Source of the DNA: Gemmatimonadaceae bacterium
Lineage (GTDB): Bacteria; Gemmatimonadota; Gemmatimonadetes; Gemmatimonadales; Gemmatimonadaceae
Direction: 5' to 3'
Assembly: GCA_030835125.1 (NCBI GenBank)
Contig: JAUQWM010000047.1
Coordinates: 1 to 55,916, forward strand
DNA: 55,916 nucleotides
The notes under the pieces were generated by a model, which ran no database searches, had not been told where the DNA came from, and saw only the letters and a list, made by a program, of their open reading frames with translations. Below, one piece after another: positions 1-55,916 of this stretch. Made by a program: the position numbers and the translations under genes. Positions within the stretch are counted from its first letter, which is position 1, and each line of letters begins with the position of its first letter.

Positions 1-2
1 AG

Positions 3-641
3 CCCGGGTCCCTCATCGACATCTCTGTCGCGGTCACGCCCGGCACGCCGGCCTGGCCCGGCGACACGCCGTTCTCCTGCCGCTGGGCGTGGGAGATCGC
101 GCGCGGGGACAGCGTCAACGTCAGCGCGACCGGCGGCAGCCCCCACGTGGGGACGCATGCCGATGCGCCGATCCACGTCGACAACGCGTGGCCGGGCATC
201 GAGTCCCTCCCGCTCGAGCTGTTCTCCGGCGAGGCGACGGTGGTCGACGTCGCCGGAGCGGCCGGCGCGCTGTCGGTCGAATCGTTAGGCCTGCCCCCGG
301 GCGGCCCGGCCGGGGGGCGGCTGCTGCTGCGCACCGACTGCTCGATCGCCGGGGGCACGTTCCCGGCGGCGTGGCCCTGGATCGACGAGGCCGTGGTGGC
401 ATCACTCGTGGCGTCCGGCCTGCGCCTCCTCGGCGTCGATGCCCCGTCGGTCGACGCCCGTGACAGCAGGGAGCTCGGCGTGCACCGGGCGCTGTTCGGG
501 CGCGGCGCCGCCATCCTGGAGAACCTCGACCTTCGCGCCGTCGCCCCCGGCGACTACCACCTGTCGGCGTGGCCCGTGAAGTACGAGGGGCTGGACGCGG
601 CGCCGGTGCGCGCGGTGCTGCAGAGGCTCGACCGCCGGTGA
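3..641 (+). CDS. kynB: Kynurenine formamidase/cyclase family hydrolase (5' end outside window)
   Basis: The reading frame is open from base 3, so the true start lies before the window; about 212 codons are visible, close to the usual length of about 210 for the family. The N-terminal part reads LIDISVAVTPGTPAWPGDTP, typical of KynB-like cyclases, followed by the metal-binding motif HVGTHADAPIH near base 140-180. Known members hydrolyse N-formylkynurenine in tryptophan degradation and act in the cytosol. The gene ends in a GTGA overlap with the next gene, an ABC ATPase, so the two are probably co-transcribed. No other kynurenine-pathway gene is visible, so a related cyclase with another substrate is possible. 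Confidence 0.8.
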   Translation, partial: PGSLIDISVAVTPGTPAWPGDTPFSCRWAWEIARGDSVNVSATGGSPHVGTHADAPIHVDNAWPGIESLPLELFSGEATVVDVAGAAGALSVESLGLPPGGPAGGRLLLRTDCSIAGGTFPAAWPWIDEAVVASLVASGLRLLGVDAPSVDARDSRELGVHRALFGRGAAILENLDLRAVAPGDYHLSAWPVKYEGLDAAPVRAVLQRLDRR

Positions 642-1573
642 CCACGCCGGCCATCCACGCCGACGGCCTGGTGCGCGACTTCGGGCCGATCCGCGCGCTC
701 GATCACCTCTCGTTCGAGGTGCCGGCCGGCATCGTGTTCGGCTTCCTCGGGCCGAACGGTGCCGGCAAGACCACCGCCATCCGCACCTTCCTCGGACTCG
801 TCGACCCCACGGCGGGCTCGGCACGCGTGCTGGGCTACGACACGCGTCGCGAGGGCGACCGGATCCGCGAGCGTGCCGGGGCGCTCCTCGAGCATCACGG
901 ACTCTACGAGCGCCTGACCGCCGAGCAGAACCTCGACTTCGCGGGTCGGATCTGGCGGATGTCGCCTGGCGACCGGCGCGCGCGAACACGTGAACTCCTG
1001 GAGCAGTTCGGGCTGTATGCGCGCCGCCGCGAGGCGGCCGGCAAGTGGAGCCGGGGCATGAAGCAGAAGCTCGCCGTCGCCCGGGCCGTCTTCCATCGGC
1101 CACCGCTCGTCTTCCTCGACGAACCCACCGCCGGCCTTGACCCCGTCGCCAGCGCGGCGCTGCGGGACGATCTCGCCGCGCTGGCGTCCGGCCAGGGCGT
1201 GACGGTCTTCCTCACCACGCACAACCTCGTCGAGGCCGAGCGGCTGTGCGACCTGGTGGGCGTGATCCGGAACGGGAAACTGGCCGCGCTCGGGCCACCG
1301 TCGACGCTGCGGCCACGCGAGACTTCCACGGTCAGGGTGAGCGGGACCGGGCTCGACGCATCCGTCGCCGCGGACGTCAGCGCGCTGCCCGGCGTGCTGG
1401 GCGCGGCGATCGAGGGCGGCGAACTCGTGGTCCACCTGCGTGAGGGGGAGCGCGCCTCGGCCTTGGTGTCGCTGCTCGTCGCGCGGGACGTCGGCATCGA
1501 CGAAGTCCGCCGCGACCGGCAATCCCTCGAGGAGACGTTCCTCGAGCTGGTGCACGAGGACGGCGATCGATGA
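638..1573 (+). CDS. ABC transporter ATP-binding protein
   Basis: I choose the GTG at 638, which overlaps the upstream TGA as GTGA; an ATG at 569 is in frame but would run 70 bases into kynB. The protein of about 311 residues has Walker A GPNGAGKT, a signature region WSRGMKQKLAVARA, Walker B LVFLDEPTAGLDP and the H-loop TTH. The long C-terminal extension after the nucleotide-binding domain is typical of CcmA/NatA-type drug or lipid exporters. It overlaps the following permease by ATGA, so the two form an exporter pair. The substrate cannot be read from sequence. Confidence 0.92.
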   Translation: MTTPAIHADGLVRDFGPIRALDHLSFEVPAGIVFGFLGPNGAGKTTAIRTFLGLVDPTAGSARVLGYDTRREGDRIRERAGALLEHHGLYERLTAEQNLDFAGRIWRMSPGDRRARTRELLEQFGLYARRREAAGKWSRGMKQKLAVARAVFHRPPLVFLDEPTAGLDPVASAALRDDLAALASGQGVTVFLTTHNLVEAERLCDLVGVIRNGKLAALGPPSTLRPRETSTVRVSGTGLDASVAADVSALPGVLGAAIEGGELVVHLREGERASALVSLLVARDVGIDEVRRDRQSLEETFLELVHEDGDR

Positions 1574-2307
1574 TCGGCGACATCCTCACCGTCGCCTGGA
1601 AGGAGTGGCTCGAGTTCCGCGACCAGCTGCTGCGGTTGCGGCGTGGCGGCCTCTCGGCGCTGGTCGTGCTCGTCATGCTGGGCATCTTCACGCCGATCCA
1701 GATGGGGCCGCTCTGGCTGACGTCGCCGCTGATGCTCGGCTACTGGCCCCTGCTCTCGTCAGGCATGGTGTCGACGCTCATCGCCGACGCCTTCGCGGGC
1801 GAGCGTGAGCGCCACACCCTGGAGACGCTGCTGGCCAGCCGGCTGTCGGATCGCGCGATCCTCCTCGGCAAGCTGGTGGCCGCGATGCTCTACGGGCTGG
1901 TGTTCACGCTGGCCAATGTCGTCGTGGGGGTGGTCACGCTCACCATTGTCCACTGGGGCGAAGGGCTCCAGGCGCCGGCGCCATCGCACGTGCTGTACCT
2001 GTTCAGCCTCGTCACGCTGGCCTGCTCGACGCTGGCCGGGATCGGGGTCTTCATCTCGCTGAAGGCATCGACCGTCCGGCAGGCGCAGCAGACACTCGGC
2101 ATCATCATGATGGTCCTGTTCATCGGCCCGGTGCTGTTCATCCAGCTGCTTGACGGAGATGCCCGGGTCTCGCTCGCCGCCCGCCTGACGACGATGGGCA
2201 CGGGCCGCATCGTCGCCTGGGCCTGTGCCACACTGGCCCTGCTGTCTGCCATTTTGATCGCGATGGGCATGGCCCGCTTCAGGCGCGGGAAGCTGTCGCT
2301 GGACTAA
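1570..2307 (+). CDS. ABC-2 type transporter permease
   Basis: The 245-residue integral membrane protein has about six hydrophobic segments and starts in an ATGA overlap with the ATPase gene. The segment GERERHTLETLLASRLSDR after the second membrane span matches the conserved cytoplasmic motif of ABC-2/NatB permeases (ERE..TLE.LL..P.S). It is presumably the membrane half of the exporter encoded with the upstream ATPase. The stop codon is followed at once by a heptad repeat hairpin. Confidence 0.88.
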   Translation: MIGDILTVAWKEWLEFRDQLLRLRRGGLSALVVLVMLGIFTPIQMGPLWLTSPLMLGYWPLLSSGMVSTLIADAFAGERERHTLETLLASRLSDRAILLGKLVAAMLYGLVFTLANVVVGVVTLTIVHWGEGLQAPAPSHVLYLFSLVTLACSTLAGIGVFISLKASTVRQAQQTLGIIMMVLFIGPVLFIQLLDGDARVSLAARLTTMGTGRIVAWACATLALLSAILIAMGMARFRRGKLSLD

Positions 2308-2311
2308 AAGA

Positions 2312-2415
<104 letters not shown>

Positions 2416-2421
2416 CCCCCC

Positions 2422-3585
2422 ATGCCCGAGCCGATCTATCTCGACCACAGCGCGACGACGCCGGTGCGGCCGGAGGTCCTGGGGGCCATGCTTCCGTTCT
2501 TCGGGCCCCGCTTCGGCAACCCGTCGAGCACGCATCGGTGGGGCCGGGAGGCCCGCGTCGCCCTCGACGAGGCGCGGGAGCGGCTGGCCCGGGCGCTGGG
2601 CGCGACGGCCGACGAGGTCTGCTTCACGTCCGGCGGGACCGAGGCCGACAACCTTGCCGTCCTGGGCGCCTGGCGCGCCCTCCGCGACGGCAGGCCGGCG
2701 GTGGTCAGCACACCCATCGAGCACAAGGCGGTCCTGGCGGCGGTCGAGCGCGTCGAGGCGGAGGGGGGCATTGCCCGCCTGGTGGACGTGGACGCGCAGG
2801 CGCGGGTCGACCCGGCGGCGTTCGCGGCCGCCCTCGGCGACGATAGCGCCCTGGGCAGCGTGATGTGGGTCAACAACGAAGTCGGCGTGATCCAGGACAT
2901 CGCGGCGCTGGGCGCGGCCGCCCGCGAGCATGGCGCGCTGTTCCACACCGACGGGGTGCAGGCGTTAGGCAAGGTTGCCATCGACGTGCGCGCGCTGCCG
3001 GTCGACTACCTGTCGGTGTCCGGCCACAAGGTCGGGGCGCCCAAGGGCATCGGCGCACTGTTCATCCGCCGGGGCGCGCCCATCATGCCGTTGATGCACG
3101 GCGGGTCGCAGGACCGCGGCCGCCGGCCCGGCACGGAGAACGTCGCCATGGCGGTCGGGTTCGCGCGCGCTGTGGAGCTCGCGGTCGCGGAGCGCGAGGC
3201 CGAGTGCGCGCGCCTCGAGGCGCTGCGCGACCACCTGGAGCAGGCCCTGCTGGCCCGGATCCCCGATGCCGTCGTCCATGGGCGGGGGGCGCCGCGCGCG
3301 GCGCACGTGCTCAACATCTCCGTCCCCGGCACCGATAGCGAGTCCATGCTCATGGCGCTCGACCTCCAGGGCGTGGCCTGCTCGGCCGGCTCGGCCTGCC
3401 AGAGCGGGAGCATCGACCCGTCGCACGTCCTGTCGGCGATGCGCGTTCCCCATGAACTGGCGGTCGCCTCCATTCGCATGAGCCTCGGCGCGATGAGCAC
3501 CGAGGCGCACGTGGCGCGCGTCGCCGAGCTGTTCCCCGCGCTCATTGCCAAGGCGCGCCGCCTGTCGGGCCTCTCCACGCGCTGA
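2422..3585 (+). CDS. Cysteine desulfurase (IscS/NifS family)
   Basis: This PLP enzyme removes sulfur from cysteine and passes it as a persulfide to Fe-S or tRNA thiolation pathways. The 387-residue protein begins EPIYLDHSATTPVRPEV, has the PLP-lysine segment SGHKVGAPKG and the active cysteine in CSAGSACQSG. I take the ATG at 2422, because an earlier ATG at 2338 would translate the repeat array. There is no Shine-Dalgarno sequence; instead TATTTT lies six bases before the ATG, a spacing seen in leaderless genes. mnmA follows after eight bases, which points to sulfur supply for tRNA 2-thiouridine. Confidence 0.93.
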   Translation: MPEPIYLDHSATTPVRPEVLGAMLPFFGPRFGNPSSTHRWGREARVALDEARERLARALGATADEVCFTSGGTEADNLAVLGAWRALRDGRPAVVSTPIEHKAVLAAVERVEAEGGIARLVDVDAQARVDPAAFAAALGDDSALGSVMWVNNEVGVIQDIAALGAAAREHGALFHTDGVQALGKVAIDVRALPVDYLSVSGHKVGAPKGIGALFIRRGAPIMPLMHGGSQDRGRRPGTENVAMAVGFARAVELAVAEREAECARLEALRDHLEQALLARIPDAVVHGRGAPRAAHVLNISVPGTDSESMLMALDLQGVACSAGSACQSGSIDPSHVLSAMRVPHELAVASIRMSLGAMSTEAHVARVAELFPALIAKARRLSGLSTR

Positions 3586-3593
3586 GCCGGGCC

Positions 3594-4691
3594 ATGGCGC
3601 GCGTCCTGGTGGCCATGTCGGGCGGGGTCGATTCCTCCGTCGCCGCGGCGCTCCTCGTCGAGCAGGGCTACGACGTGGTCGGCGCGACGATGAAGCTCAC
3701 CTGCCACGGCGACGAGCTGCCCGACCGCCCCTGCTGCAGCCTGGACTCGGTGAACGATGCCCGGCGCGTCTGCGACCAGCTCGGCGTGCCGCATTACGTG
3801 CTGAACCTCGAGCAGTCCTTTGGCCGGGACGTGGTCGACGACTTCGTGCGGGAGTACGCCCGCGGACGGACGCCCATACCCTGCGTGCGGTGCAACACGT
3901 TCACGAAGTTCCGTGACCTGGTCGCCCGGGCCGACGCCATCGACGCGCCGCTCGTCGCCACGGGGCACTACGCGCGGGTGATCGACGGCCGCCTCCATCG
4001 CGGCGCGGACGCGAAGAAGGACCAGTCGTACTTCCTGTGGGGGCTGCGCCGCGCAGTGCTCGACCGGCTGCTGCTCCCGGTGGGCGGCCTGTCGAAGCCG
4101 GAGACCCGCCAGCGCGCCGAGTCGTTAGGCATCGGGCTCGTGGCCGGGAAGGCGGAGAGCCAGGACATCTGCTTCGTGCCGGACGGCGACCACGTGCGGG
4201 TCGTGGCGGCCCGGCTCGCCCCCGGCGACCCCGCCCTGCAGCCGGGCCCCCTCCTGCTCTCCAGCGGGCGCCAGGTGGGCAGCCACGAGGGATTCGCCCG
4301 GTATACCGTTGGACAGCGGCGCGGACTGCCCGGGGGGTTCCCGGAGCCGATGTTCGTGGTGGACATCGACCCGGCAACCCGGGCGATCGTGATCGGACCG
4401 CGGCACGAACTGATGGGACGGCTGATCGTCGCCGGTGAGGCCAACTGGCTTGCCGACCTCCCCACTCCCGGGACGCGGGTGCTGGCCCAGATCCGCCACC
4501 GGGGGGAGGCGACGCCTGCGACGGTCATCGAGGTCGATGGTGACCGGATCGAGCTGGCGTTCGCGGAACCCGCGAGCGCGATCACGCCGGGCCAGTCGGT
4601 CGTGCTTTACGACGGCGACCAGGTCCTTGGCGGTGGCGTGATCGACCGGGTACCGGCCAGTCGCCGGGCCCTTCCCGTCGCGGCGGCCTGA
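3594..4691 (+). CDS. mnmA: tRNA-specific 2-thiouridylase
   Basis: The 365-residue enzyme thiolates U34 of tRNA Lys, Glu and Gln using persulfide sulfur. It has the PP-loop AMSGGVDSS at residues 7-15, the first catalytic cysteine in PCVRCNTFTKF and the second in CFVPDG, and the C-terminal beta-barrel region. It follows the cysteine desulfurase by eight bases, so donor and user of the sulfur are probably co-expressed. A CGTTAGGC motif lies in the gene at 4123. Confidence 0.95.
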   Translation: MARVLVAMSGGVDSSVAAALLVEQGYDVVGATMKLTCHGDELPDRPCCSLDSVNDARRVCDQLGVPHYVLNLEQSFGRDVVDDFVREYARGRTPIPCVRCNTFTKFRDLVARADAIDAPLVATGHYARVIDGRLHRGADAKKDQSYFLWGLRRAVLDRLLLPVGGLSKPETRQRAESLGIGLVAGKAESQDICFVPDGDHVRVVAARLAPGDPALQPGPLLLSSGRQVGSHEGFARYTVGQRRGLPGGFPEPMFVVDIDPATRAIVIGPRHELMGRLIVAGEANWLADLPTPGTRVLAQIRHRGEATPATVIEVDGDRIELAFAEPASAITPGQSVVLYDGDQVLGGGVIDRVPASRRALPVAAA

Positions 4692-4875
4692 CGGCTCCGT
4701 CTGCAATCCGACCGCTAGTTGGAGGGTCGGTGTCCTCGGGTCCTGGTTCGAGTGTGGCACCGTTACGCAACGTGTCGATCTCGTCCCGCCTTGGCGCGCT
4801 CGAGTGTGGCGTTGATGCATCACGACCACATCAGCGAAATGCCCTCATTGAGGTCCAGAAGTCACCCGACGACGG

Positions 4876-4908
4876 CACGTAAACTGGTCCCATAGCTGTG
4901 TTTACGTG
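4876..4908. promoter_or_regulatory. 9-bp inverted repeat upstream of PEP-CTERM gene
   Basis: CACGTAAAC (4876-4884) and GTTTACGTG (4900-4908) form a perfect inverted repeat with a 15-base spacer, in a locally A/T-richer part of the 335-base gap between mnmA and the PEP-CTERM gene. It could be a regulator site; there is no T-run for a terminator. An 11-base direct repeat TCGAGTGTGGC also occurs in this gap at 4748 and 4800. I see no gene in the gap. Confidence 0.55.
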
Positions 4909-4977
4909 TATGCTGTCGGGGCCGGAATGGAGACCCTGGCAGGCGATACTGTTTGGCCCGGACCCTGCTTCTAGGGC

Positions 4978-5010
4978 GGGTGGCCAGAAGCACCTATCGA
5001 CTGGCCACCC
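4978..5010 (+). promoter_or_regulatory. 10-bp inverted repeat in the leader of the PEP-CTERM gene
   Basis: GGGTGGCCAG (4978-4987) and CTGGCCACCC (5001-5010) form a perfect stem with a 13-base loop. It ends seven bases before the ribosome-binding GGAG (5017-5020) of the PEP-CTERM gene. In the mRNA it would be a stable 5'-UTR hairpin affecting stability or translation. Confidence 0.55.
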
Positions 5011-5026
5011 CGAACTGGAGTGACTC

Positions 5027-5647
5027 ATGAAGCTGTTCAAACTGATCGCCGGAACCGCCGCGGTCCTGGCCCTCGCCACCCCCGCACAGGCGCAGCAGCC
5101 GGTCACGATGAACTTCGATGACCTGGGCCGGTGCACGGGAACGGCGATGACCTCGTACGGTGGCTGGCTCGCCCTGGCCTCGGGCATTACCTGCCAGACG
5201 GGCGCCTACAGCGTGATCAGCGCCCAGTCGACCGACAACTACCTGCGGTCGTCCGGCAACATGGACTGGTTGTTCCTGAACGGCCCTGTCGTGTTCAACG
5301 GCCTCTACGCCTCCGGGTACGGCTCGTACTACATGGACCTGATGAGCGGCGGGAACGTCGTGTACACGCGCAGCTTCTACGCCATGGGTTCGAACGTCTT
5401 CGTCGGCCCGACGACCTTCGGTGGACAGGTCGACCGCGTACGGATCCGGCTCCACCAGGGATATGGCGTTCTGGGTGTGGACGACATCAGCTTCACGGCG
5501 CAGCAGAGTGCCCTCCCGACGAACCCGGTCGACGAGCTGGTCAACCAGCCGAACGCCACGCCGGAACCGGCCACGATGCTGCTGGTGGCCAGCGGTCTCG
5601 GTGGGGTCGGCGCGCTGGCCCGCCGTCGCAAGGCCGCGAAGAAGTAG
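5027..5647 (+). CDS. PEP-CTERM sorting domain-containing exported protein
   Basis: The 206-residue protein has a Sec signal peptide (MKLFKLIAGTAAVLALA..AQA). At the C-terminus is a complete PEP-CTERM tripartite signal: TPEPATMLLVASG, a hydrophobic helix, then RRRKAAKK. Family knowledge says such proteins are processed by an EpsH/XrtA-type exosortase and sent to the surface or matrix; no exosortase gene is in this window. The middle is rich in Gly, Ser and Tyr and reads like a beta-sandwich, with NFDDLG near the start and GVDDISFT near the end, but I cannot assign a function. GGAG precedes the ATG by six bases. A strong terminator follows. Confidence 0.9.
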   Translation: MKLFKLIAGTAAVLALATPAQAQQPVTMNFDDLGRCTGTAMTSYGGWLALASGITCQTGAYSVISAQSTDNYLRSSGNMDWLFLNGPVVFNGLYASGYGSYYMDLMSGGNVVYTRSFYAMGSNVFVGPTTFGGQVDRVRIRLHQGYGVLGVDDISFTAQQSALPTNPVDELVNQPNATPEPATMLLVASGLGGVGALARRRKAAKK

Positions 5648-5670
5648 GTCGCACGCTCCTCGGGGGGACC

Positions 5671-5703
5671 ACAAAGCGCGAGCCACCACGGCTCGCGCTT
5701 TGT
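5671..5703. terminator. Bidirectional terminator between PEP-CTERM gene and dnaJ
   Basis: ACAAAGCGCGAGCC (5671-5684) pairs perfectly with GGCTCGCGCTTTGT (5690-5703) around a 5-base loop. A-rich and T-rich ends on the two arms suit termination in both directions between these convergent genes. Confidence 0.85.
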
Positions 5704-5716
5704 CGTTCCACCAGGG

Positions 5717-6856
5717 TCAGAACTTCAGGTCCGCGGCGGAGGCGAACTCCCGCATCAGGCGTTCCTGTTCCTCGGTGAGCTTCTCCGGCGCGACGATCGT
5801 GACCTCCACGATCAGGTCCCCGCGCCGTTCGTCGCGGGCGATGCCTTGGCCCCGGATGCGGAATCGCTTCCCGGCCGAGGTGCCGGGCGGGATGCGGATC
5901 GTGACGCGCTTCTCGTCGAGCGTGGCGACGCGCACCTTGGAACCGAGGGTGGCCTGGACGATGTTGAGCGGCAGGGACGCGATGAGGTCCAGTCCGTCGC
6001 GCTTGTAGAACCGGTCCGGCTGCACCTGGAAGGTGATCAGCAGGTCGCCCGGCGCGCCGCCCGAGGCACCGCGGCCCCCCTGCCCTTTCAGCCGGATCTT
6101 CGCGCCGGAATCCACACCGGCCGGGACCTGCACCATGAGCTTGCGACGCGCGCGGACGTCGCCGGACCCATTGCACGTGGGGCAGCGCTCGCTGGGCACC
6201 TGCCCGCGCCCCATGCACATGGGGCACGGACGGTTCACGGCGAAGCCGCCCTGGCCGAACGAGATCACCCCGCGACCGGCGCACTCGGGGCAGACCTTGA
6301 CCGTCGCCCCGGGGGCGGCGCCGTTGCCGTGGCAGGTACCGCACTCCTCGGTGACCTCGAGGTCCACGGGGATCCGGCCGCCTAACGCCGCCACCCGGAA
6401 CGGCACCTCGAGCGTGGTCTCGACCGTCTGGCCCTGTTCCTCACGCGACTTGCCGCGCTGGCCGCCGAACATGGAGCTGAACAGGTCGCCCAGGCCGCCG
6501 AGGCCGCCGATGTCGAAGTCCTGAAAGCGGAACGCGCCGGGATCGGTGCCCGGGCGCGCGCCGCCGGCGCCAGGCCCCGGCGCGGGACCGCGGCGCGCAC
6601 CGGCGCCCGGGCCTCCCCCGCCGAACCCGAGGCCGCCCAGCCGTCGCATGTCGTCGTATTGCTTCCGCTTCTCCGCGTCGCCGACGACCTGGTAGGCCTC
6701 GGAGATTTCCTTGAAGCGATCGGTGGCCTTGGGGTCGTTCTGGTTCGCGTCCGGATGGTACCGCTTGGCCAGACGGCGGTACGCCTTCTTGATCTCGTCC
6801 TGGGTCGCGGACGACGCGACGCCGAGGACGGCGTAGTAATCCCGGGTCTGTGCCAT
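5717..6856 (-). CDS. dnaJ: Chaperone DnaJ
   Basis: This Hsp70 co-chaperone of 379 residues has an N-terminal J domain with HPD in KRYHPDAN, a long Gly/Ala/Pro-rich linker (about residues 75-125), and four zinc-finger repeats: [32 protein letters not shown]. The substrate-binding C-terminal domain follows. It lies 14 bases downstream of grpE, so the two are co-transcribed as a stress pair; dnaK is not in the window. I found no CIRCE element upstream. Confidence 0.97.
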
Positions 6857-6870
6857 CGCCTAACGAATGG

Positions 6871-7467
6871 TCAGCCGAGCCACTGCTTGACGACCACCCG
6901 CGCGGGCCGCAGGAGCTGGCCGCGGAAGACGAACCCGGGCTGGTACACGCGCGCCACCAGGTGGTCCTCGGCCTCCGTCCCCGCCGGCTCCGTCGCCACC
7001 GCCTCGTGGAACGCCGGGTCGAACGGGTGGCCGGACGGATCCACGATCTCGAGGCCGTGTCCCGACAGGGACTTGATCATCTTCTTTTCCACCATCCCGA
7101 CGCCCTGCACGACGGTGGCGCTGTCCACCGTCGCCGGGTCCAGATCCGCAAACCGCATGATGTCATCAAGGGCCTCGAGGAGCCCGAGCACCAGGTCCGC
7201 CTGGGCTCGACTGCCGGCCTCCTGCCGCTCGCGCGCCGTCCGCTTGCGGAAGTTGTCGAACTCCGCCGCGAGGCGCAGGTGCTTGTCGCGCTCCGTCGCG
7301 AGCGCGCGCTCCAGCCGCTCGTCGCCCACCGGGGCACCGGTGACCGCACCCGCGTCCGCGGCACCTTCCGCCCCGCCGCCTTCCTCACCCGCGCCTGGGT
7401 ACGGCGCCGCGGTTCCGCCTGAATCAACCGTTTCGTCGTCTCGCATCGATGTGCTTCGCCTGTCCAT
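6871..7467 (-). CDS. grpE: Nucleotide exchange factor GrpE
   Basis: The 198-residue protein has an acidic, low-complexity N-terminus, a coiled-coil helix (about residues 50-100) and the C-terminal beta domain carrying GLEIVDPSGHPFDPAFHEA, which matches the GrpE signature. It releases ADP from DnaK. dnaJ follows after 14 bases. An alternative ATG at 7446 would remove seven residues. Two tandem copies of the 7-mer CTGTACG (7476-7489) lie just before the start. Confidence 0.95.
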   Translation of the reverse strand: MDRRSTSMRDDETVDSGGTAAPYPGAGEEGGGAEGAADAGAVTGAPVGDERLERALATERDKHLRLAAEFDNFRKRTARERQEAGSRAQADLVLGLLEALDDIMRFADLDPATVDSATVVQGVGMVEKKMIKSLSGHGLEIVDPSGHPFDPAFHEAVATEPAGTEAEDHLVARVYQPGFVFRGQLLRPARVVVKQWLG

Positions 7468-7581
7468 GGGACTGACTGTACGCTGTACGGGGAGCGCCGG
7501 TGCCAGCGAATCCGGACCGTGCAGTCCACCGGGAATGAAATGTCGGCTCTCGCACGGGTGAGCCGCAACGCGCCAGCGGGA

Positions 7582-8838
7582 TCAGTCGATCTCCAGCAGG
7601 GCGCGGCGAAGCATGTTCAGCGCCGCCTGGGTCGCCCGGAAACGGATCTCGGCGCGATCGCCGATGAAGCGCCCGCCATGAACCACCACCTCGCCCTCGA
7701 CGTCCACGGCGATCCAGACCAGCCCTACGGGTTTCTCCGGCGTGCCGCCGCCCGGGCCGGCGATCCCGGTGATCCCGACGCCGATGTCCGCCTGGAGTGC
7801 CGCGCGGGCCCCGGCCGCCATGGCCCGGGCCACCTCCTCACTGACCGCGCCTTGGTGCGCCAGCAGCCCGGGGTCGACGCCCAGGTGCTCCACCTTGACC
7901 GTGTTGTCGTAGGCGATGATACCGCCCCGGAAGATGTCGCTTGCTCCGCTCACGGACGTGATCCGGGACGCCAGCATGCCGCCCGTGCAACTTTCCCCGA
8001 CGGCAAGGCGCCTGGACGTCTCGCGACAGGCGTGAACCACGACCTCCGCCAGGTCGGTCGGGCCGTCGGCGTACCAGTGCCTTCCCAGCCGCGAGCGCAG
8101 GGCATCGGCCGCGGTGGCCAGCACCTGGTCGGCGTCACCGGGCCGGGCATCACGCACCGTGAGGCGGAGGTCCACGCCTTCCTGCCCGGGCAGGTATGCG
8201 AGCGTGACCGATGCGAACCCCTCGGCGTACTCGCCGAGCAGGTCCGGGAGTGACGATTCGGCGATTCCCGTCGTGCGCAGCGTGACCGAGCGGATAACCC
8301 GCCGGTCGTCCTCGGTGCGAGCGCGCAGGCGGGGCAGCAATTCGTCGTGCATGAGGCCGCGCATCTCCCGTGGCACCCCGGGCAGCATGGCGACCCAGCG
8401 GCCGTCCTCGTCCTCGAGGAACAGGCCCGGTGCCGTACCGTGCCGGTTGTGCAGGACCACGGCGCCGTCGGGAACGAGCGCCTGGACGCGGTTCGCTTCG
8501 GGCGGCTCCCCCGGACGTCCACGATCACGCCAGATCGCGCGCAGCCCCTCCCAGATTGAGGCATCCTCCCGGAGTTCGCGCCCGAACAGCGCCGCGATGG
8601 CGGGCCGGGTGCGATCGTCCGCGGTGGGTCCCAGGCCGCCGGTCGTGATCAGCGCGCCCGTGCGATCCAGCGCCTCCCGGACCGCGGACGTGATGGCGGC
8701 GGCACCATCGCCGACCGTCGTCCGCCTGACGACGGGAATGCCGATGGCGCCCAGCTCTCGTGCCAGCCAGACGGCGTTGACGTCGATGGTCTCGCCGAGG
8801 AGCAATTCGTCGCCGATGGTGACGATCTCGACGATCAT
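7582..8838 (-). CDS. cinA: CinA family protein (nicotinamide-nucleotide amidohydrolase/COG1058)
   Basis: This two-domain protein of 418 residues has an N-terminal molybdopterin-binding-like domain (IVTIGDELLLGETIDVN, TTGGLGPTADD) and a C-terminal CinA domain with GESCTGGMLASRIT and GITGIAGPGGGTPEKPVG. The C-terminal domain deamidates NMN in pyridine-nucleotide salvage; the N-terminal domain hydrolyses ADP-ribose-like compounds in characterised members. I use the ATG at 8838, where the family normally begins; a GTG at 8847 is in frame. It is between pgsA and grpE on the same strand. Confidence 0.93.
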   Translation of the reverse strand: MIVEIVTIGDELLLGETIDVNAVWLARELGAIGIPVVRRTTVGDGAAAITSAVREALDRTGALITTGGLGPTADDRTRPAIAALFGRELREDASIWEGLRAIWRDRGRPGEPPEANRVQALVPDGAVVLHNRHGTAPGLFLEDEDGRWVAMLPGVPREMRGLMHDELLPRLRARTEDDRRVIRSVTLRTTGIAESSLPDLLGEYAEGFASVTLAYLPGQEGVDLRLTVRDARPGDADQVLATAADALRSRLGRHWYADGPTDLAEVVVHACRETSRRLAVGESCTGGMLASRITSVSGASDIFRGGIIAYDNTVKVEHLGVDPGLLAHQGAVSEEVARAMAAGARAALQADIGVGITGIAGPGGGTPEKPVGLVWIAVDVEGEVVVHGGRFIGDRAEIRFRATQAALNMLRRALLEID

Positions 8839-8878
8839 CGAGGGCACCCGGGACGCAGCGCGGCGCCCGGCACGCGCG

Positions 8879-9634
8879 TCAGCCGGCTCGTGCCTGTGAC
8901 CCCGGAGCGGTGCTGCTGCCCGGCAGGCCGATGATCGAGCCGTAGCGCCGCCAGTAGAGGCCCATCGAGTACAGGGTCAGCGCGATCGCGAGCACCATCG
9001 AGACCGTACCGACGATCCCGTTGAACAGCGCGAAGGCATTCCAGGCCTGCCCGCGCCACCCGTGTTCCACCGCGGCCGTCGACGCCATGAACCAGAAGAA
9101 CGCCGCCCCGACCCAGATCATCTGGAACGTCGTCTTCAGCTTGGCCGGACCCATGGCCGCGATGACCACGCCGCGCCGCGCCGCGAGCTGGCGGAAGAGC
9201 GTCATCATGACCTCGCGCAGGACCACCACGCCGAGGATCCAGAGCGGCAGCCCGACCAGGCCAAGCGGCGTCACGAACGGGTAGACGAGGCGGCGCTCCC
9301 CGACGCTCGCGACGATGGGACCCACCGTCTCCCCTGCCGCCCACGCGTCCGAGGCCGGCAGCGAGGCGAACAGCGAGTCGCGCATCAGCCAGTACATCGG
9401 CAGCAGCGTGGCAATGAGCAGCAGCTTGTCGGCCAGCGGGTCCAGCAGCTTGCCGAGATTCGTCACCAGGTTCCGATCGCGCGCCAGCTTGCCGTCCACG
9501 TAGTCGGTCGACGCTGCGATGATGAACAGGACCCACGCGGACAGGCGTGGCTGCCATGCCGAGTTGATCACAAGTGTGGCAATCAACGGAGTCGCCGCGA
9601 TGCGCCCCATGGTGATCGCGTTCGGCAGGTTCAT
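8879..9634 (-). CDS. pgsA: CDP-diacylglycerol-glycerol-3-phosphate 3-phosphatidyltransferase
   Basis: This integral membrane enzyme makes phosphatidylglycerol phosphate. The CDP-alcohol phosphatidyltransferase signature is complete: DGKLAR, eight residues, G, three residues, D, three residues, D (in LGKLLDPLADK). The start MNLPNAIT at 9634 is 14 bases after mglA; the frame stays open further upstream but would overlap mglA. The protein of 251 residues is longer than typical PgsA (about 180-200), with a loop insertion after the second membrane span (around SLPASDAWAAGETV). A related phosphatidyltransferase with another acceptor cannot be excluded. Confidence 0.88.
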   Translation of the reverse strand: MNLPNAITMGRIAATPLIATLVINSAWQPRLSAWVLFIIAASTDYVDGKLARDRNLVTNLGKLLDPLADKLLLIATLLPMYWLMRDSLFASLPASDAWAAGETVGPIVASVGERRLVYPFVTPLGLVGLPLWILGVVVLREVMMTLFRQLAARRGVVIAAMGPAKLKTTFQMIWVGAAFFWFMASTAAVEHGWRGQAWNAFALFNGIVGTVSMVLAIALTLYSMGLYWRRYGSIIGLPGSSTAPGSQARAG

Positions 9635-9648
9635 CACGCGCGCGTTCC

Positions 9649-10326
9649 TCAGCTCAGCGTCTTCAGGACCAGCTTCGAGATCGCCTTCAAGGTATCGAAT
9701 ACCCCGTCGCCCGTCACGGCCACCGCCTCGAAGTGGGTGGCCCGCTCGATCCACTCGCCGGTGGCGAGCTGTGAGGTAAGGTACTCGCCGGCGTGGTACG
9801 GGTCCGGGGAGAGTCTCTGCCGGTCGGCTTCGGCAACCTCCCAGCCCGGGTTGAGCAACTGCTGGAGTTCGGCGATCGGTGCCGCCGTCGGCAGGTCACG
9901 TTTGTTGTACTGGATGACGAAGGGCATCTTCGTCAGGTCGTAACCGTACTCGGCCATGTTGTCGTACAGGTTCTGCATCGACTCCTGGTTCGCTTCCATC
10001 CGGTCGATCTGGGAGTCGGCGACGAACACCACGCCGTCCACGCCCTTGAGGATGAGCTTGCGGCTGGCGTTGTAGTAGACTTGGCCCGGCACCGTGTAGA
10101 GATGGAAGCGGGTCTTGAAGCCGCGGATCGTGCCGAGGTCCACCGGCAGGAAGTCGAAGAAGAGCGTGCGTTCGGTCTCGGTCGCGAGCGAGATCAGCTT
10201 CCCCCGGGTGCTGGGGGCGACCTTCCGGTAGACGTGCTCGAGGTTCGTGGTCTTGCCGCCGAGACCGGGGCCGTAGTAGACCAGCTTGCAGTTGATCTCG
10301 CGTGACGCGTAGTTGATCATCGACAT
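9649..10326 (-). CDS. mglA: MglA-like Ras family GTPase
   Basis: The 225-residue protein begins [18 protein letters not shown] and has P-loop GPGLGGKTT, the MglA-type switch segment TVPGQ and the G4 motif NKRD. In Myxococcus MglA sets cell polarity and gliding with a roadblock-domain GAP, MglB. A roadblock gene lies 15 bases upstream, so this is the GTPase/regulator pair. It is about 30 residues longer than typical MglA, with extra sequence around [11 protein letters not shown]. Its place among DNA repair and lipid genes may be only operon convenience. Confidence 0.9.
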
Positions 10327-10341
10327 GCGCGGGATCCTTTC

Positions 10342-10857
10342 CTACTGGAAGAGGCGGTCAATTTCGTCCTCGGCGCCAGCGAGGATCGCGGGCCGGGACG
10401 CGCCACGGACCGCGTCGCGCGCCGTCATCGCCGCCACGATCCCCGACAGTTCCTCCACGGCGGGACGGAGGCGGAGCCGCACCAGGCCGAGCGTGGTGCG
10501 CGCATCGAAGAGGACGACCAGGATCGCGCGCTGTGCCACGTCGGAGAGGAGCATCGACTCACGCTCTCCCTGGTGGAAAAGGCTGGAGAAGTCCGATGCG
10601 CCCAGCAGGCGCGCCAGCTGGTCATTGGCGCTGAAGTCCGCCGCGGTGAGCGTGGCAAACGTGGTGGGATCGAAGGAGGGGCGTTCCCCGGCCTGGACGA
10701 GCAGCTGCCCGCCGCGGTCGACCAGGAGTGCGCTGTGGGCGCTGCATTCCTGGAGCAACCGCTCCATGCCGCGCCGGAGGGCATCCTCGTCACCGGGGGT
10801 CAGGCTCCAGCTGGTCGCGCCAATCACCATGCGTGGGCTCGCTGCTCCAGAGATCAC
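10342..10857 (-). CDS. Roadblock/LC7 domain protein (MglB-like)
   Basis: The 171-residue protein has the roadblock pattern of a helix followed by SALLVDRGGQLLVQAGE, then LARLLGASDFSSLFHQGERESMLLS and ILVVLFDARTTLGLVRLRLR. Such proteins act as GAPs or scaffolds for MglA-type GTPases, and the mglA gene follows after 15 bases. The listed GTG directly follows the recR stop; an internal ATG at 10830 is an equally plausible start. The C-terminal 40 residues have no obvious domain. Confidence 0.8.
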   Translation of the reverse strand: MISGAASPRMVIGATSWSLTPGDEDALRRGMERLLQECSAHSALLVDRGGQLLVQAGERPSFDPTTFATLTAADFSANDQLARLLGASDFSSLFHQGERESMLLSDVAQRAILVVLFDARTTLGLVRLRLRPAVEELSGIVAAMTARDAVRGASRPAILAGAEDEIDRLFQ

Positions 10858-11460
10858 CTAACGTGAGTCCTGCACCATGTCGCGCCGGGCGACCAGCGCC
10901 TGGGCAATGGTCACACCATCCGCGTACTCCAGGTCACCACCCATCGGGAGCCCGCGGGCGATCCGCGACACCCGGACCGGTGCCGCCCCGAGGGCCTGCT
11001 GCACCAGCAGCGCAGTGGCCTCTCCCTCCACGCTGGGGTTGGTCGCCATGATGACCTCGCGGACCTCCCCGGCGGCGACACGCTCCACCAGGTGGTTGAC
11101 CGTGAGGTCTGATGCCGACACGCCATCGAGCGGCGACAGGCGCCCCCCGAGGACGTGGTACACCCCGCGGTATTCGCCTGACCGTTCGATGGCCCAGATA
11201 TCAGACGCTTCCTCCACCGCGCAGATAACACTCGCGTCCCGGCGGGGATCGGAGCAGATCGCGCACAGGTCCTGCTCCGTGAGGTTGTGGCAGCGCGGAC
11301 ATGGATGGACACGCTCGGCCAGGACTTCCAGCGCCTGCGCCAGCCGCAGGCTCCGGTCGGAAGGCTGCTTGAGCAGGTGGTAGGTCAGCCTCATCGCGGT
11401 CTTCTTCCCGATGCCGGGGAGCTTTGCCAGCTCCGCGGCCAGGTCATCGATCGCGGACAT
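10858..11460 (-). CDS. recR: Recombination mediator RecR
   Basis: The 200-residue protein has the helix-hairpin-helix LAKLPGIGKKTAMRLTYHLL, a four-cysteine zinc motif (CPRCHNLTEQDLCAIC) and the Toprim domain. With RecF and RecO it loads RecA at gaps. Gene order dnaX-ebfC-recR is the classic conserved cluster. The ATG at 11460 is used; the frame also has a TTG at 11463. Confidence 0.96.
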   Translation of the reverse strand: MSAIDDLAAELAKLPGIGKKTAMRLTYHLLKQPSDRSLRLAQALEVLAERVHPCPRCHNLTEQDLCAICSDPRRDASVICAVEEASDIWAIERSGEYRGVYHVLGGRLSPLDGVSASDLTVNHLVERVAAGEVREVIMATNPSVEGEATALLVQQALGAAPVRVSRIARGLPMGGDLEYADGVTIAQALVARRDMVQDSR

Positions 11461-11468
11461 CAAGCAGC

Positions 11469-11503
11469 TGACGGGACGCGGGTGACGGGCGACTCGAGAA
11501 CGA
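11469..11503. repeat. Degenerate heptad array between ebfC and recR
   Basis: The 52-base gap reads TGACGGG ACGCGGG TGACGGG CGACTCG AGAACGA from 11469. Two units are identical and the others keep the 7-base phase. This is weaker than the other arrays. Confidence 0.4.
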
Positions 11504-11515
11504 CCACGCCTCGGC

Positions 11516-11833
11516 TCAGATGGGGAGCTTGAACGGGAGGTCCATGCCCCCGGTGATCTTGCCCATCTCCTCCTGCGCCAGCTCGGTGGCCTTTTTCTGG
11601 GCGTCGTTCACCGCCACGACGACCAGGTCCTCGAGCATCTCGACGTCGGCTCCCCCGGCCAGCGAAGGGTCGATCCTGATGCGGCGGACCTGGCCGCGAC
11701 CGTCCGCCTCGACGGACACCAGTCCACCGCCCGCGGAACCGGTGACCACCTTGTGCTGCAGTTCTTCCTGCATCTGCTGCAGGCGGCCCTGCATCTGCTG
11801 CGCCTGCTGGAGGATCTTGAAGATGTCGGCCAT
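11516..11833 (-). CDS. ebfC: YbaB/EbfC family nucleoid-associated protein
   Basis: The small protein of 105 residues starts MADIFKILQQAQQMQGRLQQ, the usual helical N-terminus of the family, and ends with the beta-strand/helix part carrying DVEMLEDLVVVAVNDAQKKA. It binds DNA as a tweezer-like dimer. The ATG at 11833 is chosen over one at 11860 because homologues begin with this segment. It sits between dnaX and recR. Confidence 0.93.
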   Translation of the reverse strand: MADIFKILQQAQQMQGRLQQMQEELQHKVVTGSAGGGLVSVEADGRGQVRRIRIDPSLAGGADVEMLEDLVVVAVNDAQKKATELAQEEMGKITGGMDLPFKLPI

Positions 11834-11897
11834 GATTCCGAGGGAAAACCGTTCCGGCAACGCAAGCTAGGCGTCGCGCAGACGTGGCGGCAAGCGC

Positions 11898-13667
11898 TCA
11901 ATCGATCAGGTCGAGGTCGAGTTCCTCGATCGCGGCGCCCAGCAGCGGATCGCGCCGGCGCAGTGCGGCCAGCGTCTCCAACCGAACCGTCTCCACGGTC
12001 ATGCGCGGCGCCGGGGCGCCACCCAGTGAATCCCCGGCCAGTCGCACGGTGATTTTCTGGAGCCCGGCGAGCCAGGGCGTCATGGCGGCGAGCGCTTCAA
12101 CAGCCTTGGCGGCGATGGCTTCCTGGACGGCGGGGGCCTCGACCTGCAACGCCAGGGCGCCGGAGGCGCTCGTCCCCACGGGCAGCGCCTGCTCCAGCAG
12201 CGTGGCGACGAATGGCCGCTCGCGGCGGATGGAAGCCACCATGTCGTCCCACACGCCAGCGACCGCGTTCAGGTCGGCGACCGGGACCGCGCCTCGTGAC
12301 GCCGTGCTGCTCCGGCCAGCTGCCGGCACCGCCGCCGACGGCTCGACCGTGAGTGTGCCGATGGGTGTGGGACGCGACGCCGCTGCCGGACGCCGGGGCG
12401 GCGGGATCTCGCTCGCACGCTCCACCGACGTGGGGGTCTCCACACGCGATGAGGCGGACGCGCCCATGCCCGGCTTCCCTGCCGGGGCCGACGGTGCACG
12501 GCCGCGATCCGGGGACGGTGGGGGCGGCGATCCGTCCCCGCCCATTCCCTTGAGCACGTCCTCGATGGCCACCGTGCGATCGAGCAGCGCGAAACGGACG
12601 AGCGCCGTCTCGAGCAGCAGTTGCTGCTGCGTGCTCCGGCGGAAGCGCGGCTCCAGCTCGCCCAGCGCCGAGAGCATGCGCAGGAGGTCGCCTGACGAGA
12701 GGCGGCCCTTGCGCTCGGCGAGCGCGGCGCGCGTCCGCTCGGAGATGTCGCCCGGCTCACCGCCCAGTTCGACGGCCAGTTGCGCCCGCACGATGTCCCC
12801 GAAGCCGCTGAGGAAGAGGCCGAGGTCCACCCCCTGGTCGACGAGCCGCGCCACGGCGCCGAACACGTCACCCGCCCGGCGCCCGGACACGATGTCGAGG
12901 ATGGCCAGCTGCTCCTCCTCCGCGACGAGGCCCAGGGCCTCGCGCACGGCATCTGTCGTCAGGCGCCCGTCGTGAAAGGCCAGCACCTGGTCGGTGAGGC
13001 TGAGCGCATCGCGCATCGAGCCATCGGCGGCGCGACCGATCATGCCGAGCGCATCGGGGTCGGCCTCCACCTGCTCGGCCGCCAGCACGGTGGAGAGCCG
13101 CGCGCGAATCTCGGTGCTGGAGATGCGCTTGAAGTCGAAGCGCTGGAGGCGGCTCAGGACCGGCGCCGCGAACTGCGCGATCTTCTGCGGTTCGGTGGTG
13201 GCAAAGACGAACACGACGCGCGGCGGCGGTTCCTCGAGGATCTTGAGGAGCGCGTTCCACGCCTCGCGCGTGAGCATGTGCGCCTCGTCGATGATGTAGA
13301 CCTTCCACCGTGTCTCGCCGGATGGGGCGTACATCGCGCGCTCGCGCAGCTCCCGGGCGTCGTCGACGCCGCGGTTGGACGCGGCATCGATCTCGACCAC
13401 GTCGAGGCTGGACGCGCCCGACCAGATGCGCGTGCAGGACTGGCAGGTTCCGCACGGCTCGCCCGAGGCATCGCGCCGCTCGCAGTTGAGCGCCATGGCC
13501 AGCACGCGAGCAAGCGTCGTCTTGCCGGTGCCGCGCGGTCCGCAGAGCAGGTACCCGTGTGCCACCCGCCCGCGCGCGATGGCGCCGCGCAGCGTGTTGG
13601 ACACGTGCGTCTGGACCGCGACGTCGGCGAAGTTCTTCGGACGAAACTTGCGAGCGAGGGAAAGCAT
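11898..13667 (-). CDS. dnaX: DNA polymerase III subunit gamma/tau
   Basis: This clamp-loader ATPase of 589 residues has Walker A GPRGTGKTT, the zinc module CGTCQSC, Walker B VYIIDEAHML and sensor 1 FATTEP. The usual SRC arginine-finger motif reads SRLQ. The collar domain is followed by a Pro/Ala/Ser-rich linker (about residues 375-460) and a tau-specific C-terminal domain. No A-rich slippery site is visible, so a separate gamma form is not predicted. There is no clear ribosome-binding site. The region upstream contains heptad repeats, then ffs. Confidence 0.96.
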   Translation of the reverse strand: MLSLARKFRPKNFADVAVQTHVSNTLRGAIARGRVAHGYLLCGPRGTGKTTLARVLAMALNCERRDASGEPCGTCQSCTRIWSGASSLDVVEIDAASNRGVDDARELRERAMYAPSGETRWKVYIIDEAHMLTREAWNALLKILEEPPPRVVFVFATTEPQKIAQFAAPVLSRLQRFDFKRISSTEIRARLSTVLAAEQVEADPDALGMIGRAADGSMRDALSLTDQVLAFHDGRLTTDAVREALGLVAEEEQLAILDIVSGRRAGDVFGAVARLVDQGVDLGLFLSGFGDIVRAQLAVELGGEPGDISERTRAALAERKGRLSSGDLLRMLSALGELEPRFRRSTQQQLLLETALVRFALLDRTVAIEDVLKGMGGDGSPPPPSPDRGRAPSAPAGKPGMGASASSRVETPTSVERASEIPPPRRPAAASRPTPIGTLTVEPSAAVPAAGRSSTASRGAVPVADLNAVAGVWDDMVASIRRERPFVATLLEQALPVGTSASGALALQVEAPAVQEAIAAKAVEALAAMTPWLAGLQKITVRLAGDSLGGAPAPRMTVETVRLETLAALRRRDPLLGAAIEELDLDLID

Positions 13668-13677
13668 CAGGGAGTCA

Positions 13678-13773
13678 TGCTGCGTGCTGATTGCTGCGGG
13701 CTGCTGCTCCAGCTGCGGGCTGGGGCTGGGGCTCGGGCCGAGTCACGAATCTCGAGCCTCGAGCCTCGAGCCT
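13678..13773. repeat. Heptad array CGAGCCT between dnaX and ffs
   Basis: CGAGTCA CGAATCT CGAGCCT CGAGCCT CGAGCCT occupies 13739-13773. The first unit is the same as the array at 25641. A degenerate 7-base phase (TGCTGCG TGCTGAT TGCTGCG GGCTGCT) precedes it from 13678. The array lies just beyond the ffs terminator. Confidence 0.85.
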
Positions 13774-13776
13774 CGT

Positions 13777-13826
13777 ACAAACAAAACCGCGGGCCCCACG
13801 CCTCTCGAGGCAGCGGAAACCCGCGG
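13777..13826 (-). terminator. Terminator of the SRP RNA gene
   Basis: Read on the - strand, CCGCGGG (from 13826) pairs with CCCGCGG (to 13787), with an inner stem GCCTC/GAGGC, and is followed by TTTTGTTTGT. It lies right after the ffs RNA. Confidence 0.8.
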
Positions 13827-13830
13827 CAAT

Positions 13831-13928
13831 ACTCCAGGCCTGACGAAGCAACGAAAGACATCGCGTACCGCTGCTACCTTCGGGGTCCTGACGGAGTTGG
13901 CGCGCTCGCGCCCTTCGGGACCTGGAGC
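13831..13928 (-). ncRNA. ffs: Signal recognition particle RNA (4.5S, small bacterial type)
   Basis: On the - strand the core reads GTCAGGACCCCGAAGG, then TAGCAGCGGTA (about 13892-13865). This matches the conserved SRP helix-8 region that binds Ffh. The ends CTCCAGG (13927-13921) and CCTGGAG (13838-13832) pair to close the hairpin. A terminator follows, and another lies upstream. The apical part reads ACC-CCGAA-GGT, so the loop seems to have five bases rather than the usual GGAA. The exact ends are estimated. An ffs next to dnaX is common in bacteria. Confidence 0.88.
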
Positions 13929-13933
13929 ACCGG

Positions 13934-13967
13934 GAAAACTAAACCCTCCCGCGGGCAGCCGGGAGGG
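13934..13967 (-). terminator. Terminator after threonine aldolase gene
   Basis: On the - strand, CCCTCCCG and CGGGAGGG form an 8-bp stem with an 8-base loop, followed by TTTAGTTTT. It separates the aldolase transcript from ffs. Confidence 0.85.
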
Positions 13968-13998
13968 TACGTCCCGCGGACCGCGCCGCCATCCGCGA

Positions 13999-15081
13999 TT
14001 ACGGCTCGCTTCCCCTGAGCACCACCGGCCAGTCCGACGTGTCGCCAAGTTCCCGCCACGCTTCATCCAGGGCATCCAGCAGCGCCAGCGCCGCGGTGCG
14101 CGCCTCGTCTTCCGACACGTCCAGGTGCAGCACCATCCGCAGCCTCGACGGGTTCCACACCGAGACCAGCACGCCTTCGCGCGCGACCTTCCGCGCCACG
14201 TTCGCCGCGTCGAGGCCCGGGGCGAGGTCCACCATCACGATGTTCGTCTCGGGCGGCATGACCGTGGCCGCAATCGCGCGATCCACCACGTACGCAAAGT
14301 CCGCCGCACGCGCGTGGTCCTCCGCGAGCCGGAGGACGTGATGCTCCAGCCCGTACAGCGCCGCGGCGGCGAGGATACCGCTCTGCCGCATCACGCCGCC
14401 CAGCCGCTTCCGCGTTTCGTTCGCGCGACGCATGACGTCTTCATCCCCCGCGAGCACCGCGCCGGCGGGTGCGCCCAGTCCCTTCGAGAACGACACCATC
14501 ACCGTGTCACACCACTCCGCGAACTCGGCGAGGGTGTTCCCGGTGGCCACGGCCGCATTCCACAGCCGCGCGCCATCGAGGTGCACGCGACAGTTCCGCT
14601 CCCGCGCCACGTCGTGCATGGCGCGGAGCCCGGCGACCGGCGTGACCAGCCCACCGGCGCTGTTGTGTGTGTTCTCGAGACAGACCAGTGTCGCGCGCGG
14701 CAGGTACGGATCGAATGGGCGGAAGGCGCGCGACAGCGACGCAGCATCCATCATCGGACCATCGCCCGCTACCGTCCGGACCTGAACCCCGGACAGCGCG
14801 GCCGCGCCCGCCATCTCCCGCTCGACGATGTGTGCGCCCTGGTCGGTGTAGATCTCCGTGCCCGGCTCGCTCAACGTGGCCACCGCCACCTGGTTGGCCA
14901 TGGTGCCGCTCGGAAAGAACAGCGCGCGATCCTTGCCCAGCAGGTGCGCCACCTGCTCCTCGAGTCGTCGGGTGGTGGGGTCGCCATCGAGCACGTCGTC
15001 GCCGACCTCGGCGCTGGCGATCGCTCGCCGCATGCCGGCAGTCGGCTTGGTGACCGTGTCACTTCGCAGGTCGATCAGCAT
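13999..15081 (-). CDS. ltaE: Low-specificity L-threonine aldolase
   Basis: This PLP enzyme of 360 residues cleaves threonine/allo-threonine to glycine and acetaldehyde. It begins IDLRSDTVTKPTAGMRRAI, has the cofactor contact FPSGTMANQ, the HLDGARLWNAAVATG segment and the PLP lysine in SFSKGLGAPAGA, all typical of the beta-eliminating lyase/threonine aldolase family. It is the last gene before a good terminator. The 60-base gap to the YihY gene upstream holds nothing obvious. Confidence 0.94.
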   Translation of the reverse strand: MLIDLRSDTVTKPTAGMRRAIASAEVGDDVLDGDPTTRRLEEQVAHLLGKDRALFFPSGTMANQVAVATLSEPGTEIYTDQGAHIVEREMAGAAALSGVQVRTVAGDGPMMDAASLSRAFRPFDPYLPRATLVCLENTHNSAGGLVTPVAGLRAMHDVARERNCRVHLDGARLWNAAVATGNTLAEFAEWCDTVMVSFSKGLGAPAGAVLAGDEDVMRRANETRKRLGGVMRQSGILAAAALYGLEHHVLRLAEDHARAADFAYVVDRAIAATVMPPETNIVMVDLAPGLDAANVARKVAREGVLVSVWNPSRLRMVLHLDVSEDEARTAALALLDALDEAWRELGDTSDWPVVLRGSEP

Positions 15082-15141
15082 GCCGTAATCTGGCCTGACG
15101 AGTCCGTTCCTGACAGATGCCGGCGCAGGGCGAAGCCGCGC

Positions 15142-16077
15142 TTAGGCGTTACGGATCTCGTAGACGCGTGAGACCTCGCCGCCGATGAGGAAAATGATGG
15201 CGGTGTAGTAGACCCAGAATACCACCGACACGATGGTGTACAGCGTCCCCGAATAAAGCGTGGCCGGCGACAGCACGCCGGTCAGGGCGGCGTAGGCGAA
15301 GCGGGCCAGCTCGAACATGATGGCGGCCGTCACCGCCCCCACCATCGCCGCCCTGGTCGGGATGCCCCGGACGGGGATGAATCGATACAGGGCGAAGATG
15401 AGCGCCACCACGAGCGCGAAGGCCAGGAGGCGTCCGATCGCATACTCCAGGCCGCTCATCACGTCGCCACGGAGCCCCAGGTCGACGAGGAATGCCACGC
15501 CGCGCGACGTCCCGATCGCGATGTACGCCGTCAGCGCGATGTACCCCATGAGGAGCACGGTGGACAGGAACGTCAACCGGATGTCGAAGAGCTTGCCCGC
15601 GACCATGCCGCGCTGCGTCCCGAAATCGAGGACCTGGCTGAGCGCACTTCGCAGGGCGCCGAACAGGCGGGACGTGAACCAGACGTAACCGAGCGCGCCC
15701 CAGATGCCCAGGGCGCCGCGCGTCTGGAGCACGCCGTCGATCAGCGCGTGCACCGAGGATTCCATGGCGCCGCGGTGCTGGGGCAGCAGCGTGTCGAGCA
15801 ACTGGTGCACCGACAGCGCCGTCCGCTCGGGATTCTGGTCCAGCATGAACGCCAGGCCGGACATGACGAGCAGCGTGAACGGCAGCGCCGCCAGCAGGAT
15901 GCCGAAGGCGACGCCGCTGGCGAGGAACAGCAGGTCGTCTTCGGCGCTGTGCCGCCAGATACGGCGCAGGTAGTCGAAGACCGTGGCACCCGGGGTCGCC
16001 CTGGCCAGCGGCGACCCCGGTGCGGGCGCGGGCGCGGACGGCGCGCCCGGGGGAACGTTCAGCGGCGGACCGCTCAG
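15142..16077 (-). CDS. YihY/BrkB family membrane protein (apparent CTG start)
   Basis: This inner-membrane protein has about six hydrophobic segments, a Pro/Ala-rich N-terminus and the family-typical end YTAIIFLIGGEVSRVYE. The first ATG (15864) would cut off the first membrane segment (LLFLASGVAFGILLAALPFT). The frame is open upstream to a TGA with no ATG, GTG or TTG, but has a CTG at 16077. It overlaps the stop of the upstream gene as CTGA, just like the GTGA/ATGA overlaps elsewhere here, and is preceded by a G/A-rich run (GGAGGCGGGGGGAGA). That gives 311 residues, normal for the family. Function of the family is unclear; it is not a proven nuclease. Confidence 0.8.
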   Translation of the reverse strand: MSGPPLNVPPGAPSAPAPAPGSPLARATPGATVFDYLRRIWRHSAEDDLLFLASGVAFGILLAALPFTLLVMSGLAFMLDQNPERTALSVHQLLDTLLPQHRGAMESSVHALIDGVLQTRGALGIWGALGYVWFTSRLFGALRSALSQVLDFGTQRGMVAGKLFDIRLTFLSTVLLMGYIALTAYIAIGTSRGVAFLVDLGLRGDVMSGLEYAIGRLLAFALVVALIFALYRFIPVRGIPTRAAMVGAVTAAIMFELARFAYAALTGVLSPATLYSGTLYTIVSVVFWVYYTAIIFLIGGEVSRVYEIRNA

Positions 16078-16493
16078 TCTCCCCCCGCCTCCCCCGTTTC
16101 CGGCCGGTTGGTCTTGGACTCCGCCAACCGGCGTTCAAAGGCGGAACGCGCGTCACGCGCTGCCGCCCGTCCGCTGCGCACGGCGTCGTTCATGTCCTGG
16201 CGCCGCTCGCGCAGCATCGTGCGGGCGTCCTTCACGCGGGTCTCGACCTCGTCACGCGCCACGGCGATGGCGTCCCCGGCGCGCTCGCTCATGTCGCGGG
16301 CCAGGTGGCCCGCGGAGCGCTGGGCGCGCCGCGCCGACCGGCGCAGGTTACGGCGCATCTCCGCGCCACTCGACGGCGCGAACAGCAGGGCCAGCCCGGC
16401 CCCGATCGCGAGCCCGGCGAGGAACACGCCCGTGCTGCTCCCGTTCCGGCGTTCGACGATCACGGTCGGTTCTTCATCGATGTGGCGTGACAT
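16074..16493 (-). CDS. YtxH domain-containing protein
   Basis: The protein of 139 residues has a short N-terminus, one Gly-rich membrane segment (GVFLAGLAIGAGLALLFAPSSG), then a long charged helix rich in Arg, Ala and Glu, the arrangement of YtxH proteins linked to general stress. The ATG at 16493 has GGTGA upstream; an ATG at 16535 would overlap the aldolase gene. It overlaps the YihY gene by four bases. Confidence 0.75.
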   Translation of the reverse strand: MSRHIDEEPTVIVERRNGSSTGVFLAGLAIGAGLALLFAPSSGAEMRRNLRRSARRAQRSAGHLARDMSERAGDAIAVARDEVETRVKDARTMLRERRQDMNDAVRSGRAAARDARSAFERRLAESKTNRPETGEAGGD

Positions 16494-16527
16494 ATCGGTC
16501 ACCAGGTGAAGGGTGGGTATCGCCTGC

Positions 16528-17955
16528 TCAGTCACTCAGGTCCGCGTCGTCAGGCGCGGCTTCCACGACCACGTGCCCCGCGGTGCCGGGCGCCGGCCGG
16601 TGGATCGCCATGGGCTTCACGTGGCGCCGCACGACGTCCTTCGTCCCCCCGACCGCGAGCTGCGTGAACAGGAACGTGAACTTCCCGTCGTACGCCGCGG
16701 CCAGCGTCTCCTTCGTCGCGGCGTCGAGGTCCCACAGGGCGCGCTTGAAAGGCCCGAGGGCCTTCTTGCGGGTCTTGTAGAAGAACTGCTCGTCGGAGTC
16801 GGAGGGCTTCCGCTCGTCCTTCGCGTTCTCGCCCAGCCAGCGATACACGTCCTCACGCAGCGACGACGGCAGCGCGTCGTAGAGCATGTTCTGGAAATTC
16901 GTCGCCAGGTGGATCTCGGCGGTCTCGGTGCGCGGGAAGTTGTGGACCGCCTCGTCAGGCAGCGTGGAGGCGCCGTGCTGCACGGCGCCCGACAGGCCAT
17001 AGCGGTCGCGGGCGACCTTCGACAGGGTCTCGAGGGTCTCGAGGTCGAGCTTCACGTCCGCAATCGAGCCATCGGCCAGCACCACCCCGCCGTGCGACGT
17101 CCCGGACTGCACGCTGATCTTCGACAGGCCGGCCATGCCTCCGGCGCGGGCGCGGAGCGTCGCGGTGAACCCGTCCATGAACGCCTCGAGCTCCTCGACC
17201 GTGCTGTTCGAGGTCCCTACCTCGCCGATTTCACCACCCACCGAGATGGTGACGCCCTTCGGCTCCAGCTCCCGGAGGTACTGCGTGATCCCCGCGCATT
17301 CCTCGTAGTTGCGGCGCTGCTGCTCGGCGAGCGTTTCCTTCGAGAGGTCCACCAGCGTCGACGTGTCCACGTCGATGTTGTAGAAGCCGGCGTCGATCGC
17401 CTCGCGGGCGAGCGCCTTCACGGCGTTCACCTCGGGGTCGCGGTCAGCGGCGTACTTCTTCGCGTTGACCTGGAAGTGGTCCCCCTGGATGAACAGCGGC
17501 CCGCGGAAGCCCTCGCGCAGCGCCGCGGCCAGCATCACCGCGACGTACTCGGCGGGCCGCTGGTCGGTGTACGCAATTTCGGAGCGCGCGATCTCGAGGA
17601 GGAAGGCGCCGGCATCCAGGCGGTTGGCGACCCGGAAGATCGACCGCGCCGTGTCGTAAGCCATCCCCCGGACGTTGATCGCGGGCACCGTGAACCCGCC
17701 GCATTCGCCACGCCCGCGTGCGAGGTACAGGTCGTGGATCGACGATGGACGAACCCCGACCGCCTGTCCCAGCTCCCAGATCAGCCAGCGGGCCTGGTCG
17801 CGCGCTTCGCCCGTGCCAAAGACGGCCTCACGAACCAGGACGTCCATCGCCGGACCGGCCAGCACCGCCGGATCATGGACGATCACCGAGCCGTTCGACC
17901 GCGTCACGGCGGCGCCGAAGGCTGGATGGGCGGGCTGGAGGGCCTCCTCGATCAT
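16528..17955 (-). CDS. Class II fructose-bisphosphate aldolase-like protein
   Basis: The protein of 475 residues is longer than standard class II aldolases (about 340-360). Likely equivalents of the metal-site segments can be traced in order: FTVPAINVRGM, FIQGDHFQVN (Asp-His pair), VGGEIGEVG, SGTSHGG and VQHGASTLPD. This supports a zinc-dependent aldolase acting on fructose 1,6-bisphosphate or a similar sugar. The first 90 residues and the last 120 are not recognised. It sits in the pgi-pyk-tal run, so a glycolytic role is the simplest reading. The start at 17955 is chosen over an in-frame ATG at 18060; the gap to pgi is 117 bases. Confidence 0.7.
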   Translation of the reverse strand: MIEEALQPAHPAFGAAVTRSNGSVIVHDPAVLAGPAMDVLVREAVFGTGEARDQARWLIWELGQAVGVRPSSIHDLYLARGRGECGGFTVPAINVRGMAYDTARSIFRVANRLDAGAFLLEIARSEIAYTDQRPAEYVAVMLAAALREGFRGPLFIQGDHFQVNAKKYAADRDPEVNAVKALAREAIDAGFYNIDVDTSTLVDLSKETLAEQQRRNYEECAGITQYLRELEPKGVTISVGGEIGEVGTSNSTVEELEAFMDGFTATLRARAGGMAGLSKISVQSGTSHGGVVLADGSIADVKLDLETLETLSKVARDRYGLSGAVQHGASTLPDEAVHNFPRTETAEIHLATNFQNMLYDALPSSLREDVYRWLGENAKDERKPSDSDEQFFYKTRKKALGPFKRALWDLDAATKETLAAAYDGKFTFLFTQLAVGGTKDVVRRHVKPMAIHRPAPGTAGHVVVEAAPDDADLSD

Positions 17956-18072
17956 GTCGCTTAACCGGTGGGGGTGAGATGCGTGTTGAGTGATGAGGCC
18001 GCCTCGCCGACGCGCGGAGGCTCCGTCCCGGAAACTGACCACGCCCTCCGGCCGGGGCAACCCGGAGCGCCC

Positions 18073-19455
18073 CTACACGACCCGGCTCGGGTCCGGCCGG
18101 GGCAGGTGGTCGAAGGCAGCCAGGTCCGCCGCGAATCCCGGCCGCCCGAACAGGCCATACGTGAATCGCTTCCCCAGCTCGACCCCGGGCTGGTCGAACG
18201 CGTTCACGCCATACAGCTCGCCGGCGAACGCCGTGGCCACTTCGAGCAACATGATGAGCCCACCGAGGTGCCACGCATCGAGGGTCTCCAGGGCAATCGC
18301 CATGCTTGGGCGGCCGCGCGCGGCCAGCGCCCCCGCGGTGGCCCGCTGCTCCACCGCCAGCAGTTCGCCCAGGTGGTGTCCCCCGAGGTACGCCAGGTCG
18401 TCGTGGGACTGGTGCCGCGCCGGGATCGGCAGGTCCGGCGAGACCCGGTCCAGCGTGAGGAACGTGACGGTCTTGTCGTTAGGCCCTTCCATGAACAACT
18501 GGACCTGGCTGTGCTGGTCGGTGGCGCCAAGCGCCGCAACCGGTGTGGGCCCCACCGAGACGCCATCGGGACGGACCTTGCCCAGGCTCTCCGCCCACAA
18601 CTGGACGAACCACGCCGCCATGTCGCGCAGGCCGTCGGCGTACGGCATGAACACCTGGGTCCGGAGGTTCCGCCGGGTATCCGCCAGCCACTGCAGCACG
18701 GCGAACGCCCCGGCGGGGTTGGCGGTCCACTCGGCGGCCTCACAGCGCGCGCGCATGGCGCCGGCGCCCGCCAGCAGCGCGACGACGTCGATGCCGGCCA
18801 GCGCCGCCGGGAGCAATCCCACCGGCGACAGTACGCTGAAGCGCCCACCCACCGACGGCGGAATCGCCGGCGCCACGATCCCCTCCGCGGCGGCAATGCG
18901 CCTTAGCGCCCCGCGCTCCGGATCGGTCACGAAGACCAGGTGATCGCGCGCCGCCCGGCCGGCCTCCTCGAGCCGGCCGCGAACGATGAGGTACTGCGCC
19001 AGCGTTTCCGCGGTGCCGCCCGACTTGGACGTGACCACGAACAGCGTGGCGCCGAGTTCCACGCGGTCGAGCAGCGCGGCCATCGTCGCGGGGTCGACGT
19101 TGTCGAGGACATGGAGCCGCGGCCGTCCACCCCGCTGTGCGGCCGCCAGCAGGTTCCAGCCGGAGGGCAGGAGGGCGGTCCGCAGCGCAATCGGGCCCAG
19201 CGCCGAGCCGCCGATCCCGAGGACCACGACGTCGCGGATGCCGCGATCCGACGCCCACACGGCGACCGCCGCGCAATCCGTCACCTGTTGCGTGTCGTCG
19301 GGCAGGCCGAAGAAGCCCAGCTCACCGCGCTCCCGTCGGCGCGCCGTCGCGTCACGTGCCGCGGCGAAGGCCGGCTGTGCCCCGGCCAGTTCGGCGTCGG
19401 TCAACCCACCGGCGACGGCCGGCGCCGTCATGAACGTGTAGTCGAGTCGGATCAC
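18073..19455 (-). CDS. pgi: Glucose-6-phosphate isomerase
   Basis: The 460-residue enzyme interconverts glucose-6-phosphate and fructose-6-phosphate. It has VLGIGGSALGP, TSKSGGTAETLAQ, the PSVGGRFSVLSPVGLLP signature, catalytic-Glu segment QLWAESLGK, GATDQHSQVQLF and NAFDQPGVELGK. The length matches the shorter Bacillus-type enzymes. It starts at GTG 13 bases after the metallo-hydrolase stop. A CGTTAGGC motif lies inside the gene at 18477. Confidence 0.96.
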   Translation of the reverse strand: MIRLDYTFMTAPAVAGGLTDAELAGAQPAFAAARDATARRRERGELGFFGLPDDTQQVTDCAAVAVWASDRGIRDVVVLGIGGSALGPIALRTALLPSGWNLLAAAQRGGRPRLHVLDNVDPATMAALLDRVELGATLFVVTSKSGGTAETLAQYLIVRGRLEEAGRAARDHLVFVTDPERGALRRIAAAEGIVAPAIPPSVGGRFSVLSPVGLLPAALAGIDVVALLAGAGAMRARCEAAEWTANPAGAFAVLQWLADTRRNLRTQVFMPYADGLRDMAAWFVQLWAESLGKVRPDGVSVGPTPVAALGATDQHSQVQLFMEGPNDKTVTFLTLDRVSPDLPIPARHQSHDDLAYLGGHHLGELLAVEQRATAGALAARGRPSMAIALETLDAWHLGGLIMLLEVATAFAGELYGVNAFDQPGVELGKRFTYGLFGRPGFAADLAAFDHLPRPDPSRVV

Positions 19456-19468
19456 GCGCGGTCCCCGC

Positions 19469-20248
19469 TCAATCCACCTTCACCACGAGTCCATCGAATG
19501 CCGGGCTGATGCCCCTCGGCAGCTCCGCCTCGAGGTCGGCATGGAAGCTCTCGTGCGTCAGGTGGGTGAAGTACGTGCGGTCGGCGCCTACGAGCTGCGC
19601 CACCTTGATGGCTTCAGGGATCGACAGGTGGGTCGGGTGCTCGGTCCTCAGGAGCGCGTTGAGCACGAGGACGCGCGCGCCCTTGAGCTGCGCCATCGCC
19701 TCGTCCGGGATGCGCTTCGCATCGGTGACGTAGGCCAGGGCACCGATCCGGTAGCCGAAGACCGTCGCCGCGCCGTGCGGCACCTCGATCGCGGTGACAT
19801 TGATGTCGCCAATCTCGCGCGTCTCGCCAGGCGCCAGCACCCGGAGCTGGCCCTCCGGCTTGGACGTTCCCGGCAGCGGCCGCACGCGCTCGTCGAAGAT
19901 GTAGGGAAACCGCTTCGCGATGCGATCGAGCGTTCCCTCCGAACCGTACATCGCCAGCGGCGCGTCGCGACGCATCGTGAAGGCGCGGACGTCGTCGAGG
20001 CCCTGCACGTGGTCCGCATGGTCGTGCGTGAACAGCACGGCATCGATGCGGTCGATGCCGCTGCTGATGAGCTGCAGTCGCAGTTCCGGCGGCGTGTCGA
20101 TGAGCAGCCGCGTGCCGGTGTCGGTTTCCACCATGGCGCCCACGCGGTTCCGCCGGTCGCGTGGGTCCGGCGACCGGCACACCCGGCAGTGGCATCCGAT
20201 CTGCGGCACCCCGAAGCTGGTACCAGTGCCCAGGAAGGTCAGCTTCAT
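19469..20248 (-). CDS. MBL-fold metallo-hydrolase, PhnP-like (phosphoribosyl cyclic phosphodiesterase type)
   Basis: The 259-residue protein starts KLTFLGTGTSFGVPQIGCHC, has a Cys-rich N-terminal zinc site (GCHCRVCRSPDPRDRRNR) and the metallo-beta-lactamase motif THDHADHVQGLDD with later His residues. PhnP itself opens 1,2-cyclic ribose phosphate in phosphonate degradation, but no phn genes are here. It overlaps pyk by ATGA and precedes pgi by 13 bases, so it belongs to the glycolysis transcript; a role in removing damaged or cyclic sugar phosphates is an inference. Confidence 0.85.
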   Translation of the reverse strand: MKLTFLGTGTSFGVPQIGCHCRVCRSPDPRDRRNRVGAMVETDTGTRLLIDTPPELRLQLISSGIDRIDAVLFTHDHADHVQGLDDVRAFTMRRDAPLAMYGSEGTLDRIAKRFPYIFDERVRPLPGTSKPEGQLRVLAPGETREIGDINVTAIEVPHGAATVFGYRIGALAYVTDAKRIPDEAMAQLKGARVLVLNALLRTEHPTHLSIPEAIKVAQLVGADRTYFTHLTHESFHADLEAELPRGISPAFDGLVVKVD

Positions 20249-21687
20249 ACGACCTCGACCTTCATCAGGTTGGTGGTCCCCGGGACGTCGAACGGCACGC
20301 CCGCGGTCACCAGGACGCGATCACCCGGCCTGGCCAGCCCGCGCTGCAGGATCTCCTGCCGCGCGTACTCGAACATCTGCACGTACGAGTCGCTCTGCGG
20401 CGCCAGCGCCGGGATCACCCCCCACACCAGCGCCAGCTGGTGGTAGGTGCGCTCGACGGGTGTCAGCCCGAGGATCGGCACTTCCGGGCGCTGCGACGAG
20501 ACGATCCGCGCCGAGAAGCCGCTCTTGGTGAAGACCACGACCAACGGGGCGCCCAACAGGACCGCCGCGGTTCGCGTGGCGGCGGCGATGGTCTCCTCGG
20601 TCGACGCCCCGATCAGCCCGGCCCGGCGCTCCTCCCGGCGTTGGGACACCCCGTGCCGCTCGATCTCGGCGACGATCCGCCGCATGGCGCGCACGCTCAG
20701 CTCCGGGTACGCGCCCGAAGCGGTTTCCGCCGACAGCATGACCGCATCGGTCCCGTCGAGGATGGCGTTGGCCACGTCGCTGGCCTCGGCGCGCGTCGGT
20801 CGCGGGTGCTCCACCATCGACTCCAGCATCTGCGTCGCCGTGATCACCGGGCGGCCGAGCTGGTTCGCCAGGCGGATGAGGCGCTTCTGCACGAGCGGCA
20901 CTTCCTCGAACGGCAGTTCCACGCCCAGGTCGCCGCGCGCCACCATGATCCCGTCGGACGCGCGAATGATGCTGTCGATGTCGTCGAGCGCGCTGTCCTT
21001 CTCGATCTTCGCGATCACCAGGAGGGTCTTCGGCACCATCGCGCGCAGCGTCGCGAGGTCCTCCGCCCGCCGCACGAAGCTGAGCGCGAGGTAGTCGATG
21101 CCCTGCTCCGCGGCAAAGCGTGCGTCGGCGATGTCCTTCTCGGTGATCGACGGCGCCGACACCTGCACCCCGGGCAGGTTGAGGCCCTTGTGGCTGCGGA
21201 TCTCGCCGCCGTGGAGCACGCGCGTCACCACCCGCGGCGCGCGGACGTCGAGCACCACCAGCTCGATCAGCCCGTCGTCGATGAGGATCCGGTCCCCGGT
21301 CTTCACGTCCCGCGCCAGGTCGGCATACGTGACCGGCAGGTCTCCCGGGAGGCACGCCGCCTCGTCGCAGAGGATGACCTCGTCGCCCGGCGACACCGCG
21401 ACCGCCGTCTCGAGCGTGCCGATGCGGATCCGGGGTCCCTGCAGGTCACCGAGGATCGCCACCGGCCGCCCCCGCTCGGCGGCGAGCTGCCTGACGAGCG
21501 CGATCGTGCGGGCGTGGGTGGCGTGCGTGCCGTGCGAGAAGTTGATCCGGGCGACGGACAGGCCCGCGTCCATCAGCGCCCCGATCACGTCGGGCGTGGC
21601 CGAGGCCGGACCCAGCGTGCAGACGATCTTGGTCCGGTCGATGGGCTGCGGGACCGCGGGAACGACTGGCGTTGAAAGCGCGGCCAT
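20245..21687 (-). CDS. pyk: Pyruvate kinase
   Basis: The 480-residue enzyme converts PEP and ADP to pyruvate and ATP. Visible motifs are TKIVCTLGPAS, ARINFSHGTH, LGDLQGPRIRIG, the active site VIAKIEKDSALDDID, MVARGDLGVELP and ITATQMLESM with the C-terminal regulatory domain. It starts three bases after the transaldolase stop and overlaps the metallo-hydrolase gene by four bases. Confidence 0.97.
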   Translation of the reverse strand: MAALSTPVVPAVPQPIDRTKIVCTLGPASATPDVIGALMDAGLSVARINFSHGTHATHARTIALVRQLAAERGRPVAILGDLQGPRIRIGTLETAVAVSPGDEVILCDEAACLPGDLPVTYADLARDVKTGDRILIDDGLIELVVLDVRAPRVVTRVLHGGEIRSHKGLNLPGVQVSAPSITEKDIADARFAAEQGIDYLALSFVRRAEDLATLRAMVPKTLLVIAKIEKDSALDDIDSIIRASDGIMVARGDLGVELPFEEVPLVQKRLIRLANQLGRPVITATQMLESMVEHPRPTRAEASDVANAILDGTDAVMLSAETASGAYPELSVRAMRRIVAEIERHGVSQRREERRAGLIGASTEETIAAATRTAAVLLGAPLVVVFTKSGFSARIVSSQRPEVPILGLTPVERTYHQLALVWGVIPALAPQSDSYVQMFEYARQEILQRGLARPGDRVLVTAGVPFDVPGTTNLMKVEVV

Positions 21688-21690
21688 CCG

Positions 21691-22824
21691 TCAGCCGGCC
21701 GCGCCGACGGCGGCCGTCTTCCGGCCCAGGCGCGCGAGCAGCGTGTCGAACGAGCGCTGGAACGAGGCCACCCCTTCGGCCAGCAACTGGTCGGTCACCT
21801 GCTCCAGGCTGACGCCGACCCCCTCGAGGGCGGCGAGATCGGCGCGCGCGGCCTCGAGGTGGGCGTCGACGGTCCGCGACACGGTGCCGTGGTCGCGGAA
21901 GGCATCCATCGTGGCCGGCGGCAGCGTGTTCACCGTGTGCGGCCCGATCAGTTGTTCGACGTAGATCACATCGCGATAGGCAGGATTCTTGGTGGACGTG
22001 CTGGCCCACAGCGGTCGCTGCACCATCGCGCCCTTCGCGGCCAGGCGCGACCAGCGATCGCCGCTGAAACGACGCTCGAAGAGGTCGTACGCCAGCCGGG
22101 CGTTGGCGATCGCCGCACGGCCTCGCAGCGACAGCAGGTGGTCGCGCGCCGCACCGCTGGCGGCGCCGGCGAGGGCGTCGAGGCGCTTGTCGATCTCGGA
22201 ATCGACGCGGCTCACGAAGAAGCTCGCGACGGATGCCACGCGATCGATTGCGCCGCCAGACGCGAGCCGGTCCTCGAGCCCCGCGAGGTACGCCTCGATC
22301 ACGCGATCGTGGGCCGCGATCGCGAACAGCAGCGTGACGTTGACGTTGATCCCCTCGGCGATGAGCCGCCGGATCGCGCGCGCGCCGTCCGGCGTCCCCG
22401 GCACCTTCACCATCACGTTAGGCCGGTCCACCGTCCTCCAGAGCCGGCGGGCCTCCTCCACCGTGGCCTCGGCGTCGAACGCCTGGGACGGGGACACTTC
22501 GATGGAGACGTAGCCGTCGTGGCCCCGCGTGCGTTCGTAGACCCCCATGAACCGGTCACACGCCGTGCGCACGTCGTCGGTCTCGATCAGTTCAAAGAGC
22601 GCGGCCGACGACAACTCGGGCGGCGCCGCGGCGACCTGCGCGTCGTACGCGGTGCCCTCGGCCAGCGCCTTCTCGAAGATCGTCGGGTTGGACGTCATCC
22701 CGACCAGCGCGTCGCGCTCGATGAGCCCGGCGAGCCGGCCGTCGTGCAGCATGGTCCGGTCGATGTAGTCGAGCCACACGGACTGGCCGGACTCGTTGAG
22801 GCGCTGCAGCGGGTTCGTGTTCAT
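21691..22824 (-). CDS. tal: Transaldolase
   Basis: The 377-residue enzyme of the pentose phosphate pathway has GMTSNPTIFEKAL at the N-terminus, VSIEVSPSQAFD, the Schiff-base lysine in NVMVKVPGTPDGARAI and NVNVTLLFA. Length and motifs match the longer actinobacterial/cyanobacterial type. It is the first gene of the tal-pyk-MBL-pgi run. A CGTTAGGC motif lies inside it at 22416. Confidence 0.96.
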   Translation of the reverse strand: MNTNPLQRLNESGQSVWLDYIDRTMLHDGRLAGLIERDALVGMTSNPTIFEKALAEGTAYDAQVAAAPPELSSAALFELIETDDVRTACDRFMGVYERTRGHDGYVSIEVSPSQAFDAEATVEEARRLWRTVDRPNVMVKVPGTPDGARAIRRLIAEGINVNVTLLFAIAAHDRVIEAYLAGLEDRLASGGAIDRVASVASFFVSRVDSEIDKRLDALAGAASGAARDHLLSLRGRAAIANARLAYDLFERRFSGDRWSRLAAKGAMVQRPLWASTSTKNPAYRDVIYVEQLIGPHTVNTLPPATMDAFRDHGTVSRTVDAHLEAARADLAALEGVGVSLEQVTDQLLAEGVASFQRSFDTLLARLGRKTAAVGAAG

Positions 22825-22843
22825 CGGCTGGCTGTTGGTTTCC

Positions 22844-22878
22844 CCTCGACCCTCGACCCTCGACCCTCGACCCTCACT
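22844..22878. repeat. Heptad array CCTCGAC (CGAGGGT on - strand)
   Basis: Four perfect tandem copies of CCTCGAC fill 22844-22871, followed by a degenerate CCTCACT. On the - strand the DUF2911 stop codon TGA is the first three bases of the array (TGAGGGT, then CGAGGGT units). Confidence 0.95.
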
Positions 22879-23443
22879 TCACACGCCAGGTCGCGCGGAA
22901 CTCGCGCGTGCCCCAAGCGAACCGGATCTCGCCACCGGCCGAATTATCGGGCGCGGGGATCAACCACATGGTAAAGGACTCGATCGGTGTGGCGAGCGTC
23001 CGCGAGGTCAACGGTGTGCGCCCCAGTTCCGTGGAGGCGTCGTAGGGAATGCCCCATTGGCCGGTCTTCGTGTTCACGATGAGCTTCCATTCCCCGTTGG
23101 CCGTGGTCTCGGCGGCCAGGGTATAGGCCCCCTTTGGCACCGTCAGGGTGCCGATGACCAGGTCCACGCCGGTGCGCAGCGTGGTCGCCTCGTTCGCGCC
23201 CAGTCGCCAGACCTGGCCGAGGTCGCCGGCCAAGGCTCCGGCCACGGTCCGCCCACGCGCGTGCGGCTGGCCGTAGTCGATGCTGACGGTCACCGGTGCG
23301 CTGCCGCGGGCCGCGCCCGGAATGGAGAGCGGGAGGGTGGTGGTGGCCCGACCGCTGGCAGCGGGACGCGCTTGCGCTTCGGCGCCCACCGGCGAGAGGA
23401 GGGCAACGGCCGACAACGTTGCGACTGCGACGAAACCGCGCAT
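22874..23443 (-). CDS. DUF2911 domain-containing exported protein
   Basis: The 189-residue protein has a signal peptide (MRGFVAVATLSAVALLSPVG..AEA) and the DUF2911 pattern: SIDYGQPHARGRT, GQVWRLGANEATTLRT, LTVPKGAYTLAAE and WGIPYDASTELGRTPL. The family is periplasmic and uncharacterised. AGGAG lies nine bases before the ATG at 23443. Its stop codon forms part of a heptad repeat. Confidence 0.88.
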   Translation of the reverse strand: MRGFVAVATLSAVALLSPVGAEAQARPAASGRATTTLPLSIPGAARGSAPVTVSIDYGQPHARGRTVAGALAGDLGQVWRLGANEATTLRTGVDLVIGTLTVPKGAYTLAAETTANGEWKLIVNTKTGQWGIPYDASTELGRTPLTSRTLATPIESFTMWLIPAPDNSAGGEIRFAWGTREFRATWRVK

Positions 23444-23850
23444 TTCGGGAACTCCTGACGTTTGGGAGGACCGCCGCCGCGGGCGGCGTTTGCCACGTCC
23501 GGCTGGCGTTCCGGGACTGAAGCAGCGTGTAACTCCATGGAAACTATCGACCTCGGTCACCCGCCTCAATCACGGGGGTCCACAGGTTCGCCCCAATGGG
23601 AGGGGGTTGACGTACGCCTGAAGTCGTGTTGCCGGTCCCTCAGGTCGGCATTACTATTGACCCGCCACGGAAGCCCCTGGGGCCCCGTGACTGGCCGGAG
23701 GGTGCCGGCCATCATGTCATCGATGAACCGGGTCGCACTCGTCAGGCACCGTCGGTTCGAGCCCGCGTGAGGGCAGTCTCACGCAAGGGTGATCGTAGTA
23801 CGGCTTGTCCGCACTCCGACCCACCAATTCACACGCACGGAGTGAAGGAC
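23444..23850. other. 407-base divergent intergenic region (DUF2911 / cspA)
   Basis: No convincing gene is seen. The region must hold both divergent promoters and probably a long cold-shock leader. TTCAC (23828-23832) and GTGAA (23842-23846) can pair just before the cspA start, touching its ribosome-binding site. I could not assign -35/-10 boxes. Confidence 0.5.
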
Positions 23851-24063
23851 ATGCGCACGTCCGGTACGGTCAAGTGGTTCAACGAGGCCAAGGGCTTCGG
23901 CTTCATCACCCCGCAGGACGGATCGAAGGATTGCTTCGTCCACCATTCAGCGATCCAGGGCAAGGGCTTCAAGACGCTGACGGAGGGTGAGACCGTGGAG
24001 TTCGACATCGTGGACGGGAAGAAGGGCCCCGCCGCGGAGAACGTCACGAGAATGGGCAAGTAG
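23851..24063 (+). CDS. cspA: Cold-shock protein
   Basis: The 70-residue single cold-shock domain has RNP1 KGFGFI and RNP2 CFVHHS, beginning [16 protein letters not shown]. It binds single-stranded RNA/DNA. GAAGGA precedes the ATG at 23851. It is monocistronic, with a terminator downstream. I cannot tell whether it is cold-induced or constitutive. Confidence 0.95.
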
Positions 24064-24095
24064 CCATCGGCCGCCGTACCAGCAGCCGCTGACAG

Positions 24096-24128
24096 AACAG
24101 CCGGGTCGTCTGAGACGATCCGGCTGTT
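24096..24128. terminator. Terminator between cspA and the FAD oxidoreductase
   Basis: AACAGCCGGGTCGTC pairs with GACGATCCGGCTGTT around a 3-base loop (one G-T pair). It lies between convergent genes and probably acts on both. Confidence 0.85.
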
Positions 24129-24162
24129 TGATCTTCATTCCGTCCGATTCCCGCTTCCCGAC

Positions 24163-25632
24163 TCAGTCGTCGAACCCGGCTTCTCCGTTCCCCGAGCCCG
24201 GATTTGCCGCCTTCGACGCCGGAGCCGGTGCGATGATTCCCTCGTAGGTCTCGGTCGGGATCCTGAACGACGCGGCGAGCTGCGGCTCGAGATCCTTGTT
24301 CAGCACCCGGCGCGCGACGTATTCGCCGATCACCGGACCCGACTTGAACGCTTCCGCGGAGCCGCCGCCCGCGATCCAGGCGTTCAGGATATCGGGGTGC
24401 CGATCGATGATGAAATTGCGCGACGAACTCTGCTCGTAGTGGCAGGCACGCGTCTCGTTGAGCGGCTGGTCCTTCATCAAAGGGATGCGCTCGGCCAGGA
24501 AGTTTCGCGCGCGCTCGACGGTGAGGGGATCGACATAGCGATCGCTCAGGTCCGGATCCTGTTCGGGGCCGCCAATGATCTGCGGTCCCGCCGGCACCGG
24601 GGGGAGCGGGCTCTGGCTGCCGCCACCGCCACCGCCCCGACCACCGCCTCCTCCCCCGCCACCACCGCGTACACGCAGGCCGCGACTGTCGAACGGCAGC
24701 GTGGGCCAGCCGGTGACGCCCGGGAAGTTGAAGCTGGGCATGTTGGGGAACTCGAAGCGATTGTCCCCATGCGGGGTCGCGAAGTAACAGACGCGTCCGA
24801 TCGGCTGCCGCATCCGCATCCCGAGGAGCCCGGGAAAGGTCTTCCCCAGCCACGGGCCCAGCGCGAACACGTAATGCTGCGCCTTGACGGTGTCGTGCGT
24901 GTTGAGGATGAGGCTCCCGATCCGCCCATTCTCGAGCGGCCCGGGATAGGCGCGCGCCACCACCACATCGCCGCCCATCTTCTGGAACACCTCGGCGACG
25001 CACTGCGTTGCGCGGCGCGCCCGGACGACGCCGGCCTCGTTTTCGTACAGGCAGGCCGTGATCCCGCGCAGGTCGAACTGCGGGAACTCCTTCTTCGCGA
25101 TCTCGACGTCCACCGACTCGTGCTTGATCCCGTTCTTCACGAACAGGTCCCGGGTCGTCTTGGTGAAGTTCTCCCACTCGTTCCGGAAGATGAAGTCACC
25201 CGTGGTCACGAACAGGCGCATCTTGAGTTCGCGCCCCCACTCGTCATCCCACGCCTTCCAGCGCTGGATCGACCGGCTCGCCCACTGCATCCATTGTTCG
25301 CCGTGGGGTCGGTCGCCGTACGAGGTGCGGACGCCTCGCGTCTCGTCGCCGGACGTGGACCGCGAGTTGCCCGGCCCATAGGCGTCGACCAGGACGACCG
25401 ACGCACCGAGCTTCCGCGCCCAGTAGGCCGTCCATCCACCGAACGCCCCGGCGCCGATCACCGCGACGTCATACGTCTTGCCGTTGACGGCCGGTGCGCC
25501 AAGGAACCGGTCCACCGCTGCCGTGGGCTCCGGCGGTGAGGCCGCGCCGAGTGACGACGCACCAACGGCCAGCAGGCCAGCCTGAGCACTGGCGGTCTTG
25601 AGGAAATCGCGTCTATGCAGGGAATCAGTCAT
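24163..25632 (-). CDS. Tat-exported FAD-dependent oxidoreductase (DAO family)
   Basis: The 489-residue protein has a Tat signal (RRDFLKTASAQAG) and a dinucleotide-binding start VAVIGAGAFGGWTAYWARKLG, then the DAO/sarcosine-oxidase-like segments HGEQWMQWASRSIQRW and NFIIDRHPDILNAWIAGGGS. It likely oxidises an amine or amino acid outside the cytoplasm, with FAD loaded before export. Around residues 325-343 a Gly/Arg low-complexity tract (nine Gly, Arg, six Gly) is inserted; it is encoded by a C-rich triplet run at 24619-24668 that could vary in length. Two NHL proteins lie upstream on the same strand. The substrate is unknown. Confidence 0.83.
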   Translation of the reverse strand: MTDSLHRRDFLKTASAQAGLLAVGASSLGAASPPEPTAAVDRFLGAPAVNGKTYDVAVIGAGAFGGWTAYWARKLGASVVLVDAYGPGNSRSTSGDETRGVRTSYGDRPHGEQWMQWASRSIQRWKAWDDEWGRELKMRLFVTTGDFIFRNEWENFTKTTRDLFVKNGIKHESVDVEIAKKEFPQFDLRGITACLYENEAGVVRARRATQCVAEVFQKMGGDVVVARAYPGPLENGRIGSLILNTHDTVKAQHYVFALGPWLGKTFPGLLGMRMRQPIGRVCYFATPHGDNRFEFPNMPSFNFPGVTGWPTLPFDSRGLRVRGGGGGGGGGRGGGGGGSQSPLPPVPAGPQIIGGPEQDPDLSDRYVDPLTVERARNFLAERIPLMKDQPLNETRACHYEQSSSRNFIIDRHPDILNAWIAGGGSAEAFKSGPVIGEYVARRVLNKDLEPQLAASFRIPTETYEGIIAPAPASKAANPGSGNGEAGFDD

Positions 25633-25640
25633 CGATCCAG

Positions 25641-25682
25641 CGAGTCACGAGTCACGAGTCACGAGTCACGAATCACGAGTCA
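25641..25682. repeat. Heptad array CGAGTCA
   Basis: Six tandem units, CGAGTCA x4, CGAATCA, CGAGTCA, occupy the whole gap between the oxidoreductase start and the NHL stop. The last three bases are the NHL stop codon (TGA on the - strand). Confidence 0.97.
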
Positions 25683-26879
25683 CTTCTTCGGCCACACGAC
25701 GCCCTGGTTGCGCGGCACCCGTCCCATTCCCTTGTAGACGAATTTCTGGAGCCGTTTTCCTTCGTAGGTCTCGGTCGTGTAGATGTTGCCGCGGCTGTCC
25801 GTCGCGATCGAGTGCACCGCGAACCACTGGCCGGGCTGCCGCCCGCCGTCGCCGAACTGCGTGAGGATCTCGAGCGACTGGCGATCGATCACGTAGATCT
25901 TCTCGTTCTTTCCATCGGCCAGGTACAGGTACTTCTGCGCCGGGTCGCGCGAGAAGGCGATGTCCCACACCGCGCCGTCCCCGAGCGTCTTCGGCGCGAT
26001 GCGCGCCTCCTTCACGAACTTCCCGTCCTTCTGGAAGACCTGGATCCGGTTGTTCGGGCGGTCGCACACGTACACGAGCCCGTCACGCGTGGGCTCGGCG
26101 CAGTGGACCGGGGTGCGGAACTGGGGAATCACGCCAGAGTCCGGACTGTACGCCCCGTAGTTGGTGTCCGACGGCGCATTGCCGTACGCCCCCCAGAAGC
26201 GCTTGATCTTGCCGGAAGTCATGTCGATCACGGCGACGCGCTTGTTCAGGTAGCCGTCCGATACGTACGCCTCGTTGGCGGCGTCGTCCAGCGACACCTT
26301 GGCCACGCGGCCGAAGTGTTCCATCGACTTGCTGTTCCCCGCCGTGAATCCGGCCGGCGGGTTCTGCACCGGGACGCGGTTCGGGATGCCGAATTCCGCG
26401 ATCAGCTTGCCCTCGTGCGAGAACTTCAGGATGTGCGAGTCATTGGGGCCGTTGCCGCCGATCCACACGTTGTTCTTCTCGTCGATCGAGATGCCGTGGT
26501 TCGAGCCCGGCCACGTGTAGCCCTGACCGGGGCCACCCCAGCTGTTGACCAGGTTCCCGGCCGGATCGAATTCCAGCACCGGCGGCGCGCCCTTGCAGCA
26601 CTCGCTGGTCGGCGGGCTGGTCCCCGCCCCGTTCTCCGCCTCGTTCATCGTGTCCTGCCGGTGCACGATGAACACGTGATCGCGCGAATCCACGCCGACG
26701 CCGATCGCGTTCCCCAGTACCCACTTGTCAGGCAGCGGCTTCGGCCAGAAGGGGTCCACCTCGAACATCGGCGCCTCCACGAGCGGTTGCTGCGATTCCA
26801 GCACCCGCTGCGCCATCGCCAGCGTCACGATGGCCGCCACCCAGCCAACGGCCAGCACTGCCTTCCGCTTCCTGGTCAT
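25680..26879 (-). CDS. Exported NHL-repeat beta-propeller protein 1
   Basis: The 399-residue protein has a signal peptide (MTRKRKAVLAVGWVAAIVTLAMA) and an NHL-type propeller with repeats such as VGVDSRDHVFIVHR, NNVWIGGNGPNDSHILKFS, LVYVCDRPNNRIQVFQKDG and YLADGKNEKIYVID. A conserved ECC and a WGGPGQGY segment are shared with the neighbouring paralogue. It is related to peptidyl-hydroxyglycine-lyase-like propellers, but function is unknown. It is 19 bases downstream of NHL protein 2. Confidence 0.85.
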   Translation of the reverse strand: MTRKRKAVLAVGWVAAIVTLAMAQRVLESQQPLVEAPMFEVDPFWPKPLPDKWVLGNAIGVGVDSRDHVFIVHRQDTMNEAENGAGTSPPTSECCKGAPPVLEFDPAGNLVNSWGGPGQGYTWPGSNHGISIDEKNNVWIGGNGPNDSHILKFSHEGKLIAEFGIPNRVPVQNPPAGFTAGNSKSMEHFGRVAKVSLDDAANEAYVSDGYLNKRVAVIDMTSGKIKRFWGAYGNAPSDTNYGAYSPDSGVIPQFRTPVHCAEPTRDGLVYVCDRPNNRIQVFQKDGKFVKEARIAPKTLGDGAVWDIAFSRDPAQKYLYLADGKNEKIYVIDRQSLEILTQFGDGGRQPGQWFAVHSIATDSRGNIYTTETYEGKRLQKFVYKGMGRVPRNQGVVWPKK

Positions 26880-26898
26880 CTCGTTTGTCCCCTGGAGG

Positions 26899-28188
26899 TC
26901 ACTTCGGCCACAGCACGCCCTGATTCCGGCTCACCGCCCCGACGCCCTTGAAGACAAAGCGCTGGAGTCGCTTCCCCTGGTCGGCCTCGATCGTGTACAG
27001 GTTGCCCTTCGAGTCCGTCGCCACGCCCGACACGGCCAGGAACTGTCCGGGATACCGGCCGCCCTCACCGAAGCTGGTCAGCAGGTTGAGCGACTGCCGC
27101 TCGATGACGTGCACCTTCATGTTCGAGCCGTCCGCGACGTACAGGTACCGCTGCTGCGGGTCGCGCGAGAAGGCGATGTCCCACACGGCGCCGCTGGCCA
27201 GCGTGCCGGTGGCGAACCGCGCCTCGCGCACGAACGAGCCGTCCTTGCGGAATACCTGGATCCGGTTGTTGCGGGAATCACAGACGTACAGCATGCCGTC
27301 GCTCGCCGATTCGACACACCGGACGCCGGCGAACTGCTTCGATGGCGGGTCGTTCGGCGCATACGCCGAAGGCGCGGCATCGTCAGGCGTCGCCCCGTAG
27401 GCTCCGAAGAAGCGCTTGATCGCGCCGGTGTTCAGGTCGACCACCGCGACGCGACGGTTGCGCATGCCATCGGCGACGAACACCTCGCTCGACGCGGCAT
27501 CAAAGGCAAAGCCGGCCGCTCCCCCGAACATCGTGGTGCTCGTGCTCGCCGGTGGTGCCGTCGGGGCCGCGCCGCGGCCGCCACGCCCGCCTCGCCCGCC
27601 GCGGCCTGCCGCCTGTCCCCGGCCGGGCGACACCCCCGCATACTGCGTGTCGGGCGCCGCCGCGCGTCCGCCCGCGGCGGGCACCTGGAAGGACGCACCA
27701 TACTGCGCCACGAACTTGCCATCGTTCGAGAACTTCAACACGCGCGTATCGGTGCCCCCGATGCCGCCGATCCACAGGTTGCCGGCCGGATCGAGCGCGA
27801 TCCCCGCGTTCTGCGCCGGCCACTCGTAGCCCTGGCCCGGGCCGCCCCAGCTGTTCACCAGGTTGCCCGCCGGGTCGAACTCCAGCACGTTGGGCGCCGA
27901 GCTGCAGCATTCTCCCGCCGGCGTGACGGTGCCGGCACCCGTCTCGGTCCGGGCCGTGAAGCTGTCGGTCAGGTGGATCACGTACACATGGTCCCGCGAG
28001 TCCACCGCGACTCCCGTCGCCGAGCCAAGGAGCCAGTGGTTAGGCATCGGCTTCGGCCACAGGGGATCGACCTCGAACCGGGGCGCCTGCACGGTGCCCC
28101 CGCCCTGACCGGCCGCGTGGACCACCGCCACTGTCCCGAGCGACGCGACCGCGCCTGCCGCCACCAGAATCGGACCCATGCGCTTCAT
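26899..28188 (-). CDS. Exported NHL-repeat beta-propeller protein 2
   Basis: The 429-residue paralogue of the downstream gene shares FEVDPLWPKPMPNHWLLG, ECC, SWGGPGQGYEWP and the final NQGVLWPK. The ATG at 28188 has GGAGG upstream; the frame stays open further up but runs into repeats. It carries an insert absent from its paralogue, AAGRGGRGGRGGRGAAP (about residues 190-205). Both are periplasmic and probably co-transcribed with the FAD oxidoreductase. Confidence 0.85.
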   Translation of the reverse strand: MKRMGPILVAAGAVASLGTVAVVHAAGQGGGTVQAPRFEVDPLWPKPMPNHWLLGSATGVAVDSRDHVYVIHLTDSFTARTETGAGTVTPAGECCSSAPNVLEFDPAGNLVNSWGGPGQGYEWPAQNAGIALDPAGNLWIGGIGGTDTRVLKFSNDGKFVAQYGASFQVPAAGGRAAAPDTQYAGVSPGRGQAAGRGGRGGRGGRGAAPTAPPASTSTTMFGGAAGFAFDAASSEVFVADGMRNRRVAVVDLNTGAIKRFFGAYGATPDDAAPSAYAPNDPPSKQFAGVRCVESASDGMLYVCDSRNNRIQVFRKDGSFVREARFATGTLASGAVWDIAFSRDPQQRYLYVADGSNMKVHVIERQSLNLLTSFGEGGRYPGQFLAVSGVATDSKGNLYTIEADQGKRLQRFVFKGVGAVSRNQGVLWPK

Positions 28189-28212
28189 CGAACAGCCTCC
28201 AGGGGACAGCGA

Positions 28213-28240
28213 CGAGTTGCGAGTTGCGCGTTGCGAGTGG
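28213..28240. repeat. Heptad array CGAGTTG
   Basis: CGAGTTG CGAGTTG CGCGTTG CGAGTGG lies 25 bases upstream of the NHL protein 2 start, in the divergent gap to the HupE-like gene. Outside the array, this gap shows no gene. Confidence 0.85.
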
Positions 28241-28375
28241 GGAGCCCCAATTCCGTGCCGGATACCGATCACCACCGCCGACACCGGCCAATAGCGATTC
28301 CGGGGACTCGTCCGTAAACCAACCACGCCGGATTATTCTACGTTTCGTCCCGCCAATCCGTTAGGGCGCATTCGC

Positions 28376-29764
28376 TTGGCCGTTTCTCCCATCGACGGGC
28401 AGTCTCTGCACCGCAGCGCGCGCCGCGCGCTGCGCGCCGCGGCATTGGGCATGGTGCTCGTCGCCACGCCGACGAGCCTCGACGCGCACGAGGTCCCCGC
28501 CAGCGTCGCCGTGCAGGTCTACGTGCGGCCCGAGGGATCGCGGTTGCGCCTCCTTGTCCGCGCGCCCCTGAACGCGATGCGCGACCTCACCTTTCCGCTG
28601 CGCGGCCCCGGGTACCTCGATTTCACGCGGCTCGGCACGCAGCCCCGGGACGCCGCCCGCCTCTGGATCGCCGACTACCTGCGGGTCTTCGAGAACGATC
28701 GGGAGTTGCCCGAGGAGACCATCGTCGCCACGCGGCTCGCCCTTCCCTCCGACCGGTCCTTCGTGAGCTATGACTCCGCGCTGGCCGGCATCCTCGGACC
28801 GCCGCTCCCCGCCGACACGGAGATCATGTGGGACCAGCTCCGGCTCGATGTCCTTCTTGAGGTCCCGATCGAATCGCAGGACTCGCGATTCTCCATCGAC
28901 CCCAGGCTGGCGCACCTCGGCGTCCAGACGGTGAGCGTCCTGCATTTCGTGACGCCCGTGGGGGCGGAGCGCGTGTTCCAGTACGACAGCAACCCGGGAC
29001 TCGTCAGGCTCGATCCCCGCTGGCACCAGGCGGCGGCGCGCTTCGTGGCCCTTGGCTTCCAGCACATCCTGGGGGGGTTCGACCACCTGCTGTTCGTGCT
29101 GTGCCTCGTCGTGCCCATCCGGCGCCTGCGGCCCCTGGTGGCGGTCATCACGTCCTTCACCATCGCCCACTCGATCACGCTCATCGCGTCGGCCCTGGGG
29201 CTTGCGCCAAACGCCCTCTGGTTCCCGCCGCTGATCGAGACCCTGATCGCCGTCTCGATCGTGTACATGGCGCTCGAGAACATCGTGGGCGCACGGCTCG
29301 AGCGTCGCTGGGTGCTCGCCTTCGGCTTCGGGCTGGTGCACGGCTTCGGCTTCTCGTTCGCGCTGCGGGAATCGCTGCAGTTTGCCGGGGCACACCTCCT
29401 GACGTCGCTGCTCGCCTTCAACGTCGGGGTCGAGCTCGGGCAGCTCCTGGTCATCGCCATCGCGCTCCCCGTGCTGGCGGCGCTTTACCGTTGGGTGGTC
29501 CCGGAGCGGATCGGGGGGATCGTGATTTCGGCCATCCTGGCCCACAGCGCCTGGCACTGGATGACCGCCCGTTTCGCGATCCTCCGGGAATACCGGATCC
29601 AGTGGCCGGCGCTGGACATGACCTCGCTGCCGGGTCTCCTGCGCTGGCTGATGCTCCTGCTTATCGTCATTGGGATCGGCTGGCTGGTGTCGGGTACGCT
29701 GACCCGGCTCGCCGGGCCACTCCGCCCGGGCCTGGGAACCGGGGACGAAGGACGAGGAATCTGA
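28376..29764 (+). CDS. HupE/UreJ family membrane protein
   Basis: The 462-residue protein has a signal-like N-terminus ending in DAHEV, a periplasmic domain of about 200 residues, then about seven membrane segments. Histidine motifs are FQHILGGFDHLLFVL, TIAHSITLIAS and LVHGFGFSFAL, as in HupE/UreJ_2 proteins thought to move nickel or cobalt or to assist metalloenzymes. The start is TTG at 28376; the next in-frame ATG (28451) would cut the signal. It leads the cytochrome/PQQ dehydrogenase run. No hydrogenase or urease is nearby. Confidence 0.8.
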   Translation: MAVSPIDGQSLHRSARRALRAAALGMVLVATPTSLDAHEVPASVAVQVYVRPEGSRLRLLVRAPLNAMRDLTFPLRGPGYLDFTRLGTQPRDAARLWIADYLRVFENDRELPEETIVATRLALPSDRSFVSYDSALAGILGPPLPADTEIMWDQLRLDVLLEVPIESQDSRFSIDPRLAHLGVQTVSVLHFVTPVGAERVFQYDSNPGLVRLDPRWHQAAARFVALGFQHILGGFDHLLFVLCLVVPIRRLRPLVAVITSFTIAHSITLIASALGLAPNALWFPPLIETLIAVSIVYMALENIVGARLERRWVLAFGFGLVHGFGFSFALRESLQFAGAHLLTSLLAFNVGVELGQLLVIAIALPVLAALYRWVVPERIGGIVISAILAHSAWHWMTARFAILREYRIQWPALDMTSLPGLLRWLMLLLIVIGIGWLVSGTLTRLAGPLRPGLGTGDEGRGI

Positions 29765-29768
29765 CCGA

Positions 29769-30221
29769 ATGAAGCGCAACTCGAGTCCGGGCTGGACTTT
29801 GCTGTTTTCGACCTGCATCCTCGTGCCGGCGATGGAACTCCACGGCCAGGAAGCCGTGGCGGAGGGGCAGCGTTCCACACGCATGGGCGTTTACTCGAGG
29901 GAGCAGTGGATGCGGGGGCGGGACATCTACGCGGGGATGTGCGCCGGCTGTCACCCGGCCACGACGCACACCGGTCCCGCGTTCACCGTGTCCTGGGCGG
30001 GGAAGAAGCTGTCGGACCTCTTCGGGTTCATCCGGGAGCGGATGCCGAAGAACGATCCGGGCAGCCTGTCCGAGCAGGAGTACGTGGACGTCATGTCCTA
30101 CATGTTGCGGTTGAACGGGATGCCCCAGGGCGTCGAGGAACTGCCGGCGGACTCGGTCGCGCTGACCAGGATCCGCATCGACAGTTCGCGGGTTGCGCCG
30201 CCGGCCCCGGTTCAACGTTAG
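29769..30221 (+). CDS. c-type cytochrome, exported
   Basis: The 150-residue protein has a signal peptide and a single heme c site, CAGCH, with a likely axial methionine in RERMPKNDPGSL, as in class I cytochromes. It starts four bases after the HupE-like gene and lies 47 bases before the PQQ dehydrogenase, so it probably accepts electrons from that enzyme. The stop codon is inside a CGTTAGGC motif. Confidence 0.9.
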   Translation: MKRNSSPGWTLLFSTCILVPAMELHGQEAVAEGQRSTRMGVYSREQWMRGRDIYAGMCAGCHPATTHTGPAFTVSWAGKKLSDLFGFIRERMPKNDPGSLSEQEYVDVMSYMLRLNGMPQGVEELPADSVALTRIRIDSSRVAPPAPVQR

Positions 30222-30268
30222 GCAGTGCAGGCACCACCCGGACCATCCTACAGCGAAGGGGAGAGCTC

Positions 30269-32551
30269 ATGAAGGAGCGGTTGACACTGCGTCGTGGGGG
30301 CATGGCCGCACTGGCGGTGGCGGTCGTCGCCATTGGCCTGGCCGTGCGCGCGGAGCGCTCGGAGGCCGTGCAGGGGGCTGCGAAGGTCCGCGGCAACGTG
30401 CCCGGGGAGTGGCGCTATTGGGGCGGCGACGCCTGGAGCACGCGGTACTCGTCGCTCGACCAGATCAATGCGTCGAACTTCGGCTCGCTCGAGGTCGCGT
30501 GGCAGTGGAGCGCGAGCCCGCTGGGCGCTGACGAGTATTACCGGACCACGCCCCTCTACGCCAATGGCCGCATCTTCACCGTCGCGACCACGCGCCGGGT
30601 CGCGGCGGCGATCGACCCGGAGTCCGGGGAAACGCTCTGGATGTGGCGACTCAATGAGGGCATCCGCTGGCAGAAGGCGCCGCGGCAGTTCGCCGGTCGC
30701 GGACTGGCGTACTGGCAGAACGGCAATGACGAACGCGTCATCGTGGTGACGCCGGGATACCACCTGGCCTCGCTCGATGCCCGCACCGGCATCCCCGACC
30801 CGGCATTCGGCACCAACGGCGTCGTGGACCTGATGGATGGCCTGGACCTGCCGCTCGTTCCGCTCGCGGTGGACGATTCCCTCTCACTGGAAATCAGCGA
30901 CGTGCGTCCCGCGCGGAAGGCGCGGCCGGGAGAAACCTGGGATCCCGTGAAGAAGATCGGCGCCGACGGGACGATCGGCATCGATCCCTCGTACGGACAG
31001 ATCGCGAACAGCTCGCCGGCCATCGTCGTGAACGACGTGATCATCGTCGGCAACTCGTCGATCCACGGGTACTATCCGGTCCGGGTCCGCAACATCCCGG
31101 GCTACATTCGCGGGTTCGACGCCCGGACCGGCAAGCAGCTCTGGAAGTTCAACCTCGTTCCCCAGCCCGGTGAGTTCGGCGCCGAGACCTGGGAGAATGG
31201 GTCGAAGATCGGCACCGAGGGCGTTGGCAAGAACGACGCCTGGGCCACCTACTCAGGCGATCCGGACCTGGGCCTGGTCTACATCCCGGTCGGCATGCCG
31301 CTGATGGACGAGTACGGCGGGCATCGTCCCGGCGCCAACCTGTACGGCAACTCGATCGTCGCGCTCGACGTGAAGACCGGCCAGCGGAAGTGGCACTTCC
31401 AGATGGTGCACCACGACATCTGGGACTACGACACGCCGATGGCGCCGAACCTGCTGGACGTCACGATCAACGGACGCCCGCGCAAGATCATCGCCCAGAC
31501 GACGAAGCAGGGCTGGATCTACACTTTCGACCGCGTGACCGGCGAACCCATCTGGCCGATGCCGGAAACGCCCGTGCTGCAGAGCGACGTGCCGGGTGAG
31601 AAGACCTGGCCCACGCAACCCATCCCGTCGCGCCCGGAGCCCTACTCGCACCAGGGCCTCGAGGAAAACGACCTCATCGACTATACGCCCGCCATCAGGG
31701 ACTCGGCGCTCAAGCTGGCGAAGGTGTGCCGTATGGGCCCGCACTTCATTCCCGCGTCGCTGGCGGACGGCTCGGGCCGTGGCGCATACCGGTGCTCGTG
31801 GTACGCGCCCGGCGCCAGCGGCGGCGTGAACATCGACGGCGGCGCCGCGGTCGACCCGGAAACCGGCATGATGTTCGTCGGTGGCCAGAGCGGACTTGGC
31901 ACCATCCAGTTGCAGAAGGATCCCTGCTCCGAGTTCCGTTACAGCTCTCCACGGGACAACTGCGGCAAGCTCGGCGCGCTGCCGCCGCCTCCGGGGTACA
32001 CGCCCCAGGCGGTGGGATCCGGACGCCAGGCGGCGGTCACGCAGATCGGCGGCGTCTCCATCCTCAAGCCGAAGGAACTCGGCGGCGTCACCGGATACGA
32101 CATGACCACCGGCGACAAGAAGTGGTGGATCCCGAACGGCGGCGTGATGCGCCCGGTCACGTCGGAGTCGCCGATGTTCGCGGGAGTCACCCTGCCTCCG
32201 GTTCCCGCCATCGGCGGCCAGCCGCAGGTGATCAACACCAGGACCCTCATGATCTACGGCACCGGACGCTCGGGTGGCGCCGGCGGTGGTCGTGGCGGCC
32301 GGGCGGGAGCGGCGGGCGCACAGCCGGCCAATACGCCCCAGCTCTACGCCATCGACAAGGCGACCGGGAAGCAGGTCGCGTCGGTGCGCATCCCGCAGGT
32401 CAACACCGCGGTACCGATGACGTTCCTGCACAAGGGGAAGCAGTACATCGTCTTCGCCTACGGGGCGGGCGGCAACACCGGCCTCACGGCGCTGACGCTG
32501 CCGGCCGCCCCCGCGGGCGGTTCGCGGAATGGAAGCACCGGGACGAGATAA
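30269..32551 (+). CDS. PQQ-dependent dehydrogenase (glucose/alcohol dehydrogenase family)
   Basis: The 760-residue protein has a signal peptide, then the eight-bladed quinoprotein pattern starting WRYWGGDAWSTRYSSLDQIN. Motifs such as VHHDIWDYDTPMAPNLLDV and TKQGWIYTFDRVTGEPIWP are those of membrane glucose-dehydrogenase-type PQQ enzymes. It would oxidise a sugar or alcohol in the periplasm and pass electrons to the upstream cytochrome c. GGGGAG lies before the ATG. A Gly/Arg-rich insert (GGAGGGRGGRAGAAGAQ) interrupts blade 8. No PQQ biosynthesis genes are in view. Confidence 0.9.
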   Translation: MKERLTLRRGGMAALAVAVVAIGLAVRAERSEAVQGAAKVRGNVPGEWRYWGGDAWSTRYSSLDQINASNFGSLEVAWQWSASPLGADEYYRTTPLYANGRIFTVATTRRVAAAIDPESGETLWMWRLNEGIRWQKAPRQFAGRGLAYWQNGNDERVIVVTPGYHLASLDARTGIPDPAFGTNGVVDLMDGLDLPLVPLAVDDSLSLEISDVRPARKARPGETWDPVKKIGADGTIGIDPSYGQIANSSPAIVVNDVIIVGNSSIHGYYPVRVRNIPGYIRGFDARTGKQLWKFNLVPQPGEFGAETWENGSKIGTEGVGKNDAWATYSGDPDLGLVYIPVGMPLMDEYGGHRPGANLYGNSIVALDVKTGQRKWHFQMVHHDIWDYDTPMAPNLLDVTINGRPRKIIAQTTKQGWIYTFDRVTGEPIWPMPETPVLQSDVPGEKTWPTQPIPSRPEPYSHQGLEENDLIDYTPAIRDSALKLAKVCRMGPHFIPASLADGSGRGAYRCSWYAPGASGGVNIDGGAAVDPETGMMFVGGQSGLGTIQLQKDPCSEFRYSSPRDNCGKLGALPPPPGYTPQAVGSGRQAAVTQIGGVSILKPKELGGVTGYDMTTGDKKWWIPNGGVMRPVTSESPMFAGVTLPPVPAIGGQPQVINTRTLMIYGTGRSGGAGGGRGGRAGAAGAQPANTPQLYAIDKATGKQVASVRIPQVNTAVPMTFLHKGKQYIVFAYGAGGNTGLTALTLPAAPAGGSRNGSTGTR

Positions 32552-32563
32552 CTCCGGCCGGGT

Positions 32564-32603
32564 GCATAACGAGAGAGCCGCCGCAAGGCGGCTCTCCTGT
32601 TTT
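32564..32603 (+). terminator. Terminator after PQQ dehydrogenase (repeated element)
   Basis: GAGAGCCGCC (32573-32582) pairs with GGCGGCTCTC (32587-32596), followed by CTGTTTT. The first 19 bases, GCATAACGAGAGAGCCGCC, recur at the next terminator (34085). Confidence 0.9.
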
Positions 32604-32745
32604 CGGGGCGGTCGATCGCCGCCCCGTCTGCCGTCATGGAACCGTCGGGCGGCCGTTACGGCAGCGCGACCCTGGTCGCGTGTTTCGTGTGACGCCGCCC
32701 GCCGAGCCTCCGCTCGTGACTTCACCCCACGAGCCGGAGGCTCCG

Positions 32746-34074
32746 ATGCACAAGCCGCACGCGACCACGATCCCCCTGCGCAGGCTGTTCCTTCCCGTCG
32801 CGGCGTTCCTCGCCGCGTGCAGTGATCCCACGCTCCCCGTCCTGGGTCCCACCGCCGGGACGGCGCTCTCCGGCGTACCCGCCGCCTCGTACGGGCATCA
32901 TGGCGACTTCGACCCGCTGCCGTCGTCGGCCTCGTGTGTCGTGCCCCCGGCGACGCTCGCGGAATTCGGCACGTACCAGCCGTTCGTGCTCCCCGCCGGC
33001 TACACGCAGGAAATCATTCTCGACGAAATCGGGGACTTTGCGCCAGTGGCGGGCACGAGCGGCAACCTGCCGGACATGATCACCCTGAACGAGACGGGCC
33101 GGCGCTCCGGGCGCTACATGTACCGCACCCACGAAGTCGGCTCGAATGGCGCAGTGACCGTGACCGATCTCGTCACCGGGGTGACGACCCTGGTCGACAA
33201 GCAGCCGCATTACGAGGCGCTGGACGGCATCGTGTGGACACCGTGGGGCACCCTGTTGTTCGCGGAAGAACGGATCGTGGCATCGCTGCCCGACCCGGCC
33301 GTGCCCGGCGCCGTCGGCGGCCTGGTCTATGAGTGGAACCCGGCGACGGGCGTGAGCACCGCGCGGCCGGCCGTCGGGGCGCGTTCCCACGAAGGCCTGC
33401 GATTCGATTCGAAGGGGAACCTGTACGGCGTGTCCGAGTCGACCCCGGGGGTGAACGGCTCAGGCGCCATCTTCAAGTTCGTGCCGGACCGCCGTGGCAA
33501 CCTCACGAGTGGTCGGTTGTACGCGCTCAAGGTGCTCGACCCGTCACGCACGGGCGCGGCCGTCTGGGTGCCGCTCGACCGCGACGCCGTCAGGATCAAC
33601 TCGGATGCCGCCGCGATCGCCGCCGGCGCCACCGGTTGGGGTCGGCCCGAGGATGTCGAGATCGTGACCTCCAACAGCAGGGGCCACGGCGGGAGCAACG
33701 TGATGTACGTGGCCAGCACGTCCGAGGACCTTGTCCTCCGCGTCGAACTGAAGGGAGACAAGGCCTGGGTGTCGAACTTCGTCCAGAACGTGCCCGGCCT
33801 GAATGACCCGGACAACCTCGCGCTCGACCCCCGCGGAAACCTGTACATCGCCGAGGATTCGCCGGCGGGAGACATCTGGGTCGCGAAACGCGCCGCCGGC
33901 CAGCAGCGCGTCGCCAGCGATGTCGCCCGCTTCGCCAGCCTCTCGGACTGCAGCGCCGAACCGACCGGCATCTACTTCGACGAATCCGGGCGGACCCTCT
34001 ACGTCAACGTCCAGCACGCCGGCGGCCCCCTGGCCAACGACCTCACGATGGTCATCCGGAGGGAGCGCCACTGA
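32746..34074 (+). CDS. PhoX-like (DUF839) lipoprotein
   Basis: The 442-residue protein has a lipoprotein signal with lipobox FLAAC, then a DUF839/PhoX-like propeller: YTQEIILDEIG, RYMYRTHEVGSNGAVTVTD, EALDGIVWTPWGTLLFAEE, ARSHEGLRFDSKGNLYGVSE, WGRPEDVEIVTSN and LDPRGNLYIAEDS. PhoX enzymes are calcium-dependent alkaline phosphatases, but many DUF839 proteins are untested. The ATG at 32746 has GGAGG upstream. It lies between two copies of the same terminator, so it is its own transcript. Confidence 0.82.
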   Translation: MHKPHATTIPLRRLFLPVAAFLAACSDPTLPVLGPTAGTALSGVPAASYGHHGDFDPLPSSASCVVPPATLAEFGTYQPFVLPAGYTQEIILDEIGDFAPVAGTSGNLPDMITLNETGRRSGRYMYRTHEVGSNGAVTVTDLVTGVTTLVDKQPHYEALDGIVWTPWGTLLFAEERIVASLPDPAVPGAVGGLVYEWNPATGVSTARPAVGARSHEGLRFDSKGNLYGVSESTPGVNGSGAIFKFVPDRRGNLTSGRLYALKVLDPSRTGAAVWVPLDRDAVRINSDAAAIAAGATGWGRPEDVEIVTSNSRGHGGSNVMYVASTSEDLVLRVELKGDKAWVSNFVQNVPGLNDPDNLALDPRGNLYIAEDSPAGDIWVAKRAAGQQRVASDVARFASLSDCSAEPTGIYFDESGRTLYVNVQHAGGPLANDLTMVIRRERH

Positions 34075-34084
34075 CCAGCCTGGC

Positions 34085-34122
34085 GCATAACGAGAGAGCC
34101 GCCCCCCAGCGAGGGCGGCTCT
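34085..34122 (+). terminator. Terminator after PhoX-like gene (repeated element)
   Basis: AGAGCCGCCC (34095-34104) pairs with GGGCGGCTCT (34113-34122). The lead-in GCATAACGAGAGAGCCGCC is identical to that at 32564. Confidence 0.85.
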
Positions 34123-34154
34123 TGCTGCGACGAGCCCCGGCCAGCCGCGGCGGT

Positions 34155-34664
34155 CTACTTCGAGGGGGCGACCGGGGCCGCCATCATCGCCTTCACCACC
34201 TCGTCAGGCACCTTGTTCGACTGCAGGCTGACCAGGCCGTCCGAGGTCGTGTCGAAGCGCGACTTCGACGACCGGATCTTCTCGATGATGATCGGCCGCG
34301 GCAGCTGCCCCTGCACCATCTGCACGACCTCGTTGTTGGTCAGCACCTCGGCCGCGCCGGCGGCTGGCGTCGCCATCTTCGGGTCCGCCGCCGCCGTCAT
34401 CATCGCCAGCATGATGTCCTGGGGCACCTTCGCCTGGTGCAGTCGCACCATGCCGCCGGCGGTCACGTCGAACGAGGTCTTCGTGGTCCGGATCTTGGTG
34501 AGGATCAGGTCCTTGCTGACCTTTGCCGTGATCATGTTGACCACGGAAGTGTTGGAGAGCACCTCGCCCCCCGACTGAGCCCGCGCAGGAGCTGGGGAAA
34601 CGAGCGTGAGGGCGGCGGCGCTCAGCGCCAGCGCGAGGCGGGTGTTGAAGACGGAAGACGGCAT
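34155..34664 (-). CDS. Exported protein with two copies of an uncharacterised repeat
   Basis: The 169-residue protein has a signal peptide (to ARAQ), then two related units of about 50 residues. The first contains VLSNTSVVNMITAKVSKDLI, KIRTTKTSFDVTAGGMV and AKVPQDIMLAMM. The second contains VLTNNEVVQMVQGQLPRPII, KIRSSKSRFDTTSDGLV and NKVPDEVVKAMM. A short Ala/Pro linker joins them. Each unit looks like a three-helix module ending in a hydrophobic AMM. I do not recognise a named family or function. It is convergent with the PhoX-like gene. Confidence 0.8.
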   Translation of the reverse strand: MPSSVFNTRLALALSAAALTLVSPAPARAQSGGEVLSNTSVVNMITAKVSKDLILTKIRTTKTSFDVTAGGMVRLHQAKVPQDIMLAMMTAAADPKMATPAAGAAEVLTNNEVVQMVQGQLPRPIIIEKIRSSKSRFDTTSDGLVSLQSNKVPDEVVKAMMAAPVAPSK

Positions 34665-34849
34665 GGGCGGCTCGTGCGTTCGGTGAAAGGGAGACGAAGC
34701 AGGCCTCTATGTTGCCGATCCCCCGTTGGACAGCGCCAGTTACGGCATTTGTTCGGAGGGGACGCGCCTGACGCTGGCGGGAGTGTTTGCCGGCTCCCTT
34801 GCCCTCGCGGAATCGTCAACGTGGGACGACTCCCCATCAGGATTGCACC

Positions 34850-35452
34850 ATGCGTTCACCTCTGATCGTCGCCCTCGCCTCCCTTGCGCTCGGCGCGTGT
34901 CAGCCCGCCGGCGAGAAGGCATCGGACGTACCTGACCGTGCCGTCGCCATCGACTCCGGGAGTCTCGCCATGGCGAAGGACGCCGCCAATGCGCTCGGCG
35001 GCGACCTGGTGCAGATGCTGACCAGCGAACTCGAGCGCGGTGGTCCGGCCGCGGCGATCGCGGTCTGTGCCGACTCCGCCCAGGTGCGCAGCAATCGGCA
35101 CGGCACGCCGGGCGTGGCCATCCGGCGAGTGGGAACCCGCGTCCGCAATCCCCTCAACGCGCCGGATGCGGCGGATCAGGTGGCGCTCGATGCGTTTGCC
35201 GCCGCCATCGCCGGGAATCGTCCGCTGCCCGACACCGCGTTTGTCGTGACGACCGCGCAGGGAACCCGGGAGCTGCGGTACCTGCGCGCAATCCGGGTGC
35301 AGGAGATGTGTCTCGCCTGCCACGGCAACCCCGATTCGATTGCGCCCGCGGTACGGTCGGTCCTGGTGTCCCGGTACCCGGAGGACCAGGCGACGGGCTA
35401 TTCGGTCGGGCAGTTGCGCGGCGCCATCTCGGTGAGGATCAACTTCCCGTAG
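34850..35452 (+). CDS. Tll0287-like (DUF3365) heme lipoprotein
   Basis: The 200-residue protein has lipobox LGAC at residue 17 and one heme c site, CLACH, in RVQEMCLACHGNPDSIAP, with the Tll0287-type features AAAIAVCADSAQ, VGTRVRNPLNAPD and YSVGQLRGAISVR. This domain is a redox or gas-sensing heme fold in known structures. It stands alone between a divergent exported protein and an SbcD-like gene, and probably sits on a membrane surface. Confidence 0.87.
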   Translation: MRSPLIVALASLALGACQPAGEKASDVPDRAVAIDSGSLAMAKDAANALGGDLVQMLTSELERGGPAAAIAVCADSAQVRSNRHGTPGVAIRRVGTRVRNPLNAPDAADQVALDAFAAAIAGNRPLPDTAFVVTTAQGTRELRYLRAIRVQEMCLACHGNPDSIAPAVRSVLVSRYPEDQATGYSVGQLRGAISVRINFP

Positions 35453-35502
35453 TTCGGAGGCACGGACTGCCCCGCGGCGCTGGAGGTGCGGTAGCTTGCG
35501 GC

Positions 35503-36591
35503 GTGGGTGACACCGTTCGCATCCTCTTTCTCGCCGATACGCACCTCGGGTTCGACCTGCCGGTCCAGCCTCGCGTCCAGCGGCGGCGGCGGGGACACGA
35601 CTTCCTGGCCAACTATGCCAGGGCGCTGGAGCCGGCGCTGGCCGGCGAGGTGGACCTCGTGGTGCATGGCGGTGACGTCTTCAACCGGTCCCGCCCGGCA
35701 ACCAGCGTCGCCTGGCAGGCCTTCGAACCACTGACGCGCGTCGCGGACCGCGGTGTGCCCGTGTTCGTCGTCCCCGGGAACCATGAGCGCGGTCGCCTCC
35801 CGCACCTGCGGTTCGCGCAACACGCCGGCATCCATGTCTTCGATCGGCCCAGAACGTTCGTCGCTGACGTGCAAGGCACGCGGGTTGCGATGTCGGGATT
35901 CCCGTCGGAGCGCGACCAAGTGCGGGCCAGGTTCGCGGGACTGCTGGAGGAGACGGGATGGCGCGAGGCTGCCGCGGATGCGCGACTCCTGTGCCTGCAC
36001 CAGTGCATCGAGGGCGCCACGGTGGGGCCCTCCGGGTACACCTTCACCACGGCGCCTGACGTGATCCGCGGCAGTGACCTCCCCGAGGGACTCGCTGCCG
36101 TGCTGACCGGCCACATTCATCGTCACCAGGTGTTGACGAGGGACCTTCGTGGACGGCCCCTGGCTGCTCCCGTGCTGTATCCGGGGTCCATCGAACGGAC
36201 ATCGATCGCCGAGGCGGACGAGGAGAAGGGCTACCTGGTCGTGGAACTGGCCTGCGAAGGCCCGGGAGTCCGCGTCGACTGGGCGTTCAGGGGCCTTCCC
36301 GCCCGCCCACTCGTCAGGCACGACGTACACCTCGGGAACATGTCCGACGCGGAGTTGGAGCCAACGCTTCGCTCCCTGGTGGCCAGCGCACCAAGCGACG
36401 CGGTCCTCACCATCCGGGTCACCGGCGCCATGACGGAGCATGCGGCCAGGGTCTTCTCCGCGGCATCGCTGCGTGCCCTCGCCCCGGCGACGATGAACGT
36501 CGAGCTGAGGATGCGCGAGCGGACGGACGTGGCGACCCGACCGAGCCGGCAGGCGACCGCCCGGGATCCGGCACTGGAGCTGCCACTGTGA
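35503..36591 (+). CDS. SbcD/Mre11-like metallophosphoesterase (DNA repair exonuclease)
   Basis: The 362-residue protein has the full phosphoesterase set: FLADTHLGFD, VHGGDVFNRS, VPGNHERG, LLCLHQCIEG and LTGHIHRHQ. The order matches SbcD/YhaO nucleases, which cut DNA ends or hairpins with an SbcC-type ATPase. I take the GTG at 35503, with GGAGG 16 bases before it. No SbcC gene follows, which is unusual. The stop overlaps a GTG (GTGA), and the next 220 bases contain only short fragments. Confidence 0.82.
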   Translation: MGDTVRILFLADTHLGFDLPVQPRVQRRRRGHDFLANYARALEPALAGEVDLVVHGGDVFNRSRPATSVAWQAFEPLTRVADRGVPVFVVPGNHERGRLPHLRFAQHAGIHVFDRPRTFVADVQGTRVAMSGFPSERDQVRARFAGLLEETGWREAAADARLLCLHQCIEGATVGPSGYTFTTAPDVIRGSDLPEGLAAVLTGHIHRHQVLTRDLRGRPLAAPVLYPGSIERTSIAEADEEKGYLVVELACEGPGVRVDWAFRGLPARPLVRHDVHLGNMSDAELEPTLRSLVASAPSDAVLTIRVTGAMTEHAARVFSAASLRALAPATMNVELRMRERTDVATRPSRQATARDPALELPL

Positions 36592-36848
36592 GCAGGGACG
36601 GCCGCGGCTGGGCCATCTCTCGCGAAAACCGTTGCGGGCCTGCAGCTTGATGTCCGTGCCCGGCCTGTCGCTGCCCCCCGCCGGGGAATCAACGGGCAGC
36701 GATCCTGCACCTCCCGCGGCCTGTCAGGTCGGTCGACCGACCCCCGACGGCGATCGCGGACCACATCACGGATGCGAAGGCGCGCCTGGCGAGATTGCTC
36801 GAAAGAGGCGGTTAGGCAGCGCACCGTCGCGGGACCGCCCCGGCCGGA
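36592..36848. other. Non-coding gap after sbcD-like gene, with a 16-bp palindrome
   Basis: No full gene is visible in 257 bases. GGTCGGTCGACCGACC (36727-36742) is a perfect 16-bp palindrome. A short open stretch before a TAG at 36811 reads AIADHITDAKARLARLLERG, in the same frame as the nuclease gene, and could be a remnant or chance. Confidence 0.5.
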
Positions 36849-37247
36849 TCACCCAGGCTGGTGCAGCAGCATCCATGACGTCCCGAACCGGTCGCGCAGC
36901 ATCGCGAACCGATTGGCGAAGGGCGTCTGCGCCATCTTCATGAAGATCTCGCCGCCCGCGGTGAGCAGCGCGTACACCCGCTCCGCGTCCGCCTCGCTGT
37001 CCAGGCTGAGCGAGAGATACGCGCTCCGCATGGGTTCGCTGTTCGGGATGTCCGCCCCCATGAGCACGGTGCCCCCGATCTCGATGCGCGCGTGAAGCAC
37101 CTTTCCTGCCCAATCGGCCGGGATCTGGGGATTGGGTTGTTCGCCATGCCTGACGAGTCCCGTGATCCTGCCGCCGAGGTGTTCCTCGTAGAAGCGGAAC
37201 GCCTCCTCACAGTTGCCCCGATAGTTCAGGTAGATGTCGAGTTTCAT
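36849..37247 (-). CDS. VOC/PhnB-like glyoxalase-fold protein
   Basis: The 132-residue protein reads KLDIYLNYRGNCEEAFRFYE, HLGGRI, HARIEIGGTVLMGAD, GGEIFMKMAQTPFANRFAML and DRFGTSWMLL, the pattern of PhnB/3-demethylubiquinone methyltransferase-like VOC proteins. These form dimers with varied, often unknown, roles. The ATG at 37247 is chosen because the upstream part of the frame is repeat sequence. It is divergent from otsAB. Confidence 0.88.
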   Translation of the reverse strand: MKLDIYLNYRGNCEEAFRFYEEHLGGRITGLVRHGEQPNPQIPADWAGKVLHARIEIGGTVLMGADIPNSEPMRSAYLSLSLDSEADAERVYALLTAGGEIFMKMAQTPFANRFAMLRDRFGTSWMLLHQPG

Positions 37248-37283
37248 GGGTATGTAGCGTGCATGTGCCGGATCACTGGCGTC

Positions 37284-37322
37284 TGATGCCTGTGATGCCT
37301 GATGCCTGATGCCTGATGCCTG
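37284..37322. repeat. Heptad array TGATGCC (CAGGCAT on - strand)
   Basis: Five copies of TGATGCC occur, with a two-base TG insertion after the first. The array lies between the divergent VOC and otsAB starts, 51 bases from the otsAB ATG. Confidence 0.95.
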
Positions 37323-37372
37323 TTTCATCCTGCCACTTGAATATGTAGTGCCGGCCACATTATCCCATCGAC

Positions 37373-39589
37373 ATGCCACGCAATCCCCTGGTGGTGGTCA
37401 GTAACCGACTTCCGTTCCGCGTCGTGCGCGGAGACGACGGTCGTACGAAGCGGATCCGATCGCCTGGCGGCCTGGTCAGCGCGCTGACGCCGGTGCTGAC
37501 CACGCGCGGAGGGGTCTGGGTCGGATGGCCGGGTACGGCACACGAGGCCGGGAAACGCGGTGCCGCGGCTCGGACTCATCGCCATCAGGGATTCCGGATC
37601 GCCGAGGTCGCTCTCTCGGCGCATGATATCGCCTCGTATTACAGCGGGTTCTCGAACCGGACCGTCTGGCCCCTGTTGCACTACTTCGTGGGCCGCATGG
37701 AAGTCGATCCGGCGTGGTGGCCCGTTTACGACAGTGTGAACCGGCGATTCGCCGAGAAGGCGGCCGAGGCCGCCCCCCGCAGGGCGCTGGTCTGGGTGCA
37801 TGACTATCAGCTCCTGCGCGTTCCGCATCATCTGCGCGCCTGTGCCCCGCACCTTGCCAGCGCGCTCTTCCTTCACGTGCCGTTCCCGGCGGCAGAGGTG
37901 TTTCGCATTCTGCCGTGGAGTCGCGACATCCTCCACGGCATGCTGTCCGCCGATTACCTCGGCTTTCACGTCGAGTCGTACGTGCAGAACTTCCTCGCGT
38001 CAGCGCAGTTGCTGCTGGGGTGTGACGTCGATCCCGCTCGCGGGGTGGTGCGCTACGATGGTCGCGACGTCCACGTCGGCGCGCATCCCATTTCCATTGA
38101 CGTCGCCGAGGCCGAGGCACTGGCGGGCGGGGTGTCGTCCGCGTGGCGCACGACGACCGATGCACCAATCGAGATCATCGCCGTGGATCGGCTCGATTAC
38201 ACCAAGGGTATCGTGCGTCGACTTGCCGCGGTCGAGCAGGTGCTCGAGCGACAGCCCGCGACCGCGCGCCGCCTTCGATTCACGCAGGTACTTGTTCCCA
38301 GCCGGGAACGCGTGCCGGACTACAGCCAGCTGAAGCGCGAGATCGATGAGGCGGTGGGTCGTGTCAACGGTCGCCTTTCGATGGATGGATGGTCGCCAAT
38401 CCGCTACCTCGCGCGTCCCGTGCCGCGCGAAGACCTGTTCGCCATGTACCGGCAGGCGAACGTGGCCCTGGTCACCCCGCTCCGGGATGGGATGAACCTG
38501 GTGGCCAAGGAGTACGTGGCGTCGCAGCTCGACGATGACGGGGTGCTGATCCTGTCGGAGATGGCGGGGGCCGCCGAGGAACTCCAGGAAGCCCTGGTCG
38601 TCAATCCATTCAATCGGGACGCCGTCGCCGGCGCCATCCAGCGAGCCGTCACGATGCCCGCCCAGGAGCGGAGGGCACGCATGTCGGCGCTCCGGGCGCG
38701 TGTCCGTGCCCACGACGTCCACGCCTGGGTCACGGAGTTCATCGATGCGGCCACGCTCGCCGTCAAGCAGGCGCGTTCGCGCGTCTCGCCCGCGCTCGAC
38801 GACGTGATCTCGCGCGTCGGTCCCTGGCTCGCCCAGCGTCCACAGATCGCCTTGTTGCTCGACTACGACGGCACCGTCACGCCAATCGTCGACCGACCCG
38901 ACGCCGCGCGATTGTCCGAGAGCGCCCGCCTGGCGCTCGACGCGGCCTCGCGGACGCCGGGGATTGATGTCGCGATCGTCTCCGGCCGGGGACTCGACGA
39001 TCTTCGCCAGCGCGTCGGCCTTTCGCATGTGACGTACGTCGGCAACCACGGATTCGAGATCGAGGGCCCGGCGGTGAGGTTCCGGCACGAAGCCGCCGAC
39101 CACGTCTCCACCGCGATGAACGCCGCCGCTGACGCGCTGCGCGAACTGCGCATCAAGGGTGCGCTGGTGGAGCCGAAAGGCCCGACCCTGGCGTTCCACT
39201 ACCGTGGCGTCCCGGAGCGCGACCGCGAGGCCGCGGTGCACCGGGCGCGCGCCGTATTGCGTCGAAAGCGACTCCGTGCGGTCCAGGGGAAGCTCGTCAT
39301 CGAGGGCCGTCCCCTTGTCGACTGGCACAAGGGCCACGCCGTCCTCTGGCTGCTGGGCCATCGCTACGGGACGGACTGGCCGACGCGGGTGCGGGCGCTG
39401 TTCGTCGGCGACGACACGACCGATGAGGATGTGTTCCGGAGCCTGCGCGGCATCGGTCGGTCGATCTGTGTCGCGCCCTTCGTGCCCTCACAGAACGCTC
39501 CCTCCGACTATCGGCTGCCGGACCCCCAATCGGTGATCGCGCTCGTGCGCTGGCTCAGCGCCGGCGGGTTCCGGCCGGCACCGCCCTGA
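37373..39589 (+). CDS. otsAB: Trehalose-6-phosphate synthase/phosphatase fusion (OtsA-OtsB)
   Basis: The 738-residue bifunctional protein has an N-terminal GT20 synthase (about 1-465) with VVVSNRLPFRV, WVHDYQLLRVP, LGFHVESYVQNF, DRLDYTKGI and PLRDGMNLVAKEYVASQ. A C-terminal HAD phosphatase (about 490-735) has LLLDYDGTVTPI, IVSGRGLDDLR and LFVGDDTTDEDVF. It makes trehalose from UDP-glucose and glucose-6-phosphate without releasing the phosphate intermediate far. A GH15 enzyme follows seven bases later and an MscS channel is next, which suggests osmotic stress control. No Shine-Dalgarno is obvious; CATTAT 9 bases before the start might be a -10 box. Confidence 0.95.
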   Translation: MPRNPLVVVSNRLPFRVVRGDDGRTKRIRSPGGLVSALTPVLTTRGGVWVGWPGTAHEAGKRGAAARTHRHQGFRIAEVALSAHDIASYYSGFSNRTVWPLLHYFVGRMEVDPAWWPVYDSVNRRFAEKAAEAAPRRALVWVHDYQLLRVPHHLRACAPHLASALFLHVPFPAAEVFRILPWSRDILHGMLSADYLGFHVESYVQNFLASAQLLLGCDVDPARGVVRYDGRDVHVGAHPISIDVAEAEALAGGVSSAWRTTTDAPIEIIAVDRLDYTKGIVRRLAAVEQVLERQPATARRLRFTQVLVPSRERVPDYSQLKREIDEAVGRVNGRLSMDGWSPIRYLARPVPREDLFAMYRQANVALVTPLRDGMNLVAKEYVASQLDDDGVLILSEMAGAAEELQEALVVNPFNRDAVAGAIQRAVTMPAQERRARMSALRARVRAHDVHAWVTEFIDAATLAVKQARSRVSPALDDVISRVGPWLAQRPQIALLLDYDGTVTPIVDRPDAARLSESARLALDAASRTPGIDVAIVSGRGLDDLRQRVGLSHVTYVGNHGFEIEGPAVRFRHEAADHVSTAMNAAADALRELRIKGALVEPKGPTLAFHYRGVPERDREAAVHRARAVLRRKRLRAVQGKLVIEGRPLVDWHKGHAVLWLLGHRYGTDWPTRVRALFVGDDTTDEDVFRSLRGIGRSICVAPFVPSQNAPSDYRLPDPQSVIALVRWLSAGGFRPAPP

Positions 39590-39596
39590 ACCCATC

Positions 39597-41432
39597 GTGG
39601 CGGAATACCTCCCGCTCGCCCGCTATGGCGTCATCGGCGACCTGCACTCAGCCGCGCTGGTCAGTGCCCTGGGCGCGGTGGACTGGCTGTGCGTCCCGCG
39701 GTTCGACTCGCCAAGCGTGTTCGGTGCGCTGCTCGACGAGGTCCGGGGTGGCCGGTGGCGCATCGCCGCCAAGGGCGCGACCGAACACAGCCAGCGCTAC
39801 ATCGCGGGCACGAACGTGCTCCAGACCGTACACCGCGTGTCCCGCTCGACCGAGGTGGTCATCACGGACTTCGCGCCGGTCGCGCAGGCACGGGGCAGCA
39901 CCTTCGAGTTGCACCGGGTCGTGCAGTGTCTCGGGGGGGCGGCGGACATCGACATCCTCTTCGCGCCGCGGTTCGCGTACGCGACACGTCGCACCTCGAT
40001 CCGGCAGCGCGCCTTCGGATGGCTCGCCAGCGACGCACAGCGGGACGTGGCCACGCTGTCCGCCACCAGCGGGATCGACTGGACCGCGCAGGACGACACG
40101 CTGGCCGGTCACGCGGCGTTGCGCGACGGAGACCGCCTGGAATTCGTGATGCGCTGCGACGACGACGAGGTGCATGCCGTCGCCAGCTACGAGACGCAGC
40201 GGAAGCTCAGCGAGACCGTTGCCTGGTGGCGCGCCTGGTCCGGTCGATTGCGATACTCGGGCCCGTATCGCGACATGGTCGAACGCAGCGCGCTGACGCT
40301 CAAGCTGTGCTGCTATGCGCCGACCGGGGCGATCGTGGCCGCCCCAACGACCTCCCTGCCGGAGACCCCGGGCGCCGCGCGCAACTGGGACTATCGGTTC
40401 ACGTGGCTTCGCGACTCCGCCTTCGTCCTGTACGCGCTCGAGCGACTCGGCTACACCGAGGAAGTCGACGCATTCACCGGGTTCATCAAGCGTGTCGCCC
40501 GGCACGCCGACGGTGGACCGGTCCAGATCATGTACGACCTGGACGGAGGCCGGCACCTGCCCGAGCAGGAACTGCTGCACCTCGAGGGCTACGGGGGGGC
40601 ACGCCCCGTGCGTATCGGCAATGCGGCGGCCGGACAGTTCCAGCTCGACGTGTATGGCGAACTCCTCGAGATGCTCCGCATCCGCTACTGGCGCACGTCT
40701 CCGAGCGAAGGACTCTGGGAAGCGATGCGCACGCTGGTCGACTGGACGGCGGCGCACTGGCGGGAGCCCGACTGGAGCATCTGGGAAGCCCGGATGGACG
40801 CACGACACTATGTCTTCAGCAAGGTGATGGCCTGGGTGGCGCTCGATCGCGGCGCGAGCCTCGCCCAGCAGTGCGGGTTCGCCGGAAACATCGCGCAGTG
40901 GCGACGCGAAGCGGTCCTGCTGCAGCAGGACGTGCTCGCCAATGGCTGGGACCCGGAGCGTCGGACCTTTCGCCAGGCGTACGATGGCACCGACCTCGAC
41001 GCCGCCGTCCTCGTCATCCCGACCATGCGCTTCCTGCCGCGTTTCGATCCACGGGTTCGGCAGACGATCGACGCCGTGCATCGTGAGCTCCACGCCGGGA
41101 GCGACGACCTCATCTTCCGGTATCGAGGGCCCGACGGGTTGCTCGGTGCCGAGGGCGCCTTCGTGATCTGCTCATTCTGGCTGGCGCAGGCGTACGCCAC
41201 CGCCGGTGATTTCGAGACGGGAGAACGGCTGTTCCAGCAGCTGCTCGCCCGGGCGACGCCGCTCGGCCTCTACGGGGAACAGATCGACCCGGCAACGGGA
41301 GCCCACCTCGGCAACTTTCCGCAGGCCTTTTCGCACGCCGCCGTCATGACGACGGCGCTCGTGCTCGAGCGGCTCAGGCCTCGACGCGCGCGGGCTGCCA
41401 GTGCACCGTCCGTTGCGGATAGGGAATCGTGA
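39597..41432 (+). CDS. Glycoside hydrolase family 15 (trehalase/glucoamylase type)
   Basis: The 611-residue protein begins YGVIGDLHSAALVSALGAVD, the N-terminal beta-domain of bacterial GH15, and has NWDYRFTWLRDSAF, HLEGYGGARPVRIGNAAA, WEARMDARHYVFSK and GAEGAFVICSFWL in the (alpha/alpha)6 barrel. The last holds a probable catalytic glutamate. Being seven bases after otsAB, it may break down trehalose, as the mycobacterial GH15 trehalase does. It starts at GTG. Its 3' end overlaps the convergent mscS gene by 59 bases. Confidence 0.9.
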   Translation: MAEYLPLARYGVIGDLHSAALVSALGAVDWLCVPRFDSPSVFGALLDEVRGGRWRIAAKGATEHSQRYIAGTNVLQTVHRVSRSTEVVITDFAPVAQARGSTFELHRVVQCLGGAADIDILFAPRFAYATRRTSIRQRAFGWLASDAQRDVATLSATSGIDWTAQDDTLAGHAALRDGDRLEFVMRCDDDEVHAVASYETQRKLSETVAWWRAWSGRLRYSGPYRDMVERSALTLKLCCYAPTGAIVAAPTTSLPETPGAARNWDYRFTWLRDSAFVLYALERLGYTEEVDAFTGFIKRVARHADGGPVQIMYDLDGGRHLPEQELLHLEGYGGARPVRIGNAAAGQFQLDVYGELLEMLRIRYWRTSPSEGLWEAMRTLVDWTAAHWREPDWSIWEARMDARHYVFSKVMAWVALDRGASLAQQCGFAGNIAQWRREAVLLQQDVLANGWDPERRTFRQAYDGTDLDAAVLVIPTMRFLPRFDPRVRQTIDAVHRELHAGSDDLIFRYRGPDGLLGAEGAFVICSFWLAQAYATAGDFETGERLFQQLLARATPLGLYGEQIDPATGAHLGNFPQAFSHAAVMTTALVLERLRPRRARAASAPSVADRES

Positions 41433-42405
41433 TGCCCTCGAGTCCGAACCGCTGGTGCAGCTGCTTCACGAACTCGTGCTTCAGGAGGTACTGGTCGGTG
41501 AAGTGCTTGCCGCGCAGGACCACCGTGAACCCGATGCCGTTGTCGCCGAACGTGTGAAAGCGGACGAGCGGCCCGAACTCCGGGATGCCCCCCGCGACAG
41601 ATCGCAGGACCTCGCGCGCAACCTCCAGCGTCACCCGTTCGACCCGCGAGAGGTCTTCTTCGTAGGCGACCGCGCACTCCACCAGCAGGCCCTGTTCGCT
41701 GTTCGGCAGGCTGAAGTTGGTCGTCACGGAGGAGGCCAGCTGGGCGTTCGGGACGATGATGAGGTCATTGGGCAGCCGACGCACTGTGGTGTACCGCCAC
41801 GTGACGTCCTCCACGAAGCCTTCCTCCCCCGTGCCAAGCCGGACGAAGTCGCCGGGCCGCACCTGCCGTGACGCGAGGATGTGGAATCCCGCGAACAGGT
41901 TGGCCAGCGTATCCTGGAGGGCGAGCCCCACCGCCAGGCCGCCGACGCCTAACGCTGCCAGCAACGGGGCCACCGAGATCCCGATCGTGGCCAGGGTCAC
42001 CAGGATGCCGATGAGGAGCACGCCGACCTGCGCGAGGTTCTTCAGGATGCGGGCGGCCGGGAACGCGGCATTGGGCCCTCCCATCGCGGTCACCGCCACC
42101 CCGGCCAGTCGTGCAACCGTCCAGCTCACCGAGATGCCGAGCAGGGCGACCACCACCTGGCTCGTGGTCTCGCGGACGTTCACGCCGACGGCGGACATGC
42201 GGAGGCCCACGTGCAGTCCCAGCAGCGCCCCCCAGACCGGGAGTGCCGGGCGCAGCGCCGCGATCAGCGTGTCGTCCAGCTGGGTGGCCGTGCGCGCCGC
42301 CACGCGAGCGAGGCGCCCGAGGATCACTCGGCGAACGGCCAGGCTGACCAGGACGCCTGCAACGAGTCCGCCCGCCGCGGGCAGCAATTCAAGGATGGTT
42401 TCCAT
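41374..42405 (-). CDS. Small-conductance mechanosensitive channel (MscS family)
   Basis: The 343-residue protein has several N-terminal membrane segments, then the pore helix region LLAALGVGGLAVGLALQDTLANLFAGFHIL. The MscS beta domain follows (VRPGDFVRLGTGEEGFVEDV, RLPNDLIIVPNAQLAS), then the C-terminal alpha/beta domain. It releases solutes on osmotic downshock. It overlaps the GH15 gene tail to tail by 59 bases, so the two transcripts are partly antisense. Confidence 0.92.
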   Translation of the reverse strand: METILELLPAAGGLVAGVLVSLAVRRVILGRLARVAARTATQLDDTLIAALRPALPVWGALLGLHVGLRMSAVGVNVRETTSQVVVALLGISVSWTVARLAGVAVTAMGGPNAAFPAARILKNLAQVGVLLIGILVTLATIGISVAPLLAALGVGGLAVGLALQDTLANLFAGFHILASRQVRPGDFVRLGTGEEGFVEDVTWRYTTVRRLPNDLIIVPNAQLASSVTTNFSLPNSEQGLLVECAVAYEEDLSRVERVTLEVAREVLRSVAGGIPEFGPLVRFHTFGDNGIGFTVVLRGKHFTDQYLLKHEFVKQLHQRFGLEGITIPYPQRTVHWQPARVEA

Positions 42406-42438
42406 CGTGCAGCGGTGTTGAATGGCTGGGCCGGCAAC

Positions 42439-42462
42439 GTATATATACCGCGGTCACCGCGG
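42439..42462 (-). promoter_or_regulatory. Possible mscS promoter in palindromic sequence
   Basis: GTATATATAC (42439-42448) is an A/T-rich palindrome next to CCGCGGTCACCGCGG, an inverted repeat with 3-base spacer, 34 bases upstream of the MscS start. TATATA fits a -10 box, but no good -35 is seen. The rest of the 142-base gap shows nothing. Confidence 0.35.
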
Positions 42463-42547
42463 CACAGGCACCCTCGGAGAATCGTCCTTCAGGGCCCGCC
42501 GGCTGGGGTCGCTCGACGCCAGGCGCCAGTGCTCAGCGCCGCGACGC

Positions 42548-43471
42548 TCACGGGTCGTCGCCCGCCTGTCCGAGCAGCGTTCGTGCGTCGCGCCAACCGT
42601 AGGCGCCGCTGAACTGGCCGCGGTCGTCGGTCAGGCGCTCGCCCCCCATGCGGTCATGGAAGCCTAACGTCGGGTTGCTGCGTTCCGAGAGGAGGGTGAA
42701 GGAGCGGATGCCGCGGTCGAGGAAGCGCCGCGCCGTCTCCGCCATCATCCGGCGACCCAGCCCGAGCCCGTGGTATTCCCAGCGCAGGTAGATCTTGCTC
42801 AGGTTCCCCTCGAACTCGCCCACGGCCGGCTTGCCCCAGGTGAAGCCGATCAGGCGTCCGTGGCGATCCTCCAGGACCAGCACGAAGTCGCGACGGTTCT
42901 CCTTCGAGAACACCTCGTTCCACTGCCGGGTACGCGTCGCGATCGACGGCCCGCGCGTGGTGCGGTACGTTGCGTTCCATGTCGTGACATGCAGTTCGGC
43001 CAGGGCCGGGATGTCGGTCGCCACCGCGTCGCGGAAGGTGATCGTGTCGAGGGATTCTCCCCGCGCACGCAGCCTCCGGGCATTTGCCTCCCCCGTGGGC
43101 CGCGAGCGCGCGTTGATGCGGCGCTTCAGGTCCTCGATCCGCGACTTCACGCGATCCCGGAGGGTGATCGGTCGGGGCGCGTACTCCTCGACCCGGACCA
43201 CATCGACCGTGTCCTGCATCGGGCCGAAGGAGTAGGCCAGTCGCAACGTGCGTCCGTGGAGCCGCCCCTCGATCCGGAATGGCAGCGGCGCGCCGTCGGG
43301 CCCCGCCGCTTCTCCTTCGAGGCGGATCCCGCCGGTACGCCCATCGAAATGGCCGCGGTGAATCGGCGCATCCTGCCGGCCGGGGTTAACCACCCCCCGC
43401 ACCGTCCCGTCCTCCTCGACGACCAGGTCGAGCAGTACCTCGGAGGGCTTCCCCCATCGTCCGCTAATCAT
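42548..43471 (-). CDS. Two-domain protein: lipocalin-like region plus GNAT acetyltransferase
   Basis: The 307-residue protein has an N-terminal beta-rich part (about 1-95: GKPSEVLLDLVVEEDGTVRG, FRIEGRLHGRTLRLAYSF). An Arg-rich helical linker follows, then a GNAT domain (about 140-300) with ITFRDAVATDIPALAELHVT and the acetyl-CoA loop region YHGLGLGRRMMAETA. The acceptor is unknown. Its start overlaps the methyltransferase stop as ATGA, so it is the last gene of the ArsR operon. Confidence 0.8.
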   Translation of the reverse strand: MISGRWGKPSEVLLDLVVEEDGTVRGVVNPGRQDAPIHRGHFDGRTGGIRLEGEAAGPDGAPLPFRIEGRLHGRTLRLAYSFGPMQDTVDVVRVEEYAPRPITLRDRVKSRIEDLKRRINARSRPTGEANARRLRARGESLDTITFRDAVATDIPALAELHVTTWNATYRTTRGPSIATRTRQWNEVFSKENRRDFVLVLEDRHGRLIGFTWGKPAVGEFEGNLSKIYLRWEYHGLGLGRRMMAETARRFLDRGIRSFTLLSERSNPTLGFHDRMGGERLTDDRGQFSGAYGWRDARTLLGQAGDDP

Positions 43472-44106
43472 CGTCCCCCGTTCCTGAGGGCATCAGGTGC
43501 GCGCTGCAAGCACGCACAGACCGCCGGAACCGGTGCGATCCGACTCAGGAATTCCGCTGCCCGACACTCACGGACCTCCCACCCGCGTTCCGCCGTGAAT
43601 CTTGCGCGCATTTCTTCTTCCGTAACCGCGCGCGGTGAGTTGGGAATAGGGAATGTCACCGCAAACGCCAGCAGGTAGTACCGGCCGCCAGGATCGAGGG
43701 CGCGCGTTAGATCCTCCACGAAACGATCGCCCTCCTCCGGCTCGAACGGGTGGAAGAAGCCGGAGTCCACCACCGCGCCGAAGGAGCCGAGTCGCGAAGG
43801 CCGGAGCGCGTCGGCGACCCGGAACTCGAGGCGATCCTGCACCACGCTCGTTCGCCTGCCGGCCCTCCTCCGCGCTTCCTCGATCGCAGCCGGCACGAAG
43901 TCGACTCCCAGCACGCTATGGCCTTCCTCCGCCAGCGCAATCGCGAGGTCACCCGGACCGCATCCAACGTCGAGCACGGGCGCCGCTGGCGGGATCCTGT
44001 GCAGCAGGTCGATCAGGGCCGGTTGCGGCGCTCCGATGTCCCACGGCGCCGTCTCCCGGTACACGTCGCCGAAGAATTCCTCGGGACGCTCCCCGAATCG
44101 ACTCAC
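43468..44106 (-). CDS. Class I SAM-dependent methyltransferase
   Basis: The 212-residue protein has the SAM motif LDVGCGPGDLAIALAEEGH, acidic loop GVDFVPAAIEEAR and post-motif FGAVVDSGFFH. It resembles thiopurine/small-molecule methyltransferases (ETAPWDIGAPQPALIDLL). The GTG at 44106 overlaps the SRPBCC stop as GTGA. The substrate is unknown. Its placement between SRPBCC and GNAT genes suggests small-molecule modification or detoxification. Confidence 0.85.
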   Translation of the reverse strand: MSRFGERPEEFFGDVYRETAPWDIGAPQPALIDLLHRIPPAAPVLDVGCGPGDLAIALAEEGHSVLGVDFVPAAIEEARRRAGRRTSVVQDRLEFRVADALRPSRLGSFGAVVDSGFFHPFEPEEGDRFVEDLTRALDPGGRYYLLAFAVTFPIPNSPRAVTEEEMRARFTAERGWEVRECRAAEFLSRIAPVPAVCACLQRAPDALRNGGR

Positions 44107-44516
44107 CGCGATGTCGCCTCGACGTGCCGGGCGAAGTTGTCGAGGATGGCCTGCCATCCCTGACGCTGGAACTCGGCCGGGTTCTCGTTCTCGGTGTCGA
44201 AGGTCTCCCTCACCAGGACGCCATCAGCGTGCGGCGCGAATTCGACTTCGACCTCGCGGCCGTCGCCCATCCGGTAGGCGATGGATTGCCCCGGAACGAT
44301 GCGCGTGTAGGTGCCTTCGAAGTCGAACCCGGCGCTCCCGTCCTTCGCTTCCATGCGCGCCACGAACCTTCCGCCTTCGCGGAGATCGACGGTGCTCTGC
44401 GTGGTGTGCCAGTCGTCCCCGGCGGAATTCCACTGCTTGATGTCGGCGGGATCGCTCCACGCGTCCCACACCCGGTTCAGTCCGGCATTCACGGTCTTCT
44501 CGACGGTGATTTTCAT
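44103..44516 (-). CDS. SRPBCC (AHSA1-type) protein 1
   Basis: The 137-residue protein begins KITVEKTVNAGLNRVWDAWS and has WNSAGDDWHTTQ, DLREGGRFVARMEAKDGS and FDFEGTYTRIVPGQSIAYRM, the standard Activator-of-Hsp90-like SRPBCC pattern. GGAGA lies eight bases before the ATG. It is one of two SRPBCC genes in an operon headed by an ArsR regulator, a very common pairing. A 116-base gap separates it from the upstream small membrane gene. Confidence 0.9.
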   Translation of the reverse strand: MKITVEKTVNAGLNRVWDAWSDPADIKQWNSAGDDWHTTQSTVDLREGGRFVARMEAKDGSAGFDFEGTYTRIVPGQSIAYRMGDGREVEVEFAPHADGVLVRETFDTENENPAEFQRQGWQAILDNFARHVEATSR

Positions 44517-44632
44517 GGTCGTTCTCCGATTCTGGAAGGGTACACCCGTGCGTCGAATGAGTGACCCCGGAATCGACACGCCCGTGGCGACGTTCCTGGC
44601 ACAGACGCGGAGCGCCCTTCTGCCGCCCGCCC

Positions 44633-44875
44633 TCAGTCCCTCGCCTGGTGGAGGGTTCGACCCGTCGCGCCCGCGCTGCGACGCCTCGACGCATACGGCA
44701 GCACGAACAGGTACAGGCCCGTGAGCAGGAGCAGGGCCAGCGGCAGCAGCGGCGAGTAGGTCACCCACGCTGGAGGCGTTCCCCGAGCGAGGGCGATGAA
44801 GTTGGCGATGACCGTCGCCGTGAAGGCGATCGACAGCCAGCGGTGCACTTGCCGAATCGAAGTGTTCCAGTTCAT
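44633..44875 (-). CDS. Small two-helix membrane protein
   Basis: The 80-residue protein begins NTSIRQVHRWLSIAFTATVI and has two membrane segments separated by a short loop, with a basic tail. It starts in an ATGA overlap with the upstream SRPBCC gene, which supports real translation. I do not recognise a family. Confidence 0.7.
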   Translation of the reverse strand: MNWNTSIRQVHRWLSIAFTATVIANFIALARGTPPAWVTYSPLLPLALLLLTGLYLFVLPYASRRRSAGATGRTLHQARD

Positions 44876-45315
44876 GCCATCCTCCCGAGCAGGTCGACGA
44901 GTTTTCCGCCCATCATTCTCCAGCCGTAGCGTGCGCCGCCGAAGTTCTTCTTCTGGTCCGCCGCGAATCCCGACTGCACGAGGGACAGGCGAGTGCCCGT
45001 CGCCGTCGGCGTGAGCGTGAAGGTCACGACAGTGTCCAGCAGGTCGCCCACCACCCACGTGTAGCTGAGGGTGCGATGCGCCTCGACCTCGAGGATGCGG
45101 CAGTTCACGGTGCCGTCCCACCCGGGATGCGGCTGTGTCTTGAACGTGAATGCGGCCTGCGGCTCGAGCTGGAAATCGAGCACGGGCAGGAGCCATTCCG
45201 CGAGCAGGTCGGGATCGGTGAGGGCTCGCCACACCTTCTCCGGGGCATGCGCCAGGTCACACTCGAACGAAATGGAATTCGTCTGCGATGGCGCGGTCGT
45301 GTCGGTGAGTGTCAT
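44872..45315 (-). CDS. SRPBCC (AHSA1-type) protein 2
   Basis: The 147-residue protein has ISFECDLAHAPEKVWRALTD, PDLLAEWLLP and YTWVVGDLLDTVVTFTLTP, then WRMMGGKLVDLLGRM, the usual SRPBCC/AHSA1 layout. It overlaps the upstream ArsR gene and the downstream membrane gene by four bases each. Such ArsR-coupled SRPBCC proteins are thought to bind small hydrophobic ligands; the ligand is unknown. Confidence 0.9.
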   Translation of the reverse strand: MTLTDTTAPSQTNSISFECDLAHAPEKVWRALTDPDLLAEWLLPVLDFQLEPQAAFTFKTQPHPGWDGTVNCRILEVEAHRTLSYTWVVGDLLDTVVTFTLTPTATGTRLSLVQSGFAADQKKNFGGARYGWRMMGGKLVDLLGRMA

Positions 45316-45641
45316 CGGTCCATGTTCTTCAGCAATTGGTCGAGCCGATCGACGTGGTCCGCCCAGAAGGCGCGGTAGTGCTTGATCCAGTCGATGAGCG
45401 GCTTCATCCCCCGTGGCTCCACGCGGTAGTACACACAGCGCCCCTCGCGCCGGGCGTTCACCAGCCCGGCGTCCTTCAGGGCCGCGAGGTGCTGCGAGAC
45501 CGCCGGCTGCGAGATGTCGAAGCGCGAGGTGAGGTCCTTCACCGCCGATTCACCCCGGGTGAGCGACTCGAAGATCGCACGCCGACTCGGGTCGGCGAGC
45601 GCCTGGAAGATCCTGTTCTCCGCGACGACCCCACTGCGCAT
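45312..45641 (-). CDS. ArsR family transcriptional regulator
   Basis: The 109-residue winged-helix protein has IFQALADPSRRAIFESLTRG, FDISQPAVSQHLAALKDAGLV and ARREGRCVYYRVEP, the SdpR-like ArsR type that lacks metal cysteines and pairs with SRPBCC genes. It heads a six-gene operon. A near-perfect palindrome in its promoter suggests autorepression. The ATG at 45641 falls where transcription should start, so the mRNA is likely leaderless. Confidence 0.92.
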   Translation of the reverse strand: MRSGVVAENRIFQALADPSRRAIFESLTRGESAVKDLTSRFDISQPAVSQHLAALKDAGLVNARREGRCVYYRVEPRGMKPLIDWIKHYRAFWADHVDRLDQLLKNMDR

Positions 45642-45647
45642 GGACAA

Positions 45648-45676
45648 TTCATAAGTATGTACTTATGGCTTGTCAA
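45648..45676 (-). promoter_or_regulatory. arsR promoter with embedded operator
   Basis: On the - strand TTGACA (45676-45671) is followed by exactly 17 bases and TATGAA (45653-45648). Six bases later comes the ATG. CATAAGTA-TG-TACTTATG (45650-45667) is an inverted repeat covering the spacer and -10 box, the right place for an ArsR operator. Confidence 0.8.
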
Positions 45677-45734
45677 GTACGCTGCCGGCGTCGAACCTGC
45701 TCACCTCACGTGGGCGTCAGCCTGGGCCCTGGCC

Positions 45735-45953
45735 CTACGGGCTGTGACGCGCGCGCGACGACCGGATGGCGAGGATTCCTGCGGTGAGAACGACGGCGCC
45801 GACAAGTGCCCATGTGGTCGAGGGGCCCTGGACAGGCTCGCAGTTCGCAAAACAGAGAATGGGCCGCAGGTGCACGATCCCCAGTCCCTGCAGCAGCCAC
45901 AGCCCTCCCAGCAACACGCTGAGCACACCGGCAACAAGCGAAACCTTTCTCAT
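45735..45953 (-). CDS. Small membrane protein, two helices
   Basis: The 72-residue protein begins MRKVSLVAGVLSVLLGGLWL and has a second membrane segment (TTWALVGAVVLTAGILAI) and an external CFANC pair of cysteines between them. GGGGAGG lies seven bases before the ATG, a strong ribosome site. No family recognised. Confidence 0.7.
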   Translation of the reverse strand: MRKVSLVAGVLSVLLGGLWLLQGLGIVHLRPILCFANCEPVQGPSTTWALVGAVVLTAGILAIRSSRARHSP

Positions 45954-46293
45954 GTCCGTTGCCTCCCCTGGTGGGCGCGCCAGCCCTCATGGACACCCGA
46001 CCGTGTTCACACAAGCCGGTGCGGTTCCCCGGTGGCGGGGCGACTTCCGCTGCTACCCCGGCATCACGGCAAGGCACCCGGAGTGCACGGGTTTCACCGG
46101 CCTGTACGCATTGCGGCTCGTCCACGACAGCTCCAGCCTGATGCTGCCTGTGGCGACCGTTGCCGTGCCGAGCGGCACTCGTTACTGTCATATGGGAATC
46201 CAATAGGACCAACAGCATGCGTCCACGGAATGCCATGCGGGGCGTCGGGTTGCACCGCCGGGCCGATCCGCGGCGCCACTCGCCGGAGCACGC
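45954..46293. other. 340-base divergent intergenic region
   Basis: Only unconvincing reading frames are seen. It separates the small membrane gene from the DUF4386 pair and must hold two promoters. I could not place them. Confidence 0.4.
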
Positions 46294-47001
46294 TTGACCC
46301 GGAATACGAACGCTCGAATCGCCGGCATCACGTTTCTCCTGTATATCGCGGCGGGGATGGCGAGCATGGTGCTCTATGCCCGCGCCACCGACGGCGTTGG
46401 AGTCACCGGGAAGCTCGCGAGCATCGGACAGCATGGGCTGAACGTGCGACTCGCCGTCCTGCTCAGTCCCGTGATGAGCCTGTCGGCTATCGTCCTGGGC
46501 GTAACCCTCTGGGCGATTACGCGCGACCGGGATCGAGACCTGGCGATGCTGGCCCTGGCCTGTCGTGTCGCGGAGGGCATCGCCGGCGCGGACGTTTCGG
46601 GATTGCAGGGCCTGCTCTGGCTCGCGACGACACCAGGGGCTTCATCGATCGATCCAGGGGCGGCGTCCGCCCTCGGCGGATACTTCCTCAGGATGCAGGG
46701 CTCCTACGGAGTGAGCGCGACGTTCTTCGCCATCGGCAGCACGATCTTCTGCTGGTTGCTCCTCCGCGGCCGGATCATTCCCGTCGCACTCGCCTGGCTC
46801 GGGGTTGTTGCTTCCGTGCTCCTCGTCGTTTGTCTCCCACTGCAACTGGCCGGATTCCTCGGCGGACCGATCGTCTCGTACATCTGGCTGCCGATGCTCC
46901 TGTTCGAGGTGCCCCTGGCAGCCTGGCTGATCGTGAAGGGAGTCCCGCCCCTGTCGCCCGAACGACTGCCTGACGCCGTCGCGGGAATCATTCGTTCATA
47001 A
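46294..47001 (+). CDS. DUF4386 family membrane protein 1
   Basis: The 235-residue protein has about six membrane segments, beginning NARIAGITFLLYIAAGMASM. The layout matches DUF4386. It starts at TTG with GGAG five bases before it. The next gene, 10 bases later, has the same architecture. Function of the family is unknown. Confidence 0.75.
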   Translation: MTRNTNARIAGITFLLYIAAGMASMVLYARATDGVGVTGKLASIGQHGLNVRLAVLLSPVMSLSAIVLGVTLWAITRDRDRDLAMLALACRVAEGIAGADVSGLQGLLWLATTPGASSIDPGAASALGGYFLRMQGSYGVSATFFAIGSTIFCWLLLRGRIIPVALAWLGVVASVLLVVCLPLQLAGFLGGPIVSYIWLPMLLFEVPLAAWLIVKGVPPLSPERLPDAVAGIIRS

Positions 47002-47011
47002 AGGAACAGAC

Positions 47012-47746
47012 ATGGTGGAAGCATCGACGACGGATCGGTTGTCACCCAGGACGACCGCCAGGCTCGCCGGCGGGCTGTACCTGCTCACCATGGTGCTGGG
47101 TGGGTTCTCGCAGGGGTTCGTGAGCGACCGCCTCGTCGTGGTCGGCGACGCTGCGGCCACGGCGGCCAACATCGCAGCCAACACGTCCCTGTTCCGGCTT
47201 GGGTTCGCCATCTACCTGATCGAGATGGCGTGCCAGATCACGATGACGGCGCTCTTCTACGACCTGCTGAAGCCGGTGAGCAGGAGCGTCTCCCGCCTGG
47301 CCGCGATTTTCGGCCTCGTCGGCTGCACGATGAAGATCGTGAGCCGCCTGTTCTTCATCTCCCCGGTGCTCGTGCTGGGCGGCGCACCATACCTGAACGC
47401 CTTCCCCGTGGAGCAGTTGCATGCGCTGGCACTGCTCCTGCTTCGCGTGAACTACATGGGCGAGACGATCACGATGGTGTTCTTCGGCTTCTACGGCCTG
47501 CTGCTGGGCTACCTCATCTTCCGGTCCGGCTTCCTGCCGCGCTTCCTGGGTGTCTTGTCGGTGCTTGGAGGATTCGGTTGGCTCACCTACCTGAACGAGC
47601 CATTTGCGGCGCGGGTAGCCCCCGTCGTGCTTGGCGTCGCGCTTCTCGGTGCCCTGCCGAAGGTCTTATGGCTCCTCGTGGTCGGCGTGAACGAGGAGCG
47701 CTGGACCGCGCGCGCCGTCGCGGCAGAGACGTCGATGTGGCGATGA
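47012..47746 (+). CDS. DUF4386 family membrane protein 2
   Basis: The 244-residue protein begins RTTARLAGGLYLLTMVLGGF, a typical DUF4386 opening, and has about six membrane segments with FRLGFAIYLIEMACQITMTA and FGFYGLLLGYLIFRSGFLPR. It is a paralogue or family mate of the upstream gene, probably co-transcribed. Function unknown. Confidence 0.85.
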   Translation: MVEASTTDRLSPRTTARLAGGLYLLTMVLGGFSQGFVSDRLVVVGDAAATAANIAANTSLFRLGFAIYLIEMACQITMTALFYDLLKPVSRSVSRLAAIFGLVGCTMKIVSRLFFISPVLVLGGAPYLNAFPVEQLHALALLLLRVNYMGETITMVFFGFYGLLLGYLIFRSGFLPRFLGVLSVLGGFGWLTYLNEPFAARVAPVVLGVALLGALPKVLWLLVVGVNEERWTARAVAAETSMWR

Positions 47747-47893
47747 CGGTTCCACGCCATTGCACAAGGCGTGCGTGCTTCCGCGATGCGGCCATCTGAT
47801 CCGGATCGCTCACCCCGATGCGATGCTTCAGCCGCAGGTCGCAGTCACGCCGCGGCTAATGGCCGGATGGGCCTTCCTCAGTCACCGCGCGCT

Positions 47894-48349
47894 TCAGGCC
47901 TCGTCTCCTTCGGCCGTCGGTGACGTGTCCTGCAGGGCCGGGTGACGGGTGAATGACCAATGCGAGTGGAGTGATTCCCACGTTTCACCCTGACGCCGGT
48001 ATACGGCCGTTGAATTCCAGCGACTTCCGACGGACTCGACACCTTCGGCGTCGCTGATGTAGTTCACCAGGTTATACGTCAGCAGCGCCATGGTGCCCTC
48101 GACGACGACCTGCGGGTTGAGCATCTCGTAGCGCGCGATGTGAATCTGTCCGGTCCAGGGACGGTAGTACGCCTCCATGGCCTGGTGGCCGTCGATTCGA
48201 CGTTCGGTCGCGACGTCGAAATACGTGATGTCTTGCGCGTACAGGTCCAGGAAGCCGCCGGGATCACCCCTGCCCCAGCGGTCAAGGGCATCGCGCTCGA
48301 GCATGAGGATCTGTTCGGCAGGCGTTCCCGCGAAGACTCCATTGGTCAT
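47894..48349 (-). CDS. NTF2-like/SnoaL-type protein
   Basis: The 151-residue protein has the cone-fold pattern ILMLERDALDRWGRGDPGGF, YAQDITYFDVATERRIDGHQ and RWNSTAVYRRQGETWESLHS, as in DUF4440/SnoaL-like proteins. These are small enzymes or ligand binders; no activity can be deduced. It has no signal peptide, unlike the NTF2-like protein at 53175. Confidence 0.82.
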   Translation of the reverse strand: MTNGVFAGTPAEQILMLERDALDRWGRGDPGGFLDLYAQDITYFDVATERRIDGHQAMEAYYRPWTGQIHIARYEMLNPQVVVEGTMALLTYNLVNYISDAEGVESVGSRWNSTAVYRRQGETWESLHSHWSFTRHPALQDTSPTAEGDEA

Positions 48350-48424
48350 GCGATCCTCCAGTGCAACCAGAATGACGTGTTACAGCGACGGCTCGCAGCG
48401 TCCGCGAGTCCGGCCAGCGTTCCC

Positions 48425-48850
48425 TTACGGACCGTGGCGCGGGATGGCTTCCAGATCGGGCTCGACAAAGCGAGTGCGCGCCTCCGGGGAGAACAGCAAC
48501 GAGGCCGAGTAGTGGGTCAACATGATGCGGCTATCCAGCAGCACGGGGTTGGCGGCGATGAACGCATCGGCTGACGGTGCGGCCGGTGTGCGCTCCATGA
48601 AGTGTCGCACCGCGAGGATCCAGGACCGCGTCAGGGTCTCGTGGTACTTGGCAGCGTCAATCCGGTTTCGCTCGAGAAACCGGAGGAGGGCGTCGCGCAT
48701 CGCACCGGCAGCTCCATCATCGTCCCCTTCCGTCAGGTAGACGTAGGCGAGGCGAACGTGCGCCCGATGATCGAACTCCGCGGGCGTAACCCGACCTCCC
48801 TCGAAGTCGCTCCTGAAGGACCGGTCCTCGTCCGAGGCAGAATGCGGCAT
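48425..48850 (-). CDS. Conserved hypothetical protein
   Basis: The 141-residue soluble protein has EFDHRAHVRLAYVYLTEGDD and KYHETLTRSWILAVRHFME, with conserved His residues that could form an active site or metal site. I have no named family for it. GGAGA lies before the ATG at 48850; a TTG at 48868 is also in frame. Confidence 0.75.
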   Translation of the reverse strand: MPHSASDEDRSFRSDFEGGRVTPAEFDHRAHVRLAYVYLTEGDDDGAAGAMRDALLRFLERNRIDAAKYHETLTRSWILAVRHFMERTPAAPSADAFIAANPVLLDSRIMLTHYSASLLFSPEARTRFVEPDLEAIPRHGP

Positions 48851-48963
48851 TGCTGGTCTCCGGGTCAACGCCTGGGGGATTCGCTGTCAGCGGTGGGGTG
48901 CGCGTCGGCGATCGCACGGGAACACAATGTCATCCGCGGTGAGCACCATACAGGAGTTTCCCA

Positions 48964-49016
48964 TTATCGATATGGCACTTGCCGATAAACAGTACATGTA
49001 TTATCGATAAACAGTA
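48964..49016 (+). promoter_or_regulatory. Repeated TTATCGATAA operator-like sites upstream of DUF2975-XRE
   Basis: Three related sites occur in an A/T-rich patch: TTATCGATAT (48964), TTGCCGATAA (48979) and the perfect palindrome TTATCGATAA (49001). The last two are within a 12-base direct repeat CGATAAACAGTA with a 22-base period, about two helical turns. They are probably sites for the XRE regulator encoded downstream. Confidence 0.65.
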
Positions 49017-49049
49017 ATATTGACATTCTCCAAAGGCAGGATCATTCCA

Positions 49050-49568
49050 ATGAAAGAGTCCTCGCTGGATGCCCTCACCATGTCGCGTAAGCTGGTTCGC
49101 GCGCTGATCGTGCTCAATGTGGTGATGGGTGTGCTGATTCTCGCCCTGCTGGTCGCAAGCCTGGTCGCCAAAGGATTTGTCATGGAGGCGCTGGGCATGC
49201 AACCCGTGGGTGGATCCTCGCCGATGGCGGCGGGGCGAGTCGTCATGGTGATCGGCATTCTCTCCACGCCGCTCGCGCACGTGGTCCTGACGAGACTTCT
49301 GGACATCGTCAACACGGTGCGGCATGGCCCCTTCGTTCCCGTGAATGCTTCCCGCCTGCGGACGATGGGCTGGGCCCTGCTCGGCCTCGAGGTGCTGCAC
49401 CTCGGCGTCGGGGCTGTCTCCATGATGGTGTCGACGGATGCGCAGCCGATCAACCTGGGATGGAGCTTCTCCGCCACGCGCTGGCTTGCGGTGCTCCTTC
49501 TGTTCGTCCTCGCGCGGGTGTTCGAGCAGGGCACGCGGTTGCGCGAAGACCTCGAAGGGACGGTCTGA
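49050..49568 (+). CDS. DUF2975 family membrane protein
   Basis: The 172-residue protein has four membrane segments, with LVRALIVLNVVMGVLILALL first, and the family-typical VVLTRLLDIVNTVRHGPFVP and NASRLRTMGWALLGLEV. DUF2975 proteins are regularly followed by a small XRE regulator, as here two bases later. AGGA lies before the ATG. Function is unknown. Confidence 0.88.
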   Translation: MKESSLDALTMSRKLVRALIVLNVVMGVLILALLVASLVAKGFVMEALGMQPVGGSSPMAAGRVVMVIGILSTPLAHVVLTRLLDIVNTVRHGPFVPVNASRLRTMGWALLGLEVLHLGVGAVSMMVSTDAQPINLGWSFSATRWLAVLLLFVLARVFEQGTRLREDLEGTV

Positions 49569-49570
49569 CC

Positions 49571-49813
49571 ATGGCCATCCTCGTCAGGCTCGACGACGTA
49601 CTCCACGAGCGGCGGATGACACTGACCGAACTCTCTGACCGCATCGGCATCACCCTCGCCAACCTGTCGGTGCTCAAGACGGGGAAGGCACGCGCGATCC
49701 GGTTCTCCACACTCGACGCCATTTGCGAGGCGCTCCAGTGCCAGCCTGGTGACCTGCTGGCTCACCACGACGGGGCTGACCGCAGCACGCCGGCCACACA
49801 CACACCGGAATGA
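49571..49813 (+). CDS. XRE-family (YozG-like) transcriptional regulator
   Basis: The 80-residue protein is mostly a helix-turn-helix: VLHERRMTLTELSDRIGITL, ANLSVLKTGKARAIRFSTLD and AICEALQCQPGDLL. It starts two bases after the DUF2975 stop and overlaps the next gene by ATGA. It probably controls its own operon through the repeats upstream of DUF2975. Confidence 0.92.
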   Translation: MAILVRLDDVLHERRMTLTELSDRIGITLANLSVLKTGKARAIRFSTLDAICEALQCQPGDLLAHHDGADRSTPATHTPE

Positions 49814-50238
49814 CGTCCATGACCGAGGTTTCAACCGCACGACTCAACGTCCTGAGAGCGACCTACCTGTTCATCGCGGTCGGGTTGGGCGCCGTCATCG
49901 GACCGCGCCTGCTCTTTCCTCCGGACAAGGTCGCCCACATGACCGGCGTGGTCTGGAGCGTGCTCGGTGCCGTCGGGTTGCTCGCGCTCCTGGGGATTCG
50001 CCATCCACTCAAGATGCTCCCCCTGCTCTTTTTCGAGCTGGCGTGGAAGACCATCTGGATCATCGTCATCTGGCTTCCGCTCTGGCTGGGCGACCGTGTC
50101 GACGTGAATGCGGCCGCGACGATGAGGGAAAACCTCCTGGGCGTTGTCCTGATCCCAATCGTCGTCCCGTGGGGCTACGTGATCCGGCAGTACCTGGGGA
50201 CGCCGGGAGACCGATGGCGCGACAGCAAGCCGACGTGA
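49810..50238 (+). CDS. Four-helix membrane protein
   Basis: The 142-residue protein has four membrane segments (ATYLFIAVGLGAVIGPRLLF, VVWSVLGAVGLLALLGI, LLFFELAWKTIWIIVIWLPL, LLGVVLIPIVVPWGYVI). It overlaps the XRE gene as ATGA, so it is the third gene of that operon. No family recognised. Confidence 0.75.
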   Translation: MTSMTEVSTARLNVLRATYLFIAVGLGAVIGPRLLFPPDKVAHMTGVVWSVLGAVGLLALLGIRHPLKMLPLLFFELAWKTIWIIVIWLPLWLGDRVDVNAAATMRENLLGVVLIPIVVPWGYVIRQYLGTPGDRWRDSKPT

Positions 50239-50340
50239 TTGGATCAGCGCCTGTCGCCGTGCGCCACAGCGCAACACGACGCCGACAGGCGGCGCGGGCA
50301 GAACGACTCCGCAGCAGTTCACGGCGACACCGGCTACGTT

Positions 50341-51051
50341 ATGGGGATGGCTGCCGCATCCCCTCTCTCTCCGGTTAGGCGCCCGGACTGCGTTCCTCCG
50401 GCCGAGGCCGATCCGTGCCCGCTGTGTAGCGCGTCTCCGGTCAGCACCTTTCATGAGGATGCCAGCGCCACCTATTTCCGGTGCGATGTGTGTGCACTCG
50501 TCTTCCTGCAGCGGGCCCGTTGGCCCACGCCGCTCCGCGAGGTGCTGCGATATCAGGAGCACCGCAACGACTTCGGAGATCCGCAGTACCTCGGGTTCCT
50601 GCGGCGGCTGGCCGATCCGCTCCGGGATCGCCTGGCACCGGGAGCCTGCGGCCTTGATTTCGGTTGTGGACCGCAGCCCGTGCTGGCGGCGTTTCTCTCC
50701 GAGGCCGGATACCCCACGGCGTGCTACGACCCGCTCTTCCATCCCGATGCCTCGGTCCTGGCGAAGCGGTACGACTTCATCGCCTGCTCCGAGGTGCTCG
50801 AGCACGTGCATGATCCCGGCGCGCTGCTCGAGCGGTTCGCGTTGCTGCTCGCCGATGGAGGCCTCCTCGGCATCATGACACGGTTTCACGGCATCGAGGC
50901 GCCATTCGCTACCTGGTGGTATCGCCGCGACCCGACGCACGTCTGCTTCTACAGTGCCGACACGATGCGCTGGATTGCCGGCGCGCGGGCGTGGACCGTG
51001 GAGTTCCCGATCCCGCACGTTGCCCTCTTCAGCGTCACCGGGGACGCCTGA
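50341..51051 (+). CDS. Zinc-ribbon class I methyltransferase
   Basis: The 236-residue protein starts with a zinc-binding pair (CPLC and CDVC, 21 residues apart), followed by a methyltransferase fold with GLDFGCGPQPVLAAFLSEAG and DFIACSEVLEHVHDPGALLE. This is the layout of Methyltransf_23-type proteins preceded by a rubredoxin-like ribbon. The substrate is unknown. The next gene, prfC, starts 38 bases later, and a methyltransferase for a release factor or ribosomal protein is only a guess. An ATG at 50347 is also possible. Confidence 0.8.
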   Translation: MGMAAASPLSPVRRPDCVPPAEADPCPLCSASPVSTFHEDASATYFRCDVCALVFLQRARWPTPLREVLRYQEHRNDFGDPQYLGFLRRLADPLRDRLAPGACGLDFGCGPQPVLAAFLSEAGYPTACYDPLFHPDASVLAKRYDFIACSEVLEHVHDPGALLERFALLLADGGLLGIMTRFHGIEAPFATWWYRRDPTHVCFYSADTMRWIAGARAWTVEFPIPHVALFSVTGDA

Positions 51052-51089
51052 CGGGTGCACGCCTGCCTGGATGGGTCGGGTTGAATACC

Positions 51090-52697
<1,608 letters not shown>

Positions 52698-52715
52698 GTG
52701 TGGCGAAGTGCGACC

Positions 52716-52759
52716 CCGGAGCCATCCTGAGCCTCGGGCCTCGAGCATCAGGGCTCCGG
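52716..52759. repeat. Heptad array inside an 8-bp inverted repeat
   Basis: CCGGAGCC (52716-52723) and GGCTCCGG (52752-52759) enclose exactly 28 bases. These fit four degenerate heptads; in the frame from 52728 they read TGAGCCT CGGGCCT CGAGCAT CAGGGCT. The element lies between the convergent prfC and DUF2200 genes and may act as a terminator. Confidence 0.7.
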
Positions 52760-52772
52760 CGCCCCTGGACGG

Positions 52773-53123
52773 TTACCCTCGCAGGATCTTCTCCATGGGC
52801 CTGCCCCTGGCCAGTTCATCCACCAGTTTGTCCAGGTACCGGATCTCCCGCATAGTCGGGTTCTCGATGTCCTCTATGCGAACGCCGCAGACAACCCCGG
52901 TGATCTTGCGCGCGTTGGGATTGAGCGCCGGCGCCTCGCGGAAGAAGGTCTCCAGGTCCGTGCCCCGCGTGATCTGCTCCGCGACCATGCGCTGACTGTA
53001 GCCCGTCAGCCAGCAGATGACCTGGTCCACTTCGTTCTTCGTGCGCCCTTTCTTCTCCGCTTTCCGGACATAGAGCGGATACACGCTCGCAAAGGGCATT
53101 CGGAACACGCGGTGGGTACTCAT
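52773..53123 (-). CDS. DUF2200 family protein
   Basis: The 116-residue protein reads [60 protein letters not shown] and [20 protein letters not shown], matching DUF2200 along its full length. The family is small, cytosolic and of unknown function. It is a single gene. Confidence 0.93.
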
Positions 53124-53174
53124 GGATTCCTCGGCGCATCACGAGCCTGACGGAAGCGACGCCCGGGGCTCCGG

Positions 53175-53645
53175 CTAGCCCGTGGGAGGCTGCCGAGGGA
53201 CTGGGGTCACCATGTCGCGGTAGAACAGCCACGTTCCATCCGCCTGCCGCAAACGGATGTCCAGGTAGCGGCCGACAACGATGGGAGGGCCACCGCCGTC
53301 GGGGGTGATCGTTGAGTGCCCCATCACGAACGCCATGTCGCCACGCCCCCGGATCTCGTCGATGTGGAGTTCTCGGGCCGCAGTCCACGGTTGCGTCGAC
53401 TGGAGCCACTTCAGAATGGCCGGCCTCCCCTCATATCTGGCCGTTGGAAACTGGAGAACTGCGTCTTCCGTGAACGTGGCCGCCACATCCTCCCATTGTC
53501 CAGCCCTCACGCCCGCGACCCAGCGTTCTGACGTCGCCCGGATCGCCGCAATATCGCTCGCCGACAACTCGCTCGGTGCTGCAGTTCGCTCACAACCAGA
53601 CACACAGAGAACGACCGCGAGCGCCACCAATCGGACGAAGCTCAT
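53175..53645 (-). CDS. NTF2-like (DUF4440) lipoprotein
   Basis: The 156-residue protein has a lipobox VSGC after a short signal, then the cone fold: IRATSERWVAGVRAGQWEDV, ATFTEDAVLQFPTARYEGRP and LDIRLRQADGTWLFYRDMV. It is probably anchored on the outside of a membrane. Function unknown. Its promoter region carries a CGTTAGGC (53689, - strand). Confidence 0.85.
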   Translation of the reverse strand: MSFVRLVALAVVLCVSGCERTAAPSELSASDIAAIRATSERWVAGVRAGQWEDVAATFTEDAVLQFPTARYEGRPAILKWLQSTQPWTAARELHIDEIRGRGDMAFVMGHSTITPDGGGPPIVVGRYLDIRLRQADGTWLFYRDMVTPVPRQPPTG

Positions 53646-53820
53646 CAGATATCCCCTTGTGCCTGGTTCGAACGTATGTCGCTCGTCCGCCTAACGGATT
53701 GCAGTTCAGCTGCAGCGGATCCAATAGGATCGTGCGGTGGACATGAGCGAAGCGGGCGCCTCTGCGCGCTCCGCCGCCTGCCGCAACGTCTGCCGGGCCT
53801 CGGCCTGCACAAGACGATGG

Positions 53821-54336
53821 CTACGATGGATTACGGTCTCCAAGTCGGCCCACACCACCACGATAGCGAGTGTCCTGAATCTGCACGCTGATGCCATCGG
53901 GATCATCAAAGTAGAGCTCCTCTGTGTCGCCGCGCTGCGAGATCTCGGCGCTCAGCTTCAGGGTTTGAAGCTTCGCGAGCGCGCTCTTCGCGTCGAAACC
54001 ATCGACGGAGAGACAGATGTGATCAATGCGAGGGTTCCCGCGATCGCGAGCAGGGTAGAGTCCCACGAACCCGGCACCAGCGCGAAGATTTACGCCCTGA
54101 CCTTGTCGAGTGAGGATGGGCATGCCGAAAAGCTTCTGATAGAACTCTTGCGATCGCTCGACGCTCTGCACGAAGAGCGTGGCATGATTCAATTGCGTCG
54201 CCGGCCCAATAAGAGGGGGCGTGACCTGGCTTTGTGCAGTCGAGGGCAACGCGATCGCGAGTAGAGCGACCACCACCTCTCGGCGGGACATCTCGCCTGC
54301 GTCGTACTTACTGAAGATCAGATCCTCATTGAGCAC
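53821..54336 (-). CDS. Exported VOC family protein
   Basis: The 171-residue protein begins LIFSKYDAGEMSRREVVVAL, an N-terminus with twin Arg, then a hydrophobic stretch and TAQS. The single VOC domain reads LNHATLFVQSVERSQEFYQK, GMPILTRQGQGVNLR, DHICLSVDGFDAKSALAKL and ELYFDDPDGISVQIQDTRYR; His and Glu residues could bind metal. The start is GTG at 54336; an ATG at 54291 would also keep the signal. G+C looks lower than in the neighbouring genes. Confidence 0.82.
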   Translation of the reverse strand: MLNEDLIFSKYDAGEMSRREVVVALLAIALPSTAQSQVTPPLIGPATQLNHATLFVQSVERSQEFYQKLFGMPILTRQGQGVNLRAGAGFVGLYPARDRGNPRIDHICLSVDGFDAKSALAKLQTLKLSAEISQRGDTEELYFDDPDGISVQIQDTRYRGGVGRLGDRNPS

Positions 54337-54629
54337 GGGTCGCCCTCTCGTGAATGGAGTAACGATACAGCGCGCCGCTCACGGCTTTGGCGGTTGCGCT
54401 CCGACACGTTTGCCGAGGGCCTGACGTGACGTAGACCGCCAGTGCCATCAGCGCTCGGCCGGTCTGCCGAACGCAGCGACAAATGGTCACCCTTACCGCA
54501 ATACAAGGACCGGCCCGATCCGGATCCCATCGGTCTGCATGAAACCAGGGGCCAGACACCGCTCGGTGCGTCCGCTCAGGAGTCAACACCAACCCGGGCA
54601 CCATCAACCCGCGTCAGCCCGCCCCGCGG
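54337..54629. other. 293-base intergenic region
   Basis: No gene is supported between the VOC gene and the aminotransferase stop. Short frames lack family likeness and ribosome sites. Base composition is mixed, with no clear hairpin. Confidence 0.4.
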
Positions 54630-55802
54630 CTACCGGCCAGACGCCGCCCTGCCGGTGCCCATGATCTCGCGGAATGCCACCATGAACCGCGCCATCTCGT
54701 CCGGCGTGCCGATCGACACGCGCAAGTGCTCGGTCAGCGGCGGAAACGGACGACCCACCAGCACTCCCTTCGTCCGGAACGCGTCGATCACCGGCTGCAC
54801 GGGCTTCTTCAGGTGTACCATGAAGAAGTTGGCCTCCGACGGGATACAGTCCCAGCCCAGCGCCTTGAGGTCGGCCACCGTCTTCTTGCGCAGTTCCAGC
54901 GTCACGCGGCGCACCCTGCCCTCCGTCTCCCGATCGGCCAGCGCCGCCACTCCGCCCCACCGTACGCAGGCGTTCACCGTGCCGGTCAGGTAGGGCCGCA
55001 GCCTCTGGAGCTGCTCCCGCGGCGCGACGGCATACCCCAGCCGCATCCCCGCCAGTCCCGCGATCTTCGAGAACGTGCGCGCCACGATCACTGACCGCCC
55101 CTCCGCCACGTACTTCATCGACGTCTCGTAGTCCGGGTCCTCGACGAAATGATGGTACGCCTCGTCGATCAGCACCGGTACATCCTCGGGGATCCCGTCC
55201 AGCAGCTCGCGCACCTCAGCCTTCGTGACGATCCTCCCGGTGGGGTTGTTCGGGTTGCAGAGGTACACGAATCCCACGTCTCGATGGTTCTTCTTCGTCG
55301 CCCGGATCATCGCCGGGATGTCCTGCCGGAAGTCGGCCAGCAGTGGCAGCCGGACGGTGTCCGCCTTCAGCCCGGCGCCCTTGTTGTACAGGATCGCGTA
55401 TGACGGCTCGGAACCGATGATCTTCTTGCCGTCCTGCAGGAGCGCCGTGCAGCAGACGTCGAGGATCTCCCCCGAGCCGGCGCCGAGCAGGACCTGGTCG
55501 GTTCGCACGCCGTGATGCTTCGCGATCTCCTGGGTGATGTTGCCGTCGGGATAGCCGTACCGGTTGGCGTACTTGAACGCCTTCGTCATCGCCTCGGTGA
55601 CCGCGTCCGACGGCCCGTACGGATTCTCGTTGTTCGCAAGCTTGGCGAACGCATCGTACTCGTCCGTCGACGAGCGTTGCCGCGGCACCGCCGCGACAGC
55701 ACCCTGTGCCCAGAGATCGAGGGGAGGAAGCCCGAGCACGCCGACCGCGGTTGCCACCCCACCGACAAACGTCCGGCGCGAAACCGCTGGCTGGCTCGAC
55801 AT
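54630..55802 (-). CDS. Histidinol-phosphate aminotransferase-like protein with Tat signal
   Basis: The 390-residue protein begins QPAVSRRTFVGGVATAVGV, a Tat signal, then a class I/II aminotransferase: ANNENPYGPSDAVTEAM, LLGAGSGEILDV, YLCNPNNPTGRIV, DEAYHHFVED and the PLP lysine in RTFSKIAGLAGMRLGYA. It resembles HisC, but a true HisC stays in the cytoplasm, so this is likely a periplasmic aminotransferase of unknown substrate. No his genes are nearby. Confidence 0.88.
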   Translation of the reverse strand: MSSQPAVSRRTFVGGVATAVGVLGLPPLDLWAQGAVAAVPRQRSSTDEYDAFAKLANNENPYGPSDAVTEAMTKAFKYANRYGYPDGNITQEIAKHHGVRTDQVLLGAGSGEILDVCCTALLQDGKKIIGSEPSYAILYNKGAGLKADTVRLPLLADFRQDIPAMIRATKKNHRDVGFVYLCNPNNPTGRIVTKAEVRELLDGIPEDVPVLIDEAYHHFVEDPDYETSMKYVAEGRSVIVARTFSKIAGLAGMRLGYAVAPREQLQRLRPYLTGTVNACVRWGGVAALADRETEGRVRRVTLELRKKTVADLKALGWDCIPSEANFFMVHLKKPVQPVIDAFRTKGVLVGRPFPPLTEHLRVSIGTPDEMARFMVAFREIMGTGRAASGR

Positions 55803-55835
55803 GCATTCCTCCCCGATCAGTTGTGTGTCCCTGCC

Positions 55836-55888
55836 TTACGCCTCACGCCTTGAGCTTTGCACTCTGCACTCTGCACTCTGCACTCTGC
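55836..55888. repeat. Heptad array ACTCTGC (AGAGTGC on - strand)
   Basis: Four perfect tandem ACTCTGC units (55861-55888) are preceded in phase by degenerate units TTACGCC TCACGCC TTGAGCT. The array is upstream of the Tat aminotransferase gene. The last bases of the window show nothing more. Confidence 0.93.
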
Positions 55889-55916
55889 AATTCTTCAGCT
55901 CCAGGGCGGCTTCACT

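Follow-up and report, generated by a model that had tools for sequence, protein, structure and literature searches.

RGG-type Gly/Arg loops recur in exported proteins of a Gemmatimonadaceae genome and of certain related genera

RGG tracts are usually read as a sign of RNA binding and of intracellular condensates. The tracts described here resemble the RGG/RG motif regions of RNA-binding proteins in their Gly/Arg composition, in an arginine at mostly every third residue and perhaps, for two of the three proteins studied at this locus, in a predicted lack of structure, but they lie mostly on enzymes with predicted export signals, outside the RNA compartment. Their bearers were found to combine enzyme or propeller domains with such signals, rather than being RNA-binding proteins resident in the RNA compartment, and we therefore do not file them as RNA-binding RGG boxes. 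A survey of prokaryotic low-complexity regions (PMC6821194) offers a second comparison, in that the tracts here are likewise glycine-rich and bacterial; it reports that arginine is heavily under-represented in prokaryotic low-complexity tracts and ties arginine-rich ones to RNA binding, whereas those reported here are arginine-rich and mostly exported. Among the matches listed in a literature search, titles and abstract openings described no Gly/Arg inserts in exported bacterial proteins.

The window (the whole stretch of DNA analysed, 55,916 nucleotides) holds three such proteins in one block. The first, a FAD-dependent oxidoreductase of the DAO family (24163..25632, minus strand), matches Pfam PF01266 (E 1.8e-35) over profile positions 1-353 of 353, which identifies a DAO domain, and in sequence it comes nearest, among solved structures, to sarcosine oxidases. 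Its HRRDFLK stretch is a putative twin-arginine-like signal, which we take to belong to the Tat pathway. The Gly/Arg tract RGGGGGGGGGRGGGGGG (24619..24669, minus strand), with only two arginines of its own, stands just before the segment that aligns to sarcosine oxidase 3m12 from residue 272 onwards. NHL protein 1 (NHL1; 25680..26879, minus strand) follows without a tract, and then NHL protein 2 (NHL2; 26899..28188, minus strand; 429 aa from the coding-score start), a beta-propeller. The nearest solved folds to NHL2 are Thin NHL 6d69 and the peptidyl-hydroxyglycine lyase 3fvz, which it resembles in fold and from which it differs by a GRG-rich loop with the core GRGGRGGRGGRG (27571..27606, minus strand). 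The plus strand encodes a HupE/UreJ-like membrane protein (28451..29764; PF13795), a cytochrome c (29769..30221; PF13442) and a PQQ-dependent dehydrogenase (30269..32551; PF01011, E 1e-147), the start of the last being placed at 30269 by coding score, as 29906 is too early. Foldseek matched the dehydrogenase model to the quinoprotein alcohol dehydrogenases 8gy2 (E 2.5e-27), 1yiq and 1kb0, with which it shares the PQQ domain and propeller fold, but it has an additional Gly/Arg loop between two strands, with the core GGAGGGRGGRAG (32273..32308, plus strand).

A sequence-only reading of this DNA had claimed that the FAD oxidoreductase, NHL2 and the PQQ dehydrogenase carry Gly/Arg inserts where their families have none, and that NHL1 lacks one. 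The distribution among the four proteins was borne out by the sequence, but family alignments upheld the remainder for the PQQ protein and not for the FAD protein, and placed the NHL2 insert in a paralogue group as well. Nineteen of 22 other PQQ homologues have a segment of 29-31 residues at this site, and the remaining three have an insert, GR-rich in 3/3. The FAD loop measures at least 42 residues in 15 of 24 readable relatives and 37-39 in nine, and is GR-rich in two of the 24. For NHL2, a GR-rich insert occurs in 5/112 other rows of the alignment, representing three distinct genes; a fourth GR-rich gene of the group, L046, appears in the NHL1 alignment (L numbers denote individual genes, G numbers genomes, G000 being the Gemmatimonadaceae genome analysed here and the others those of relatives), and L182 of G052, among the best matches of NHL2, has no insert. 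NHL1 itself has 43 residues in the compared segment at the equivalent loop, against a median of 32. AlphaFold2 models of two of the three proteins agreed with the flexible inserts that the reading had anticipated, predicting both as low-confidence loops joining neighbouring strands and not as buried elements: in NHL2 between strands 159-164 and 226-230 (27514..27696, minus strand), with residues 170-204 at pLDDT <50 in a good model, and in the PQQ protein in a loop that connects strands 660-664 and 691-696 (32261..32338, plus strand), with residues 667-687 at pLDDT <50 in a weaker model that has 187 residues <50 overall. Low pLDDT is an indirect sign of disorder. Persistence in close relatives, also expected by that reading, holds for the PQQ insert, which G001, of the same genus, keeps in altered form (42 residues versus 45 here; 85% protein identity), while the NHL2 fragment of G001 ends before the GR core and a close FAD homologue was looked for there and not found. 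On a PQQ tree built without L302 of G087, which is truncated by the end of its contig, the insert requires at least three changes and a single clade of bearers is rejected (p 0.022); repeated gain at this one loop is thus probable.

Tracts of this kind were found mainly in exported proteins of G000 and of certain related genera. With compartment classes assigned by a home-made signal-peptide rule to genes from a home-made caller (frame-aware, replacing a cruder one because of doubtful shadow ORFs), Gly/Arg carriers in 0.84 Mb of G000 made up 15/219 exported-type, 4/385 cytoplasmic-type and 0/79 membrane-type proteins (exported versus cytoplasmic, Fisher p 1.4e-4), and in G014 15/129, 0/175 and 0/42 (p 1.6e-6). 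For proteins of at least 350 aa the exported and cytoplasmic counts were 15/113 versus 3/129 in G000 and 15/51 versus 0/47 in G014. The 19 carriers per 683 genes in G000 compare with a mean of 0.1 in ten within-protein shuffles. In the small samples from G087 and G019 the exported bias was not significant (3/69 versus 2/136; 2/26 versus 1/52). Pure Gly tracts and Gly/Ala tracts were likewise exported-biased, so the bias is not proper to arginine.

When Gly-rich protein windows were picked by glycine alone, three was the most frequent arginine spacing in the exported windows of G000 and G014 (47 pairs versus 13.5 expected, P 0.001, the floor for 1000 shuffles), and those of G087 and G019 gave 13 versus 2.4; cytoplasmic and membrane windows showed no significant excess at this spacing (5 versus 2.8 expected, P 0.13). 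Repeated RGG with short regular spacing is a property of the whole set. Arginine fractions in the exported windows were 0.168 and 0.248 (background 0.093 and 0.076), those of Asp plus Glu 0.057 and 0.063 (background 0.113 and 0.105) and those of lysine 0.002 and 0.003, a near absence with which charge selection alone does not fit. In the GR-poor relative G022, exported Gly-rich windows had no arginine excess (0.077 versus 0.085).

We hold, at about even confidence, that the inserts are members of a class of RGG-type loops spread over the genome, probably disordered, which arose where length is tolerated and have since been maintained by selection acting on the protein. Tracts would begin in loops tolerant of length change and perhaps grow by short in-frame duplications of 9 bases (Gly-Arg-Gly); selection would then hold the amino-acid pattern, with arginines at every third position separated by glycine, hardly any lysine and few acids, while synonymous change would meanwhile de-repeat the DNA. 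Protein-level selection is probably at work, and we infer a function, most likely that of a flexible, multivalent, positive and sticky loop that would keep exported enzymes close to one another or to envelope polyanions, for which lipopolysaccharide, capsule and extracellular DNA or RNA would be candidates. The common interaction or anchoring role proposed in the sequence-only reading is favoured for exported proteins at large, and not as something specific to this block. An identical exported bias would, however, result if tracts were purged from cytoplasmic proteins and tolerated beyond the cytoplasm.

Neutral growth of G+C-rich repeats is a possible, if somewhat doubtful, explanation: short tandem duplications would give Gly/Arg/Ala-rich loops that are tolerated without function once exported, cytoplasmic RGG tracts being removed because they bind nucleic acid there. 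G+C-rich codons (GGN, CGN and GCN) favour arginine regardless, and lysine is nearly absent. Arginine was also raised in the cytoplasmic Gly-rich windows of G000 (0.144 versus 0.101; acids low, 0.044), from which those of G014 differ. Many other relatives have a Pro- or Ala-rich FAD loop, and the PQQ segment varies from 42 to 60 residues among 12 bearers. In G087 identical 9-base units do occur, which may point to tandem duplication as a source of new tracts, and lag-3 codon identity in G087 and G019 showed a near-significant excess (27/68 versus 21.4, P 0.057). Near-identical DNA units, the sign of recent replication slippage, were nevertheless not found in G000 and G014, where 0/13 and 0/15 adjacent RGG pairs were identical over 9 bases and the pooled codon identity of adjacent units fell below shuffles (17/84 versus 27.7, P 0.0027), a deficit carried by G014 (P 0.005), with G000 alone no more alike than shuffles (P 0.14). 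Recent local slippage, which the earlier reading had offered as its alternative, is therefore disfavoured, and since the arginine spacing of three is kept while the codons are un-repeated, it is the protein pattern that is maintained and not the DNA repeat. Genomes of similar coding G+C also differ widely in carriers (G014, 0.657, 15/129 exported; G022, 0.645, 2/119), and the habit varies between genera and does not track G+C, in a comparison whose sums were added by hand and whose genera were picked after the counts were known. Nor were Pro/Ala/Ser/Thr-rich tracts significantly exported-biased in three genomes (p 0.13, 0.79 and 0.36).

A further reading, which we consider unlikely, is that exported RGG boxes form an envelope retention or clustering signal, gained repeatedly in certain genera, whose multivalent loops would hold many unrelated exported enzymes on surface polyanions or within periplasmic condensates. 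It is quite improbable that the inserts hold the FAD, NHL2 and PQQ proteins together as one local redox complex. Three exported proteins of the block do carry them, and carriers clustered significantly in the G014 sample (P 0.0005-0.002), where Gly/Arg tracts occur in the PQQ protein as well as in four further genes at most 12 kb away. However, clustering was not significant in G000 (P 0.06-0.36), the insert is absent from most other PQQ homologues, and outside the window 12/201 exported proteins of G000, from unrelated families, carry similar tracts; sharing restricted to the block was thus not confirmed. That the G-rich coding strand (a possible RNA G-quadruplex) is selected and the protein a by-product is highly improbable, for although Gly/Arg codons are inherently G-rich and RGG motifs of RNA-binding proteins have been linked to RNA G-quadruplexes (PMC11789052), carriers are exported-biased, the tract in G014 is restricted to the true frame (15 genes in frame, 2 across the five other frames), and tract codons in G000 and G014 have more GGT and CGT and less GGG and CGG, which shortens G runs (GGT share 0.29 and 0.28, versus 0.17 and 0.14 at other sites of exported proteins where Gly precedes Gly or Arg; p 1.9e-6 and 1.4e-6). 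The same frame test in G000 (19, 0, 44, 6, 2 and 9 genes) does not discriminate, probably due to composition, as wrong frame +2 exceeds the true frame by 44 to 19.

A sizeable set of this kind in exported enzymes would show the same sticky sequence used, or at least kept, beyond the cytoplasm. The motif alone is insufficient to label such proteins RNA-binding, and Gly/Arg tracts should not be read as simple slippage; the set is open to experiment in any cultured relative that bears them. A short DNA pattern from the genome itself, GGNMGNGGNGGNMGNGGN, was tried as a tract finder and rejected (125 places, versus 119 for its reversed control), and G211, with 83 pattern places, was set aside as nearly all its matches were near-copies of one AGGTCGCGG-type repeat. 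The only clearly nucleic-acid-linked carrier in the G000 sample was a NYN-domain protein.

The block lies in a genome of 4.48 Mb and encodes a DAO-type FAD oxidoreductase, two NHL propellers, a HupE/UreJ-like membrane protein, a cytochrome c and a PQQ dehydrogenase. The sequence-only reading had placed Gly/Arg inserts in the FAD oxidoreductase, NHL protein 2 (NHL2) and the PQQ dehydrogenase, with NHL protein 1 (NHL1) free of them; tracts were indeed located in all three (24619–24669, 27571–27606 and 32273–32308, respectively), and NHL1 carries none. The same gene order (NHL pair, membrane protein, small cytochrome-like protein, PQQ protein) occurs in the relative G014, where homology was established for the NHL pair and the PQQ protein. 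The closest homologues of NHL1 on named contigs came mostly from Gemmatimonadota MAGs, the best ones from Gemmatimonadetes or Gemmatimonadaceae.

In an AlphaFold2 model of NHL2 (pLDDT 84.7, pTM 0.83, 46 sequences), residues 170–204 have pLDDT <50 and lie between strands 159–164 and 226–230. The PQQ protein gave a weaker model (pLDDT 66.4, pTM 0.74, 13 sequences; 187 residues <50 in total), in which residues 667–687 are also <50 and are flanked by strands 660–664 and 691–696. The FAD insert was placed by sequence, just ahead of the part aligning with sarcosine oxidase residue 272 onwards.

Among other PQQ homologues the corresponding segment is 29–31 residues long in 19 of 22 and the insert is present in three; with further members of genera g14 and g19 it was borne by 12/26 proteins, a set picked to take in insert-bearing genera and so no estimate of frequency. 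On a tree computed without the insert columns at least three changes are required, a count that does not separate gain from loss. A single clade of all bearers was rejected (AU p 0.022), the group being defined by the trait and the tree already seen before the test; a single clade of the ten g14/g19 bearers was not (p 0.165), and one g19 member, G090, has no insert. The same-genus comparison covered one relative, G001, and the PQQ protein only. At the FAD position, 15 of the 24 readable relatives (leaving out one unreadable row and two of the own gene) have an expanded loop and two a Gly/Arg-rich one, many others being Pro- or Ala-rich. The NHL2 insert is common to four other distinct genes with partly conserved flanks and is thus older in its group; it is absent from the NHL2-like protein of G052. 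Of 69 alignable pairs from 20/44 carriers, some loops being counted in both directions and paralogues included, 39 had a missing or short partner loop, 16 a Gly/Arg-rich one and 14 one of another kind. In G014, several related exported proteins in a row (L256:8410–11012 and neighbours) share a loop varying in Gly/Arg content and length; two scanned members had no Pfam match.

Tracts (10/12 residues G or R, ≥6 G, ≥1 R) are concentrated in exported proteins. In the window's own genome (G000), where 683 genes across 0.84 Mb were called with a self-trained caller and classed by a simple signal-peptide rule, both home-made and unvalidated, carriers numbered 15/219 exported, 4/385 cytoplasmic and 0/79 membrane-type, against 0.1 in shuffled proteins. 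The respective counts were 15/129, 0/175 and 0/42 in G014, 2/119, 0/171 and 0/30 in the Gly/Arg-poor relative G022, and, not significantly, 3/69, 2/136 and 0/30 in G087 and 2/26, 1/52 and 0/12 in G019. Sampling was non-random, the G000 and G087 contigs coming from pattern-hit lists and the G014 and G022 stretches including their PQQ blocks; it affects the rates more than the between-class contrast. The exported bias was also seen for Gly-only and Gly/Ala tracts; Pro/Ala/Ser/Thr tracts showed no significant one. The 29 carriers scanned outside the window (16/16 in G000, 13/15 in G014, a few truncated at stretch ends) include M14, M28, S9 and M19 peptidases, sortilin/BNR-like proteins, an amidohydrolase, a penicillin amidase, a gamma-glutamyltranspeptidase, a HEAT/cyclophilin protein, ankyrin repeats and others, four having no Pfam match. 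The four ‘cytoplasmic’ carriers in G000, some of which may be misclassed, are an NYN-domain protein, a TPM-domain protein, an amidase and a gamma-glutamyltranspeptidase. The NYN-domain protein (L245:9051–10826) has an RGG stretch containing acids and is the only plausible nucleic-acid binder among the sampled G000 carriers.

Such tracts are unevenly spread among genera. A stricter DNA pattern of three GRG units, ignoring frame and counting overlapping places separately, was counted in 179 family genomes: g1, g2, g14 and g19 (30 genomes) gave 241 places against 47 in the reversed control, and g5, g22, g23 and g24 (71 genomes) 44 against 57, these eight genera having been picked after the table was seen, with sums made by hand and the remaining 78 genomes in neither set. 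Coding G+C is similar among samples (G014 0.657, G022 0.645, G087 0.645, G019 0.634) and thus does not account for this. In the class relative G211, nearly all of 83 pattern places, on many contigs, belong to a dispersed 9-base AGGTCGCGG-type repeat and differ from the varied coding tracts described above.

The strongest points in favour of a mutational origin of the tracts are the near absence of Lys and the identical units in G087. Adjacent RGG units were identical over 9 bases in 0/13 cases in G000, 0/15 in G014 and 1/7 in G087 and G019 together, and the first two 9-mers were identical in none of 15 G014 and 8 G000 pattern hits. Adjacent-unit codon identity in G000 and G014 was 17/84 against 27.7 (P 0.0027; G014 alone 0.005, G000 alone 0.14). 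GGT was elevated in tracts relative to matched contexts (p ~1e-6 in both genomes, all classes pooled), and CGT was numerically higher too. In G014 the tract lay in frame in 15 genes and in other frames in two; the test in G000 was spoiled and does not discriminate. In Gly-rich windows selected by glycine alone, exported G000 and G014 proteins had 47 nearest-arginine pairs at a distance of three, where shuffling gave 13.5, and RR was rare (1 against 17.4); the spacing of three was found 5 times against 2.8 in cytoplasmic and membrane proteins (P 0.13), 13 against 2.4 in G087 and G019, and never in Gly-rich windows of G022. Exported windows are Arg-rich, with few acids and almost no Lys; cytoplasmic windows are somewhat Arg-rich too in G000, not in G014. 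From these frame, spacing, codon and composition results, the tracts read as old and held by selection on the protein pattern.

For the role of such tracts, we infer a flexible, sticky cationic loop that would contact envelope polyanions or bring the proteins bearing it into contact with one another. Among the matches listed in open-licence papers, no report of an exported Gly/Arg tract set was found. In a published survey, arginine is under-represented in bacterial low-complexity tracts, and the arginine-rich ones are tied to RNA binding (PMC6821194), so that the exported Gly/Arg set stands out.

Contigs G001:C284, G078:C78, G087:C83 and G087:C85/C1 start in or near Gly/Arg tracts, and the PQQ gene of G087 is divided between two contigs at the insert; such tracts may therefore break assemblies. 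The window also holds tandem arrays of differing seven-base units in ~4–6 copies, at 2312–2344, 2377–2407, 22843–22875 (mostly intergenic), 25641–25683 (almost entirely in the FAD–NHL1 intergenic gap), 28213–28238, 37283–37322 and 55858–55889.
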